This document shows, one piece after another, positions 1-44,382 of a DNA stretch of 44,382 nucleotides (positions within the stretch are counted from its first letter, which is position 1; the number at the start of each line of letters is the position of its first letter). The DNA lies in assembly GCA_902591865.1 (NCBI GenBank), contig CACJCK010000011.1, positions 1 through 44,382 on the forward strand. The letters are read 5' to 3'. Below the pieces are notes generated by a model. The model was not told where the DNA came from, did not search any database, and saw nothing but the letters and a program-made list of their open reading frames with translations. Source of the DNA: an uncultured Prochlorococcus sp. GTDB lineage: Bacteria > Cyanobacteriota > Cyanobacteriia > PCC-6307 > Cyanobiaceae. A program made the position numbers and the translations under genes.

Positions 1-201
1 CTCAATTAGATCTATTAATTGTTTTTCATCATTAGCTTGAAAAATTCCAAATAAGTATTTGGTACATTTTGTTGGTCCTAAAGTAACTAAAATATCGCAA
101 TCTTTTAATTTTTTTAGTCTATTAAGATGTTGTTCACGAAATGGGGCCCTTTTGGTGATTGCATCTTCACAGTACTTTCCAAAAACTACAAACTTTTCCA
201 T
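1..201 (-). CDS. YCII-related (YciI-like) domain protein, partial (C-terminus outside window)
   Basis: The reading frame opens with ATG at 201 and runs off the left edge after 67 codons without a stop, so only the N-terminal part is seen. It begins MEKFVVFGKYCEDA and continues with an R-x-x-H-L segment (FREQHLNRLKKL) and an LVTLGPTK strand. This matches the beta-alpha-beta start of YCII/YciI proteins, small dimeric ferredoxin-like-fold proteins, some of them with suspected hydrolase or dehydratase activity. No specific substrate can be given. The first codon is clear because the family starts right at the first beta strand. The divergent neighbour is the AbrB-like regulator, 98 bp away. Confidence 0.75.
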   Translation of the reverse strand, partial: MEKFVVFGKYCEDAITKRAPFREQHLNRLKKLKDCDILVTLGPTKCTKYLFGIFQANDEKQLIDLIE

Positions 202-299
202 TTTTAAAGATAAATAATAGAATAATTACATACTAAATAATTGCATATATTACACACGAATTGCTATCTTAATTAAGAAGAACTTTCTCTAAATTAATT

Positions 300-656
300 A
301 TGCTCTCTGGTAGTGATCTTCTTTCAAAAGTTAAAGAGCTTGGTGATGTTAGTAAGTCAGACCTTGTTCGAGCTTGTGGATATGTTTCCACCAATAAAAA
401 TGGACGTGAAAGACTAAATTTTACAGCATTTTATGAAGCACTATTAGAAGCTAAAGGAGTTAATCTTGGCGATTCTGGAGTTGCAGGTATAGGTAAAGGG
501 GGGAGAAAGCTAAGTTATATAGCAACAGTTCAAGGTAACGGAAATCTTTTGATTGGAAAAGCATACACAGCACTTTTAGATTTAAAAGCAGGTGATGAAT
601 TTGAAATTAAACTTGGAAGAAAACAGATAAGATTATTACCTACTGAAGAATCTTAA
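300..656 (+). CDS. cyanobacterial AbrB-like transcriptional regulator (cyAbrB)
   Basis: 118 aa, the usual size of cyanobacterial AbrB-like proteins. These are DNA-binding regulators involved in carbon/nitrogen balance in other cyanobacteria. Unlike Bacillus AbrB, the swapped-hairpin DNA-binding domain sits at the C-terminus. Here that is about residues 66-114 (GRKLSYIATVQGNGNLLIGK, then AGDEFEIKLGRKQIRL). The N-terminal half (VSKSDLVRACGYVS, then RLNFTAFYEALLEAKG) is the conserved cyAbrB helical part. The gene stands alone, convergent with trpA about 70 bp downstream. The 657-730 gap has T-rich runs but no strong hairpin. The family call is firm; the regulon is unknown. Confidence 0.88.
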   Translation: MLSGSDLLSKVKELGDVSKSDLVRACGYVSTNKNGRERLNFTAFYEALLEAKGVNLGDSGVAGIGKGGRKLSYIATVQGNGNLLIGKAYTALLDLKAGDEFEIKLGRKQIRLLPTEES

Positions 657-730
657 AGATAACTAACATAAATTTGATACTTAAATTTTTTTAAAATCCT
701 AATTTTTTTTTCAATAAGTTCTCTTCTTAT

Positions 731-1573
731 TTAATTCTTTAGATCCGCAGCTAAACGCATATTTTTACAAAATTCGCCAACATTATCAACGACATCTTTT
801 TCACTTGAACTAGAAATTCGTTTTACAAATGCACTACCTATAATTACTCCATCTGCGCCCCACTCACGAACTCTCCTAACATGTTCAGGGGTGGATATTC
901 CAAAACCAACAGCGATTGGAATATTATTAACTTCTTTTAATTTAGCAATAAGATTTTCTACTCTATTTTCCATTTTGTTTCTCTCTCCAGTGACACCGGT
1001 AACGCTTACTAAATAAGTAAAGCCTTTTGTATGATTAGATATTTTCTTCATTCTTTCATAAGGAGTAGTTGGGGCCACCAGTAAAATCAAGTCCATGCAA
1101 TGGTTACTTACCATTTTAGAAAAGTTATAAGCTTCCTCTAAAGGAAGATCAGGGATTATTAGACCAGAAACTCCAGCATTAGATGCCATCTCGCAAAAAT
1201 GTTCAAAGCCAAAACATAGTAAAGGATTTAAGTAAGAAAAAAGTATGATAGGGATCTTTAATTTTCCTTTGAGAGACTCTAAAAGTTTAATTACTTGTCT
1301 TAGGTTAGTCCCTGACTTTAAGGCGCGAGAGGCCGCTATTTGGATAACAGGCCCGTCTGCAAGTGGATCACTGTATGGCATACCTAATTCAATAAGGTCA
1401 GCCCCGCTTTCTTGTAATTTCAATAAGATATCAGATGTTATTTCAATATTGGGGTCCCCAGCCATTATAAAAGGCATCAAAGCTAATTTTTTATTATTTT
1501 TTAACTCACAAAACTTCTCATTAACCTTTGATAAAGATTCATTTTTAGTAATTTGCATTTTGTTTTTCATCAA
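731..1573 (-). CDS. trpA: tryptophan synthase alpha subunit
   Basis: 280 aa TIM-barrel protein that cleaves indole-3-glycerol phosphate to indole and glyceraldehyde-3-phosphate, working with TrpB in the cytoplasm. It shows the family signature around residues 70-90 (DLIELGMPYSDPLADGPVIQ), with the catalytic Glu and Asp, and the C-terminal phosphate-binding loop (VGFGIS, then GVIIGSAFV). The start is uncertain: ATGs fall at 1573, 1570 and 1558, and the family alignment only requires the frame from about MQITKNE onward. trpB is not in the window. The other trp gene here, trpF, is about 34 kb away, so the pathway is dispersed as is usual in cyanobacteria. Confidence 0.97.
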   Translation of the reverse strand: MMKNKMQITKNESLSKVNEKFCELKNNKKLALMPFIMAGDPNIEITSDILLKLQESGADLIELGMPYSDPLADGPVIQIAASRALKSGTNLRQVIKLLESLKGKLKIPIILFSYLNPLLCFGFEHFCEMASNAGVSGLIIPDLPLEEAYNFSKMVSNHCMDLILLVAPTTPYERMKKISNHTKGFTYLVSVTGVTGERNKMENRVENLIAKLKEVNNIPIAVGFGISTPEHVRRVREWGADGVIIGSAFVKRISSSSEKDVVDNVGEFCKNMRLAADLKN

Positions 1574-1597
1574 TTTTAGATTTTTTCTATGAAAAAT

Positions 1598-1936
1598 TTA
1601 TGGATTTTTTTCTAAATCTTCCATTAGTTTTTGCTGCTCTTCATTTGACAATGCATTGAACTTGGTTTCTAGTTTATCATTAACAACTTTTTCATACTCT
1701 TTTCTATAACGCTTCCTTTGTTCCATAAATGTCATTTTCCCATTTACAACTCTATAAACATAAGATGTTACCCAAGTAATAACAATCAGGATTAAGATAC
1801 AACTTGAAAGAGTATTGGCCGTAAATTCGTCGATGCCAATTTGCGGTGCAAATTTATAACTAATTACAACTATTAATGAGATTAATAAACCTATTTTTAT
1901 AACTTTACCTTTAGTCAATTGTTTAATCTTTACCAC
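1598..1936 (-). CDS. DUF3007 family membrane protein
   Basis: 112 aa. Two hydrophobic segments lie at about residues 14-30 ([17 protein letters not shown]) and 41-62, followed by a charged helical C-terminus ([16 protein letters not shown], ending [16 protein letters not shown]). This matches DUF3007, a small protein family of cyanobacteria and plastid-bearing lineages with no assigned function. Its start overlaps the end of ndhL by 14 bp, so the two are almost certainly co-transcribed and may be translationally coupled. A link to the thylakoid NDH-1 complex is inference from this overlap only. Confidence 0.8.
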
Positions 1937-2156
1937 TTCCCTTTAATCTGAGATTTAAAAATGGAGAAAATAAAATTAAACCTGGGAAGAAAAGAAATAC
2001 AAGACCATAAATCCCTAACCTTTCAAATTTACCCATTATATTCCATCTATTATTCATCCAGTAAAATAGTAATAATGGAATAACCAATAAATAAATAGAA
2101 ATAATTCCGAAATAAGCAATTAAAGTAGCTAATGAATTATTGAAAAGACTTTCCAT
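1923..2156 (-). CDS. ndhL: NAD(P)H-quinone oxidoreductase subunit L
   Basis: 77 aa when started at the ATG at 2156 ([17 protein letters not shown]). It has two to three hydrophobic segments and the ending [15 protein letters not shown]. This fits NdhL, a small transmembrane subunit of the cyanobacterial NDH-1 complex in thylakoids, which serves respiration, cyclic electron flow and CO2 uptake and has about 70-80 residues. The frame stays open upstream to an ATG at 2261, but that would run through the 3' end of tRNA-Leu and give an over-long protein, so I reject it. The gene lies just downstream of the tRNA on the same strand and overlaps the DUF3007 gene. Confidence 0.88.
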
Positions 2157-2234
2157 TTTTATCAATGATTGCTTAGCTAAAACATAACAACTATAAGCAG
2201 TTATCGTCAGAACTAAAAATAAATAATTAAAAAA

Positions 2235-2320
2235 TGGGAGTGGGGGGACTTGAACCCCCACGAGCTAAATCGCTCGACGGATTTTAAGTCCGGCGCGTCT
2301 ACCAATTCCGCCACACTCCC
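2235..2320 (-). tRNA. tRNA-Leu (UAA anticodon)
   Basis: On the minus strand the gene reads GGGAGTG (acceptor 5'), a D-arm with TTGGTAGACGC, an anticodon loop CTTAAAA with anticodon TAA, a long class II variable arm (CGAGCGATTTAGCTCG), a T-arm GGGGG-TTCAAGT-CCCCC, and acceptor 3' CACTCCC. The discriminator A falls at 2235, followed directly by TTTT, so CCA is not encoded. The gene is uninterrupted: there is no group I intron in the anticodon loop, although tRNA-Leu(UAA) carries one in many cyanobacteria. A decayed partial copy lies at about 4469-4520. Confidence 0.97.
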
Positions 2321-2383
2321 AAAAGGAATTTGCGCTTTTTTATCGTAGCTGAAAGTAACCCATTTAACCAAGAAAAATGCGAA
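2267..2383. repeat. direct repeat copy 1: tRNA-Leu 5' part plus its upstream flank
   Basis: This stretch spans part of the variable arm, the anticodon arm, the D-arm and acceptor 5' side of tRNA-Leu and about 60 bp of its upstream flank. It is repeated in the same orientation at 4469-4588. Shared blocks include AAATCGCTC, TTTTAAGTCC, GTCTACCAATTCCG, CACACTCCC, AAGGAATTTGCG and CATTTAACCA. It marks one side of the 2.1 kb island. Confidence 0.85.
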
Positions 2384-2473
2384 TATTTACATTTTTTGGA
2401 GACCAATGGACGAGCTAGAAGTATTTTAAAATTGATAGATTAAAATCCACCTCTATAACCTAATTCTCGAAAT

Positions 2474-2499
2474 ATAAGGAGCAAGTAGCTCTTTTTTTT
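2474..2499 (+). repeat. hairpin/T-tract repeat, copy R1
   Basis: A short element: ATAAGGAGCAAGTAGCTC followed by eight T. GGAGC or GAGC pairs with GCTC around the loop AAGTA, giving a terminator-like shape on the plus strand. It lies against the 3' end of the minus-strand DUF3721 gene, whose stop codon it touches. It lacks the upstream TTGACA-like box of the other copies. It could be a terminator for plus-strand transcripts or a remnant of the family described at R2, R3 and R5. Confidence 0.6.
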
Positions 2500-2674
2500 A
2501 ATGGTTATGATCATGCATACTGCATGGCATCCATTTATCTCCCATTTGATGAGCGCCTTCACAGTCAAATTTATAAGCTTCTTTTTCAGCCTGTTCTTTT
2601 GTGTCAAATAACATTGGCATTTTCATTTCTTTTTCGACGGGTTTATTCGAACAACTTAACGAAAAAATTGACAT
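2498..2674 (-). CDS. DUF3721 family small protein
   Basis: 58 aa, ATG at 2674 to TAA at 2498. The C-terminal two thirds (MPMLFDTKEQAEKEAYKFDC, then CEGAHQMGDKWMPCSMH, ending HDHNH) is the typical DUF3721 pattern of marine picocyanobacteria: a Lys/Glu-rich helix, then Cys, GAH-x-M-G, and W-M-P-C near the C-terminus. The start region (MSIFSLSCSNKP) has a Cys suggestive of a lipoprotein signal. The frame stays open further upstream through a Phe-rich stretch without an ATG, so a longer signal peptide from a non-ATG start is possible. The two Cys residues and His-rich tail could bind metal; that is speculation. The function of the family is unknown. Confidence 0.75.
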   Translation of the reverse strand: MSIFSLSCSNKPVEKEMKMPMLFDTKEQAEKEAYKFDCEGAHQMGDKWMPCSMHDHNH

Positions 2675-2789
2675 GAAAAAAAAGGAAGAAAAGAAATAAA
2701 GTGTTTCAAAATTATTATTAAAATAAAGACAGCTTAGTATTAAATATCTTTCGAAATATTTAAAAAATTTATTTCTTTACATATATATT

Positions 2790-2836
2790 GATTGACATTC
2801 GAACTAAAATAAAGGGCAATTAGCTCCTTTTTTTCT
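2790..2836 (+). repeat. hairpin/T-tract repeat, copy R2, directly upstream of a GTG start
   Basis: The order is TTGACA (2792-2797), TCGAACTAAAATAAAGGGC, loop AATTA, GCTCC, then a T-tract. The element ends just before the GTG at 2837. The GGGC/GCTCC arms form a 4 bp stem. TAAAAT resembles a -10 box; TTGACA looks like a -35 box but sits too close to it for normal spacing. It is close to copy R5 across about 45 bp. Confidence 0.7.
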
Positions 2837-3100
2837 GTGCCTAATACATTAGTTATTTCGTCCTTTGGTTGTACTTTTTCTGAATTTGAAATGATGGTAA
2901 AAAAAGTTGATAAAGAACAAGGATATGTTTTTTGTTCTGAGTTGGAGATTGTAAAAGTAAATGAACATAAAGCAATGATTCTTATGAACTGTTCTGATTT
3001 AGAAAAGTTTGGTGCAATGCTTGAACAACCAGAATTAAAACAATGGGATATTGATAATAACTGTGTAGATACTGTTTATAATCTTGAACTTGTTGAGTAA
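2837..3100 (+). CDS. DUF3764-like small protein
   Basis: 87 aa with a GTG start at 2837, directly after repeat R2. No ribosome binding site is visible between the T-tract and the start. The protein is soluble with no signal peptide. It shows an N-terminal beta strand (NTLVISSFGCTFSEFE), a helix, and a second half ILMNCSDLEKFGAMLEQPEL followed by DTVYNLELVE. That pattern fits the compact alpha/beta barrel-like DUF3764 family of marine picocyanobacteria, though I recognise it only by overall pattern. The function is unknown. It is an island gene followed after 3 bp by repeat R3. Confidence 0.55.
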   Translation: MPNTLVISSFGCTFSEFEMMVKKVDKEQGYVFCSELEIVKVNEHKAMILMNCSDLEKFGAMLEQPELKQWDIDNNCVDTVYNLELVE

Positions 3101-3103
3101 ATG

Positions 3104-3181
3104 GAAATGCTTACTACTTGCACCGCTAATACTTACTAATTGACAGTTGATATAAAATAAGGGGCAATTAAGTCATTTTTT
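3104..3181 (+). repeat. long form of hairpin/T-tract repeat, copy R3
   Basis: Bases 3104-3170 match 4251-4317 at 57 of 67 positions by my hand alignment. The long form holds TTGCACCGC and two TTACTA-TTG half-repeats, then a TAAAATAAGGGGCAATTA core. The right arm of the hairpin is degenerate here (AAGTCA rather than AGCTCC), so the stem is lost, but the T-tract and the adjacent ATG at 3183 remain. It lies between the end of the DUF3764-like gene and the DUF6447 gene. Confidence 0.75.
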
Positions 3182-3182
3182 A

Positions 3183-3527
3183 ATGAAAAAAATCCTCAAC
3201 AATTTCTTTAGGAAAAAAGATATTCCTAACGATGAAGCAATATCTGATTTCAAAACAAAGCAGAATACGGATAAGGAATACGTAAAAGCAAAGGATAAGG
3301 AAAAAGTTGAGGGAAAATCTCAACAGAAATTAATATTCGATAATTCCGAATACCTTTTTGATGAGCTTCCCTCTGAAGCTAAAAAATTGATAATGGGATT
3401 GAAAACAGCAGCCTCTCAGACAAAGATTTATGAAGATAAAATTAAATTAATAACTATAAGTAAAAATAAAATGATTACGGATCTTAAAAATATTGTGGAT
3501 AATTTAGAACTAATTGAAAAAAAATAA
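3183..3527 (+). CDS. DUF6447-like protein
   Basis: 114 aa, ATG at 3183 directly after the R3 T-tract. The N-terminal 45 residues are charged and probably disordered (KDKEKVEGKSQQK). The C-terminal part (DNSEYLFDELPSEAKKLIMG, then LKTAASQTKIYEDKIKLI, then MITDLKNIVDNL) has the DUF6447 pattern: a short strand or tyrosine motif, L-S/P-x-E-A-K, then two long amphipathic helices likely to form a coiled-coil hairpin. The function is unknown; the family is common in marine picocyanobacteria and their phages. Here it carries a longer N-terminus than the ~70-90 aa family members I know. Confidence 0.6.
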   Translation: MKKILNNFFRKKDIPNDEAISDFKTKQNTDKEYVKAKDKEKVEGKSQQKLIFDNSEYLFDELPSEAKKLIMGLKTAASQTKIYEDKIKLITISKNKMITDLKNIVDNLELIEKK

Positions 3528-3670
3528 TCCCATTTTATTTCTATCTTTTTGAAAAAACTATCTTTACTATCAATTAAAAATTTTTGTTTTACACTTGGAT
3601 TAGAATTTTAACTGCATTTATACATTCTATTTTTCATCATATATTTTTAATACATGACAAAATGTAATTA

Positions 3671-4240
3671 ATGAAAGACTTACTACTCCCATTACTAGTT
3701 TTATTCGCTTTACCTACCGCTCTTAATGCTGGAATATCTGATGAATTTCATAAGAAATGTTTAGAAGCGCGAGATTATGCAGGTTGCGTGAATACTAATA
3801 AGAAATTTTCTCGCAAAAAAAATAAAGAAATATCTGGGATAGGAATAAGTCTTTTTCTTAATAGTGATACTGCTGAATTAACTATTCAATCTGTAATAAA
3901 TGACTCTCCTGCCGCTTCCGCTGACATTCAACCAAATGATGTAATTATCAAAATAGATGGGAAATCAACTAAAGGAATGGGGATAAGAGAGGCTGTTTCT
4001 CTCATAAAAGGACCAATAGATAAGCCAATCAAATTAGTATTATTAAGAGTTAATGAGTCAGATAAAAAGAAAAAAATAAATGTTCGATTAATAAGAGATA
4101 CTTTTAAAGTACCTAACAAAGAATATTTATATGAAGGAGATATGAGTAGGCAATTAGAGTTTTTCTTTCCAGAAAATTTAAAAGATATTTTTCAAGAAAA
4201 TGAACTTTCCCCAAATCAAAAAAAAGGCTCTTCAATTTAA
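3671..4240 (+). CDS. secreted PDZ-domain protein
   Basis: 189 aa. An N-terminal signal peptide (MKDLLLPLLVLFALPTALNA, cleavage after LNA near residue 20) is followed by a mature region with a PDZ domain at about residues 54-140. The domain includes ISGIGISLFL, the ligand groove, INDSPAASADIQPNDVIIKI, DGKSTKGMGIREAVSLIKG, and LVLLRV. It resembles the PDZ of carboxyl-terminal processing proteases, but there is no serine protease domain after it. The likely site is periplasm or thylakoid lumen, as a peptide-binding adaptor. Its signal peptide is nearly the same as that of the gene at 30653-30982, though the mature parts are unrelated. No repeat element sits upstream of its start. Confidence 0.8.
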   Translation: MKDLLLPLLVLFALPTALNAGISDEFHKKCLEARDYAGCVNTNKKFSRKKNKEISGIGISLFLNSDTAELTIQSVINDSPAASADIQPNDVIIKIDGKSTKGMGIREAVSLIKGPIDKPIKLVLLRVNESDKKKKINVRLIRDTFKVPNKEYLYEGDMSRQLEFFFPENLKDIFQENELSPNQKKGSSI

Positions 4241-4250
4241 ATCTCTGAAT

Positions 4251-4330
4251 GAAACGCTTACTAGTTGCACCGCAAATAGTTACTAGTTGATAGTCGATCT
4301 AAAGTAAGGGGCAAGTAGCTCTTTTTTTTT
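4251..4330 (+). repeat. long form of hairpin/T-tract repeat, copy R4
   Basis: This is the partner of R3 (57 of 67 bases identical over the long part), followed by GGGGC-AAGTA-GCTCT and a run of nine T. It starts 11 bp after the PDZ gene stop. No gene follows it: only a 15-codon frame from 4355. It is therefore either an orphan leader whose gene has been lost, or a terminator for the PDZ gene. Confidence 0.75.
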
Positions 4331-4468
4331 ATCTCACTATAAAAAAAAGGAAGTATGGATCGCACTAGATCAAGTTGTAGATATTTGACCTTAAGCGGAT
4401 AGGTCAAAAATCAAGCAAGCGACTAACTTCTTACCAATCGCTAAAGGTTTATGTACTTAAGTGAATTA
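4331..4468. other. non-coding island tail
   Basis: This is the middle of the 373 bp gene-free stretch 4241-4613, between R4 and the tRNA-Leu remnant. I see no coding potential beyond a 15-codon frame. A weak inverted repeat (AGCGA ... TCGCT) lies around 4419-4442. It is probably decayed sequence. Confidence 0.5.
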
Positions 4469-4588
4469 AAATCGCTCTTGTTTTTAAGTCCAGCGTGTCT
4501 ACCAATTCCGTCACACTCCCATAAGGAATTTGCGTTTTTTATAGTAGCTGAAGTATATCATTTAACCAAAATTGGAATATTTACACTT
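4469..4588 (-). pseudogene. tRNA-Leu 5'-part remnant with duplicated upstream flank
   Basis: This is a direct repeat of 2267-2383. On the minus strand it keeps the acceptor 5' side, D-arm, anticodon arm and a piece of the variable arm. The T-arm and acceptor 3' side are absent, so it cannot fold as a tRNA. Within the tRNA part I count three substitutions in the well-aligned stretch (4485-4520) and all are GC-to-AT transitions, as expected for decay in an AT-biased genome. About 65 bp of the tRNA's upstream flank is also duplicated (4521-4588). Confidence 0.85.
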
Positions 4589-4613
4589 TTAATTGTCAGA
4601 TTAAATCTATTTT

Positions 4614-5663
4614 TTAATTTACTATCCCTTCCACTTGCCATTGTAAAGTTTCACCTGCATGAAATGGTTTTATTTGTCCGACAATATTTTTTTCTTCAAC
4701 AACATCTATATATTCTTTAATTTTGTTAGGTATAGAAACTAATTTTAATTTTTCTTTATTTGGTGGGACATTATAAAAATTAGGGCCATTCAAACTTGCA
4801 AACTTTTCAAAATTATCTAGAGCATCCTCCTCTTCGAAAACTGTTAAGTAGCTTTCTATTGCTACTGGCGAATTAAAAATACCTGCACATCCACAAAAAG
4901 CCTTCCACTTCCTAAGGTGTGGAGCAGAGTCAGTCCCCAAGAAAAAACATTTTTCCCCACTTGTTGCCGCTCTCCTTAAAGCAAGTCTATTATTTTCCCT
5001 CTTAGCAACTGGTAAGCAGTAAAAATCACTATTTAAGCCTCCAAAAAACATTGCATTTCTATTTATATGCAAATGATGCGGAGTAATAGTAGCCCCAATA
5101 TTATTTTCTTGCACAAAATCCACTGCATAAGAGGTGGTTATATGTTCTAGAACAATTTTTAATTTTGGAAATCTTTTGATTATTTGAGAAAGTTCTTTAT
5201 CTATAAAAACTTCTTCTCTATCGAATACATCTACTTCAGAATCAGTCACTTCCCCATGAATTAAAAGAGGCATTCCAGAATCTTGCATTAATTCAAAGAT
5301 CTTATATAGATTTTCTATTTTCCTAATTCCATGACTGGAATTTGTTGTGGCATTAGCAGGATATAATTTTGCTGCAAAAAAAACATTATTTTTAAAACCA
5401 TTAATTAGTTCCCCTTTATCAGTGTCATCTGTGAGATAAAATGTCATTAATGGTTCAAATTTAGAACTTTCTGGTAGCGCTTCAACAATAGATTTCCTAT
5501 AAGAGATAGCGCTATTGATTGATGTTATGGGACTTTTAGTATTTGGCATAACAATGGCTCTTCCAAAATATTCCGAAGTAAACTGAATAATATTTTTTAA
5601 TACAAGACCTTCTCTTAAATGTAAATGCCAATCATCAGGTTTTATTATGTTTAAAGTCTTCAA
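4614..5663 (-). CDS. pyrC: dihydroorotase
   Basis: 349 aa, class II dihydroorotase size. It cyclises N-carbamoyl-aspartate to dihydroorotate in pyrimidine synthesis. The zinc-binding DWHLHLREG motif gives His13 and His15. The carbamylated lysine lies in FFAAKLYP, and further metal or catalytic residues in LLIHGEVTD, IVLEHITT and FLGTDSAPH. The start ATG at 5663 sits just before the first strand (MKTLNIIKPDDW). It is divergent from the antiporter gene, and its 3' end lies 25 bp from the tRNA-Leu remnant, at the island's right border. Confidence 0.97.
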   Translation of the reverse strand: MKTLNIIKPDDWHLHLREGLVLKNIIQFTSEYFGRAIVMPNTKSPITSINSAISYRKSIVEALPESSKFEPLMTFYLTDDTDKGELINGFKNNVFFAAKLYPANATTNSSHGIRKIENLYKIFELMQDSGMPLLIHGEVTDSEVDVFDREEVFIDKELSQIIKRFPKLKIVLEHITTSYAVDFVQENNIGATITPHHLHINRNAMFFGGLNSDFYCLPVAKRENNRLALRRAATSGEKCFFLGTDSAPHLRKWKAFCGCAGIFNSPVAIESYLTVFEEEDALDNFEKFASLNGPNFYNVPPNKEKLKLVSIPNKIKEYIDVVEEKNIVGQIKPFHAGETLQWQVEGIVN

Positions 5664-5680
5664 GATTTTTTCTATTTAAT

Positions 5681-5705
5681 CAATTTTAACAGCAAATTAA
5701 AATTG
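5681..5705. promoter_or_regulatory. inverted repeat between divergent pyrC and antiporter genes
   Basis: A perfect 8 bp inverted repeat, CAATTTTA-N9-TAAAATTG, in the 118 bp divergent spacer, 18 bp upstream of the pyrC ATG. It could be an operator or chance in AT-rich DNA. No known factor is implied. Confidence 0.25.
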
Positions 5706-5781
5706 ACAATAATTTATAGATATTCGAGGATAGTTTTTAACCAATTATGAAATTTTTTATTATCTAAATTAAATCCTAAAC

Positions 5782-6861
5782 ATGAGTGATTTTTTATTTC
5801 CAATAATAGAAATAGTTTTAGGCGTAGTTCTACTTTTTGCTGGAGGAGAGTTCTTTATTCAAGGAGCTATATTTTTATCTTTAATTTTAGGAATACCTCA
5901 AATAGTAATTGGTTTGACAGTTGTTTCTCTAGGAACAAGCTCTCCTGAGTTGTTGGTAAGTTTGAGTTCAATTTTAAAAGGCAGTGATTCTCTTGCGGCA
6001 AGCAATGTAATTGGAAGCAATATTTTTAATGTTCTCGTTGTTTTGGGCATAAGCTCATTGATAACACCTCTTAAAGTGAAGAGCAGAATAGTCAAAAGAG
6101 ATGTGCCTCTTTTAATGGCAATTTCTTGTGCAGTTTGGGCTATGTCTTCAACAGGCTTATTAACATTGCAAGCAGGAGTATTTCTAATATTTTGTTTAAT
6201 CTTAAATACAATATGGGAAATCAATACTATCAATGAGAAAGGAGAGGAGACAAAAGATGCTGAACCAGAGATAGAAGAATTAAAGGATAACCATAAAGGG
6301 AAAATGAATATTTTACTAAAGTTAATATTGGGAATATTTCTTTTAAGCTTTGGTTCAAATATTTTAGTAAATGGTTCTCAAACGCTCGCTACTCTTTTGG
6401 GTGTAAATGAAATTGTCATTGGTTTAACTATCGTCGCAACTGGGACATCTTTACCAGAATTAGTAACTTCAATAATTGCTGCATTTAAAGGTAAAACAGA
6501 TCTCGCGATTGGGAATGTAATAGGAAGTAATTTACTCAATCAACTTTTAATCCTTGGAAGTTGCAGTATTTTTTCAGGATTTAAAGGTTTAGTAATTGAA
6601 GAGAGTCTTATAAAAGTTGACTTACCTTTTATGGTTTTAACTACCTTTGCATGCTTACCAATTTTCTGGAGCAAAGGGAAAATCACAAGAATTGAAGGAT
6701 TTATTTTGCTTAATCTTTATATTTTCTACATTCTCGATAAGATACTTTTCCTGAATGGATTTAACTTCCTTTCTGAATTAAGGATAGTTTTATTTATTTA
6801 CTTTGCATTACTTATAGTGTTTCTGATTGTTCAAGAAAAATTAAAATTTTCTAATTCTTAA
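5782..6861 (+). CDS. calcium/sodium antiporter family (CaCA, YrbG-like) membrane protein
   Basis: 359 aa with about ten hydrophobic segments and the two alpha-repeats that define the CaCA superfamily. Repeat 1 is GLTVVSLGTSSPELLVS then ASNVIGSNIFNVLVVLG (about residues 44-90). Repeat 2 is GLTIVATGTSLPELVTS then IGNVIGSNLLNQLLILG (about residues 213-259). The GTSxPE and GSNxxN motifs carry the ion-binding acidic and polar residues. A hydrophilic acidic loop (about residues 150-175) joins the halves. It probably exports Ca2+ in exchange for Na+ or H+ at the cytoplasmic membrane; the exact ion is unknown. It is convergent with gor, with a 2 bp gap. Confidence 0.92.
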   Translation: MSDFLFPIIEIVLGVVLLFAGGEFFIQGAIFLSLILGIPQIVIGLTVVSLGTSSPELLVSLSSILKGSDSLAASNVIGSNIFNVLVVLGISSLITPLKVKSRIVKRDVPLLMAISCAVWAMSSTGLLTLQAGVFLIFCLILNTIWEINTINEKGEETKDAEPEIEELKDNHKGKMNILLKLILGIFLLSFGSNILVNGSQTLATLLGVNEIVIGLTIVATGTSLPELVTSIIAAFKGKTDLAIGNVIGSNLLNQLLILGSCSIFSGFKGLVIEESLIKVDLPFMVLTTFACLPIFWSKGKITRIEGFILLNLYIFYILDKILFLNGFNFLSELRIVLFIYFALLIVFLIVQEKLKFSNS

Positions 6862-6863
6862 TT

Positions 6864-8228
6864 TTATCCATACATAGTCACAAATTCTTCTGAGATAGTT
6901 GGGTGCAAGGCCATAGTAATATCAAAGTCTTTTTTTGTTATCCCTGCATTTAATGAAATTGATACCATTTGAATAATCTCAGACGATGTTTCTCCAAACA
7001 TATGACATCCAAGGACTTTGTCAGTTAGCTTATGAACTACAATCTTCAACATACATTTTGATTTATTCTTTTTAAAGGTATTAGACATAGGTGTAAATTT
7101 GCATTTGAAAATTTTTATATTTTTTTCAGAGTAAATCTCTTTAGCTCTTTTCTCACTTAAGCCAACTGTTGAAATTTCTGGAATAGTAAAAACGGCCTTA
7201 GGGATATATTCATAATTTACTTTTCTTTTTTGGTCATTAAAAAAATTATCCGAAAAAACTCTCCCTTGTTCTATTGCTACTGGAGTTAAGTTTGGCTTAT
7301 TTATGATATCGCCAACCGCAAAAATACTTGCGTTGCTTGTTTGATTAATTTCATCGACATCTAAATATTTGCCATCCATCTTTAGATTTAAAAAGTCTAA
7401 ATTTAAAGGCAAAAGATTTGGTTCTCTTCCTGTAGCAATAAGGATATTATTAGTTAGGAGTTTATCTCCCGAGTCTAAAGTAGATTCCAGATTCCCATTT
7501 ACTCTCTTGATAGACTTTAATTGAGTATTGGAGATTATATTGATTTCAGTAAAAGTAGGTGATTCCTCTAGGCATGAAGAAAGATCCTCATCAAAACCAT
7601 TAAGTAAATGTTGACCTCTAATTAATTGAGTTACTTTAGTACCTAAATTTCTGAAAATAGAAGCAAATTCACAAGCAATATATCCACCTCCTACTATTAA
7701 TATTGATTTAGGAAACTTTTCTAATTCAAAAATATCATCACTAGTCCATGCCAAATCTACCCCAGGAATATTTAATTTCTTTGGTTTCCCTCCAACTGAA
7801 ATAAGAATTTTTTTTGAACTTATTTTGTTTTTAATTTTCTTTGTGTTTGAACAAATAATTTCTAATTCATTTTGAGTAATAAATCTTCCTAAGCCTTCAA
7901 AAATTGTTATATTCAACTTTTTTAAAGAATTTCTATGTAAATTACTTAATCTAGAAACCTCCTCTCTAACATTCTTCAACAAAATATTTGATTCAAAATT
8001 AATACTTTCATTCTTTAATCCATATCCTTCAGAAGAATCCATATCTTTTTTACTTTTAGCTGCATAAACCATTAATTTCTTAGGCACACATCCCCTTATC
8101 ACACAAGTTCCTCCTATTTGATTTGCTTCTATGATTGCGACTTTTGCTCCATAACTAGCCGCACGTTTAGCCGCCGCGAGTCCTCCAGATCCAGCGCCAA
8201 CAACAATTAAATCAAATTCAAATTCCAA
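6864..8228 (-). CDS. gor: glutathione reductase (NADPH)
   Basis: 454 aa flavoprotein of the pyridine nucleotide-disulfide oxidoreductase family; it reduces oxidised glutathione with NADPH. The FAD-binding site is at the N-terminus (VVGAGSGGLAAAKRAA). The redox-active disulfide lies in GGTCVIRGCVPKK (about residues 39-51), with an NAD(P) Rossmann motif in SILIVGGGYIACEFAS (about residues 174-189). The dimer-interface catalytic His-Glu is near the end (ALHPTISEEFV). The C-terminus stops soon after that motif, as in other family members. It is transcribed toward the convergent antiporter gene; the GST-like gene upstream is divergent (52 bp). Confidence 0.95.
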   Translation of the reverse strand: MEFEFDLIVVGAGSGGLAAAKRAASYGAKVAIIEANQIGGTCVIRGCVPKKLMVYAAKSKKDMDSSEGYGLKNESINFESNILLKNVREEVSRLSNLHRNSLKKLNITIFEGLGRFITQNELEIICSNTKKIKNKISSKKILISVGGKPKKLNIPGVDLAWTSDDIFELEKFPKSILIVGGGYIACEFASIFRNLGTKVTQLIRGQHLLNGFDEDLSSCLEESPTFTEINIISNTQLKSIKRVNGNLESTLDSGDKLLTNNILIATGREPNLLPLNLDFLNLKMDGKYLDVDEINQTSNASIFAVGDIINKPNLTPVAIEQGRVFSDNFFNDQKRKVNYEYIPKAVFTIPEISTVGLSEKRAKEIYSEKNIKIFKCKFTPMSNTFKKNKSKCMLKIVVHKLTDKVLGCHMFGETSSEIIQMVSISLNAGITKKDFDITMALHPTISEEFVTMYG

Positions 8229-8280
8229 GACTTTTTTTAATCAATTATTATAACGTTAGTTTATAGCTTTAATTCAAATA

Positions 8281-9510
8281 ATGAATGGGATTTTGACATG
8301 GGATGATTTAAATAAATTTGAAGTTGAAGATCTTGATAGAGTCCATGGTATAAATAATTCCTATGCAAATTTAAGATTATTTGGACATAGTGAAAATGAT
8401 GTATTAGTTACCCTCTATAGGGATAGACATTCTTGGTGTCCTTACTGTCAGAAGATATGGTTATGGCTTGAATTTAAGAAAATCCCATACAGAGTCAAGA
8501 AAATAAATATGTTTTGCTACGGCCAAAAAGAAAGTTGGTTCCTTGAAAAAGTCAGATCGGGTAAATTACCTGCAATTGAATTTAAAGGGCAAGTTATAAC
8601 TGAAAGCGACGATATCATAGCTTTTTTAGAAAATGAATTTGGAGCACTTGGATCTTTTATTACATCAAGTTACCTTATCAAAATTCGAGAGTTAGAAAGA
8701 GAAATTTTCAGATCCTGGTGTAATTGGCTCTGCCGAGAAAGCTTTAATTTTATAGATAACTCTTTTAGAAAAAAAAGATTTAAAGAATCCATTTCTAAAC
8801 TCGATGAAATCTTAAGTAACTCAAAATCTGGGTTTATTGACCCATCAGTTTCTAACACGGGTGATATAAAGCCTGGTGTTGGAGATATAATTTTTATTCC
8901 CTATATGGAGAGAATGAATGCATCACTTATTTATTATAAAGGGTTTAATTTAAGATCTAACTATCGTCATGTAGATAACTGGCTTACCCTTTTTGAAGGG
9001 ACAAGTGCTTATAGAGGCACTCAAGGAGATTTTCATACTCATTCTCATGATTTACCCCCACAAATGGGAGGATGCTACAAAGAAAGCAATGAACAACAGA
9101 TTACTTTCTCAAAGCTAATAGATACTGGGGAGGGTTTAGGTAATTATGAATTAAACCAAAATTATGAGTCAAAATATTACGCAACAATTGCTCTTAAAAG
9201 AGTGATAAAGCATAAAGACAATTTACTAAAGGTAAACCCATACAAAAAAGATTCCTTTGACGAATCATTGAGATCAGCTTTGAGCCATATGATCACAGGT
9301 GAAGTATTAATCCCTAAAAAGCTTTCAGGAATCTCTTTAAGATACTTAAAAAATAGAATCTCAGTTCCAAGAGATATGCCAATCATTTCAGCGAGGTTAT
9401 TAAGGCAATCATTAAATAGAATTGAATCTCTCAGTGATATCAATGAAATAGATAAATTACCTTTCAGGCATAGATATGATCAAGATCCTATAAATTTTAT
9501 TTCTAGTTAA
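8281..9510 (+). CDS. glutathione S-transferase-like protein with CPYC redox motif
   Basis: 409 aa, about twice the length of a simple GST. A thioredoxin-fold N-terminal domain holds a glutaredoxin-type CPYC motif at residues 53-56 (RHSWCPYCQKIW) and continues LPAIEFKGQVITESDDI, the cis-Pro and glutathione-binding segment. A helical GST C-terminal domain follows, and then a further ~150 residues specific to the cyanobacterial relatives. It is probably a glutathione-dependent oxidoreductase or transferase of unknown substrate. Lying divergently 52 bp from gor, it may share a promoter region and glutathione metabolism with it. It converges with dnaA with only 8 bp between stop codons. Confidence 0.82.
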   Translation: MNGILTWDDLNKFEVEDLDRVHGINNSYANLRLFGHSENDVLVTLYRDRHSWCPYCQKIWLWLEFKKIPYRVKKINMFCYGQKESWFLEKVRSGKLPAIEFKGQVITESDDIIAFLENEFGALGSFITSSYLIKIRELEREIFRSWCNWLCRESFNFIDNSFRKKRFKESISKLDEILSNSKSGFIDPSVSNTGDIKPGVGDIIFIPYMERMNASLIYYKGFNLRSNYRHVDNWLTLFEGTSAYRGTQGDFHTHSHDLPPQMGGCYKESNEQQITFSKLIDTGEGLGNYELNQNYESKYYATIALKRVIKHKDNLLKVNPYKKDSFDESLRSALSHMITGEVLIPKKLSGISLRYLKNRISVPRDMPIISARLLRQSLNRIESLSDINEIDKLPFRHRYDQDPINFISS

Positions 9511-9518
9511 TAGTAAAA

Positions 9519-10913
9519 TTATAAATTCTTTCTTGAATCTATTTGAAGTAAATCTCTTATTTTTTGAACTTGACTTGCAATATTTGGATCAATAGATAAT
9601 TTTTTTTCAACTTGTTCAATAGCATACATTACTGTTGTATGGTCCTTGCCCCCAAACTCATCTCCAATTCTTGGTAGGCTTAGATCCGTTCCATGTCGCA
9701 TGAGATACATACCTATTTGTCTAGCTTGACTGACTGGTTTTCTCCTACTTGAACTAATCAATTCATCAGTAGAAACTTTAAAGAAATCTGACACTTTATT
9801 AATAACTTGTTTTGGAGTAACAACTACTCCAACACTATTCGGATCAAGCATTGGAGCAATTGATTGGACTGTCATTGGCAAGCCTGTTATTGATGCAAAT
9901 GCAACAGCTCTAGTAAATGCTCCTTCCAATTCTCGAATATTCGAAGTGAATCTTCCTGCTATAAATTGAATTAAATCTCTTGGAAGACTCATCCTCTCTT
10001 GTTCTGCCTTTTTTTGAAGGATGGCTGTCCTCGTCTCAAGATCAGGAGGTTGAATATCTGCCGTCATGCCCATTGAGAACCTAGAAATTAATCTCTCTTG
10101 AATTCCCGACAATTGATTTGGTGGCCTATCACTTGCAATAACTATTTGACTTCCTGATTCGTGAAGAGCATTAAAAGTATGAAAAAATTCTTCCTGTGTA
10201 TACTCTTTGCCTTCTAAGAACTGTATATCATCTATTAAAATCAAATCTACATTTCTATATTTATCTCGAATAGCTGTCATCCCATCTCTTCGAATACCAC
10301 TAATAACATCATTAGTAAAAGTTTCTGTAGATACATATTTAACTTTTGCTTCTGGATCTATTTCTACTCGATAATGGCCTATTGCTTGCATTAAATGAGT
10401 TTTCCCGAGACCTACTCCACCACAAATAAATAATGGATTAAATTCTCTCCCGGGTGATTCTGCAACTGCTAAAGCCGCTGCATGAGCCAACCTACTATTT
10501 GGACCTACAACAAATCTTTTGAAGACGTAGCGTAAATTTAGACCGTTGGGATTTTTGGATCGATTTTTTGAAGAAATATCTTGACTATTATTAGCAAATG
10601 ATTTTGTTTTATGATTCACAATCTGTTCATCTAGGTTCTCTTTATTTATTGAATCGCTGCTTATATTTGTTTGAGATTTAAAAACAACTTTTACATCATG
10701 GCCGCATATTTCTTTTGCAGCCTTTTCGATAGTTTGACAATAATTCTTTCTTAACCAATCACTGGAAAATGTATTTGGAGCAATTAAAGTTAATAAGCCA
10801 TTTTCAAAACAATTAAATTTAGCAGGCCTTATCCATGTCTCAAATGATGGCTTACTTAAAGTTTTTTGAAGTGATTGTTGAACTTCCGCCCAAATAGGAT
10901 TAATTGCTTGCAA
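9519..10913 (-). CDS. dnaA: chromosomal replication initiator protein DnaA
   Basis: 464 aa. Domain I is at the N-terminus ([20 protein letters not shown]) and a low-complexity linker spans about residues 80-125. The AAA+ domain has Walker A GGVGLGKT (165-172) and Walker [11 protein letters not shown], with an arginine-finger helix [10 protein letters not shown]. The C-terminal DNA-binding helix-turn-helix carries the DnaA signature [18 protein letters not shown]. As in many cyanobacteria it stands apart from dnaN, and I see no cluster of DnaA boxes beside it, so this is probably not the origin. A 17 bp palindrome lies 11 bp upstream of the ATG. Confidence 0.98.
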
Positions 10914-10924
10914 AATTTTATTCT

Positions 10925-10941
10925 CTAGATTATTAATCTAG
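10925..10941. promoter_or_regulatory. palindrome directly upstream of dnaA
   Basis: CTAGATT-ATT-AATCTAG, a perfect 7 bp inverted repeat with a 3 nt centre, 11 bp upstream of the dnaA start codon. It could be an operator or a 5' UTR hairpin close to the ribosome binding region. No known regulator is assigned. Confidence 0.4.
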
Positions 10942-11077
10942 TGGGAATTTAATAATTGGCCATTAGGAAATCACAAGATCACGACAAATTTAAAATTACT
11001 TAACAAACTACCCTACAAATTTATAAGAAAATTTTATTTTTTATAGGCATATAATTATTTTAAATCGCAATAAATTT

Positions 11078-11713
11078 TTGGATAAAGCATTACTTATTAT
11101 CATGGCAAAATGGCATGCTTTTGGAAGATGCAAAACAAGATTATCTAAAGATATAGGTAAAAGTAATTCTGCAAAGGTTCAAAGTGTAATGACCAAACAC
11201 ACAATTTCAGTCGCAAAATTTCTTCAAGAAAATAAATTGCTGGATATTTCTATTGCCATAACTGGTTTGGGAGTAGGAAATTGTAGAAAATGGTCTAGAG
11301 AATTAGGCATCAAAAAATTTAATTTGCAGGGGAAAGGCTGTTTGGGAGAAAAAATGAAACGGCAAATAATTATCAACAAAAAATTTTGTGCAAGACATAA
11401 GATCAAAAATATTATTTTTATTGGTACTGACCTTCCTGATTTATGCCATCAAGATTTATTGAATACTCTAAAAGAGTTTAAACATAATGATCTTATTTTA
11501 GGACCATCTAACGATGGTGGATATTGGCTTATTGGTTTATCAGAAAAAGTAATGTTATCACATACATATTTACCTTTTATCAACATAAAGTGGGGAACAG
11601 AAAATGTTCTTCAAAATACAATTGATAATTTTGCTTCTAAAAAATTAAAATATAAGTTTTTAGATAAAAAAATTGATATAGATACAATTATTGATATTGA
11701 AAATAGGAAGTAA
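11078..11713 (+). CDS. TIGR04282 family glycosyltransferase-like protein (rSAM/selenodomain-associated transferase 1)
   Basis: 211 aa. I chose the TTG start at 11078 because the family needs the first strand (ALLIIMAKWHAFGRCKTRLS); the ATG at 11102 would remove it. Further motifs are the nucleotide-binding/metal motif FIGTDLPDL (the usual D-x-P) and LGPSNDGGYWLIGL. These fit TIGR04282/DUF2064, a GT-A-like nucleotidyltransferase fold. The next gene, 5 bp downstream, belongs to TIGR04283, the companion family. The two families often accompany radical-SAM or selenium/arsenic genes; no such gene is in this window. The substrate is unknown. Confidence 0.8.
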   Translation: MDKALLIIMAKWHAFGRCKTRLSKDIGKSNSAKVQSVMTKHTISVAKFLQENKLLDISIAITGLGVGNCRKWSRELGIKKFNLQGKGCLGEKMKRQIIINKKFCARHKIKNIIFIGTDLPDLCHQDLLNTLKEFKHNDLILGPSNDGGYWLIGLSEKVMLSHTYLPFINIKWGTENVLQNTIDNFASKKLKYKFLDKKIDIDTIIDIENRK

Positions 11714-11718
11714 TCGAC

Positions 11719-12402
11719 TTGTCAAAAATATCAATTATCATTCCAACTATTAATGAAGCTAGTAATTTGCCATTATTGCTTTCAGACTTATCAAGTATTC
11801 AGAAAGAGGGCGAAATCATAATTGTTGATTCTGGAAGTGAAGATAAAACTATTGATGTAGCAAATATTTATGGAGCGAAAGTATTTATATCCAAAGAAAG
11901 GAATCGAGGTTTACAATTAGATATTGGAGCTAAAAATTCAAAAGGAGAGTGGCTCATATTTTTACATGCAGACACAAGATTAACTCATGATTGGTTTAAA
12001 AAAATAAATTCTTTTTTAAAGGGAAACAAGAATAGTATTTACTATTTTGAATTCAAAATTAATCATAAAAAGATAATTTATAGAGTCCTCGAAATACTCG
12101 TGAATTTTAGAAGTAAATTTTTTAAACAACCGTATGGTGATCAAGGTTTGATAATTCATAGAACTACCTACTTTAAGAATAATGGTTTTAGAAAAATACC
12201 TTTGATGGAAGATGTAGATTTTTTAAGGAGATTAAACAAAAAAAAAGATTTAAAACAATTAAATTTACCTATTTTTATAAGTTCAAGAAAATGGGAAAGA
12301 ACTAATATTTTTCTCCAAGCAATTAAGAACTGGCAATTTAGGAGAAGATGGTTAAAAGGCGAATCGTTAAAATCTATATATTCTGACTACTACAAAAAAT
12401 GA
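11719..12402 (+). CDS. TIGR04283 family GT2 glycosyltransferase (rSAM/selenodomain-associated transferase 2)
   Basis: 227 aa, TTG start at 11719, 5 bp after the previous gene, so the two form an operon. It is a family 2 glycosyltransferase: N-terminal ISIIIPTINEASNLPLL, then IIIVDSGSEDKTIDVA, RGLQLDIGAKNSKGEWLIFL and HADTRL (a DxD-like site), with the acceptor-side motif PLMEDVDFLRRL. No membrane anchor is evident. Pairing with TIGR04282 is a recurrent feature of this family. It ends at the convergent GNAT gene with no spacer. The sugar donor and acceptor cannot be told from the sequence. Confidence 0.85.
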   Translation: MSKISIIIPTINEASNLPLLLSDLSSIQKEGEIIIVDSGSEDKTIDVANIYGAKVFISKERNRGLQLDIGAKNSKGEWLIFLHADTRLTHDWFKKINSFLKGNKNSIYYFEFKINHKKIIYRVLEILVNFRSKFFKQPYGDQGLIIHRTTYFKNNGFRKIPLMEDVDFLRRLNKKKDLKQLNLPIFISSRKWERTNIFLQAIKNWQFRRRWLKGESLKSIYSDYYKK

Positions 12403-12933
12403 TTAATTTGCATACCAAAAAGCACATTTAGAGCCTCTAGGTTCTAATGTCCAACCTTGTCTTTTATAAAATGAAACCACTTCAGCATCAGCAAAAAGGG
12501 TTACTTTAGAAATTCCAATATTTTTCAATTCTTTTAGGACATATTTCATTAACTCTTTCCCCAATCCAAGTCCTTGATAGACAGGGTTAATAGCCACATC
12601 CCAAACTGTTGCTTCTAGAATTCCATCGCCAGTGCATCTTGCAAATCCTACTAGTCTGGGGAATTTATCGTCATGACGCCATAACCCAACCACCAAAATA
12701 CTGAAATCTAAAGCTCTTTTTACCCTCCTTATAGGTCTTCTACTCCAACCAACAGTTTGCAAAAGTTGATCTAGTTCTATTAGATCTAAATCTTTATTTT
12801 TACTACATACAAATATTTCTTCTTTATTTATTTGAGTGAACTCATAAGAATTTAAACCATAGAGATCTATCAGCTCATCCTTTGATATACTGTTTGATTT
12901 TTTTATTAACGATCCTTGGTTTCTAAAAATCAT
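12403..12933 (-). CDS. GNAT family N-acetyltransferase (Ycf52-like)
   Basis: 176 aa. The GNAT fold is at about residues 70-170. The acetyl-CoA loop lies in VYQGLGLGKELMKYVL (Q-x-x-G-x-G), followed by VTLFADAEVVSFYKRQGW. The upstream segment VGFARCTGDGILEATVWDVA is the beta4/beta5 region. It resembles the plastid-encoded Ycf52/chloroplast GNAT group. The substrate, either protein N-terminus or lysine or a small molecule, is unknown. The start ATG overlaps the stop codon of the ABC transporter by one base (TAATG), so the two are translationally coupled in the hisG-ABC-GNAT transcription unit. Confidence 0.85.
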   Translation of the reverse strand: MIFRNQGSLIKKSNSISKDELIDLYGLNSYEFTQINKEEIFVCSKNKDLDLIELDQLLQTVGWSRRPIRRVKRALDFSILVVGLWRHDDKFPRLVGFARCTGDGILEATVWDVAINPVYQGLGLGKELMKYVLKELKNIGISKVTLFADAEVVSFYKRQGWTLEPRGSKCAFWYAN

Positions 12934-14729
12934 TAAAAATTCACGAATCCTTTTTGTTGAAGCTCAGAGAGCTGAAAATATAAACCCTTTTTCAATCTCA
13001 ATTCACTATGTGTTCCCTCTTCAACTAATGATCCCCCTTTTAAGACTAAAATCTTATCAGAACTTTCAATAGTAGCTAATCTATGAGCTATTACTAATGC
13101 TGTTCTTTTTGAAAGAATCCTCTCAAGATCTCTCTGCAAAGTAGCCTCTGTAGAGGGATCCATAAACGCTGTTGCTTCGTCCATTATTAAAACAACAGGA
13201 TTTCTAATCGCTACTCGAGCTACTGAAAGAAGTTGTCTCTCTCCCGAAGAGAGATTTCCCCCTCTTTCTCTTAGTGAGGTGTTCAAACCTTCTGGTAATT
13301 TTTTTAACAAATTATCTAACCCTAATTCGTAACAAATATTTTCTAATTCAAGATTGTCTAGATTCGAATTCAGTTTTAAATTATCTGCGACATTTCCACT
13401 AAAGATAAAGGTATCTTGCAAAACGACTCCCAACATATTTCTAAGAGTTGCAATAGGAATATCTTTGATATTTATATCATCGATTAAAATTTGACCCGAT
13501 TGAGGTTCATACAATCTACACAAAAGTCTTATTATGGTTGTCTTACCTGAACCAGTTGGCCCTACAAAAGCCACATGCTCTCCTGGATTGATCTTGAAAG
13601 ATAAATTCTTTATAATTTGTTCTCCTTCGTTGTAGAAAAAATTAACATTCTTGAACTCAATTTTGCCCTTAAATTTTTTATTTACATTTTCAGCATTTTC
13701 TAAAAAATGCTTTGCGGAATTAGAGTCCTTAATCTGTATTTCTTCGTCCAATAATTCGTTTATTCTTTCTACAGCTGTTAAACCTCCTTGTATTTGAGTA
13801 AATCTTTCTGCAAGCTGCCTAAGAGGTTCAAAAAGTCTTTGGGAATATAAAATAAAGGTTGTTAATGTTCCTAAACCAATATTTCCAGAAGTAACGAGAT
13901 AACCTCCAACTGCTAAAACCAAGGAAACTGCTGCAAGAGAAATCCATTCTATAAATGCCGAAATACTACTGTCATAAAATATTGTTCCATTAACTGCTTT
14001 CTTATAAGCAACTCCAGTTTTGGAAAATTTCTTGCTATTAAAAGCCTCTCTTCTGAACATCTGAACGACTTCTAAACCCTGAAGATTCTCTTGAAAATCA
14101 GAGTTAAGTTGAGACAATTCTTCCCTTACTTGATAATTGGCTCTTCTATAACGTTTTTGAAGCCAAATAATAAAATATGAAACCGGGATTTGAGTCAAAA
14201 GTAATAAAATGGCAAGCCCTCTATCAATTGACAGCATTGTCACAGAAATTACTATCAGACTGACGAAATCAGCAATGACTCCAACTGCCCCACTACCAAA
14301 AACCTCAGCTAATGCATCAACATCATTTGTTAGTCTCGTTAATAATTTACCTACAGGCATTTTATCGTGATACTTAAGAGATAAAGATATTGAATGATCA
14401 AAAAGTTCTCTTCTTATTCTTGCTGTCAAACGTTGTCCCACTGCTTGGATATTGTAAGTTTGGTATCCCTGCAGAACTAATCTGAATAAAACAGTTATAA
14501 ATAAAGTTACGATAATGGCATTTATTGACTGGCCAAAGAAAGTTTTACTTAGCCAAACATCTGTAGTTTCGTTTTTTAGAATAGTAATTGCTTGACCAAC
14601 TAATAATGGTTGAATAGCACCAGAGAAAGAAACAGGTAACAAAACTATCAAGATTAGATAGATTGTTTTTTTATCTTTAGTTAAATATTTACCTAACTTT
14701 TTAATCCTTCTAAAATCTTTAAAAAACAT
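12933..14729 (-). CDS. ABC exporter (fused permease/ATPase)
   Basis: 598 aa half-transporter. Six transmembrane helices in the first ~320 residues include the TMD1 signature helix region (TARIRRELFDHSISLSLKYH, then GKLLTRLTNDVDAL). The nucleotide-binding domain has Walker A GPTGSGKTT near residue 390, signature LSSGERQLL, Walker B VVLIMDEATAFMD and the H-loop VIAHRLAT. It works as a dimer, exporting a lipid, peptide or drug; the substrate cannot be predicted. It lies 12 bp downstream of hisG and overlaps the GNAT gene by 1 bp. hisG next to it is probably coincidental packing. Confidence 0.93.
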   Translation of the reverse strand: MFFKDFRRIKKLGKYLTKDKKTIYLILIVLLPVSFSGAIQPLLVGQAITILKNETTDVWLSKTFFGQSINAIIVTLFITVLFRLVLQGYQTYNIQAVGQRLTARIRRELFDHSISLSLKYHDKMPVGKLLTRLTNDVDALAEVFGSGAVGVIADFVSLIVISVTMLSIDRGLAILLLLTQIPVSYFIIWLQKRYRRANYQVREELSQLNSDFQENLQGLEVVQMFRREAFNSKKFSKTGVAYKKAVNGTIFYDSSISAFIEWISLAAVSLVLAVGGYLVTSGNIGLGTLTTFILYSQRLFEPLRQLAERFTQIQGGLTAVERINELLDEEIQIKDSNSAKHFLENAENVNKKFKGKIEFKNVNFFYNEGEQIIKNLSFKINPGEHVAFVGPTGSGKTTIIRLLCRLYEPQSGQILIDDINIKDIPIATLRNMLGVVLQDTFIFSGNVADNLKLNSNLDNLELENICYELGLDNLLKKLPEGLNTSLRERGGNLSSGERQLLSVARVAIRNPVVLIMDEATAFMDPSTEATLQRDLERILSKRTALVIAHRLATIESSDKILVLKGGSLVEEGTHSELRLKKGLYFQLSELQQKGFVNF

Positions 14730-14741
14730 TTAGCTAATCTT

Positions 14742-15380
14742 CTATAAAGCATTAGTTGATTCTATTGATAAAATTGTATCTCTGAGATGATTATCATCTA
14801 ACCTCATAGATAAAGGATTTCCAATTAGTCTTGCAGTCGAGTAATAAAGATCATCTATTTTAATTAAACCATTCTCTTTGAGAGTCTTTCCGGTTGCCAC
14901 CAAATCAACTATTGCCTCTGCCATACCTGTAATAGGACCAAGCTCGACTGATCCTGTCAAATGAACTATTTCTACAGGAATATTTAATTCTTCAAAATAA
15001 GATCTTGCTGTTTTTATAAATTTACTTGCCACTTTACAATTCGCTGGAAGATCTGTTGGTTTTAAATAATTGCTATTTTTCTTAACCGCCAACGACATAT
15101 GACAACCCCCAAATCCTAAATCTAATAATTTTGCGACTTTTAATTCAGATTCTCGTAAAACGTCATACCCAACAATACCTAAATCAGCCTGACCATAACT
15201 TACATAAACAGGCACATCTCCATTTCTTACTAATAGAGCTTTTGCCCGTTTGCAATTTGATTCAAAGGTTAATGATCTATTATTTTCTTCCAACGCATTA
15301 GAGAAATCTAACCCAGCTTTTTTAAAAGTTGAAATTGAATCTTTTAACAGAGCTCCTTTTGGTAAAGCTATAGTAATCAT
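14742..15380 (-). CDS. hisG: ATP phosphoribosyltransferase, short form
   Basis: 212 aa, the catalytic-only short form of HisG. It lacks the C-terminal regulatory domain and needs the HisZ partner (not in this window). It catalyses the first step of histidine synthesis, ATP plus PRPP to phosphoribosyl-ATP. Motifs are N-terminal [15 protein letters not shown], the [16 protein letters not shown] segment, and the PRPP-binding [20 protein letters not shown] (about residues 145-164). Its ATG lies 40 bp from the divergent gloB start. Confidence 0.96.
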
Positions 15381-15420
15381 AGATCAATTTCTTCCAAGGA
15401 TTCTACATTCTAATTTAACA

Positions 15421-16161
15421 ATGGATTTTAATAAAGCTCGAAATATAATCGGACTAAAAGTATTAAGTGATAACATCATTTGGTTGTTGATAAAAGATAA
15501 ATCCGTTTTAGTCGTAGATCCATCTGTTCACGAACCAGTTATAAGATATATAAATGAAAACAATTTTCACTTAGAAGCTATTTTGCAAACTCATCATCAT
15601 TCAGACCATATTGGAGGGACGAAGTCTCTTATTGAAAAATGGCCAAATGTAAAGGTGATTGCTTCTTCCAAAGAAAAAAAGCGAATCCCTTTTCAAAATG
15701 TATCTGTTGAAGATGGAGAAACTTTGAACATTTTAGGGGAAGAAGTAAAAATAATTGAAGTATTAGGTCATACAAGCTCACATATTGCCTTCTTTTTGAA
15801 TGGGGAAAATCCTGTTCTTTTTATTGGTGACACATTATTTTCTGGAGGCTGTGGAAGAATTTTTGAAGGAACTTATCAACAAATGTATTCTTCACTAGAA
15901 AGAATCAAATCTTTACCAAAAAATACTCTCATATATTGTGCACATGAATATACAAAGGGGAATATATTGTGGGCATTGAATCTCAAGCCAAAAGATCAAG
16001 ATATAAAAAATAAACTTTCGGAAGTTGAAAAAAAACTTTCACTTAATGAATTGACAATTCCATTTTTACTTGATGAAGAGATAAAAATAAACCTTTTCTT
16101 AAGAGCAAAAAATTTAAAAGAATTTACTTTTTTAAGAGCAAACAAAGATTTATGGGTTTAA
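15421..16161 (+). CDS. gloB: hydroxyacylglutathione hydrolase (glyoxalase II)
   Basis: 246 aa from the ATG at 15421. The frame is open back to 15250, but that part overlaps hisG in antisense and has no homology, so I reject it. It is a metallo-beta-lactamase fold with the metal motif [13 protein letters not shown], then [11 protein letters not shown] (His), [18 protein letters not shown] (bridging Asp) and [10 protein letters not shown] (His). It cleaves S-lactoylglutathione to lactate and glutathione in methylglyoxal detoxification. The C-terminal part (about residues 170-246) is the glyoxalase II substrate domain. ridA follows after 24 bp. Confidence 0.93.
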
Positions 16162-16185
16162 ATAGATAGGTATCTTCTTAAACAA

Positions 16186-16578
16186 ATGTCCCCCAAACAA
16201 GTAATTAAAACATCAAATGCTCCAGATCCAGTAGGACCTTATAATCAAGCAATAAAAGCTGGGGATTTTATCTATTGTTCTGGTCAAATTGCTATAGACC
16301 CTGCTATAAATGAAATAACATGTTTAGGTGATATAGAGAAGGAAACTATTCAAGTTTTAAAAAATCTTGCAGAAGTTCTTAAAGCTGGTGGAGCCAAAAT
16401 AGAGGATGTAATAAAAACAACTATTTACTTAACGGACTTAAGTAATTTTCAAATTGTCAATAAAATATATAGTGATTTTTTTAATATAGAGAATCCTCCA
16501 GCAAGGGCCTGTGTGGAAGTTTCATCTCTACCAAAAGGAGTTTTAGTTGAAATAGATTGCGTCGCATTTCTAGATTAA
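16186..16578 (+). CDS. ridA: RidA family reactive intermediate/imine deaminase
   Basis: 130 aa trimeric cytoplasmic enzyme that hydrolyses reactive enamine/imine intermediates made by PLP enzymes. Family motifs are N-terminal SNAPDPVGPYNQAIKAGDFI, YCSGQIAIDP, VIKTTIYLTDLSNFQIVN, and the active-site arginine in PPARACVEVSSLPKGVLVEI. The length is typical. Both it and the upstream gloB deal with toxic metabolites, and the 24 bp gap suggests one transcript. Confidence 0.95.
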   Translation: MSPKQVIKTSNAPDPVGPYNQAIKAGDFIYCSGQIAIDPAINEITCLGDIEKETIQVLKNLAEVLKAGGAKIEDVIKTTIYLTDLSNFQIVNKIYSDFFNIENPPARACVEVSSLPKGVLVEIDCVAFLD

Positions 16579-16663
16579 TTTCTAATTATTGAGAAATTTG
16601 AAATATGAACCAATTATGCACCATAGTTGTATAGATTATAATTTGATAATTCACCTTTGATCT

Positions 16664-16891
16664 ATGTCAGCAGCAAAGCTTAATATAGATGAACTAGAAG
16701 CAGGTTATCCTTTATTTTGCAAAGCTCTTAGACTATTAATCCTAAAAGGAAACTCAGTTAAAGATATAGAAAAGACAGTGTGTTGGAGTCATCTTGAGAC
16801 TTTAAATAGATGTCTACCTGGTAGATATAAAGCTCCAACATATTTAATGGCTTTAATCAAAAGAGATATTGCAAAGCCTAATAATTATTAA
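16664..16891 (+). CDS. DUF3136 family protein
   Basis: 75 aa, soluble, with the conserved pattern LNIDELEAGYPLFCKALRLL, VCWSHLETLNRCLPGRYKAP and YLMALIKRD. This matches DUF3136, a small family of marine cyanobacteria. The helical arrangement with a conserved W-x-H-L-E-T-L-x-R-C-L-P-G-R-Y-K-x-P block hints at nucleic-acid or protein binding; the function is unknown. It is convergent with the end of the carboxysome operon (6 bp from acRAF). Confidence 0.8.
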   Translation: MSAAKLNIDELEAGYPLFCKALRLLILKGNSVKDIEKTVCWSHLETLNRCLPGRYKAPTYLMALIKRDIAKPNNY

Positions 16892-16897
16892 AAAGGA

Positions 16898-17137
16898 CTA
16901 ATCCTCTAAATAAAATTTATCAATATCCATTGAAAAGTCTTTTTCCTTTTTTGATATTTCTTTATTATCTAAAAATATTGAAAGACTTACAAAATTCTTA
17001 CCGAAGCTGATATTTGGATAGATATCCCTTTCTTTGCATAATTTCTCAATTTCTCCCATGAATTTACTAATTTTTGAGTATTGATCAAATTCAAATCTTT
17101 TTTCAATCCTGGAAGGTGATTCTCTTTCATTCCACAT
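16898..17137 (-). CDS. alpha-carboxysome RuBisCO assembly factor, pterin dehydratase-like (acRAF)
   Basis: 79 aa. It has the pterin-4a-carbinolamine dehydratase (PCD/DCoH) fold pattern: RIEKRFEFDQYSKISKFMGE, helix, ISFGKNFVSLSIFLDNKEI. The canonical enzyme active-site motif with tandem histidines is absent, in line with acRAF, a pterin dehydratase homologue that acts as a RuBisCO chaperone in alpha-carboxysome organisms. Its place as the last gene of the cso operon, 75 bp after csoS4B on the same strand, supports this over a pterin enzyme. Confidence 0.85.
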   Translation of the reverse strand: MWNERESPSRIEKRFEFDQYSKISKFMGEIEKLCKERDIYPNISFGKNFVSLSIFLDNKEISKKEKDFSMDIDKFYLED

Positions 17138-17212
17138 TACATTCTTTATTCAAGACTAATTAACACTATACATTCAACAAAGTTTCTCAATAAATTTTTG
17201 AAGTTAAAATTT

Positions 17213-17461
17213 TTAGTCACTCTCCCAATAATCAATAATACCTCCAATGGTTAAATCGGTTTGAACTTCTGGATTAGGACATGCAAATCTAGCAGCAGAG
17301 CCACTAGCAGTAAAAACCCAGTTACCTTCTCTGGCTCCAACAGGATCAACAGCAACTAATTTCTTTCCTTTATTATTTTCTAAAATTCGTAAATTCATAT
17401 GACCTAATCCAGCGACTCTTTGAGTGCATACCATCCTTCCTAATACCTTCATAATTTCCAC
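17213..17461 (-). CDS. csoS4B: carboxysome vertex protein CsoS4B
   Basis: 82 aa bacterial microcompartment pentamer protein (BMC-P, EutN/CcmL family) that caps the icosahedral vertices of the carboxysome shell. Its pattern is MKVLGRMVCTQRVAGLGHMN, VAVDPVGAREGNWVFTASGS, and the conserved end DLTIGGIIDYW. It is a paralogue of the upstream csoS4A, sharing the VDxVGxxxGxWV and DLTIxGIIDxW blocks. It lies 18 bp downstream of csoS4A. Confidence 0.95.
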   Translation of the reverse strand: MEIMKVLGRMVCTQRVAGLGHMNLRILENNKGKKLVAVDPVGAREGNWVFTASGSAARFACPNPEVQTDLTIGGIIDYWESD

Positions 17462-17479
17462 AATTTATATCCTCCTTTT

Positions 17480-17731
17480 TTATGACTTATCAGGATCCCA
17501 ATGATCAATTATCCCAACAATCGTCAAATCACTTGGATAAGATTTACTTCCCGCTGCTTCCCTAGCTGCAGAACTTCCAACACAAATAACCCAATCTCCT
17601 GGCTTACAGCCAACAGCATCAACTGCAACTTTATTAGAAGAACCATCTAATACAACCTGCAGATGTTTATGTTCAAAGCCAGGAATCCGGTTGGTAGAAA
17701 CAAGTGGTTTTACAACCTTGCAAATTAACAT
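17480..17731 (-). CDS. csoS4A: carboxysome vertex protein CsoS4A
   Basis: 83 aa BMC-P pentamer protein of the shell vertex, with the pattern ICKVVKPLVSTNRIPGFEHK, VAVDAVGCKPGDWVICVGSS, AAREAAGSKSYPSDLTIVGI and IDHWDPDKS. It starts 2 bp after the csoSCA stop codon, so the two are tightly coupled. Two vertex paralogues, A then B, is the normal alpha-carboxysome arrangement. Confidence 0.95.
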   Translation of the reverse strand: MLICKVVKPLVSTNRIPGFEHKHLQVVLDGSSNKVAVDAVGCKPGDWVICVGSSAAREAAGSKSYPSDLTIVGIIDHWDPDKS

Positions 17732-17733
17732 AA

Positions 17734-19263
17734 TTAGTGAGCCTCCTCTGTTTTTTTATCTATAGACATTCCAATAATTTGGGCGGAATGAATATTGTCC
17801 CTATCTCTAATACTAGAGCAAGTATGTAACAAACCTTGATCAACTAAATTTTTATATCTAATTGATATCGCATTATTAACTCTTTCACAATCTTTTATTG
17901 CCCTCTCTTTTGCGCCGGGTACTTTGCCAGAGTAATCAAATCTAATTACTACAGGAATAGGTAGATCTTGAGAAACATTTAATCCAGTAAAAATCTTCAC
18001 TCCTACATCTAAATCTGGAGCCCCTTCTTCGACTGTATCTAAATGAGCAAAATAAGTTAAATTTCTGAGATGTACTTCCTTGAAACCTATACCTACTCCA
18101 ATAAATCTCTCTGCATGTCCAATATCTTTATAAGAACCATTATGAAAACTCTTAACATAATCAATTTGAGAAATATTATTGACAATTAAATTATACGTAA
18201 ATTTTTCCAGTCCACTGAGTTTATCTTTTGAAGATTGCTTAGAAATTGTCTGGCAAATTTCTCTTTCTGCATCCTCTATTGAGAAATTTATTGTTGAATT
18301 ATAAATTTCTAATGTAGAAATAGTTTTTTCTAAATCTATACCGCCATTGCCAGTTGATAAATGTATTTTTAATGAATCAGTGTCTGTATCAAGTCCAATT
18401 AACATTAAATCCACAGAAGCTCCGCAGCAAAAGCTATTCTCTACAGCCTCTTTGAAAGCATATAATTTATTTCTACCTTCTGCTGCAGCTAACTCGTCAT
18501 TACTCCCATGAGCTGCGCATCCCTGATGCAAAGGATCCACAGAACTAAAATGATAAGTTACAACTTTTAAATACCTGGTATCTTTATGAGATTCATTAGG
18601 AACATTCTCTCTATATCTTTTATGTTCAGTTTTTACCCATCGATTAACGGTATTTTCAATATCAAACAGTGCTCCAGCATGGGATCTTCTTCTTACTGAA
18701 CTAAAAGGTATTCTCATTACATAAGCAACTGAATGAGCTAATCTTCCATCTGAACAAGGAGTTATATCAAGTAAATGTATTCCACAATCTAAGAGAAATT
18801 TTTCAAAGTCTTTCGCATCCCTACTTCCAGCAGCACCTTCAAGTGGATCATTTTTAAAAAAATTATCGCTAAGTTTCTCATGCTGTTTGAAAGCACACCA
18901 TGCATATAAAGCCCTCATATCAAGAGGTTTAACCCAAGATTTATCTAATACATGTAGGGGTAAATCTATTCCCAAATTTTTTCTTGATATTTTCTGAGCT
19001 TTATTTATAAAATCTTCGTGATGTTGAATTCGAGCAATTTCCTTGAGAGTTGGAACAATTTCGTCAAAATCACTTTTTATTTTACTTTCATACCTAAATA
19101 GATTTTCGTTTTGGATATTGTTGGTTAATTTATGAGACTTTCCAGAATTTGGGAAATTATTTGATTCTTTAGTTTGTATATGGATATTTTCAGTAAAAGT
19201 TTTCATTGGAGCTGTTGGGCCCAATGTGAAGTTCTTGGCTTTAGCCAGTCCTCTTAAAGGCAT
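17734..19263 (-). CDS. csoSCA: carboxysomal carbonic anhydrase CsoSCA
   Basis: 509 aa, the usual size. It turns bicarbonate into CO2 inside the carboxysome. The zinc site is visible: TPCSDGRLAHS gives Cys170 and the Asp172/Arg174 dyad, VTYHFSSVDP gives His238, and HQGCAAHGSND gives Cys249. These three zinc ligands keep the spacing of the Halothiobacillus enzyme (Cys-His-Cys) within one residue. The N-terminal ~60 residues are polar and probably disordered; such N-terminal peptides bind RuBisCO in other species. The C-terminal part is the degenerate second half of the fused beta-CA dimer. It lies 7 bp after csoS2. Confidence 0.96.
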   Translation of the reverse strand: MPLRGLAKAKNFTLGPTAPMKTFTENIHIQTKESNNFPNSGKSHKLTNNIQNENLFRYESKIKSDFDEIVPTLKEIARIQHHEDFINKAQKISRKNLGIDLPLHVLDKSWVKPLDMRALYAWCAFKQHEKLSDNFFKNDPLEGAAGSRDAKDFEKFLLDCGIHLLDITPCSDGRLAHSVAYVMRIPFSSVRRRSHAGALFDIENTVNRWVKTEHKRYRENVPNESHKDTRYLKVVTYHFSSVDPLHQGCAAHGSNDELAAAEGRNKLYAFKEAVENSFCCGASVDLMLIGLDTDTDSLKIHLSTGNGGIDLEKTISTLEIYNSTINFSIEDAEREICQTISKQSSKDKLSGLEKFTYNLIVNNISQIDYVKSFHNGSYKDIGHAERFIGVGIGFKEVHLRNLTYFAHLDTVEEGAPDLDVGVKIFTGLNVSQDLPIPVVIRFDYSGKVPGAKERAIKDCERVNNAISIRYKNLVDQGLLHTCSSIRDRDNIHSAQIIGMSIDKKTEEAH

Positions 19264-19270
19264 TATTTAC

Positions 19271-21568
19271 TTAACCTCTTGCACCACCTGAAAAGGTAAC
19301 AAGTTGTCCTTCACGAGTATTCCCACTAGATCCAGTTATCAAAAAATCTGGTTTTTCTGTTTCCTCATTTCTTTTAACATCCATAGGGGGCATAGCGCTC
19401 ATAAATCCTGCTCTTGATGGATTTCGCTTTCTAGAGGAAGCTCCCTCTGTACCTGTTACCTTATCACCGCGATCCCAATCATCTCCAGTTACGTTTCCTA
19501 CTGATTGTCCTTCACCAGTAATCCTTGATGTGACTCTTTTTTCTGGTGTCTTTGCAGCACGGTCTGCCTCTTCAATTTCCATTTTTTGTTTATAAGTAAT
19601 ATTTTTATTCGGTTCAAATCTAAATTTTTCAGTCCCAGTGACCTTATCAACTGCCATATCAAAAGGTCCTGTTACCTTTGAACCATTTTCATATTCATTA
19701 CCTGAAACTCCTTGAGTATTTTTTTCAGAATACTTGTCTCTTGATGGTGATTTAACAGAGAATTCATTCCAAGAGTTACCTGCTGACTTTTCTGGATTCG
19801 CATAAGCAGTGTCATTTGGAGGATTATCACAAGCTTGTGAGAACTGATCTCCACCAACATAAGGAGTCCCTGTTAGATTTTTACACGCACCTTTTTTAGC
19901 ACCTGTCATTACTCCGCCAATTCCTGGTTGTTGTCCTGTAAGTCTGGCATTTGAATTATTTCCAGAATTAACAGTTGATCGGGATTTCATATCTTCAGAA
20001 GTTTCAGCATTACAATTCTCATTAATCTGATCTAAGCCTGAGTATGGTGTTCCGGTTAACACTTTGCATGAACCTGGTTCGTCTCCAGTGACTATTTTTG
20101 ATCTTCCTGTCATAGTCCCACTTATTAAATTAGACTTTGAAGAAAGGCTTAAACCAACTTTCCTAGCTTCTGGTTTTGGTTTTGAACCGCAGTACTTCTC
20201 ATATTGCTGAGATCCTATGTACTCATCACCAGTTATATTTTTGCAACTCCCATGTTCATTGCCAGTCATATGGTCTGATCTTCCTACCCCTGTACCAGTT
20301 ATATTATTCCCATTAAGAGTGTTGTAACTGCCTACTTTCTCAAATGCTTTACCTTGTGGATTTGGATCAGAGCCAAGATATTGATCTCCAGTTAACTGAT
20401 GTCCAGAACCTGATTCATCTCCAGTAACTAAGGTTGATCTCCCAGGAAGAGATCCAGATACTTTTAATCCATCAATTGTAGTGCTGTGTTTTACCTTTGA
20501 AGGATTTTTTGGGACATCACCGCAATACTTCTGTGATTGATTAGCAGATATATATTCAGTACCTGTAAGGTTTTTACAAGTCCCAGGCTCATCGCCTGTG
20601 ACCTTCTCAGATCTACCAACTTCATTTCCTGTTACTTTATTACCTGATGTTGTTGCGGTAACAGTAGATCTAACTGGTTGTTTATAACTAGGTCTATCTT
20701 GACAAAATTGATCAACAACCTCTGTTCCCATATATTGGGTACCAGTAACTGTTCTGCATGTACTTGCCTCATTACCTGTAGTTTTAAAAGATCTATTGGC
20801 TTGTGTTCCAGTAACAATTTGACCAGAATCAGTTTCACTTTTGCCAACTTTCCAACTAGCATCAGCAATATTTTGTTTGGCTCCATTTTTATTTGGACCG
20901 CATGGTCTACATTTACCATTACCTTTTTTGCCTGTGGCACCAGTTTTACTTCTTAGCTCCCTTACTCTTTGAGAAATCTCTCTACTACTTAAGTCTGGGT
21001 CTCCCCTTCTAGCTAAAGAAGCGGCACTAGTATTTTGTTTGGTTGCTGATTTACCATGCTTGGATTGAGCTTCTCTTCTCGCTAAAACAATATCTCTGCT
21101 TGTATTAGTAATAGGTTTTCGCTTCTGATTAATTCTTCTTTTAACGGTTTGTTTTGGCGACTTATTTTCTGTACTAGTTGAATCTTGACTTTCTTGATTT
21201 TTACTCATAACTGATTTAACTATATTTACAGAACTCTCTTTTTTTACATCAGTACGCGTTCTATCGGATGAAGTTATAGCTGATTTCCCATGGGTAGACA
21301 TTGCTTTTCTTCTCTCTATGACTAATTCTTTACTAGATAAAGTTGTCGAAGAAAACTTTCTACTTACCTGATTTTTTGGAATATGTTTTGTAAGTGGTTT
21401 AGAAATATTTTGATTTTTAGGCGAAGACTGAGTCCCAGAAATCTGTATATCTTGAGAAGATCGAACTCTATCTTTAGTTTTTGAAGAATAGGTAGCAGCT
21501 TTTTTACCGCTATCACTCATCGCTTTTCTTCTTTCTAGTGCAATCTCTCTACTGGTTTTTTTTGACAT
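19271..21568 (-). CDS. csoS2: carboxysome scaffold protein CsoS2
   Basis: 765 aa intrinsically disordered scaffold that links RuBisCO to the shell. The N-terminal region has four basic repeats (N1 about 6-24, N2 79-97, N3 157-175, N4 194-212), each with the S-R/K-E/D-I/L ... RR-x-A/R pattern. These repeats bind RuBisCO in characterised systems. The middle region (about 236-600) holds six repeats with VTG/TG motifs, Y-x-G and mostly paired Cys. The third (LPGRSTLVTGDESGSGHQLT) has no Cys. The C-terminal region (about 600-765) carries further TG motifs for shell binding. No frameshifted short form is evident by eye. It follows cbbS after 90 bp containing a terminator-like hairpin. Confidence 0.96.
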   Translation of the reverse strand: MSKKTSREIALERRKAMSDSGKKAATYSSKTKDRVRSSQDIQISGTQSSPKNQNISKPLTKHIPKNQVSRKFSSTTLSSKELVIERRKAMSTHGKSAITSSDRTRTDVKKESSVNIVKSVMSKNQESQDSTSTENKSPKQTVKRRINQKRKPITNTSRDIVLARREAQSKHGKSATKQNTSAASLARRGDPDLSSREISQRVRELRSKTGATGKKGNGKCRPCGPNKNGAKQNIADASWKVGKSETDSGQIVTGTQANRSFKTTGNEASTCRTVTGTQYMGTEVVDQFCQDRPSYKQPVRSTVTATTSGNKVTGNEVGRSEKVTGDEPGTCKNLTGTEYISANQSQKYCGDVPKNPSKVKHSTTIDGLKVSGSLPGRSTLVTGDESGSGHQLTGDQYLGSDPNPQGKAFEKVGSYNTLNGNNITGTGVGRSDHMTGNEHGSCKNITGDEYIGSQQYEKYCGSKPKPEARKVGLSLSSKSNLISGTMTGRSKIVTGDEPGSCKVLTGTPYSGLDQINENCNAETSEDMKSRSTVNSGNNSNARLTGQQPGIGGVMTGAKKGACKNLTGTPYVGGDQFSQACDNPPNDTAYANPEKSAGNSWNEFSVKSPSRDKYSEKNTQGVSGNEYENGSKVTGPFDMAVDKVTGTEKFRFEPNKNITYKQKMEIEEADRAAKTPEKRVTSRITGEGQSVGNVTGDDWDRGDKVTGTEGASSRKRNPSRAGFMSAMPPMDVKRNEETEKPDFLITGSSGNTREGQLVTFSGGARG

Positions 21569-21605
21569 AATCTTCGAATTTAAAAATCTTTTAAAAAACT
21601 CTTTT

Positions 21606-21636
21606 AAAAACTTTCTCCAAAAAATTTTGGAGAAAG
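21606..21636 (-). terminator. hairpin plus T-run between cbbS and csoS2
   Basis: On the minus strand CTTTCTCCAAAA and TTTTGGAGAAAG form a perfect 12 bp inverted repeat (21611-21636) with almost no loop, followed by TTTTT (21606-21610). It sits in the 90 bp gap downstream of cbbS and upstream of csoS2. It has the shape of an intrinsic terminator, probably a partial one or an mRNA 3' end stabiliser, that would set cbbLS expression above the scaffold genes. Confidence 0.75.
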
Positions 21637-21658
21637 ATATTTACTACATGAAGTAGAT

Positions 21659-22000
21659 TTAACGTCCTTGGAAAACAACAAAAGCTGTTCCTTGGCTTTG
21701 AGTGTAAGCATCGTATCCGATGATTCTTACATGGTGATCAGGATATGCTCTATGACAAGCCTCCAATTCACTTACAACCAAGTTAAGATCTTTTTCCCCA
21801 AAGAATGGGAGCTTCCAATAAGACCAATAAGTTTGCATACTTCCACTAGGATGAACATGCTCAATAACAGGACTCCAGCCTTGAGCAATAATGTATGCAA
21901 TTTGATCGTATATTTCTTCCTGGGTCATCGGTGGTAAGAAACCGAATGTTTCCAGGGTTGCAACTGTTTGATAGTCGCCTACTGTGCTCTGGAAAGGCAT
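21659..22000 (-). CDS. cbbS: RuBisCO small subunit, form IA
   Basis: 113 aa. Motifs of the small subunit are TFGFLPPMTQEEIYDQIAYI, YWSYWKLPFFGEKD and ELEACHRAYPDHHVRIIGYD. It lacks the longer hairpin loop of plant proteins, as in cyanobacterial form IA. It assembles with CbbL as L8S8 inside the carboxysome. It lies 93 bp downstream of cbbL, across a hairpin. Confidence 0.97.
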   Translation of the reverse strand: MPFQSTVGDYQTVATLETFGFLPPMTQEEIYDQIAYIIAQGWSPVIEHVHPSGSMQTYWSYWKLPFFGEKDLNLVVSELEACHRAYPDHHVRIIGYDAYTQSQGTAFVVFQGR

Positions 22001-22054
22001 AATTAATTAAAATGTGAATGAAATTACTCGTAATAGAACGAGATTTGTAGAAGT

Positions 22055-22079
22055 TTGAGGAGAAGAAGAATCTCCTCAA
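22055..22079 (-). promoter_or_regulatory. intercistronic hairpin between cbbL and cbbS
   Basis: A perfect 9 bp stem, TTGAGGAGA and TCTCCTCAA around a 7 nt loop, in the 93 bp cbbL-cbbS spacer. It has no T-run after it on the minus strand, so it is more likely an mRNA stability or processing element than a terminator. Confidence 0.6.
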
Positions 22080-22093
22080 TTTTGAAATCTTTT

Positions 22094-23509
22094 TTAACCT
22101 TGAACGTCAAGCTTGTCGACAGTATCAAATTCAAACTTGATTTCCTTCCAGGTTTCAAGAGCAATAGCTAATTCAGGACTGTGCTTAGCTGCTTCCATAA
22201 GGATGTCTCTACTCTCTTTTTCGATTTCGCGACCAGCATTACGTGCCTTAACACAAGCTTCTAAAGCAACTCTATTAGCTGCAGCTCCAGCAGCTGAACC
22301 CCATGGATGACCATGTGTTCCTCCACCAAACTGAAGACAAGAATCATCTCCAAAAATCGCTAAGAGTGCAGGCATATGCCAAACGTGAATACCACCTGAT
22401 GCGACAGCAAATACTCCTGGCATCGAACCCCAATCTTGATCAAAGAAGTTACCTCTTGATCTATCTTCAGGAACAAATGATTCTCTTAAGTTGTCAATGT
22501 AACCAAGAGTTGTTTGACGATCACCCTCAAGTTTTCCAACAACAGTTCCGGTATGTAATTGATCTCCGCCGGAGAGTCTCAAACATTTTGCTAGAACTCT
22601 GAAATGGATTCCATGCTTGGGATGTCTATCAATAACAGCATGCATAGCTCTGTGAATATGCAGAAGCATGCCATTTTTGCGACACCAGTTTGCTAAACCA
22701 GTATTTGCAGTAAAACCACCAGTTATATAATCATGCATGATGATTGGCATATCTAGCTCTTTTGCAAATTCAGCTCTCTCATAGAGTTCTTCAGGAGTGT
22801 TTGCAGTACAGTTTAAGTAGTGACCTTTAACTTCACCAGTTTCTTGCTGAGCAAGCTTAACTGCTTCTGCAACAAACTCAAATCTTTCTCTCCAACGCTG
22901 GAATGGTTGAGAATTGATATTCTCATCATCCTTCGTTAAATCTAGACCGCCTCTAAGACACTCATAAACTACTCGACCATAGTTTTTACCAGACAAGCCT
23001 AATTTAGGTTTAATGGTACAACCAAGAAGAGGTCTTCCATATTTGTTCAAACGATCTCTTTCTACTACAATTCCATTCGGTGGACCACCGCAAGTTTTGA
23101 TAAAAGCGATTGGGAATCTAATATCTTCTAGACGTAAGTGTCTTAGAGCTTTAAAACCAAAAACGTTACCAACTAGAGATGTTAAAACGTTTGTAATTGA
23201 ACCTTCTTCAAAAAGATCTAAAGGATATGCAATAAAAGCATAGAAAGCTTCGGGATCTCCTGGAACGTCTTCGATTCGATAACAACGTCCTTTATAAAAT
23301 TCTAAATCTGTAAGTAACTCGGACCAAACTGTTGACCAAGTACCTGTTGAAGATTCAGCTGCAACAGCTGCTGCAACTTCTTCTCTTGGAACACCTTCTT
23401 GACCTGTGCATTTGAAACAGGCTAGCAAATCGGTGTCTAGGGGTACATATTCAGGAGTCCAGTAGGTATCTCTGTACTCCTTTACCCCTGCATCATACTT
23501 CTTACTCAT
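22094..23509 (-). CDS. cbbL: RuBisCO large subunit, form IA
   Basis: 471 aa ribulose-1,5-bisphosphate carboxylase/oxygenase large chain; it fixes CO2 to give two 3-phosphoglycerates. The active-site carbamylated lysine is in [17 protein letters not shown]. Other motifs are [19 protein letters not shown], loop 6-adjacent [10 protein letters not shown] (the mobile lysine) and [20 protein letters not shown]. The form IA type is inferred from the alpha-carboxysome operon around it. It lies 69 bp downstream of csoS1. Confidence 0.98.
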
Positions 23510-23578
23510 AAGGATAAATTTAGGTCTGTGTAGGGAAAATAATTATTGTGCAAAATTGATAAATCTTGCTTTACTTAA

Positions 23579-23890
23579 TTAGTCCTTCTGACCAAGGAAT
23601 TCACCATTACCTAGAGCAGGTTCAACTTCTCTGTGAGGACGAGCAATGATGTGAGCTGCAACTAAACCGTCACCAACTCTTTCACAAGCATCAGCACCAG
23701 CTCTTACAGCTGCGTTAACTGCGCCTGTTTCGCCTCTAACTAATACTGTGACATAACCGCCACCGACGAATTCGCGACCGATAAGACGAACTTCTGCTGC
23801 CTTGGTCATTGCGTCTGCTGCTTCAATTGCAGGTACAAGTCCGCGTGTCTCGATCATGCCGAGAGCGATACCCATTGTTTCTGTAGCCAT
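23579..23890 (-). CDS. csoS1: carboxysome shell hexamer protein CsoS1
   Basis: 103 aa single BMC domain (BMC-H) covering nearly the whole protein: MGIALGMIETRGLVPAIEAA, REFVGGGYVTVLVRGETGAV, AVRAGADACERVGDGLVAAH, IIARPHREVEPAL. Hexamers tile the carboxysome facets and form small pores. It is the first gene of the operon and the only single-BMC shell gene seen here, as expected for Prochlorococcus. The 327 bp upstream of it probably hold the operon promoter. Confidence 0.96.
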   Translation of the reverse strand: MATETMGIALGMIETRGLVPAIEAADAMTKAAEVRLIGREFVGGGYVTVLVRGETGAVNAAVRAGADACERVGDGLVAAHIIARPHREVEPALGNGEFLGQKD

Positions 23891-24217
23891 TGCCTACTAA
23901 TTACTAAATGTGGAATGTTCAATCCGAAGAATGCTTCATTAAGTAGTTATAAGTCAAGCCTTTTCGATAAAATCTCCATTAATGTTTTTTCTATCATTTA
24001 TAAGTTAAACTTATCACCCTTGGTACTATTGATATGTCAATACTAATGCAAATTAGTCAGTGCATCAAAACATACTGTTGTGTTAAGAAAAAATTTACAT
24101 TATGTTATTTCCGTACGAGGCAGGCCCTGTCTACACAGGTGTGGTATGTTCAACCTTTCCTGTCTCCGTAACAAGCTCTAAAGTGAGATAATATTTACAA
24201 TAATTTTACTTATTATT
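23891..24217. other. 327 bp divergent spacer between csoS1 and rdgB
   Basis: There is no coding sequence. It must hold the promoter(s) of the carboxysome operon on the minus strand. There I see TTGACT about 60 bp and TTGACA about 140 bp upstream of csoS1, but no convincing -10 at the right spacing. The part nearest rdgB (24111-24175) is GC-richer and folds; it is listed separately. Confidence 0.5.
24113..24170 (+). ncRNA. candidate structured RNA or 5' UTR element upstream of rdgB
   Basis: A GC-rich patch in AT-rich surroundings. On the plus strand GAGGCAGG (24117-24124) pairs with CCTGTCTC (24159-24166) over 8 bp including one G-U. Nested inside, CCTGT-CTAC-ACAGG (24126-24139) forms a 5 bp hairpin. 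On the minus strand the G-U pair becomes an A-C mismatch, so plus-strand transcription is favoured. It ends about 50 nt before the rdgB start. It is either a 5' UTR structure of rdgB or a separate small RNA. I do not recognise a known family. Confidence 0.4.
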
Positions 24218-24802
24218 TTGAACCTCCCAGTTCTAACTATTGCTAGTGGTAATTCACTTAAGGTATCTGAAATTTCAGAGATGTTAGATGTTTTATCTTT
24301 AAGGGTTCAGAAGCAACCAGAATATTTAAATGTTGAAGAGACTGGAAACACATATTTTGAGAATGCATTTTTAAAAGCAAAAGCAGCTGCCTTAGAGACA
24401 AAAACTTGGGCATTAGCTGACGATTCAGGTCTTGAAGTGGATATCTTAGATGGTAGACCAGGCATATATTCTGCTCGATATGCCAAAAACAATGCTGAAA
24501 AAATTAAAAAATTAATTAATGAACTTTCTAATAGTCCTTACAGGAGCGCAAGATTTATAAGTTGTATGGTTTTATGTGATCCCTCCGGAAACTTAGTGAA
24601 GGATACAACTGGAATATGCTGGGGAGAAATACTTAAGACTCCAAAATATCCAAATGGAGAGTTCGAATCTATTTTTTGGGTAAAAGAAGCTAACTCTGTT
24701 TATGGAGAGCTCTCACAATCACAACTAAGTAAGCTAGGAAGTAGGGGTAAAGCCGCCAAAATTATGTCACCTTACCTCAAAAAAGAAATTGGTTTAAATT
24801 AA
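24218..24802 (+). CDS. rdgB: non-canonical purine NTP pyrophosphatase (RdgB/HAM1 family)
   Basis: 194 aa, TTG start at 24218; the family begins directly at this strand (LTIASGNSLKVSEISEML). It hydrolyses dITP, XTP and similar to monophosphates, keeping them out of DNA and RNA. Motifs are YFENAFLKAKAAALETKTWA, ADDSGLEVDILDGRPGIYSA and the substrate-binding ending LSKLGSRGKAAKIM. It lies on the opposite strand between the carboxysome operon and csoS1D, an old neighbourhood in marine picocyanobacteria, and converges with csoS1D (7 bp gap). Confidence 0.93.
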   Translation: MNLPVLTIASGNSLKVSEISEMLDVLSLRVQKQPEYLNVEETGNTYFENAFLKAKAAALETKTWALADDSGLEVDILDGRPGIYSARYAKNNAEKIKKLINELSNSPYRSARFISCMVLCDPSGNLVKDTTGICWGEILKTPKYPNGEFESIFWVKEANSVYGELSQSQLSKLGSRGKAAKIMSPYLKKEIGLN

Positions 24803-24809
24803 ATAATTC

Positions 24810-25580
24810 TCAATAATTTGAAATTTGATCAATTGCTCTTATAGCAGCTGCTGCTGCCTCTTCTACATCTCCTTCTTTCCCTGCCAGAGTTAATCTACCA
24901 AAAGCGCCAACTGCCTTTACATCAACAACAGTTATATTTGAAGCTTTTTCTGCTTCATTTGCTGCTTTTAAGACATACCCAGCCGGTTCAGTTTCTAATA
25001 TAAACATGCTCATTCCAGATTGAATCATTGATCCACTTCTGTTTTGTCTATTTATTAAAACAGCATGATCTGGAGTAATAGCTCGAATAACTTCTGTCCA
25101 ACTTGTTGAAGGTTTGGTTCTTTTTCTAACTTCACTTCCAATAGCATCTAGAACAACATCCCCAGAATGTAAAACAGTACTTTGATCTTTGTGATAAAGA
25201 GCAAGAGAGCCAAATGCTCTTTCAACAATCATCTGACCAAGTCTTACGTTACTTGCTTTTAAGGCAATATCAGTGACTCTATGCACGGCCATCCCAGGTG
25301 AAACTTCCATCCAAAGGCATGAATCTCCAGGTATAGGTAAAAAACCTCTACTAACCGTCCCCATATATGCAGCTAATTGAGGTTGGAGAGAATCCAAAAA
25401 AACATATGTTCTCAACTCAATTTGCTCAACTTGACTTGCTTGTCTGGACACCAAAGACTTTTCTGAATCAGTTGTAATAAAACAGCTTGCACCACTGGCC
25501 TGAGATTGCACCTCAGATCCTGTAACAAGAGAACTGCCTTTTTTTCGTTCCCCTCTGTTTAAACTAGAAGTAGGTTCCAT
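24810..25580 (-). CDS. csoS1D: carboxysome tandem-BMC shell protein CsoS1D
   Basis: 256 aa with two circularly permuted BMC domains, forming pseudohexameric trimers with a large gated pore in the shell. The first ~50 residues are polar and disordered. Domain 1 is about residues 52-150 and domain 2 about 155-256 ([20 protein letters not shown], then [12 protein letters not shown]). The gate residues known from the MED4 protein are found at the same numbers, Glu120 and Arg121 ([11 protein letters not shown]). It is separated from the main operon by rdgB, so it has its own promoter near 25590-25670. Confidence 0.95.
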
Positions 25581-25677
25581 TCACGCGACTATAACGGATA
25601 ATGGTTCATTTTTTCTATTAAATTTACTTGCATGCTTACCACAAAACGATAACTTCAAGTAAAAGATATGCATTTTT

Positions 25678-26046
25678 ATGGGAACTTCTCAAAAAAAAGA
25701 ACCAAATGTTTCTGGTACTGAAAAAGAATTAACTCCTGATCAAACTCTTGGATTAGTTAGCCTAAGCTTGATGCAAAAACTATCTCAGAAAGACCCATCT
25801 TTTAGTTGGTTAGAAGAAGATAAAATTGAAAAAGTAAATCTTAAGAACCTTAGAGATAGATTGGAGTTAACGCAATTAGCTATAAATACTGGAGCACCTT
25901 TAACCACTTCAGAAGTCACAGCTTTAATTGGGGCAAAGCCTGGGAAATCTAAGTTGGAAAGAGCAGGATTATTAGCAACAAAAATAGCTAGAAATGTGTG
26001 GAAGATTTCAAAAATTAGCCAAGTAAATTCCTTCTACAGAAATTAA
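25678..26046 (+). CDS. uncharacterised small protein between csoS1D and chlN
   Basis: 122 aa, ATG at 25678. I do not recognise the family. The first ~20 residues are polar, and the rest is predicted helical: TPDQTLGLVSLSLMQKLSQK, NLKNLRDRLELTQLAINTGA, PLTTSEVTALIGAKPG and LERAGLLATKIARNVWKISK. The spacing of short helices around PLTTSEVTALIG resembles a small helix-turn-helix or winged-helix unit, which is a guess. No signal peptide or membrane segment is present. It is divergent from csoS1D (97 bp) and 158 bp upstream of chlN on the same strand, so it could touch either system. Confidence 0.65.
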   Translation: MGTSQKKEPNVSGTEKELTPDQTLGLVSLSLMQKLSQKDPSFSWLEEDKIEKVNLKNLRDRLELTQLAINTGAPLTTSEVTALIGAKPGKSKLERAGLLATKIARNVWKISKISQVNSFYRN

Positions 26047-26195
26047 AATACGCCCCAAAAGTTTTTTTTCATAATTCCCATTTAAGTATTTAAACATTCA
26101 TATAAGTTTTTTAAATGTGTTCATTTTGTAAGAGAACTTATTAATTACTTTCTTAAATTAAAAAGTTTATGCAAGCTTGAAATATAAGCTCTTGA

Positions 26196-27461
<1,266 letters not shown>

Positions 27462-27466
27462 AAACT

Positions 27467-29038
27467 ATGGAATTAACTCTTTGGACTTATGAAGGACCTC
27501 CACATGTTGGTGCTATGAGAATTGCCTCGTCAATGAAAGACATTCATTATGTGCTTCATGCCCCCCAAGGAGATACATATGCAGATCTTCTCTTTACAAT
27601 GATCGAGAGGAGGGGGCAAAGGCCTCCAGTAACTTACACAACTTTTCAGGCTAGAGACCTTGGAGGTGATACAGCTGAATTAGTGAAGAAAAATATTAAG
27701 GAGGCGGTTGAACGATTCAAACCCAAAACTCTTTTAGTTGGAGAAAGTTGTACTGCAGAACTTATCCAAGACCAACCTGGAGCACTTGCGAAAGGAATGG
27801 GGTTTGATATGCCGATTGTGAATCTTGAACTACCTGCTTATAGCAAGAAAGAAAATTGGGGGGCCTCTGAAACCTTTTATCAACTAACAAGAACCCTTTT
27901 AAAAGAAAAAGTAAGCTATTCAGAGAAAATTAGTCCTCTAAGGTGGAAGGAATTTGGGCGTAGACCAAAAGTTAATATACTTGGCCCTTCATTACTAGGA
28001 TTTAGATGCAGAGATGATGTAATCGAAATCCAACGCATACTTTCTGAGCAGGGAATAGATACAAACGTAGTTGCTCCATTAGGTGCTAGTCCAGATGATA
28101 TTGAAAGACTAATTGATGCTGAAATAAATATTTGTCTTTATCCAGAAATTGCGGAAGCATCATGCGAATGGCTTAAACGGAACTTTGGAATGGAATATAC
28201 AAACATTATTCCAATTGGAATAAAAAATACAATTGAATTTATAAATGAAGTTCATAAGAAATTAGATCTTCCTTTGACGAATAAAAAAGAATTAGAAAAT
28301 AAATCAAAACTTCCTTGGTACTCAAAATCAGTTGACTCAAATTATCTAACGGGGAAAAGAGTTTTTATTTTTGGTGATGGAACACATGCAATTGCAGCAG
28401 CCAAAATTGCTAAGGAAGAATTGGGTTTTGAAGTAGTGGGTCTTGGAACATACAGCAGGGAGATGGCTAGGCAAGTAAGAGCTACTGCAAAAGATCTAAA
28501 TGTTGAAGCTCTGATAACTAACAATTATCTAGAAGTGGAAGATGCCATGAAAAAAGCGGCCCCTGAATTAGTTTTAGGAACGCAAATGGAAAGGCATAGT
28601 GCAAAAAGACTCGGCATTCCATGCTCAGTAATTAGTACTCCAATGCATGTTCAAGATGTTCCTGCAAGATATAGCCCTCAAATGGGATGGGAAGGAGCAA
28701 ATGTTATTTTTGATGACTGGGTACATCCCCTAATGATGGGCTTAGAAGAGCATCTCATTGATATGTTCAAACATGACTTTGAGTTTGTTGATGGTCATCA
28801 AAGCCATTTAGGACATACAGCGACAAACAAGAAGGACATTTTAAATTCTGATGAAAAAAAAGAAAAAAATAGTAAAGAAGGAATTATCTGGACAGAATCT
28901 GGCAGAGCTGAATTAACAAAAGTTCCATTTTTTGTAAGAGGTAAAGTTAAAACAAATACTGAAAAATACGCAATCTTGAGAGGCATTCTAGAGATAAGCG
29001 ATGAAACTCTTTACGATGCCAAAGCATATTTCAATTAA
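27467..29038 (+). CDS. chlB: light-independent protochlorophyllide reductase subunit B
   Basis: 523 aa. It is the partner of ChlN in the N2B2 heterotetramer. Asp36 ([10 protein letters not shown]), the unusual aspartate ligand of the 4Fe-4S cluster, is in place. Further motifs are [38 protein letters not shown] and the C-terminal ChlB domain, [20 protein letters not shown] (about residues 460-523). A polar Lys-rich linker ([13 protein letters not shown]) precedes that domain. The chlL gap of 188 bp after it suggests a separate promoter for chlL. Confidence 0.97.
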
Positions 29039-29065
29039 TTTTTACTAATAAACTATAATTAGGTC

Positions 29066-29083
29066 ATGAGTATTTTCACTCAT
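29066..29083. promoter_or_regulatory. inverted repeat after chlB
   Basis: ATGAGT-N6-ACTCAT, a perfect 6 bp inverted repeat 28 bp after the chlB stop. No T-run follows, so it is a weak terminator candidate or an operator in the 188 bp chlB-chlL spacer. Confidence 0.3.
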
Positions 29084-29226
29084 AATCTAATAGATTTAAT
29101 CCTAAAAATTGAGTTATAAGAATATATTTACCGCTTTTAATACAATTAAATACATATTTGTTTAGAAACATATTTCATGTGTATTTGCGCTGCAAGAATA
29201 TAAATAATAATGTGTTTAAGCTTTAA

Positions 29227-30114
<888 letters not shown>

Positions 30115-30216
30115 TCTAAACTAACCCGACCCATTTTGTCATAAGTAGAGATTCGCTGAGAACCTAGTATTTGCAATTATTTATAAGTAATTGAAGTATC
30201 TAGAAAACTTTTTTAT

Positions 30217-30591
30217 TTAAAAAGCTCTTTCTGTTGGCGGTGTTTTATAACATCGACCAGAACCTGAAAGTTCTTTATCCTTATAAGTGGTATATGAATT
30301 TCTAAAATAATCAATATAAAAATCACCTGTCATCCTTAGGATATTAATGACATGATAAGGTCCGTCAAATGATTCATATTTCCTAATCAAGAAATTTCCT
30401 TCAGACTGAGTTAAACGGGCTCTTCTTCCTTTAGTTCCTTTTACTTTAACAGAGTTAGTTTTTGTGTTTATTAAAACTTCAAAATATGGATATCTTGGTG
30501 AAGATCCTCTACAGCTTAGAAAAATCCCTTCCGCATTAATAGAAGTTGGTAAAGCTATAGTAACTAACAATAGGATGAAAATTTTACGCAT
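30217..30591 (-). CDS. small secreted protein of unknown function
   Basis: 124 aa. The signal peptide is MRKIFILLLVTIALPTSINA, cleaved near residue 20. The mature part is ~104 aa, polar, beta-rich by pattern (YFEVLINTKTNSVKVKG, FLIRKYES, DFYIDYFRNSYTTYK), with two Cys (ILSCRG-like near the start, GSGRCYKT near the end) that could form a disulfide. I do not recognise the family. The signal peptide closely matches those at 30653-30982 and 3671-4240 in protein and DNA. A ribosome binding site (AAAGGA) is visible upstream. It is probably periplasmic or lumenal. Confidence 0.7.
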   Translation of the reverse strand: MRKIFILLLVTIALPTSINAEGIFLSCRGSSPRYPYFEVLINTKTNSVKVKGTKGRRARLTQSEGNFLIRKYESFDGPYHVINILRMTGDFYIDYFRNSYTTYKDKELSGSGRCYKTPPTERAF

Positions 30592-30652
30592 TTAAATTAA
30601 ATCCTTTCTATTAAGAATAATATCTTCTTATTAAAAGATAAATTTCTAATCA

Positions 30653-30982
30653 TCATCTATCTCTGTAAATCTTTTGCAGTTTTTTTGGATCACTCCATTC
30701 AAGACTATCTGTATTACTTTTATAAGTTCCACGCCATTTTTTATAAATGCTTGGAGTCCTAAAGTTGTGATAGGTTTCGATCCTATCTTTCCAAGAAGCG
30801 CGACACCTCTTTACATCATTAAAATTGACTGCATCTAAAGCAGCTTTAAACCCGTAACCACTCCTCCAATAAGATACAACTTTAGATATATTTTCTTCTG
30901 CACATCCAAAAATTCCCCAATCAGCATTAACAGCAGTAGGTAAAGCTAGAGCAGCTAATAAGGGTATTAAAAATCTCTTCAC
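30653..30982 (-). CDS. small secreted protein of unknown function with R5 leader
   Basis: 109 aa, GTG start at 30982 directly after the R5 hairpin/T-tract. The signal peptide MKRFLIPLLAALALPTAVNA is cleaved after VNA. The mature region is ~89 aa, basic, with Cys in IFGCAEEN and VKRCRASW, and Trp/Tyr-rich (YWRSGYGF, YKKWRGTY). I do not recognise the family. Only 61 bp separate it from the next secreted-protein gene on the same strand, so the two may be co-transcribed. Together they sit between chlL and por. Confidence 0.7.
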   Translation of the reverse strand: MKRFLIPLLAALALPTAVNADWGIFGCAEENISKVVSYWRSGYGFKAALDAVNFNDVKRCRASWKDRIETYHNFRTPSIYKKWRGTYKSNTDSLEWSDPKKLQKIYRDR

Positions 30983-31027
30983 AAAAAAAGAAGCTAATTT
31001 CCCCTTATTTTAGATCGAATGTCAATC
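30983..31027 (-). repeat. hairpin/T-tract repeat, copy R5, directly upstream of a GTG start
   Basis: On the minus strand it reads TTGACATTCGATC, TAAAAT, AAGGGGAAATTAGCTTC, then seven T and the GTG at 30982. It nearly matches R2 of the island, 28 kb away. GGGG/CTTC form only a weak stem here. It lies between the por stop and the secreted-protein start, so it could end por transcripts as well as begin the next. Confidence 0.7.
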
Positions 31028-31163
31028 TTTAATAAACATAAAAATTTTCTTTACCCTTTGTTAAAGAAGTTTTTGCAGCATTTTATAAAATTATTTTAAA
31101 TAATCGAAATAGCAGTGATACCAATAGTTTTAGCAACAACCATATGGGTATAGTTAATCTTAA

Positions 31164-32174
31164 TTAATCTAATCCAACCAATTGGCTTGTTAAATCATAA
31201 GTTTGTTGAGAAGTCTTCGTATCAATTATTCTTTTCGACAACTTTTGAGAAAAAGCTTTTCTGCCAGTTTTCTGACGATTTCCCCAGCTCCAATGGACTG
31301 ATGATTTAGCAAATTCTTTATAAGTTGCCACTTGAGCGACTCTCTCTCCTGCCAGTCTTTGTGAAACATATCCTTTTGTTATGAATTTTTGAAATATCGG
31401 GAAAAGGAATCTAAATAACCAAGGTGTATCTCTAAAAAGTTTAGTATCAGCAACACATCCAGGATATAGAGAATTTACAATAATCTTCTCTGCAGGATAT
31501 CTTTTTGATAATTCCTGAACGGTCACCATATTGCAAAGTTTACTATCCTTATAAGCCTTACCAGGTTTAAATTTCTTTCCATTAGCCATACTTATTGGAG
31601 ATAAAAAACCATTTTTGAATCCAGATAAATCGCCCAAATCAGCTGGTGCTGGAATGGGGATCCTTCCTCCAAGTTCTGAATAATTAGCCGTAACAGTCCC
31701 TAATACTGTAATTCTTGGCTTGAATACAATTGATTTGCCATTTAAAACAATTTCTCTTTCAGAAGATAAAATATTTTCCATGAGTAGGTTTATCATAAGA
31801 AAATGCCCAAAATGATTTACTGCCATAGAGTTCTCAAACCCCTGAGCAGACCTTTCAGGTCTCTTTAGTCTCGGTTTATAAACTGCTGCATTACAAATAA
31901 AAGAATTTATTGGCTTCTTAAATCTTTCTAATATTTCATCGCAACCTTTTCTCACATCATCCAAGTTAGAAAGATCTATTTCTATAAATTGAACATTTTT
32001 AACTTCTTCTTTTGTCAAGAATTCCTCAGCTATTTTTATAGCTCTTTTATTTGATCGATTAACTGCTATAACCTCCCAACCAAATCTTAATAGAGGTTTT
32101 AGAGTATTTAATCCAACTCCTGAAGTTGTTCCTGTTATTAGGACTAAACCCTTAATGTTCTTACTCACTAGCAA
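31164..32174 (-). CDS. por: light-dependent protochlorophyllide oxidoreductase
   Basis: 336 aa SDR-superfamily enzyme that reduces protochlorophyllide with NADPH in the light. The Rossmann motif is TGTTSGVG (15-22) and the catalytic pair Tyr208 and Lys212 lies in AYKDSKLCN. The LPOR-specific features NAAVYKPRLK and the long insert around AQGFENSMAVNHFGHF are present. The C-terminal LPOR tail (SFQK-like, SVHWSWGNRQ) is also present. With chlN/B/L next door the cell has both routes to chlorophyllide. Confidence 0.96.
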   Translation of the reverse strand: MLVSKNIKGLVLITGTTSGVGLNTLKPLLRFGWEVIAVNRSNKRAIKIAEEFLTKEEVKNVQFIEIDLSNLDDVRKGCDEILERFKKPINSFICNAAVYKPRLKRPERSAQGFENSMAVNHFGHFLMINLLMENILSSEREIVLNGKSIVFKPRITVLGTVTANYSELGGRIPIPAPADLGDLSGFKNGFLSPISMANGKKFKPGKAYKDSKLCNMVTVQELSKRYPAEKIIVNSLYPGCVADTKLFRDTPWLFRFLFPIFQKFITKGYVSQRLAGERVAQVATYKEFAKSSVHWSWGNRQKTGRKAFSQKLSKRIIDTKTSQQTYDLTSQLVGLD

Positions 32175-32222
32175 AAAAGTTAATTGAAAAATGAAAAGAA
32201 GAATGATTCAAAACCATCCTTA

Positions 32223-32570
32223 TCAACGCCATATTACTCTGATAATGTCCCTAGAAATTATTTGATCTTGATCCTTCATAAATCTTTGCTCACCTTCAGA
32301 AGAGAATAAATCATCAAACTTATCTATTAAAACATTAAATCTATATTTTTCGTATAAAAATGATTCTTCAATTTCCCTTAATCTGGTCAACCTTACTTTT
32401 GAACTATAGCCAAGCTTAATCAGGCTTATTATTGCTAGAAGGGAAAAGCTAATTTTTATAATTAAAAAAATCAATGATACAAAATTATCCTGTTTCTGTT
32501 GTCTTTTTATAAATAAAGACCCTAAATACTCTTTGTGGAAAATTCTATTTTTATAAAAAGATTTTGACAA
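32223..32570 (-). CDS. small single-pass membrane protein with coiled coil
   Basis: 115 aa; I do not recognise the family. A basic N-terminus (KRQQKQD) is followed by one hydrophobic segment at about residues 30-51 (VSLIFLIIKISFSLLAIISL). Next come a heptad-like helix (LTRLREIEESFLYEKYRFNV) and a polar tail ending RDIIRVIWR. This topology resembles FtsB/DivIC-type divisome proteins, but that is a shape match only. It is 48 bp upstream of por on the same strand and 85 bp downstream of psaM. Confidence 0.6.
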   Translation of the reverse strand: MSKSFYKNRIFHKEYLGSLFIKRQQKQDNFVSLIFLIIKISFSLLAIISLIKLGYSSKVRLTRLREIEESFLYEKYRFNVLIDKFDDLFSSEGEQRFMKDQDQIISRDIIRVIWR

Positions 32571-32655
32571 ATTAAGTGATTGATATTTTTACTGAATAAA
32601 TCAATTCAGTCTTACTTTATTATTACCTTATAAATTTTAAATTTTCTAATAGATT

Positions 32656-32760
32656 TTAGTTCCTACCTAAACTAATTCCTAGTCTTAATGCTAAAACTCC
32701 TGCATGCATAACAACTATGAGGCTTAATGCAATAAGATTTATTGTTTGAGTTGGCTCCAT
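32656..32760 (-). CDS. psaM: photosystem I reaction centre subunit XII
   Basis: 34 aa, ATG at 32760, TAA at 32656. The sequence [20 protein letters not shown] continues [14 protein letters not shown], a single transmembrane helix typical of PsaM (about 30 residues), which lies at the monomer interface region of trimeric photosystem I. A gene this short is easily missed, but the match is clear. It lies upstream of the por-side genes on the same strand. Confidence 0.93.
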
Positions 32761-32861
32761 GGTAAAAAAGTTATTTTCTATATTCTCCACCGAAAAGAGA
32801 AGATTTGAAACACTATTACAAAATGATGTTACGTAATTAACAAATTGAAAGAAAAAATTTA

Positions 32862-33590
32862 TTGAAAATTATCATAAATAAACCTACAAAGTTAATTTTG
32901 GGAATTGAAAATCAGGCTTTAATTTTTTCAACAAATAATTTACCTGGATTTGATCAAATGGCTTTAGATTTAAATTCTTTAGATCAGACAATTTCGAATC
33001 CTGAAATAATTCTCACATTGAGGTTCTACTATTGGACTGGGGATTGGCTTTCAATTGGCTATCACCAAAAGGAAATTCCTCTTCATTGGAAAAATTTATT
33101 ATCAAATGGAGAAATTAATATTGTTAGACGTCCCTCTGGAGGGGGTGCTGTTTTGCATTCAGGAGGCATAACATATGCATTAACATTTAAAAGAACTTAC
33201 TATAAATTCTTAAGTTATGAAATGGTTAATAATTGGTTAATTAAAAGTTTTAGAGAATTAGGTCTAAACTTACAATATGGTAATTTACGAAAATCAAGCA
33301 TTAAAACAAATTGTTTTGGGACTTCATTAATTTCCGATTTAGTTGATCAAAATGGGTTTAAGAGAATAGGTAGTGCTCAATTTCGTAAAAAAGGCGCATT
33401 CCTCCAGCATGGAGAAATTCAAATAAATCCTTCAAGAGATTTGTGGTTCAAATTATTCAAAGAAAAAGCTCCACCAAAAGTAAATTTAAAACTAACAAAT
33501 GATGAAATAGTTCAACATTTGAGAAATTCATTCGTAAAAAATAAATCAAATATAAATTTCAAAGATATTGCCATAGGTAATAAAAAATAG
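32862..33590 (+). CDS. lipoate-protein ligase A family protein
   Basis: 242 aa, TTG start at 32862 ([14 protein letters not shown]). It has the BPL/LplA/LipB catalytic fold: [11 protein letters not shown], then the lipoyl-AMP loop [24 protein letters not shown], and [21 protein letters not shown] cysteine in [12 protein letters not shown] sits where LipM-type octanoyltransferases have theirs. It could be a lipoate ligase or an octanoyltransferase; sequence alone does not decide. Divergent from psaM (101 bp). Confidence 0.85.
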
Positions 33591-33612
33591 AAAATTTTAA
33601 TGACAAGAATTA

Positions 33613-34836
33613 TTAAAGATCTCCTTTCTGCTTCATTGAATTAATTATTCTCGGCAATTCAATTCCTAAGGGATAATGATTTTTAAAGTTTAATTTATTA
33701 ACAATATTTGAAGGTAAATTAAAACCTAATTTATTCAATACAAAGTTTCCAATTTTTGACCTATCAATTATCCCCAAAGGGATATCTGCAGCATTGAGAA
33801 CCAATAAAAAACCTTCATTTGTTTCTTCAATTCTTTCTATGGTTTTCCATAATTTATCGTTATAAGATACGCTTTCAAAACTATCTATCGGTTTCATAAA
33901 ATCTCCAACAAAGTTCCTTTCCCATTTTTTTAAGGAAACAGTTTTTAAAATATTCTCATCAACAAAACCGGTCCATCTACCATTATTCGTAACAAAAAGA
34001 TATTTATCCGATGCATCCTTGTTATTTTTTATTAATTTATTAAATTCTGAGAAATTTGAATCGTATTCAATTTTCCTCAAAGGCTTTAGTTTAATCTCAG
34101 AAACTTTACTAAATTTTAGTATGTTTTCAATTTTAAAAAATTGACTTTCAGATTTTGAAGAATTAACTCCAAACAAGCCTAAAAAAGAAAGGATAAAACC
34201 AAAGTAAAAGTTAAATCTAAATAAACAAATTATCCCAAAAAATAAAACAAAAAAAGATAATAATAAATTTACTTTATTGAGGAAATTTCTCCCTTTATTT
34301 TTACTCCCTGAGAAATGCCAAATAATACTTTTTAATAAATTCCCACCATCTAAAGAACCAATTGGAATCAAATTTAAGAAGCCTAAGAATAAATTAAATA
34401 TACCTACTCTTGAAATTACATTAACTGCTATTTGTTCTTGAGATGAACTGTTATTACTAATTAAAAGTAGGATAAATGCTGTTGCGAAACATAAAAGAGG
34501 TCTAACAATTGCAATTTTTATATTGCCTAAAGCAGTTTGACAATATTTATCTATTTGTAAAATTGCTCCTAAAAAATAAAAAGTAATTTTTTTTATTTTT
34601 ACACCCTGATTAAGTGAAACAAAGGTATGAAAAACCTCATGAAAAATAATTGAAGATAATAAAAAAAAAGAAGTTAAAAACCCTATAATCCAAGCTTCTT
34701 TATTATTGTAGGTATCGCCAGAAGATAAATTGACCTGATTACTTATACTCCATGAGAATAAAAAGAGAATAACAAACCAATAGGGATGAACTTTGAAGGG
34801 AATTCCCCATATTTTAAAAATTTGCCAACTTCTCAA
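33613..34836 (-). CDS. site-2 protease family (M50) membrane metalloprotease with CBS domains
   Basis: 407 aa. Transmembrane helices are at about residues 17-35, 48-66, 105-125, 140-160 and 190-225. Zinc motif HEVFH (66-70) lies in the second helix, and the third ligand aspartate in the PIGSLDGGNLLKS motif. This is the intramembrane zinc protease core. The C-terminal ~170 residues hold CBS-like repeats (FVGDFMKPIDSFESVSYND, then GFLLVLNAADIPLGIIDRS) that may sense nucleotides. Its likely role is regulated intramembrane proteolysis; the substrate is unknown. Divergent from trpF (40 bp). Confidence 0.9.
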   Translation of the reverse strand: MRSWQIFKIWGIPFKVHPYWFVILFLFSWSISNQVNLSSGDTYNNKEAWIIGFLTSFFLLSSIIFHEVFHTFVSLNQGVKIKKITFYFLGAILQIDKYCQTALGNIKIAIVRPLLCFATAFILLLISNNSSSQEQIAVNVISRVGIFNLFLGFLNLIPIGSLDGGNLLKSIIWHFSGSKNKGRNFLNKVNLLLSFFVLFFGIICLFRFNFYFGFILSFLGLFGVNSSKSESQFFKIENILKFSKVSEIKLKPLRKIEYDSNFSEFNKLIKNNKDASDKYLFVTNNGRWTGFVDENILKTVSLKKWERNFVGDFMKPIDSFESVSYNDKLWKTIERIEETNEGFLLVLNAADIPLGIIDRSKIGNFVLNKLGFNLPSNIVNKLNFKNHYPLGIELPRIINSMKQKGDL

Positions 34837-34876
34837 AAATAATCTCCGCTATATTTAGCAATAATATTAATCTTAC

Positions 34877-35548
34877 ATGCAGGATAATGATATGCCCAAG
34901 ACTAACCCTTTAGTTAAAATCTGTGGACTAACTTCTGAAGAACAAGCTCTTCAAGTTGCCAAATTAGGAGCGAATGCTATTGGCATTATTTCTGTTGAAG
35001 AGTCTCCAAGGTATGTATCAGCTGAAATTAAGAAAAAAATATTTAAAGCCCTAGAAAATTTTTATCCAAAAATCGAGAGGGTAGCAGTTGTACAAAATTG
35101 TCCAATAGACTTAATTATTAAAAATTTCTTAGGAAACCCCACTGAAACTATCATTCAATTACATGGAGATGAAGATATTGATTATTGTAAAAAAATAAGG
35201 GAAAAAATTCCCAATATTGGCCTGTGGAAAGCTTTCAGAATAAAAACAGAAAAGGACATAGATAAAATAAAACCTTTTGAGGATTTTGTAGATGCGATAC
35301 TACTTGATTCTTGGAATAAAGAAACGTATGGAGGTTCAGGGAAAAAAATAAATTCTATACACCTAAAAAATTTGCAATTTAGCAAACCATGGTGGTTAGC
35401 AGGTGGAATATCAATTGAATGGATTGATGAAATCCTCACTGATTTCAAACCAGATGGATTAGATATTTCAAGTAGTCTTGAAATATCTCCAGGTTTAAAA
35501 GATATTAAAAAAACAGAGGATCTTTTTAAGTTTTTGAAAAGAAATTAG
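34877..35548 (+). CDS. trpF: phosphoribosylanthranilate isomerase
   Basis: 223 aa TIM barrel that converts phosphoribosylanthranilate to CdRP in tryptophan synthesis. Motifs are VKICGLTSEEQA (catalytic Cys), AVVQN, TIIQLHGDEDIDYC, AILLDSW (catalytic Asp) and PWWLAGGIS, then DGLDISSSLEISPGLKD. Two starts fit: ATG at 34877 or at 34892 (MPKTNPLVKICG); the second is nearer the family start. Its stop codon overlaps the folE stop region by 4 bp in convergent orientation. Confidence 0.94.
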   Translation: MQDNDMPKTNPLVKICGLTSEEQALQVAKLGANAIGIISVEESPRYVSAEIKKKIFKALENFYPKIERVAVVQNCPIDLIIKNFLGNPTETIIQLHGDEDIDYCKKIREKIPNIGLWKAFRIKTEKDIDKIKPFEDFVDAILLDSWNKETYGGSGKKINSIHLKNLQFSKPWWLAGGISIEWIDEILTDFKPDGLDISSSLEISPGLKDIKKTEDLFKFLKRN

Positions 35549-36285
35549 TAATTATTAGTAGCAGACTGCTGTTTTACAAGCTCAAAAAATTCTTGTTTTA
35601 AACTTAAATCGTGTCTAAAATCGCCTCTCACCACTGAATTAATCATACTTGTATTTGGTTCTTTAACTCCCCTCCACTTCATACAATAATGTTGGGCCTT
35701 TACAATAATGCCTAAACCTTTAGGTTCGCATAATTTTTCAATTTCATCTGCAAGAATCATTACGGCTTCTTCTTGAATATGAGGTCTTGAAAAAACCCAA
35801 TCAGTAACTCTTGCAAATTTTGAAAGACCTATGACTTTATTGCCAGGTTTAATACCTATCCAACACTCCCCTAGAATTGGAACTAAGTGATGTGAACATG
35901 CAGATCTGACAGAAATTGGTCCAACCGTATAAATTTCATCAAGATTCTTGTCATTAGGGAAACTTGTAACTTTAGGTTGTTCATGATATCTGCCTTTAAA
36001 AACTTCATTTAAATACATTTTTGAAACTCTTTCAGCAGTTTCTTGAGTATTATGATCATTTTCAACATCTATTACAAGGGACTTTAGTAAGTCTTTAACC
36101 CTTGAGGCTACTTCTTTTTCTAAAATTTCTAATTCACCAGGATTTATAAAATCAGAAATATTATCGTTGGCATTAAATTTTGTCCCAGAATTCTTAATTC
36201 TGTCTCTAATTATTTCAGAAATTAGTTTATTAGTAATCTGGTCGTCAAAGTTTCTAATATTATCGTTGGGTAATGTAGAGGTCAT
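35545..36285 (-). CDS. folE: GTP cyclohydrolase I
   Basis: 246 aa. It converts GTP to dihydroneopterin triphosphate, the first step of folate and pterin synthesis. The zinc site and active site are in SVRSACSHHLVPILGECWIG (Cys, His-His) and QHYCMKWRGVKEPNTSM (Cys). FSRPHIQEEAV is the family GCHI segment. The N-terminal ~60 residues are polar and variable. It is convergent with trpF, with the two genes overlapping by 4 bp. Confidence 0.96.
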   Translation of the reverse strand: MTSTLPNDNIRNFDDQITNKLISEIIRDRIKNSGTKFNANDNISDFINPGELEILEKEVASRVKDLLKSLVIDVENDHNTQETAERVSKMYLNEVFKGRYHEQPKVTSFPNDKNLDEIYTVGPISVRSACSHHLVPILGECWIGIKPGNKVIGLSKFARVTDWVFSRPHIQEEAVMILADEIEKLCEPKGLGIIVKAQHYCMKWRGVKEPNTSMINSVVRGDFRHDLSLKQEFFELVKQQSATNNY

Positions 36286-36438
36286 AAAATTTTTAACAGA
36301 AAATTGTATGCAACTTAATTAACTGTATCTTCCAAAAGCTTAATTGCTCATATACTATATCACATTCTCCTGTTCAATCGGGTTCAAATAGCACTAAAAA
36401 AAATCACTGTTTTAAGATTAATCAGATAAAGAGAATGT

Positions 36439-37146
36439 TTAAAAGGCTCCGCCAGAAGGCATCAAAGTCAAGTCTTCGATCAATTGTGATTCAGGTTTTT
36501 GAGCCATGTAGAGAATAGTTTCTGATACCTCTTTTGAGGAGAGCATAGAAGTTCTATCAAAATCAAAATTGATTGATTCGGAGTCCCAAAGAGGAGTATT
36601 TACTGAACCAAGAGTTATTGTGCACGCTCTTATTGAATTAGATCTCTCCTCCTCCCTCAAGCATTTAGTAAACATAGCTAGTGCAGATTTTGAAACACAA
36701 TAAGCTCCCCATTGGGGGAACGCATTATAAGAGGCATGACTACTAACATTAATAACTAAACCACCATTTTTTCTCATTTGAGGAATTATTGAACTACAAA
36801 TTTGAAAAACACTTGTGAGGTTTATTTGAATAGTTTGTTCCCATTGACCTAATTCCATTTCAACTAAAGGCCCATTAAATGCGCAACCGGCGTTATTTAT
36901 CAATACTGAAGGGCACCCATACTTCTCAATTGCTTCTTTAGCACAATGCTCTATTTCTAGAGAATTAGATAAATCACATTTTACTAGGTTAATTTTTGAT
37001 TTAGTGGTCAACAGTTCGCTCTTTAGTTTCTCCATTAAATCCATATTCCTGGAGAGTAAAATTAAATCCCAGCCGGCGTTAGCAAAAGTAATTGCGGTAG
37101 ATCTACCAATGCCTTTAGAAGCACCCGTTATAAAAGCTAGTTTCAA
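36439..37146 (-). CDS. short-chain dehydrogenase/reductase
   Basis: 235 aa from a TTG at 37146 (MKLAFITGASKGIGRSTAIT). That start is one base after the accA stop (TAA-A-TTG), suggesting coupling. An ATG at 37188 is also in frame, but it would overlap accA by 41 bp and add a basic, non-homologous stretch. Classical SDR motifs are TGASKGIG, INNAGCAFNGP, and the catalytic INVSSHASY with YCVSKSALA (Tyr-x-x-x-Lys). The NAD(P)-dependent substrate is unknown. With accA and aar upstream, an acyl or keto substrate is a fair guess. Confidence 0.88.
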   Translation of the reverse strand: MKLAFITGASKGIGRSTAITFANAGWDLILLSRNMDLMEKLKSELLTTKSKINLVKCDLSNSLEIEHCAKEAIEKYGCPSVLINNAGCAFNGPLVEMELGQWEQTIQINLTSVFQICSSIIPQMRKNGGLVINVSSHASYNAFPQWGAYCVSKSALAMFTKCLREEERSNSIRACTITLGSVNTPLWDSESINFDFDRTSMLSSKEVSETILYMAQKPESQLIEDLTLMPSGGAF

Positions 37147-37147
37147 T

Positions 37148-38155
37148 TTATTCAGTTTTTTGAGGGATTTCACTATAAATCTCTTCAATATTATTTGATT
37201 CGATAAATTTACCTAAAACTCTAAATTTTTTGTATCTTTCCTCAATTAATTCGTCTTCAGGCATTTGCAGTAAAGCATTAAGGTGTTTCTCAATAGCCTC
37301 TCTTAATGTGTTCCCAGCATCTAAAGGAGCCCAATTATTCCCACCAGAAGGTTCTGGCAATACCTCATCTATTATCCCTAATTTAAGTAAATCTTTACCT
37401 GTAATTTTAAGTGCTGATGCAGCTTCTGATGCCTTCGCAGCATCTCTCCACAAAATTGATGCACATGCTTCCGGACTGGCAACTGTGTAAACACTGTGTT
37501 CGAACATTAGTAACCTATCTGCAACACCTATTCCAAGTGCACCTCCTGAACCTCCTTCTCCAATGACAGTCGCGACAATTGGAACTTTCAATCCAAACAT
37601 CTCTCGAAGGTTTCTTGCAATCGCCTCCCCTTGACCTTGTTCTTCAGCTTTTAAACCAGCATAAGCTCCAGGAGTATCAATAAATGTAAGAATTGGCAAA
37701 GAGAATCTATTTGCATGCTGCATTAATCTAAGAGCTTTTCTGTAACCGCCTGGTTTTGCCATCCCAAAGTTTCTTACAACATTTTCTTTTGTGTCCCTTC
37801 CTTTCTGATGCCCTAACATCAACACTGGTCTATTATTTATCGAACCTATCCCCCCAATTAGTGCCATATCATCGCCACCATTTCTGTCTCCATGTAATTC
37901 GATCCAGTCATCACAAAACATTTGAACAAAGTCCAAAGTACTTGGCCTTTGAGGATGTCTAGCCACCTGAATCTTTTGAGCAGGGGTAAGAGATTTAAAT
38001 ATTTCTTCTCTTCTCCTAGCGGCTAAGGTTTCAAGCTGTAGAAGCTGTTGACTAACATCTACCTCTGAATCTCGAGCTAATTCTTTAATTTGCTCTATCT
38101 GCTTCTCAAGTTCAACAAGAGGCTTTTCAAAATCAAGGAGGTAACGTTTAGCCAT
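37148..38155 (-). CDS. accA: acetyl-CoA carboxylase carboxyltransferase subunit alpha
   Basis: 335 aa. With AccD it transfers the carboxyl group from biotin to acetyl-CoA, making malonyl-CoA for fatty acids. Motifs are [20 protein letters not shown] at the N-terminus, [40 protein letters not shown] and [19 protein letters not shown]. It starts 3 bp after the aar stop, so aar-accA-SDR are one unit. The aar-accA adjacency is recurrent in cyanobacteria. Confidence 0.97.
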
Positions 38156-38158
38156 AAT

Positions 38159-39199
38159 TTAGACAGTTAATACTTTAGGCTGCTTATCAATTCCAATAGC
38201 GGAAAAACCATGCTTTAAAGAAGCTGCTCCAATAAATTCCATCTTTTCAAGGGAAATGTTATTTCTTCCCCAACTAAAGTTTGTATGACACTTTTCAAAT
38301 TCTAAAATCATAGCTTCTGCAAAGCAAGCAAACATCTCTCGCTGAGGGTTTTGCATTTCTGCAAGTTCCATCATATTCCAACCAATGTCATTAAAAAACT
38401 CTACTATACCTCCTTTTAAAACATGAATATTTTCACCCTTAAATTTCTCATCAAGATTTTTGGGGTATCCACCATCAATCATTAAACATGGTTTTTTAAA
38501 ATTCTCAGTTTCAATTTCAATAGTTTTAGGCATACTTGCAACCCACACAACAATATCAGCCTGAGGCAATGCCTCATCTAAACTTGTTATTGTGCCACCA
38601 TCTAATTCTTTTTGTAACAGCATTAATGGTTCTTGTTGTCTTGCTACCATAAGAAGTTCTGAAATCCCTGTTTTATTGATAAGCCACCTACAAACAGCAC
38701 TACCAATATCACCTGTAGCACCGATTACAGCAACAGTTGCTTTTTTAAGGTCTATTCCAATGCGAGGCGCATTTATTTCTAGCTGTTTACAAATAACCCA
38801 GGCGGTATGAGTATTGCCAGTAGTAAACCTTTCCCACTCTAATGCTGTATTTCTTATTTGTTTATGCTGTAGAAGATTAAAATTCTCGAAAATAATAGAA
38901 GTAAATCCTCCTAATGCGGTGATGTTAATCCCTTTTTTCTGAGCTAGTTCCATAGCATTTAGTACTTTTCTTCTGGCGGTTTTAAACCTAGAAAGCATTT
39001 CAGGAACAAAGCAAGAGTCTATGTAGGAACCCTCAATAGATATTCCAGTAGCACTCTTAACTTCTACATTCTCAACCAATTGAGGAGGAGCTGTACACCA
39101 AACATCCAAGTCGCCATCTGCAATATGATCAAAACCTAGTAACGAAGCTTTTCTTTTTGCATCTTCAAAACTAGTTGAGTGGCCTATTAACCCAAACAT
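38159..39199 (-). CDS. aar: long-chain acyl-[acyl-carrier-protein] reductase
   Basis: 346 aa. It reduces fatty acyl-ACP to fatty aldehyde with NADPH, the first step of cyanobacterial alkane synthesis. It starts [19 protein letters not shown]. The Rossmann loop [18 protein letters not shown] is near residues 156-173. The acyl-thioester cysteine is Cys292 in [12 protein letters not shown], equivalent to the catalytic Cys294 of the Synechococcus elongatus enzyme. ado lies 108 bp upstream and accA 3 bp downstream. Confidence 0.96.
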
Positions 39200-39307
39200 T
39201 TAAAAATTTATTGATGATTTCTATATATTGTTATGAAGAATAGCACAGAGGTAACTACTTAAAAAGAAAGATTAATTATTGAAAAGCTTAATTAACTAGA
39301 ACTGCAA

Positions 39308-40063
39308 TTAAACAATAGCTGCCATAGCCATTCTTGCAATTTCTCTATTGTCTAAACCTATTTCCATCAATGTATCTTGATAAGCAATCATGAATTCTTC
39401 CATTAATTCTTCTCTGTCCATGGCCAAAACTGTTGCGTCATCTGCTACTTCATCTAACATCTTTTTGATTAAGGGAAGATTAACCTTATTAGCTTCCATT
39501 AATTCCTCTTTACAAGAAGATAAATTCTCCTTAAGCCATTCTTGACCATAATTTAAATGAAGATATTCATCCTTAACAACTCCCTCCGTTATTTTTTTTG
39601 CAAAAGGATCAGCAACCCTTATGTAAACGTTATACGCAGAGATTGCAAATGCTTCAATTAAGATAGCTTGTATTAAGAGACATGTTGTTAAATTTCCTTT
39701 TTCAAGAGCAATTTGAAAATTACCATGTAACTTAGAAAAGAATTTTTTTGCAAAATCCATATCAGCTTCTACGCCTAAATTTCTTCCACAGGCAGTAAAG
39801 CCTTTTTTATGTTTCATTTCCATTCTCGCCAATTTAGTTAATTCCTCTACCTCATTTGGTATTAAAGTTGCTATTGAAATGTAATTATCATGAGCCTCTT
39901 GCTCCCCCTCTATAACAATTGCATTTATTCTGCTGTATGCATCCTTGTAAGAATCTGTTGTAAAGTCGGGCAAATCTAAAGAAATCGGATGAGTCGATTC
40001 TTCAACAGTTTTTTTATTGGATTCTAGAGTTTGCATGTCAGTAATCTTTAGCTCATTATGCAT
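39308..40063 (-). CDS. ado: aldehyde-deformylating oxygenase
   Basis: 251 aa from the ATG at 40063; the ATG at 40036 (MQTLESNKKT) gives 242 aa, closer to known Prochlorococcus proteins. It is a ferritin-like di-iron enzyme that turns fatty aldehydes into alkanes plus formate. Iron ligands are visible: E-x-x-H in LARMEMKHKKGF, a glutamate in AILIEAFAISAYN, and E-x-x-H in VVKDEYLHLNYG. The aar partner is next downstream, so both alkane genes are present. Confidence 0.96.
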   Translation of the reverse strand: MHNELKITDMQTLESNKKTVEESTHPISLDLPDFTTDSYKDAYSRINAIVIEGEQEAHDNYISIATLIPNEVEELTKLARMEMKHKKGFTACGRNLGVEADMDFAKKFFSKLHGNFQIALEKGNLTTCLLIQAILIEAFAISAYNVYIRVADPFAKKITEGVVKDEYLHLNYGQEWLKENLSSCKEELMEANKVNLPLIKKMLDEVADDATVLAMDREELMEEFMIAYQDTLMEIGLDNREIARMAMAAIV

Positions 40064-40138
40064 GAATATTATATGATTATAGTGAGTTTATTTAAATATC
40101 ATGAAAATAGTTTCAATTATTAAGTCACATTTTTTTGT

Positions 40139-40942
40139 TTAAAGTTTTAAAGAATTGTTTGGCCAATCTGATTGCATCAGATTCATAATCAATTTGAACC
40201 AATGATTAATCAATAATTCCTTTAAATTTTTTCCTAAAGACTCATTTGCTCCTCTGCTATCTCCAATAACACCTGATTTACTGAAATCGTCAGTAAGCCA
40301 AGCAGTAGGAGCATTTCCCTCTAGACTCCAGCCTTCTGGGATTTGTCCATTGATGCACTCATTTGGACGTTCATCGCCTACTAATTCTGGTTTTAAAGCG
40401 AGCATCAAACTTGTTTCAGCTAAAGAAGCATGAAGCCCATGCTCTATCTCAGTTTTTGTTAACAATTCACATAATCCATTTACACCACTCCACAAGAAAC
40501 AAGGGAGAACTGCCATCCCTGGTGAGAAACTTCTTAACTCTCTTGCTGCTGTATTTAATAGTGAAATTTGACCTCCATGTCCATTAATCAAAATCAATCT
40601 TTTAAAACCCATTTCAGATAATTGACTTCCGACTTCCTTAATCATTGAAGTTATTAAATTTGAGGAAAGTGAAATTGTCCCAGCAAAACCCTTATGTTCT
40701 GGAGAAAAACCAATATATTGAGTTGGAAGTTTTTTTAATGGAATATCTGCAGAGAATAATTTAAAAACTTCGGTAATAATTTCATCAACAAAAATACTAT
40801 CTGTCGCAAGAGGCAAATGCGGTCCATGTTGTTCAACAGCACCGAATGGCCAAATCACTGTGGATCTTTTGTTTTTTGCAACACTCTCAATTTCTTGCCA
40901 ATTTAAATATTCAAATTTATTAGGTATTGGTTTAAAGTTCAT
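40139..40942 (-). CDS. creatininase family amidohydrolase
   Basis: 267 aa. It shows the metal-binding pattern of the creatininase family: FGAVEQHGPHLPLATDSIF (Glu, His, Asp), ILINGHGGQISLL (His) and HASLAETSLMLAL (Glu). Members include creatinine amidohydrolase, the riboflavin/F420-pathway amide hydrolase ArfB and MftE; the substrate here is unknown. The length is usual. It lies upstream of ado on the same strand and divergent from the S1 gene (66 bp). Confidence 0.9.
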   Translation of the reverse strand: MNFKPIPNKFEYLNWQEIESVAKNKRSTVIWPFGAVEQHGPHLPLATDSIFVDEIITEVFKLFSADIPLKKLPTQYIGFSPEHKGFAGTISLSSNLITSMIKEVGSQLSEMGFKRLILINGHGGQISLLNTAARELRSFSPGMAVLPCFLWSGVNGLCELLTKTEIEHGLHASLAETSLMLALKPELVGDERPNECINGQIPEGWSLEGNAPTAWLTDDFSKSGVIGDSRGANESLGKNLKELLINHWFKLIMNLMQSDWPNNSLKL

Positions 40943-41008
40943 TAATTTTAATTTTGAGTACTAACATTTAGAGTATGTTAATAATTAATTATTTTTATTT
41001 TACCTACG

Positions 41009-42226
41009 ATGGGAGTCAATAATAGAAATGCCCAAGATAATATCAAATCAAAGGGCAATAAAAAACCTCTTCAGGTACTTCACATAAGCAAGAAAGATAC
41101 TCAAAAAATATCTCAAGAAATAGATAATGAGAAAACAAATTTGCAAGAAGAAACTACAAAAGAAAATATCGCAATCAAACCTCAAATTATTAAAGATGTT
41201 TCAGTAAAAGAAATTAATGACAGTAATGAAAACACTAAAGATTTTGATATTTTTCAAAAAGATTTAACTCCACAAGAATTAAAAAGACCCCTTAGTTTTT
41301 CTGAGCAAAACACAGATTTTCAATTAGAAAGAACTGTTGATGATTTCGATTTTGATGAAAGTGCTTTTTTGGAGGCTTTAAATGAAAATGAGCCAATTGG
41401 GGCTACAGGAGAAACAATTTCAGGTAAGGTTATAGCAACTGAAAGTGATGGACTATATGTTGACATTGGAGGGAAAGCACCTGGTTATATGCCCAAAAAA
41501 GAGTGTTGTTTGGGTACTATAACTAACTTTAAAGAGAAATTTTCTATAGGCCTTGAAATGGAAGTTTTGGTTATCAAAGAACAAAATGCTGATGGGATGG
41601 TAACAGTGAGCGCTCGAGCATTAATTCTTAGGCAAAGTTGGGAAAAAGTATCAAGTTCTGCTAAGAATGGAGAATTAATTAACGTTTTAATTAATGGATT
41701 TAACAGAGGTGGTCTTACGTGTGATGTAGACGGTTTGAGAGGATTCATCCCAAGATCCCAACTTGAAAATGGTCAAGACTATCAATCTTTTGTTGGCAAA
41801 ACCCTAAAAGTAGCATTTATTGAGGTGAATCCAGAATCCAGAAAATTAGTTCTCTCTGAAAGGAAAGCATCATTAGTCTCTAAACTTACAAGTTTAGAAT
41901 TAGGTCAATTAATTGAAGGAGAAGTTTTAGCAGTAAAACCATATGGCTTCTTTATAGATTTGGGTGGAGCTAGTGGACTTCTTCATCAATCCTCACTAAC
42001 AAATGGATCGATTCGTTCTTTAAGAGAAGTTTTTAGAGAAGGGGAAATGATAAAAGCTTTAATATCTGAAATTGACCTCGAAAAAGGGCGCATTGGACTC
42101 AATACAGCACTCCTAGAAAACTCTGCGGGAGAATTAATTATTGATAAGCAAAAAGTTATGCAAGAAGCCACAGAGAGAGCATTAAAAACTAAAGCACTCT
42201 TCGATAAAAAAGAAGAAGGTAAATGA
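41009..42226 (+). CDS. S1 RNA-binding domain protein (ribosomal protein S1 homologue, Rps1b-like)
   Basis: 405 aa. The first ~130 residues are polar and acidic, likely disordered. Three S1 domains follow: about 134-205 (GKVIATESDGLYVDIGGKAP), 219-286 (LINGFNRGGLTCDVDGLRGF) and 299-368 (VLAVKPYGFFIDLGGASGLL). Cyanobacteria carry two S1 homologues, and this long-N-terminus type fits the second, Rps1b/Nbp1, which may aid SD-independent initiation. Its stop overlaps the start of the Tab2-like gene (ATGA), so both are coupled. Confidence 0.88.
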   Translation: MGVNNRNAQDNIKSKGNKKPLQVLHISKKDTQKISQEIDNEKTNLQEETTKENIAIKPQIIKDVSVKEINDSNENTKDFDIFQKDLTPQELKRPLSFSEQNTDFQLERTVDDFDFDESAFLEALNENEPIGATGETISGKVIATESDGLYVDIGGKAPGYMPKKECCLGTITNFKEKFSIGLEMEVLVIKEQNADGMVTVSARALILRQSWEKVSSSAKNGELINVLINGFNRGGLTCDVDGLRGFIPRSQLENGQDYQSFVGKTLKVAFIEVNPESRKLVLSERKASLVSKLTSLELGQLIEGEVLAVKPYGFFIDLGGASGLLHQSSLTNGSIRSLREVFREGEMIKALISEIDLEKGRIGLNTALLENSAGELIIDKQKVMQEATERALKTKALFDKKEEGK

Positions 42227-43128
42227 ATATTAATGAAACAATGGAGTCAAGTCTTAAATTAAAAATTTCAAATTGGGAATTAGACTTCTACTCAAGACCA
42301 ATTATTGAATCAAATGGAAAAAAAAGGTGGGAGTTAATTATTTGCTCAACAAAAAGTTATAAGACAGAAAATATTTTTCTTTGGAATAAAAAATGCCCTG
42401 CCAATAAAGTTAATTCAGTATGGCTTACAGAGGCACTAAATGAAGCAATAAGTGAAGCAAAAAAACAAGGCTGGGAGAAACCTTCAGTAGTTAGATTCTG
42501 GAGGTCGTCAATGAAATCGATCATTAAGAAATCTCTTGAGGCCGTAAGTATTGAGGCTCTTGTAAGTAGGAGAACTTACGATTTATTAGATAGAATCGAA
42601 TTTCTTGAGAAAGAGATTTATCCAAAGGAAAAAGGCTATGTGAGAGGTGTATTAGCTCCTACTTTTACTTCTAAAATGGAAACCCCCCCTACACCTTTAC
42701 CAGAAGAAGTAAGGGGTGATGCTTTAACTATCTCTGAAATATCAATTGGAGAATTAAAATCAGCAGAAAATTGGCCTATTGAATTTGGAGAAATTTTTCC
42801 AATTCAGCAAGATTTAGATAATAATTACTTGGTTCCGGGATTAAGACTTTTTAGCAAAGATAGATCTTTAGCTCTTTCTGCATGGTTTAGTTGTTTAGAA
42901 CCTATTAAATTAGTCATCAATAAGAATCAACTCATACTTGAAGCTTCAGAAGACGATAAGTGGCTGGTAACAGATTTGCAAGAAAAAGATGCAAACATTT
43001 TGAGTACAAAGTTTTTAGAGAATAAAAAAAATTCTTTTGATTATCAATTTATTTCCATACAATCAACGCCATACATCGAAAAATTTGCAGGATTCTGGAT
43101 CTTAAGAGATATTGAATTAATTTCATAA
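42223..43128 (+). CDS. Tab2-like RNA-binding protein (DUF1092 family)
   Basis: 301 aa, ATG at 42223 overlapping the S1 gene stop by 4 bp; MESSLKLKISN at 42241 is a second possible start. It has the N-terminal NWELDFYSRPIIESNGKKRW, VVRFWRSSMKSIIKKSLEA, RRTYDLLDRIEFLEKEIYP and the C-terminal FAGFWILRDIELI typical of Tab2/Atab2. Plant and algal members activate translation of photosystem I psaB mRNA. A similar role in translation of photosystem mRNAs is inferred here. The partner S1 protein supports an RNA and translation context. Confidence 0.88.
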   Translation: MNINETMESSLKLKISNWELDFYSRPIIESNGKKRWELIICSTKSYKTENIFLWNKKCPANKVNSVWLTEALNEAISEAKKQGWEKPSVVRFWRSSMKSIIKKSLEAVSIEALVSRRTYDLLDRIEFLEKEIYPKEKGYVRGVLAPTFTSKMETPPTPLPEEVRGDALTISEISIGELKSAENWPIEFGEIFPIQQDLDNNYLVPGLRLFSKDRSLALSAWFSCLEPIKLVINKNQLILEASEDDKWLVTDLQEKDANILSTKFLENKKNSFDYQFISIQSTPYIEKFAGFWILRDIELIS

Positions 43129-43150
43129 ATTCAGTTTAGGAGCAGGAACT

Positions 43151-43933
43151 ATTCTATACAAAGAAATATATTTTTCAAAAGCTGAAATTTTCATTCAAAA
43201 CAAAAAATTTGAGTATTATTCATCACCTATCCTTAGTCAAAATAATTTCAAACATGCATATTTTACGAAGTCAAGCTCTGAGAAATTTCTTCAATTATTA
43301 GGAAATTACTTTAATGAAAATTACATAAATTGTGTTTCCAATCAAATTCACAGTAATGTGATAGTGTTAGGATCAAATTCAAGAGAAGAGAATAAGACTG
43401 ATGCAGATGGTCTTGTTGGTGATAAATGCAATCAAAACTTATGGGTTTATACAGCTGATTGTATGCCAATTTTTTTTGCAGATAAAAGGACAAGAAATGT
43501 AGCAACCTTGCATTGTGGAAGAAAAGGTTTAGAAAAAAAAATAATAAAAAATATGGTTAAAATTTTTGATAATTTAGGGGCATCTAGAGATAACTTACTT
43601 GTTGCAATAGGACCAGCGATTTCAAAGGAACATTATCTAGTTGATAAAATGACACTCAAAGAATTTTATAGAAAGGCCGAGAACAAAAACATAACGGTCA
43701 ATTTTACTAAAGCTGAAAAAAATCTTTGTTTTAGTTATTCAAATCACTTCAAAGAGAAAAACTTAAATCAACTTGATCTTAAAAGATCTGCTTATAGACA
43801 ACTTTTAAATGAGAACATTCCCAATACAAATATAGACATTTCAAATTTATGTACATACAAATTAAAAAATGAATTTAATTCTTGGAGAAGGAGCAAAACA
43901 TTCTCGAGACAATGGAATTTTATCTGTTCATAG
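43151..43933 (+). CDS. laccase-domain (YfiH/PgeF family) protein, apparently with a non-standard start
   Basis: The family core is clear: FKHAYFTKSSSEKF, INCVSNQIHSNVIVLGSN, DADGLVGD, WVYTADCMPIFFAD (Cys and Asp), NVATLHCGRKGLEK (metal His, Cys) and AIGPAISKEHYLV. Homology therefore begins near 43250, far upstream of the first usual start (GTG 43358). The frame is open from 43121, yet it contains no ATG, GTG or TTG before 43358. An AGGAG at 43138-43142 lies 8 nt before an ATT at 43151, so I set the start there (260 aa, normal family length). The family hydrolyses wrongly made peptidoglycan dipeptides or nucleosides. A sequencing or assembly error in the 5' part cannot be excluded. Confidence 0.8.
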   Translation: MLYKEIYFSKAEIFIQNKKFEYYSSPILSQNNFKHAYFTKSSSEKFLQLLGNYFNENYINCVSNQIHSNVIVLGSNSREENKTDADGLVGDKCNQNLWVYTADCMPIFFADKRTRNVATLHCGRKGLEKKIIKNMVKIFDNLGASRDNLLVAIGPAISKEHYLVDKMTLKEFYRKAENKNITVNFTKAEKNLCFSYSNHFKEKNLNQLDLKRSAYRQLLNENIPNTNIDISNLCTYKLKNEFNSWRRSKTFSRQWNFICS

Positions 43934-43939
43934 AGATAG

Positions 43940-44290
43940 TTAACTTGGACAAATTTCACTTGTTAAGTCTTTGGTGACTAATAATTCGGTCATCTCTTTA
44001 GTACCTTTAATATTAAAAACTTTAGCTAACAAAACATTCTCTTTGAAACCAAAAGGTTTTATTTTCACTTTGCTTCCCCTTGGAAATTCACTTCTAAGTA
44101 ATTTAGTTGCTTCAAGCTCATCATTTTCATTTACATCTACACAAAATAGTCCAATCGTTAAATTCCTATTTTGATCCCCCACCAAAATAGTATTTGAACT
44201 TTTAATTTGAAGAATTTCGGCCGAGTTTACTGTTACAGGATTAAGAACAATCAAGCAGACTATAATTATAATTTTTGGTAATTTTTTCAA
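43940..44290 (-). CDS. secreted SNase-like small protein, function unknown
   Basis: 116 aa. The signal peptide is MKKLPKIIIIVCLIVLNPVT, cleaved after VNS-A near residue 24. The mature part resembles a shortened staphylococcal nuclease-like OB fold by pattern: ILQIKSSNTILVGDQNRNL, TIGLFCVDVNEN, LLRSEFPRGSKVKIKPFGF, LLAKVFN, MTELLVTKDL. The nuclease catalytic Asp and Arg residues are not evident where expected, so nuclease activity is doubtful. It is convergent with the yfiH-like gene (6 bp). The family assignment is tentative. Confidence 0.6.
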   Translation of the reverse strand: MKKLPKIIIIVCLIVLNPVTVNSAEILQIKSSNTILVGDQNRNLTIGLFCVDVNENDELEATKLLRSEFPRGSKVKIKPFGFKENVLLAKVFNIKGTKEMTELLVTKDLTSEICPS

Positions 44291-44339
44291 TTCAGAAATA
44301 TCTAAGTTTTTAAAATTATCTTAAAGTTAATTTTTTTAA

Positions 44340-44382
44340 ATGAGGAATTTAAAAAAATTAGTCATCACAATTAACATATCCA
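44340..44382 (+). CDS. possible start of a gene cut by the window edge
   Basis: An ATG at 44340 opens a frame (MRNLKKLVITINIS) that is still open at the last base. It is divergent from the SNase-like gene. Only 14 codons are visible, too few for any functional call, and no strong ribosome binding site precedes it. Confidence 0.25.
   Translation, partial: MRNLKKLVITINIS

Follow-up and report, generated by a model that had tools for sequence, protein, structure and literature searches.

Promoter early stem-loops (PeSLs) are reportedly the subject of papers by Arbiol in 2010 and Comeau in 2014. They are described as a composite promoter–terminator motif of T4-like phages, which is said to shuffle genes (PMC4503421). 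The repeated element that we analysed carries, as judged from sequence and fold, a −10 box, a hairpin and a U-tract in one short intergenic stretch and may be a composite module of this kind; as with PeSLs, recombination between its copies appears, on comparative evidence, to shuffle modules. Unlike PeSLs, it occurs in the bacterial chromosomes of one genus rather than in the genomes of T4-like phages, its hairpin overlaps the predicted transcription start and adjoins the following start codon, and a dyad precedes its −10 box. Integron attC cassettes share with it small single genes, head-to-tail arrays, a common junction and precise gain and loss. At some loci the element junction directly follows a tyrosine-recombinase-like gene, but the element lacks the attC core motif and many genomes that bear it have no match to this recombinase.

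Tycheposons of Prochlorococcus are described as islands that lie at tRNA genes, carry variable cargo and have a tyrosine recombinase (PMC10872708). The small island that holds four of our copies is similarly bounded by tRNA-Leu (2234..2321, minus strand) and by a degenerate second copy (4469..4590, 83% identical) of this tRNA gene's 5′ half and upstream DNA, and tRNA genes occur in 7 of 21 mapped stretches; in contrast to tycheposons, the element is a gene-to-gene junction, and no recombinase was found among the four ORFs scanned in this island (2.3–4.5 kb). A short repeat of 48 bp, called PRE1, was reportedly described by Coleman in 2006 in island 5 of Prochlorococcus MED4; our element, which agrees with it in genus, island location and length (45 nt plus a start codon make 48), may be the same repeat. 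A literature search found no account of the element's promoter–terminator structure or of flank shuffling; the independent shuffling of flanks, the sister hairpin type and the co-directional upstream neighbours are new here.

Much of the gene content in which Prochlorococcus strains differ lies in islands and, to our knowledge, the way single small genes are added to or removed from these compact genomes is not settled. We propose, with moderate confidence, that the element is a composite promoter–terminator marking the junctions of single-gene cassettes in the hypervariable islands of high-light Prochlorococcus. If so, the junction would provide an arriving gene with its own promoter, with protection from read-through and with homology for the next exchange, and would explain the mosaic gene order as well as how genes that have just arrived come to be expressed. 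A strategy of T4-like phages would then be operating in a host chromosome.

Copies and genes in the window

The window, that is, the whole 44,382-nt stretch of DNA analysed, contains exactly five occurrences of the hairpin core with up to three mismatches, against 0.51 expected and with none of 100 shuffles reaching five. The five copies (R1–R5) listed in a preliminary description are real and stand where it placed them, with the refinement that R1 is a half copy; their dispersal between unrelated small genes and the −10-like box are also supported. A 45-position matrix scored R2, R3, R4 and R5 at 67, 50, 56 and 65, respectively, and R1 below 8, and gave no match at a score of 5 or more in the reversed window. 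In Rfam, at the gathering score, tRNA was the sole match in the window, and the element matches no family there.

R1 (2474..2500, plus strand) retains the hairpin GGAGC-AAGTA-GCTCT and T8, and its promoter half has decayed; the TAA stop of an antisense DUF3721 gene (58 aa; 2498..2674, minus strand) overlaps its T-tract, an arrangement counted eight times in related loci for this family (F30), overlapping loci included. R2 (2789..2834, plus strand) is a full element with dyad, −10 box, hairpin and T7. Its T-run, 2828–2834, is followed after 2 nt by the GTG of an 87-aa gene (2837..3100, plus strand; family F1), which had no Pfam match at E 0.01. In R3 (3137..3181, plus strand) the 3′ arm of the hairpin has decayed, and the T-run, 3176–3181, lies 1 nt before the ATG at 3183 of a 114-aa DUF6447 gene (3183..3527, plus strand). 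Between R3 and R4 lies the gene of a 189-aa PDZ-domain protein with a signal-peptide-like N-terminus (3671..4240, plus strand). R4 (4284..4330, plus strand) is a full element with T9 and no adjoining start codon. R5 (30983..31028, minus strand), also full, ends directly at the GTG (30982) of a signal-peptide-like 109-aa gene (30653..30982, minus strand), so that R2, R3 and R5 do end at start codons, as had been described. R5 was probably kept by vertical descent in a related genome (L017), where the same hairpin variant stands between similar flanks.

Consensus, range and hairpin types

The family consensus is GATTGACAGTCGATC-TAAAAT-AAGGGGC-AATTA-GCTCC-T6+, usually followed by ATG. The form that the preliminary description took as consensus, TTGACATTC, which R2 and R5 have, represents a minority, with T in 22 of 150 distinct copies; the consensus form is TTGACAGTCGATC. 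We counted 15 copies in the window's own genome (control 0). The element was found in 24 of 25 genomes of the genus, and in a larger set in 100 of 116, with 0 in the controls of both sets, and a search of 138 genomes from other genera gave no copy; by sequence, the family is genus-wide in Prochlorococcus. At a score of 12 the matrix gave 309 matches, overlapping loci included, and 0 in reversed sequence, which makes it a searchable marker of the proposed cassette boundaries. The locus listing comprises at least 118 stretches with the element, 80 of them named. Five non-cyanobacterial loci were left out of the flank-cluster and later counts, two (L061 and L070) without the promoter half and three (L089, L102 and L107) by organism.

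Upstream of the hairpin, 15 of 22 matrix positions are conserved above 85%, a figure inflated by the choice of copies by matrix or pattern. A −10 hexamer, TANNNT, is present, with bases 1, 2 and 6 kept in nearly all copies and base 3 variable; the element has no −35 box at the usual spacing. By sequence and fold, the GC-rich hairpin and the U-tract after it have the architecture of an intrinsic terminator. Fold energies were −8.7, −8.5 and −7.3 kcal/mol for hairpin types A, B and C, respectively, and 0 for a leader starting in the loop; R3 (−1.5) and R5 (−2.6) fold weakly.

Sequence comparison shows a sister type, in which the promoter half is kept and a different hairpin, usually still pairing, follows. 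A rough filter divided 61 non-A sites into 39 B-like, 8 A variants, 5 of type C and 9 others, mostly unrelated. The B-like sites (35 distinct segments) had a stem score of 9.90, against 4.66 when shuffled; 31 of the 39, and all 5 type C hairpins, scored above their own shuffles. General covariation was seen neither in the type A stem, where changes at paired positions abolished pairing in 100 cases and preserved it in 45 (a G-U site omitted), nor in the dyad (174 and 57 cases).

Position between genes and the predicted start site

When the consensus was searched across Prochlorococcus genomes, a start codon lay within −1 to +4 nt of the end of T6 in 116 of 195 copies, the set being those with 700 bp on both sides, and in 73 of 129 the stop codon of an upstream sense gene fell −7 to +8 nt from the element; ORFs were called mechanically (at least 45 or at least 60 aa) and are not curated genes. 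Start adjacency, which the preliminary description had noted, is commoner at the element than at other hairpin–T sites: it was seen at 101 of 149 element sites and at 35 of 258 others, a split made by a rough text filter, so that the 258 may include decayed elements. Neighbouring copies less than 1 kb apart form head-to-tail arrays (39 direct, 11 divergent and 0 convergent). The distance from the −10 box to the start codon has its mode at 24 nt in type A and in the other types, and a genome-wide scan for TANAAT showed no peak at 24 nt.

Of 151 upstream neighbours, 129 are co-directional, compared with 463 of 1,031 genes (45%) in genome G066, a baseline from one genome set against copies from the islands of many. 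Of 23 antisense neighbours, 15 adjoin the T-tract by their stop codon. Together these two observations fit a terminator or boundary role. The co-directional upstream genes, with the hairpin and U-tract, agree with the view that the element is an intrinsic terminator only, copied between genes, with the −10-like box as incidental AT-rich sequence. We regard this view as very unlikely, given the conservation before the hairpin in these matrix-selected copies, the recurrence of the same promoter half before different hairpins, and the 116 copies that end at a start codon, of which 16 follow an upstream ORF that points away. Copies that face an antisense gene have the promoter half as well kept as other copies. 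An apparent relaxation of the hairpin behind divergent genes (raw p 0.003) was discarded, as p rose to 0.30, 0.39 and 0.14 when related copies were collapsed.

The preliminary description had RNA starting at the G run and carrying the hairpin, which is not supported in that form. On this account the element would be a mobile 5′ leader, its hairpin an attenuator, mRNA stabiliser or translation enhancer and its U-tract an S1 site. It is consistent with the adjacency of hairpin and T-tract to start codons with three different hairpin sequences, and with the rarity of this arrangement elsewhere: in G066 (1.6 Mb) only 8 of 72 non-element intergenic hairpin–T sites adjoin a start codon (1.4 would be expected from shifted positions), most of them weak and one a decayed element, which also led us to reject hairpin, T-tract and start as a general genome feature. 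In that genome the matrix detects 12 elements, of which 6 pass the stricter hairpin–T scan and 2 of those 6 are start-adjacent. For MED4, S1-type initiation and pyrimidine-rich tracts ahead of start codons have further been proposed (PMC5607370). However, RNA beginning at the G run would start only 3–6 nt past the −10 box, closer than is usual for promoters, the antisense neighbours that adjoin the T-tract by a stop codon need no leader there, and upstream genes are mostly co-directional. The position 7–8 bases past the box is the boundary of 5′ arm and loop. We consider a mobile leader unlikely. An origin of such a leader with DUF3764 was also rejected, since the core paralogue (11 loci) has no element; 19 further loci (2 of the genus and 17 of other genera) all lack it, with a T-run in 3 of the 19.

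The preliminary description had opposed leader and terminator as alternatives; both parts are best combined. In the composite promoter–terminator that we propose, a 7-1-7 dyad (GATTGAC-A-GTCGATC), likely an operator, adjoins the −10 box (TAAAAT or TACAAT), followed 0–2 nt later by the hairpin, by a T6–9 tract and usually by the next start codon about 24 nt past the −10 box. RNA of the upstream gene would contain the whole hairpin and U-tract and stop. RNA from the element's own promoter would begin where the hairpin loop starts, about 7–8 nt past the −10 box, and so would probably lack the 5′ arm and escape termination. Its predicted leader, 17–18 nt long, unstructured and pyrimidine-rich, would suit Shine–Dalgarno-independent initiation. 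The model yields a prediction on the positions of 5′ and 3′ ends in MED4-type strains.

Exchange of flanks and cassettes

Both flanks are exchanged independently at the element. The 176 copies fall into 82 upstream and 59 downstream clusters, and shared-flank identity drops to background at the element edges. At 97% identity or more, with the other flank unrelated, downstream sharing was found in 71 pairs (49 copies) and upstream sharing in 18 pairs (21 copies), the pairs not being independent. Four loci (L050, L060, L082 and L143) share 99% of their upstream DNA and GATTGACAGTCGATCTA, and then continue with four hairpins and three downstream sequences. Seven presence/absence patterns of cassettes were seen, one checked on DNA and one on maps: a clean one-cassette difference between L204 and both L205 and L193, with breakpoints at the element, and F18-[F19]-F32, visible on gene maps. 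Since flanking genes are swapped independently, the element probably both punctuates island gene sets and helps to rearrange them. The preliminary description had overlooked the shuffling of both flanks.

The same exchanges bear on the possibility that the element is a MITE-like miniature transposon that carries a promoter and inserts before genes. It is indeed short and dispersed, contains palindromes and accompanies unrelated genes, but genes travel with it, both flanks shuffle, and in 21 of the 26 copies where the distance could be measured the DUF3303 gene keeps the element exactly 4 nt past its stop codon, as if inherited. This origin is hardly credible.

Under the composite model, we favour homologous recombination between copies as the main agent of exchange. 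All junctions have about 45 bp in common, through which recombination would swap, add or remove cassettes, each bringing its own signals for start and stop. No one crossover position accounts for all exchanges; the best fits 73 of 89 pairs, among them only 2 of the 18 shared-upstream pairs. Element variants show no clear switch point in their linkage to one flank. Later point mutations could blur the fixed-crossover test.

A site-specific recombination site, integron- or tycheposon-like, would instead be served by a tyrosine recombinase, with the dyad half as the part that it recognises. Cassette-like arrays and the precise gain or loss of one cassette agree with such a site. Moreover, on another contig of the window's own genome the stop codon of a tyrosine-recombinase-like gene adjoins an element; the 427-aa product of this gene matches PF00589 at E 2.8e-5, short of the curated cut-off. 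Among 30 loci of this protein family, several of them near-identical, a full element lies within 400 nt downstream in 5 and within 60 nt in 3; inspection by eye adds 8 in which the stop codon is met by a copy that is of type B, gapped or reduced to the promoter half. Recombinase-like genes directly precede the element, or its dyad half alone, in some loci, so that a dedicated enzyme is conceivable. The 427-aa protein is matched in 32 of 61 genus genomes; recombinases above 80 bits, in at least 3 of 16 genus genomes, are a lower bound, because the 427-aa match to PF00589 itself falls below the cut-off. Conversely, the other 29 of the 61 have no match, including the element-bearing, single-contig G015 and G058, no single crossover position fits the exchanges, and the consensus lacks the attC-type core GTTRRRY on either strand. 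The PF00589 match in the window's own genome raised our estimate of a site-specific site, which we still judge distinctly improbable, and lowered that of the composite promoter–terminator to the moderate confidence stated above, as it did that of the native cassette system suggested next and, slightly, those of the other three readings. More tentatively, and with considerable doubt, we suggest a cassette system native to a free-living bacterium in which a 45-bp junction would place the start inside the preceding terminator hairpin, ending one RNA and beginning the next in a single sequence, supply portable homology and bring all cassettes under one regulator of the shared dyad, with no dedicated recombinase in most genomes.

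Among 50,697 phage records there was no credible match to the element, the best 20 of 45 matches having E 0.02 or worse and at most 79% query coverage. Viral carriage was seen in one IMG/VR contig by exact pattern (L156) and in one by protein.

Copies and anatomy of the element

We confirmed all five copies of the element (R1-R5) at the positions reported in the preliminary description, and likewise its observation that the T-tracts of R2, R3 and R5 end within two bases of a start codon. Where 0.51 would be expected, the window contains the hairpin core 5 times, a count that none of 100 shuffles reached. A 45-position matrix gives R2-R5 scores of 50-67 and has no match in the reversed window; R1 is a half copy, with hairpin and T-tract kept and the promoter half decayed, and the stop codon that it adjoins belongs to an antisense DUF3721 gene. 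R4 has no start codon alongside, and the predicted folds of R3 and R5 are weak. The island that holds R1-R4 is bounded by a tRNA-Leu gene at one end and by an 83% identical relic of its 5′ half plus upstream DNA at the other (window 2267-2396 and 4469-4590). Since integrases usually duplicate the 3′ end of a tRNA gene, this 5′ duplication is unusual.

The consensus of 195 copies (150 distinct sequences) reads TGATTGACAGTCGATC TAAAAT AAGGGGC AATTA GCTCC TTTTTT. In the -10-like box (TAAAAT) the first, second and last bases are kept and the third varies; each position of the loop AATTA is 90-99% conserved, these conservation figures being upper estimates because copies were selected by pattern or matrix. 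Directly before the box lies a dyad of two 7-base arms with one base between (for example, window 2790-2804), a geometry that we take to resemble the boxes of the Fur/PerR/Zur family. One dyad pair covaries (C..G to A..T), though in a few gene contexts only; Fisher's test gave p 1e-9 on the copies left after dropping those whose two flanks had both occurred earlier. Over all dyad pairs counted, symmetry was broken 174 times and kept 57 times. Changes in the stem of the consensus hairpin (type A) broke pairing 100 times and kept it 45 times.

The same promoter half (dyad and -10-like box) is also followed by other hairpins. Across all retrieved DNA, 161 sites were type A and 61 were not; a rough sorting divided the latter into 39 B-like, 5 type C, 8 variants of A and 9 unrelated or unclear. 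Upstream of the DUF3804 gene, the promoter half often leads into AGAGGG-ATAAAA-CCCTCT, with a T-tract and a start codon after it as in type A (type B). Type C, a variable form like AAGGG-TTACGT-CCCTT, stands before a DUF3804 relative at 11 loci (L294-L304) that resemble one another upstream. The B-like sites (35 distinct segments among the 39) had a stem score of 9.90 versus 4.66 for shuffled sequence, with 31 of 39 beating their own shuffles; for type C the scores were 8.20 and 4.64, and all five beat theirs. That unlike hairpins keep an equal spacing to one -10 box and to the start codon points to selection on the hairpin structure.

Placement relative to genes and predicted mode of action

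The open reading frame downstream of the element is in sense orientation in 162 of 195 copies, antisense in 23 and missing in 10. The start codon falls -1 to +4 nt from the end of the T6 run in 116 of the 195. In a complete 1.6 Mb genome (G066), which has 12 elements by matrix, the hairpin-plus-T scan passed 6, and only 2 of those 6 were start-adjacent (ORF of at least 60 aa); that the T-tract ends at a start codon is therefore a tendency, not a law. Antisense frames stop at -3 to 0 in 15 of 23 cases, and 73 of 129 upstream sense frames have their stop between -7 and +8 nt from the element. In a protein-based search, the element lay exactly 4 nt past the stop of the DUF3303 gene in 21 of 26 measurable copies; of the others, three had a visibly decayed element and two had none. 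Of the DUF3764 cassette gene, 19 copies had a recognised start, and the element lay just 5′ of it in 17 (15 by score, plus L222 and L224 with one extra base each); it was absent from 11 loci of the core DUF3764 paralogue. For the DUF3804 gene, the score placed a type A element upstream in only 3 of 25.

The preliminary description offered a mobile 5′ leader and a plain terminator as alternatives. Both roles can be combined in one model, and the choice need not be exclusive. A -10 box sets the transcription start about 7 nt downstream, which in types A, B and C would fall at the end of the 5′ hairpin arm or on the first loop bases. Transcripts of the gene itself would therefore be missing the 5′ arm and begin with an unstructured leader of 17-18 nt ending in a U-tract (predicted fold 0 kcal/mol for a loop start versus -8.7 for the whole hairpin). 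Transcripts of the preceding gene would contain the hairpin in full and be terminated. The element thus probably works as a start inside the terminator hairpin of the preceding gene. Consistent with this combined model, the upstream neighbour is co-directional in 129 of 151 cases; in G066 the corresponding figure is 463 of 1031 genes. A further 16 copies are start-adjacent but follow a divergent ORF; they also agree with the model, because a promoter is needed there. Other results do not fit the model or lend it no support: an apparent weakening of the hairpin behind divergent genes disappeared once related copies were collapsed, the -10 spacing had no genome-wide echo, promoter halves facing antisense genes were not weaker, and R3 and R5, as noted, have weak folds.

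A conserved stretch like ATGAAACGCTTACTACTTGCACCGCTAATAGTTAGTAATTGA precedes many copies, as a 13-codon signal-peptide-like start whose TGA overlaps the element. It is seen at window 3101-3140 and 4247-4287 (decayed there) and in related loci (the upstream cluster of 15 copies), and could represent either a peptide or the truncated start of a gene. Many products of the cassettes in L187-L206 are small proteins (DUF3764, DUF3303, DUF1330, ABM, DsrE, DUF3804, cupin or plastocyanin-like). Several of these families presumably fold as dimeric ferredoxin-like barrels, a possible hint of a common kind of task.

Distribution and precedents

The genome to which the window belongs (72% complete) holds 15 core copies at up to 3 mismatches. 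The element was found in 24 of 25 genus genomes and none of 15 outside the genus (a set of 40), in 100 of 116 genus genomes of a second set, and in 11 of 13 genus genomes versus 0 of 138 from other genera of the same family in a third; a backward-read control pattern gave no match in these searches. A scan of named genomes returned at least 118 stretches, with a Prochlorococcus label on 74 of 80 among the matches listed.

A short repeat was reportedly described in island 5 of MED4 by Coleman in 2006, so the repeat itself may already be known. The element's sequence words were not found printed in the literature searched, and the listings and passages covered gave no account of the promoter-terminator structure, the second hairpin type or the exchange of flanks. 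The closest known kind is the promoter early stem-loop (PeSL), a composite motif through which T4-like phages shuffle genes and which unites promoter and terminator (PMC4503421). In contrast to PeSL, the element sits in a bacterial chromosome and is fused to a start codon.

Exchange of flanks and recombinase genes

The flanks of 176 copies fell into 82 upstream and 59 downstream clusters. One downstream gene, with 29 copies, sits behind 19 different upstream clusters; conversely, 14 different downstream sequences follow a single upstream sequence (15 copies). Where a pair has only the downstream flank in common, identity is lost to the left of the element; where it has only the upstream flank in common, identity ends immediately after the T-tract. 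Recent exchanges, with downstream DNA at least 97% identical and upstream DNA dissimilar, number 71 pairs (49 copies), and the reverse pattern 18 pairs (21 copies), the pairs not being independent. Four loci (L050, L060, L082 and L143) share 99% identity over 250 upstream bases and a common GATTGACAGTCGATCTA, followed by four hairpins and three downstream sequences. The order in L204 is family F23, element, DUF3764 gene, element, family F1, and in L205 and L193 it is F23, one element, F1; alignments with L204 break at the elements, and the L204/L205 junction is type A in L204 and type B in L205. Neighbouring copies less than 1 kb apart are direct in 39 cases, divergent in 11 and convergent in none.

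Of 16 genus genomes, each with elements, a family search found 3 to have tyrosine recombinases scoring above 80 bits; the search missed a weaker recombinase of the window's own genome. This 427-aa protein (PF00589, E 2.8e-5; L189:4615-5943, contig C9) has a stop codon that adjoins an element, and relatives in 32 of 61 genus genomes. Among the best 30 loci of its family (L405-L434), a full element lies within 400 nt downstream in 5 and within 60 nt in 3; visual inspection also placed it at the stop codon as type B in L415, with a one-base gap in L433, and as the promoter half alone in L410-L413, L420 and L429, of which L410-L412 are identical in sequence. At some loci, then, tyrosine-recombinase-like genes end right at the element or at its dyad half. 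These genes may themselves be cassettes, or the dyad half may be something that recombinases act on. Against the latter, the 427-aa protein is absent from 29 of 61 genomes, some of them element-bearing, and no single crossover point accounts for all exchanges. A second, weakly matching recombinase-like protein, mostly of about 390 aa, occurs in 13 of 16 genus genomes (for example, G015:C1:495095-495520) and is possibly a core recombinase.
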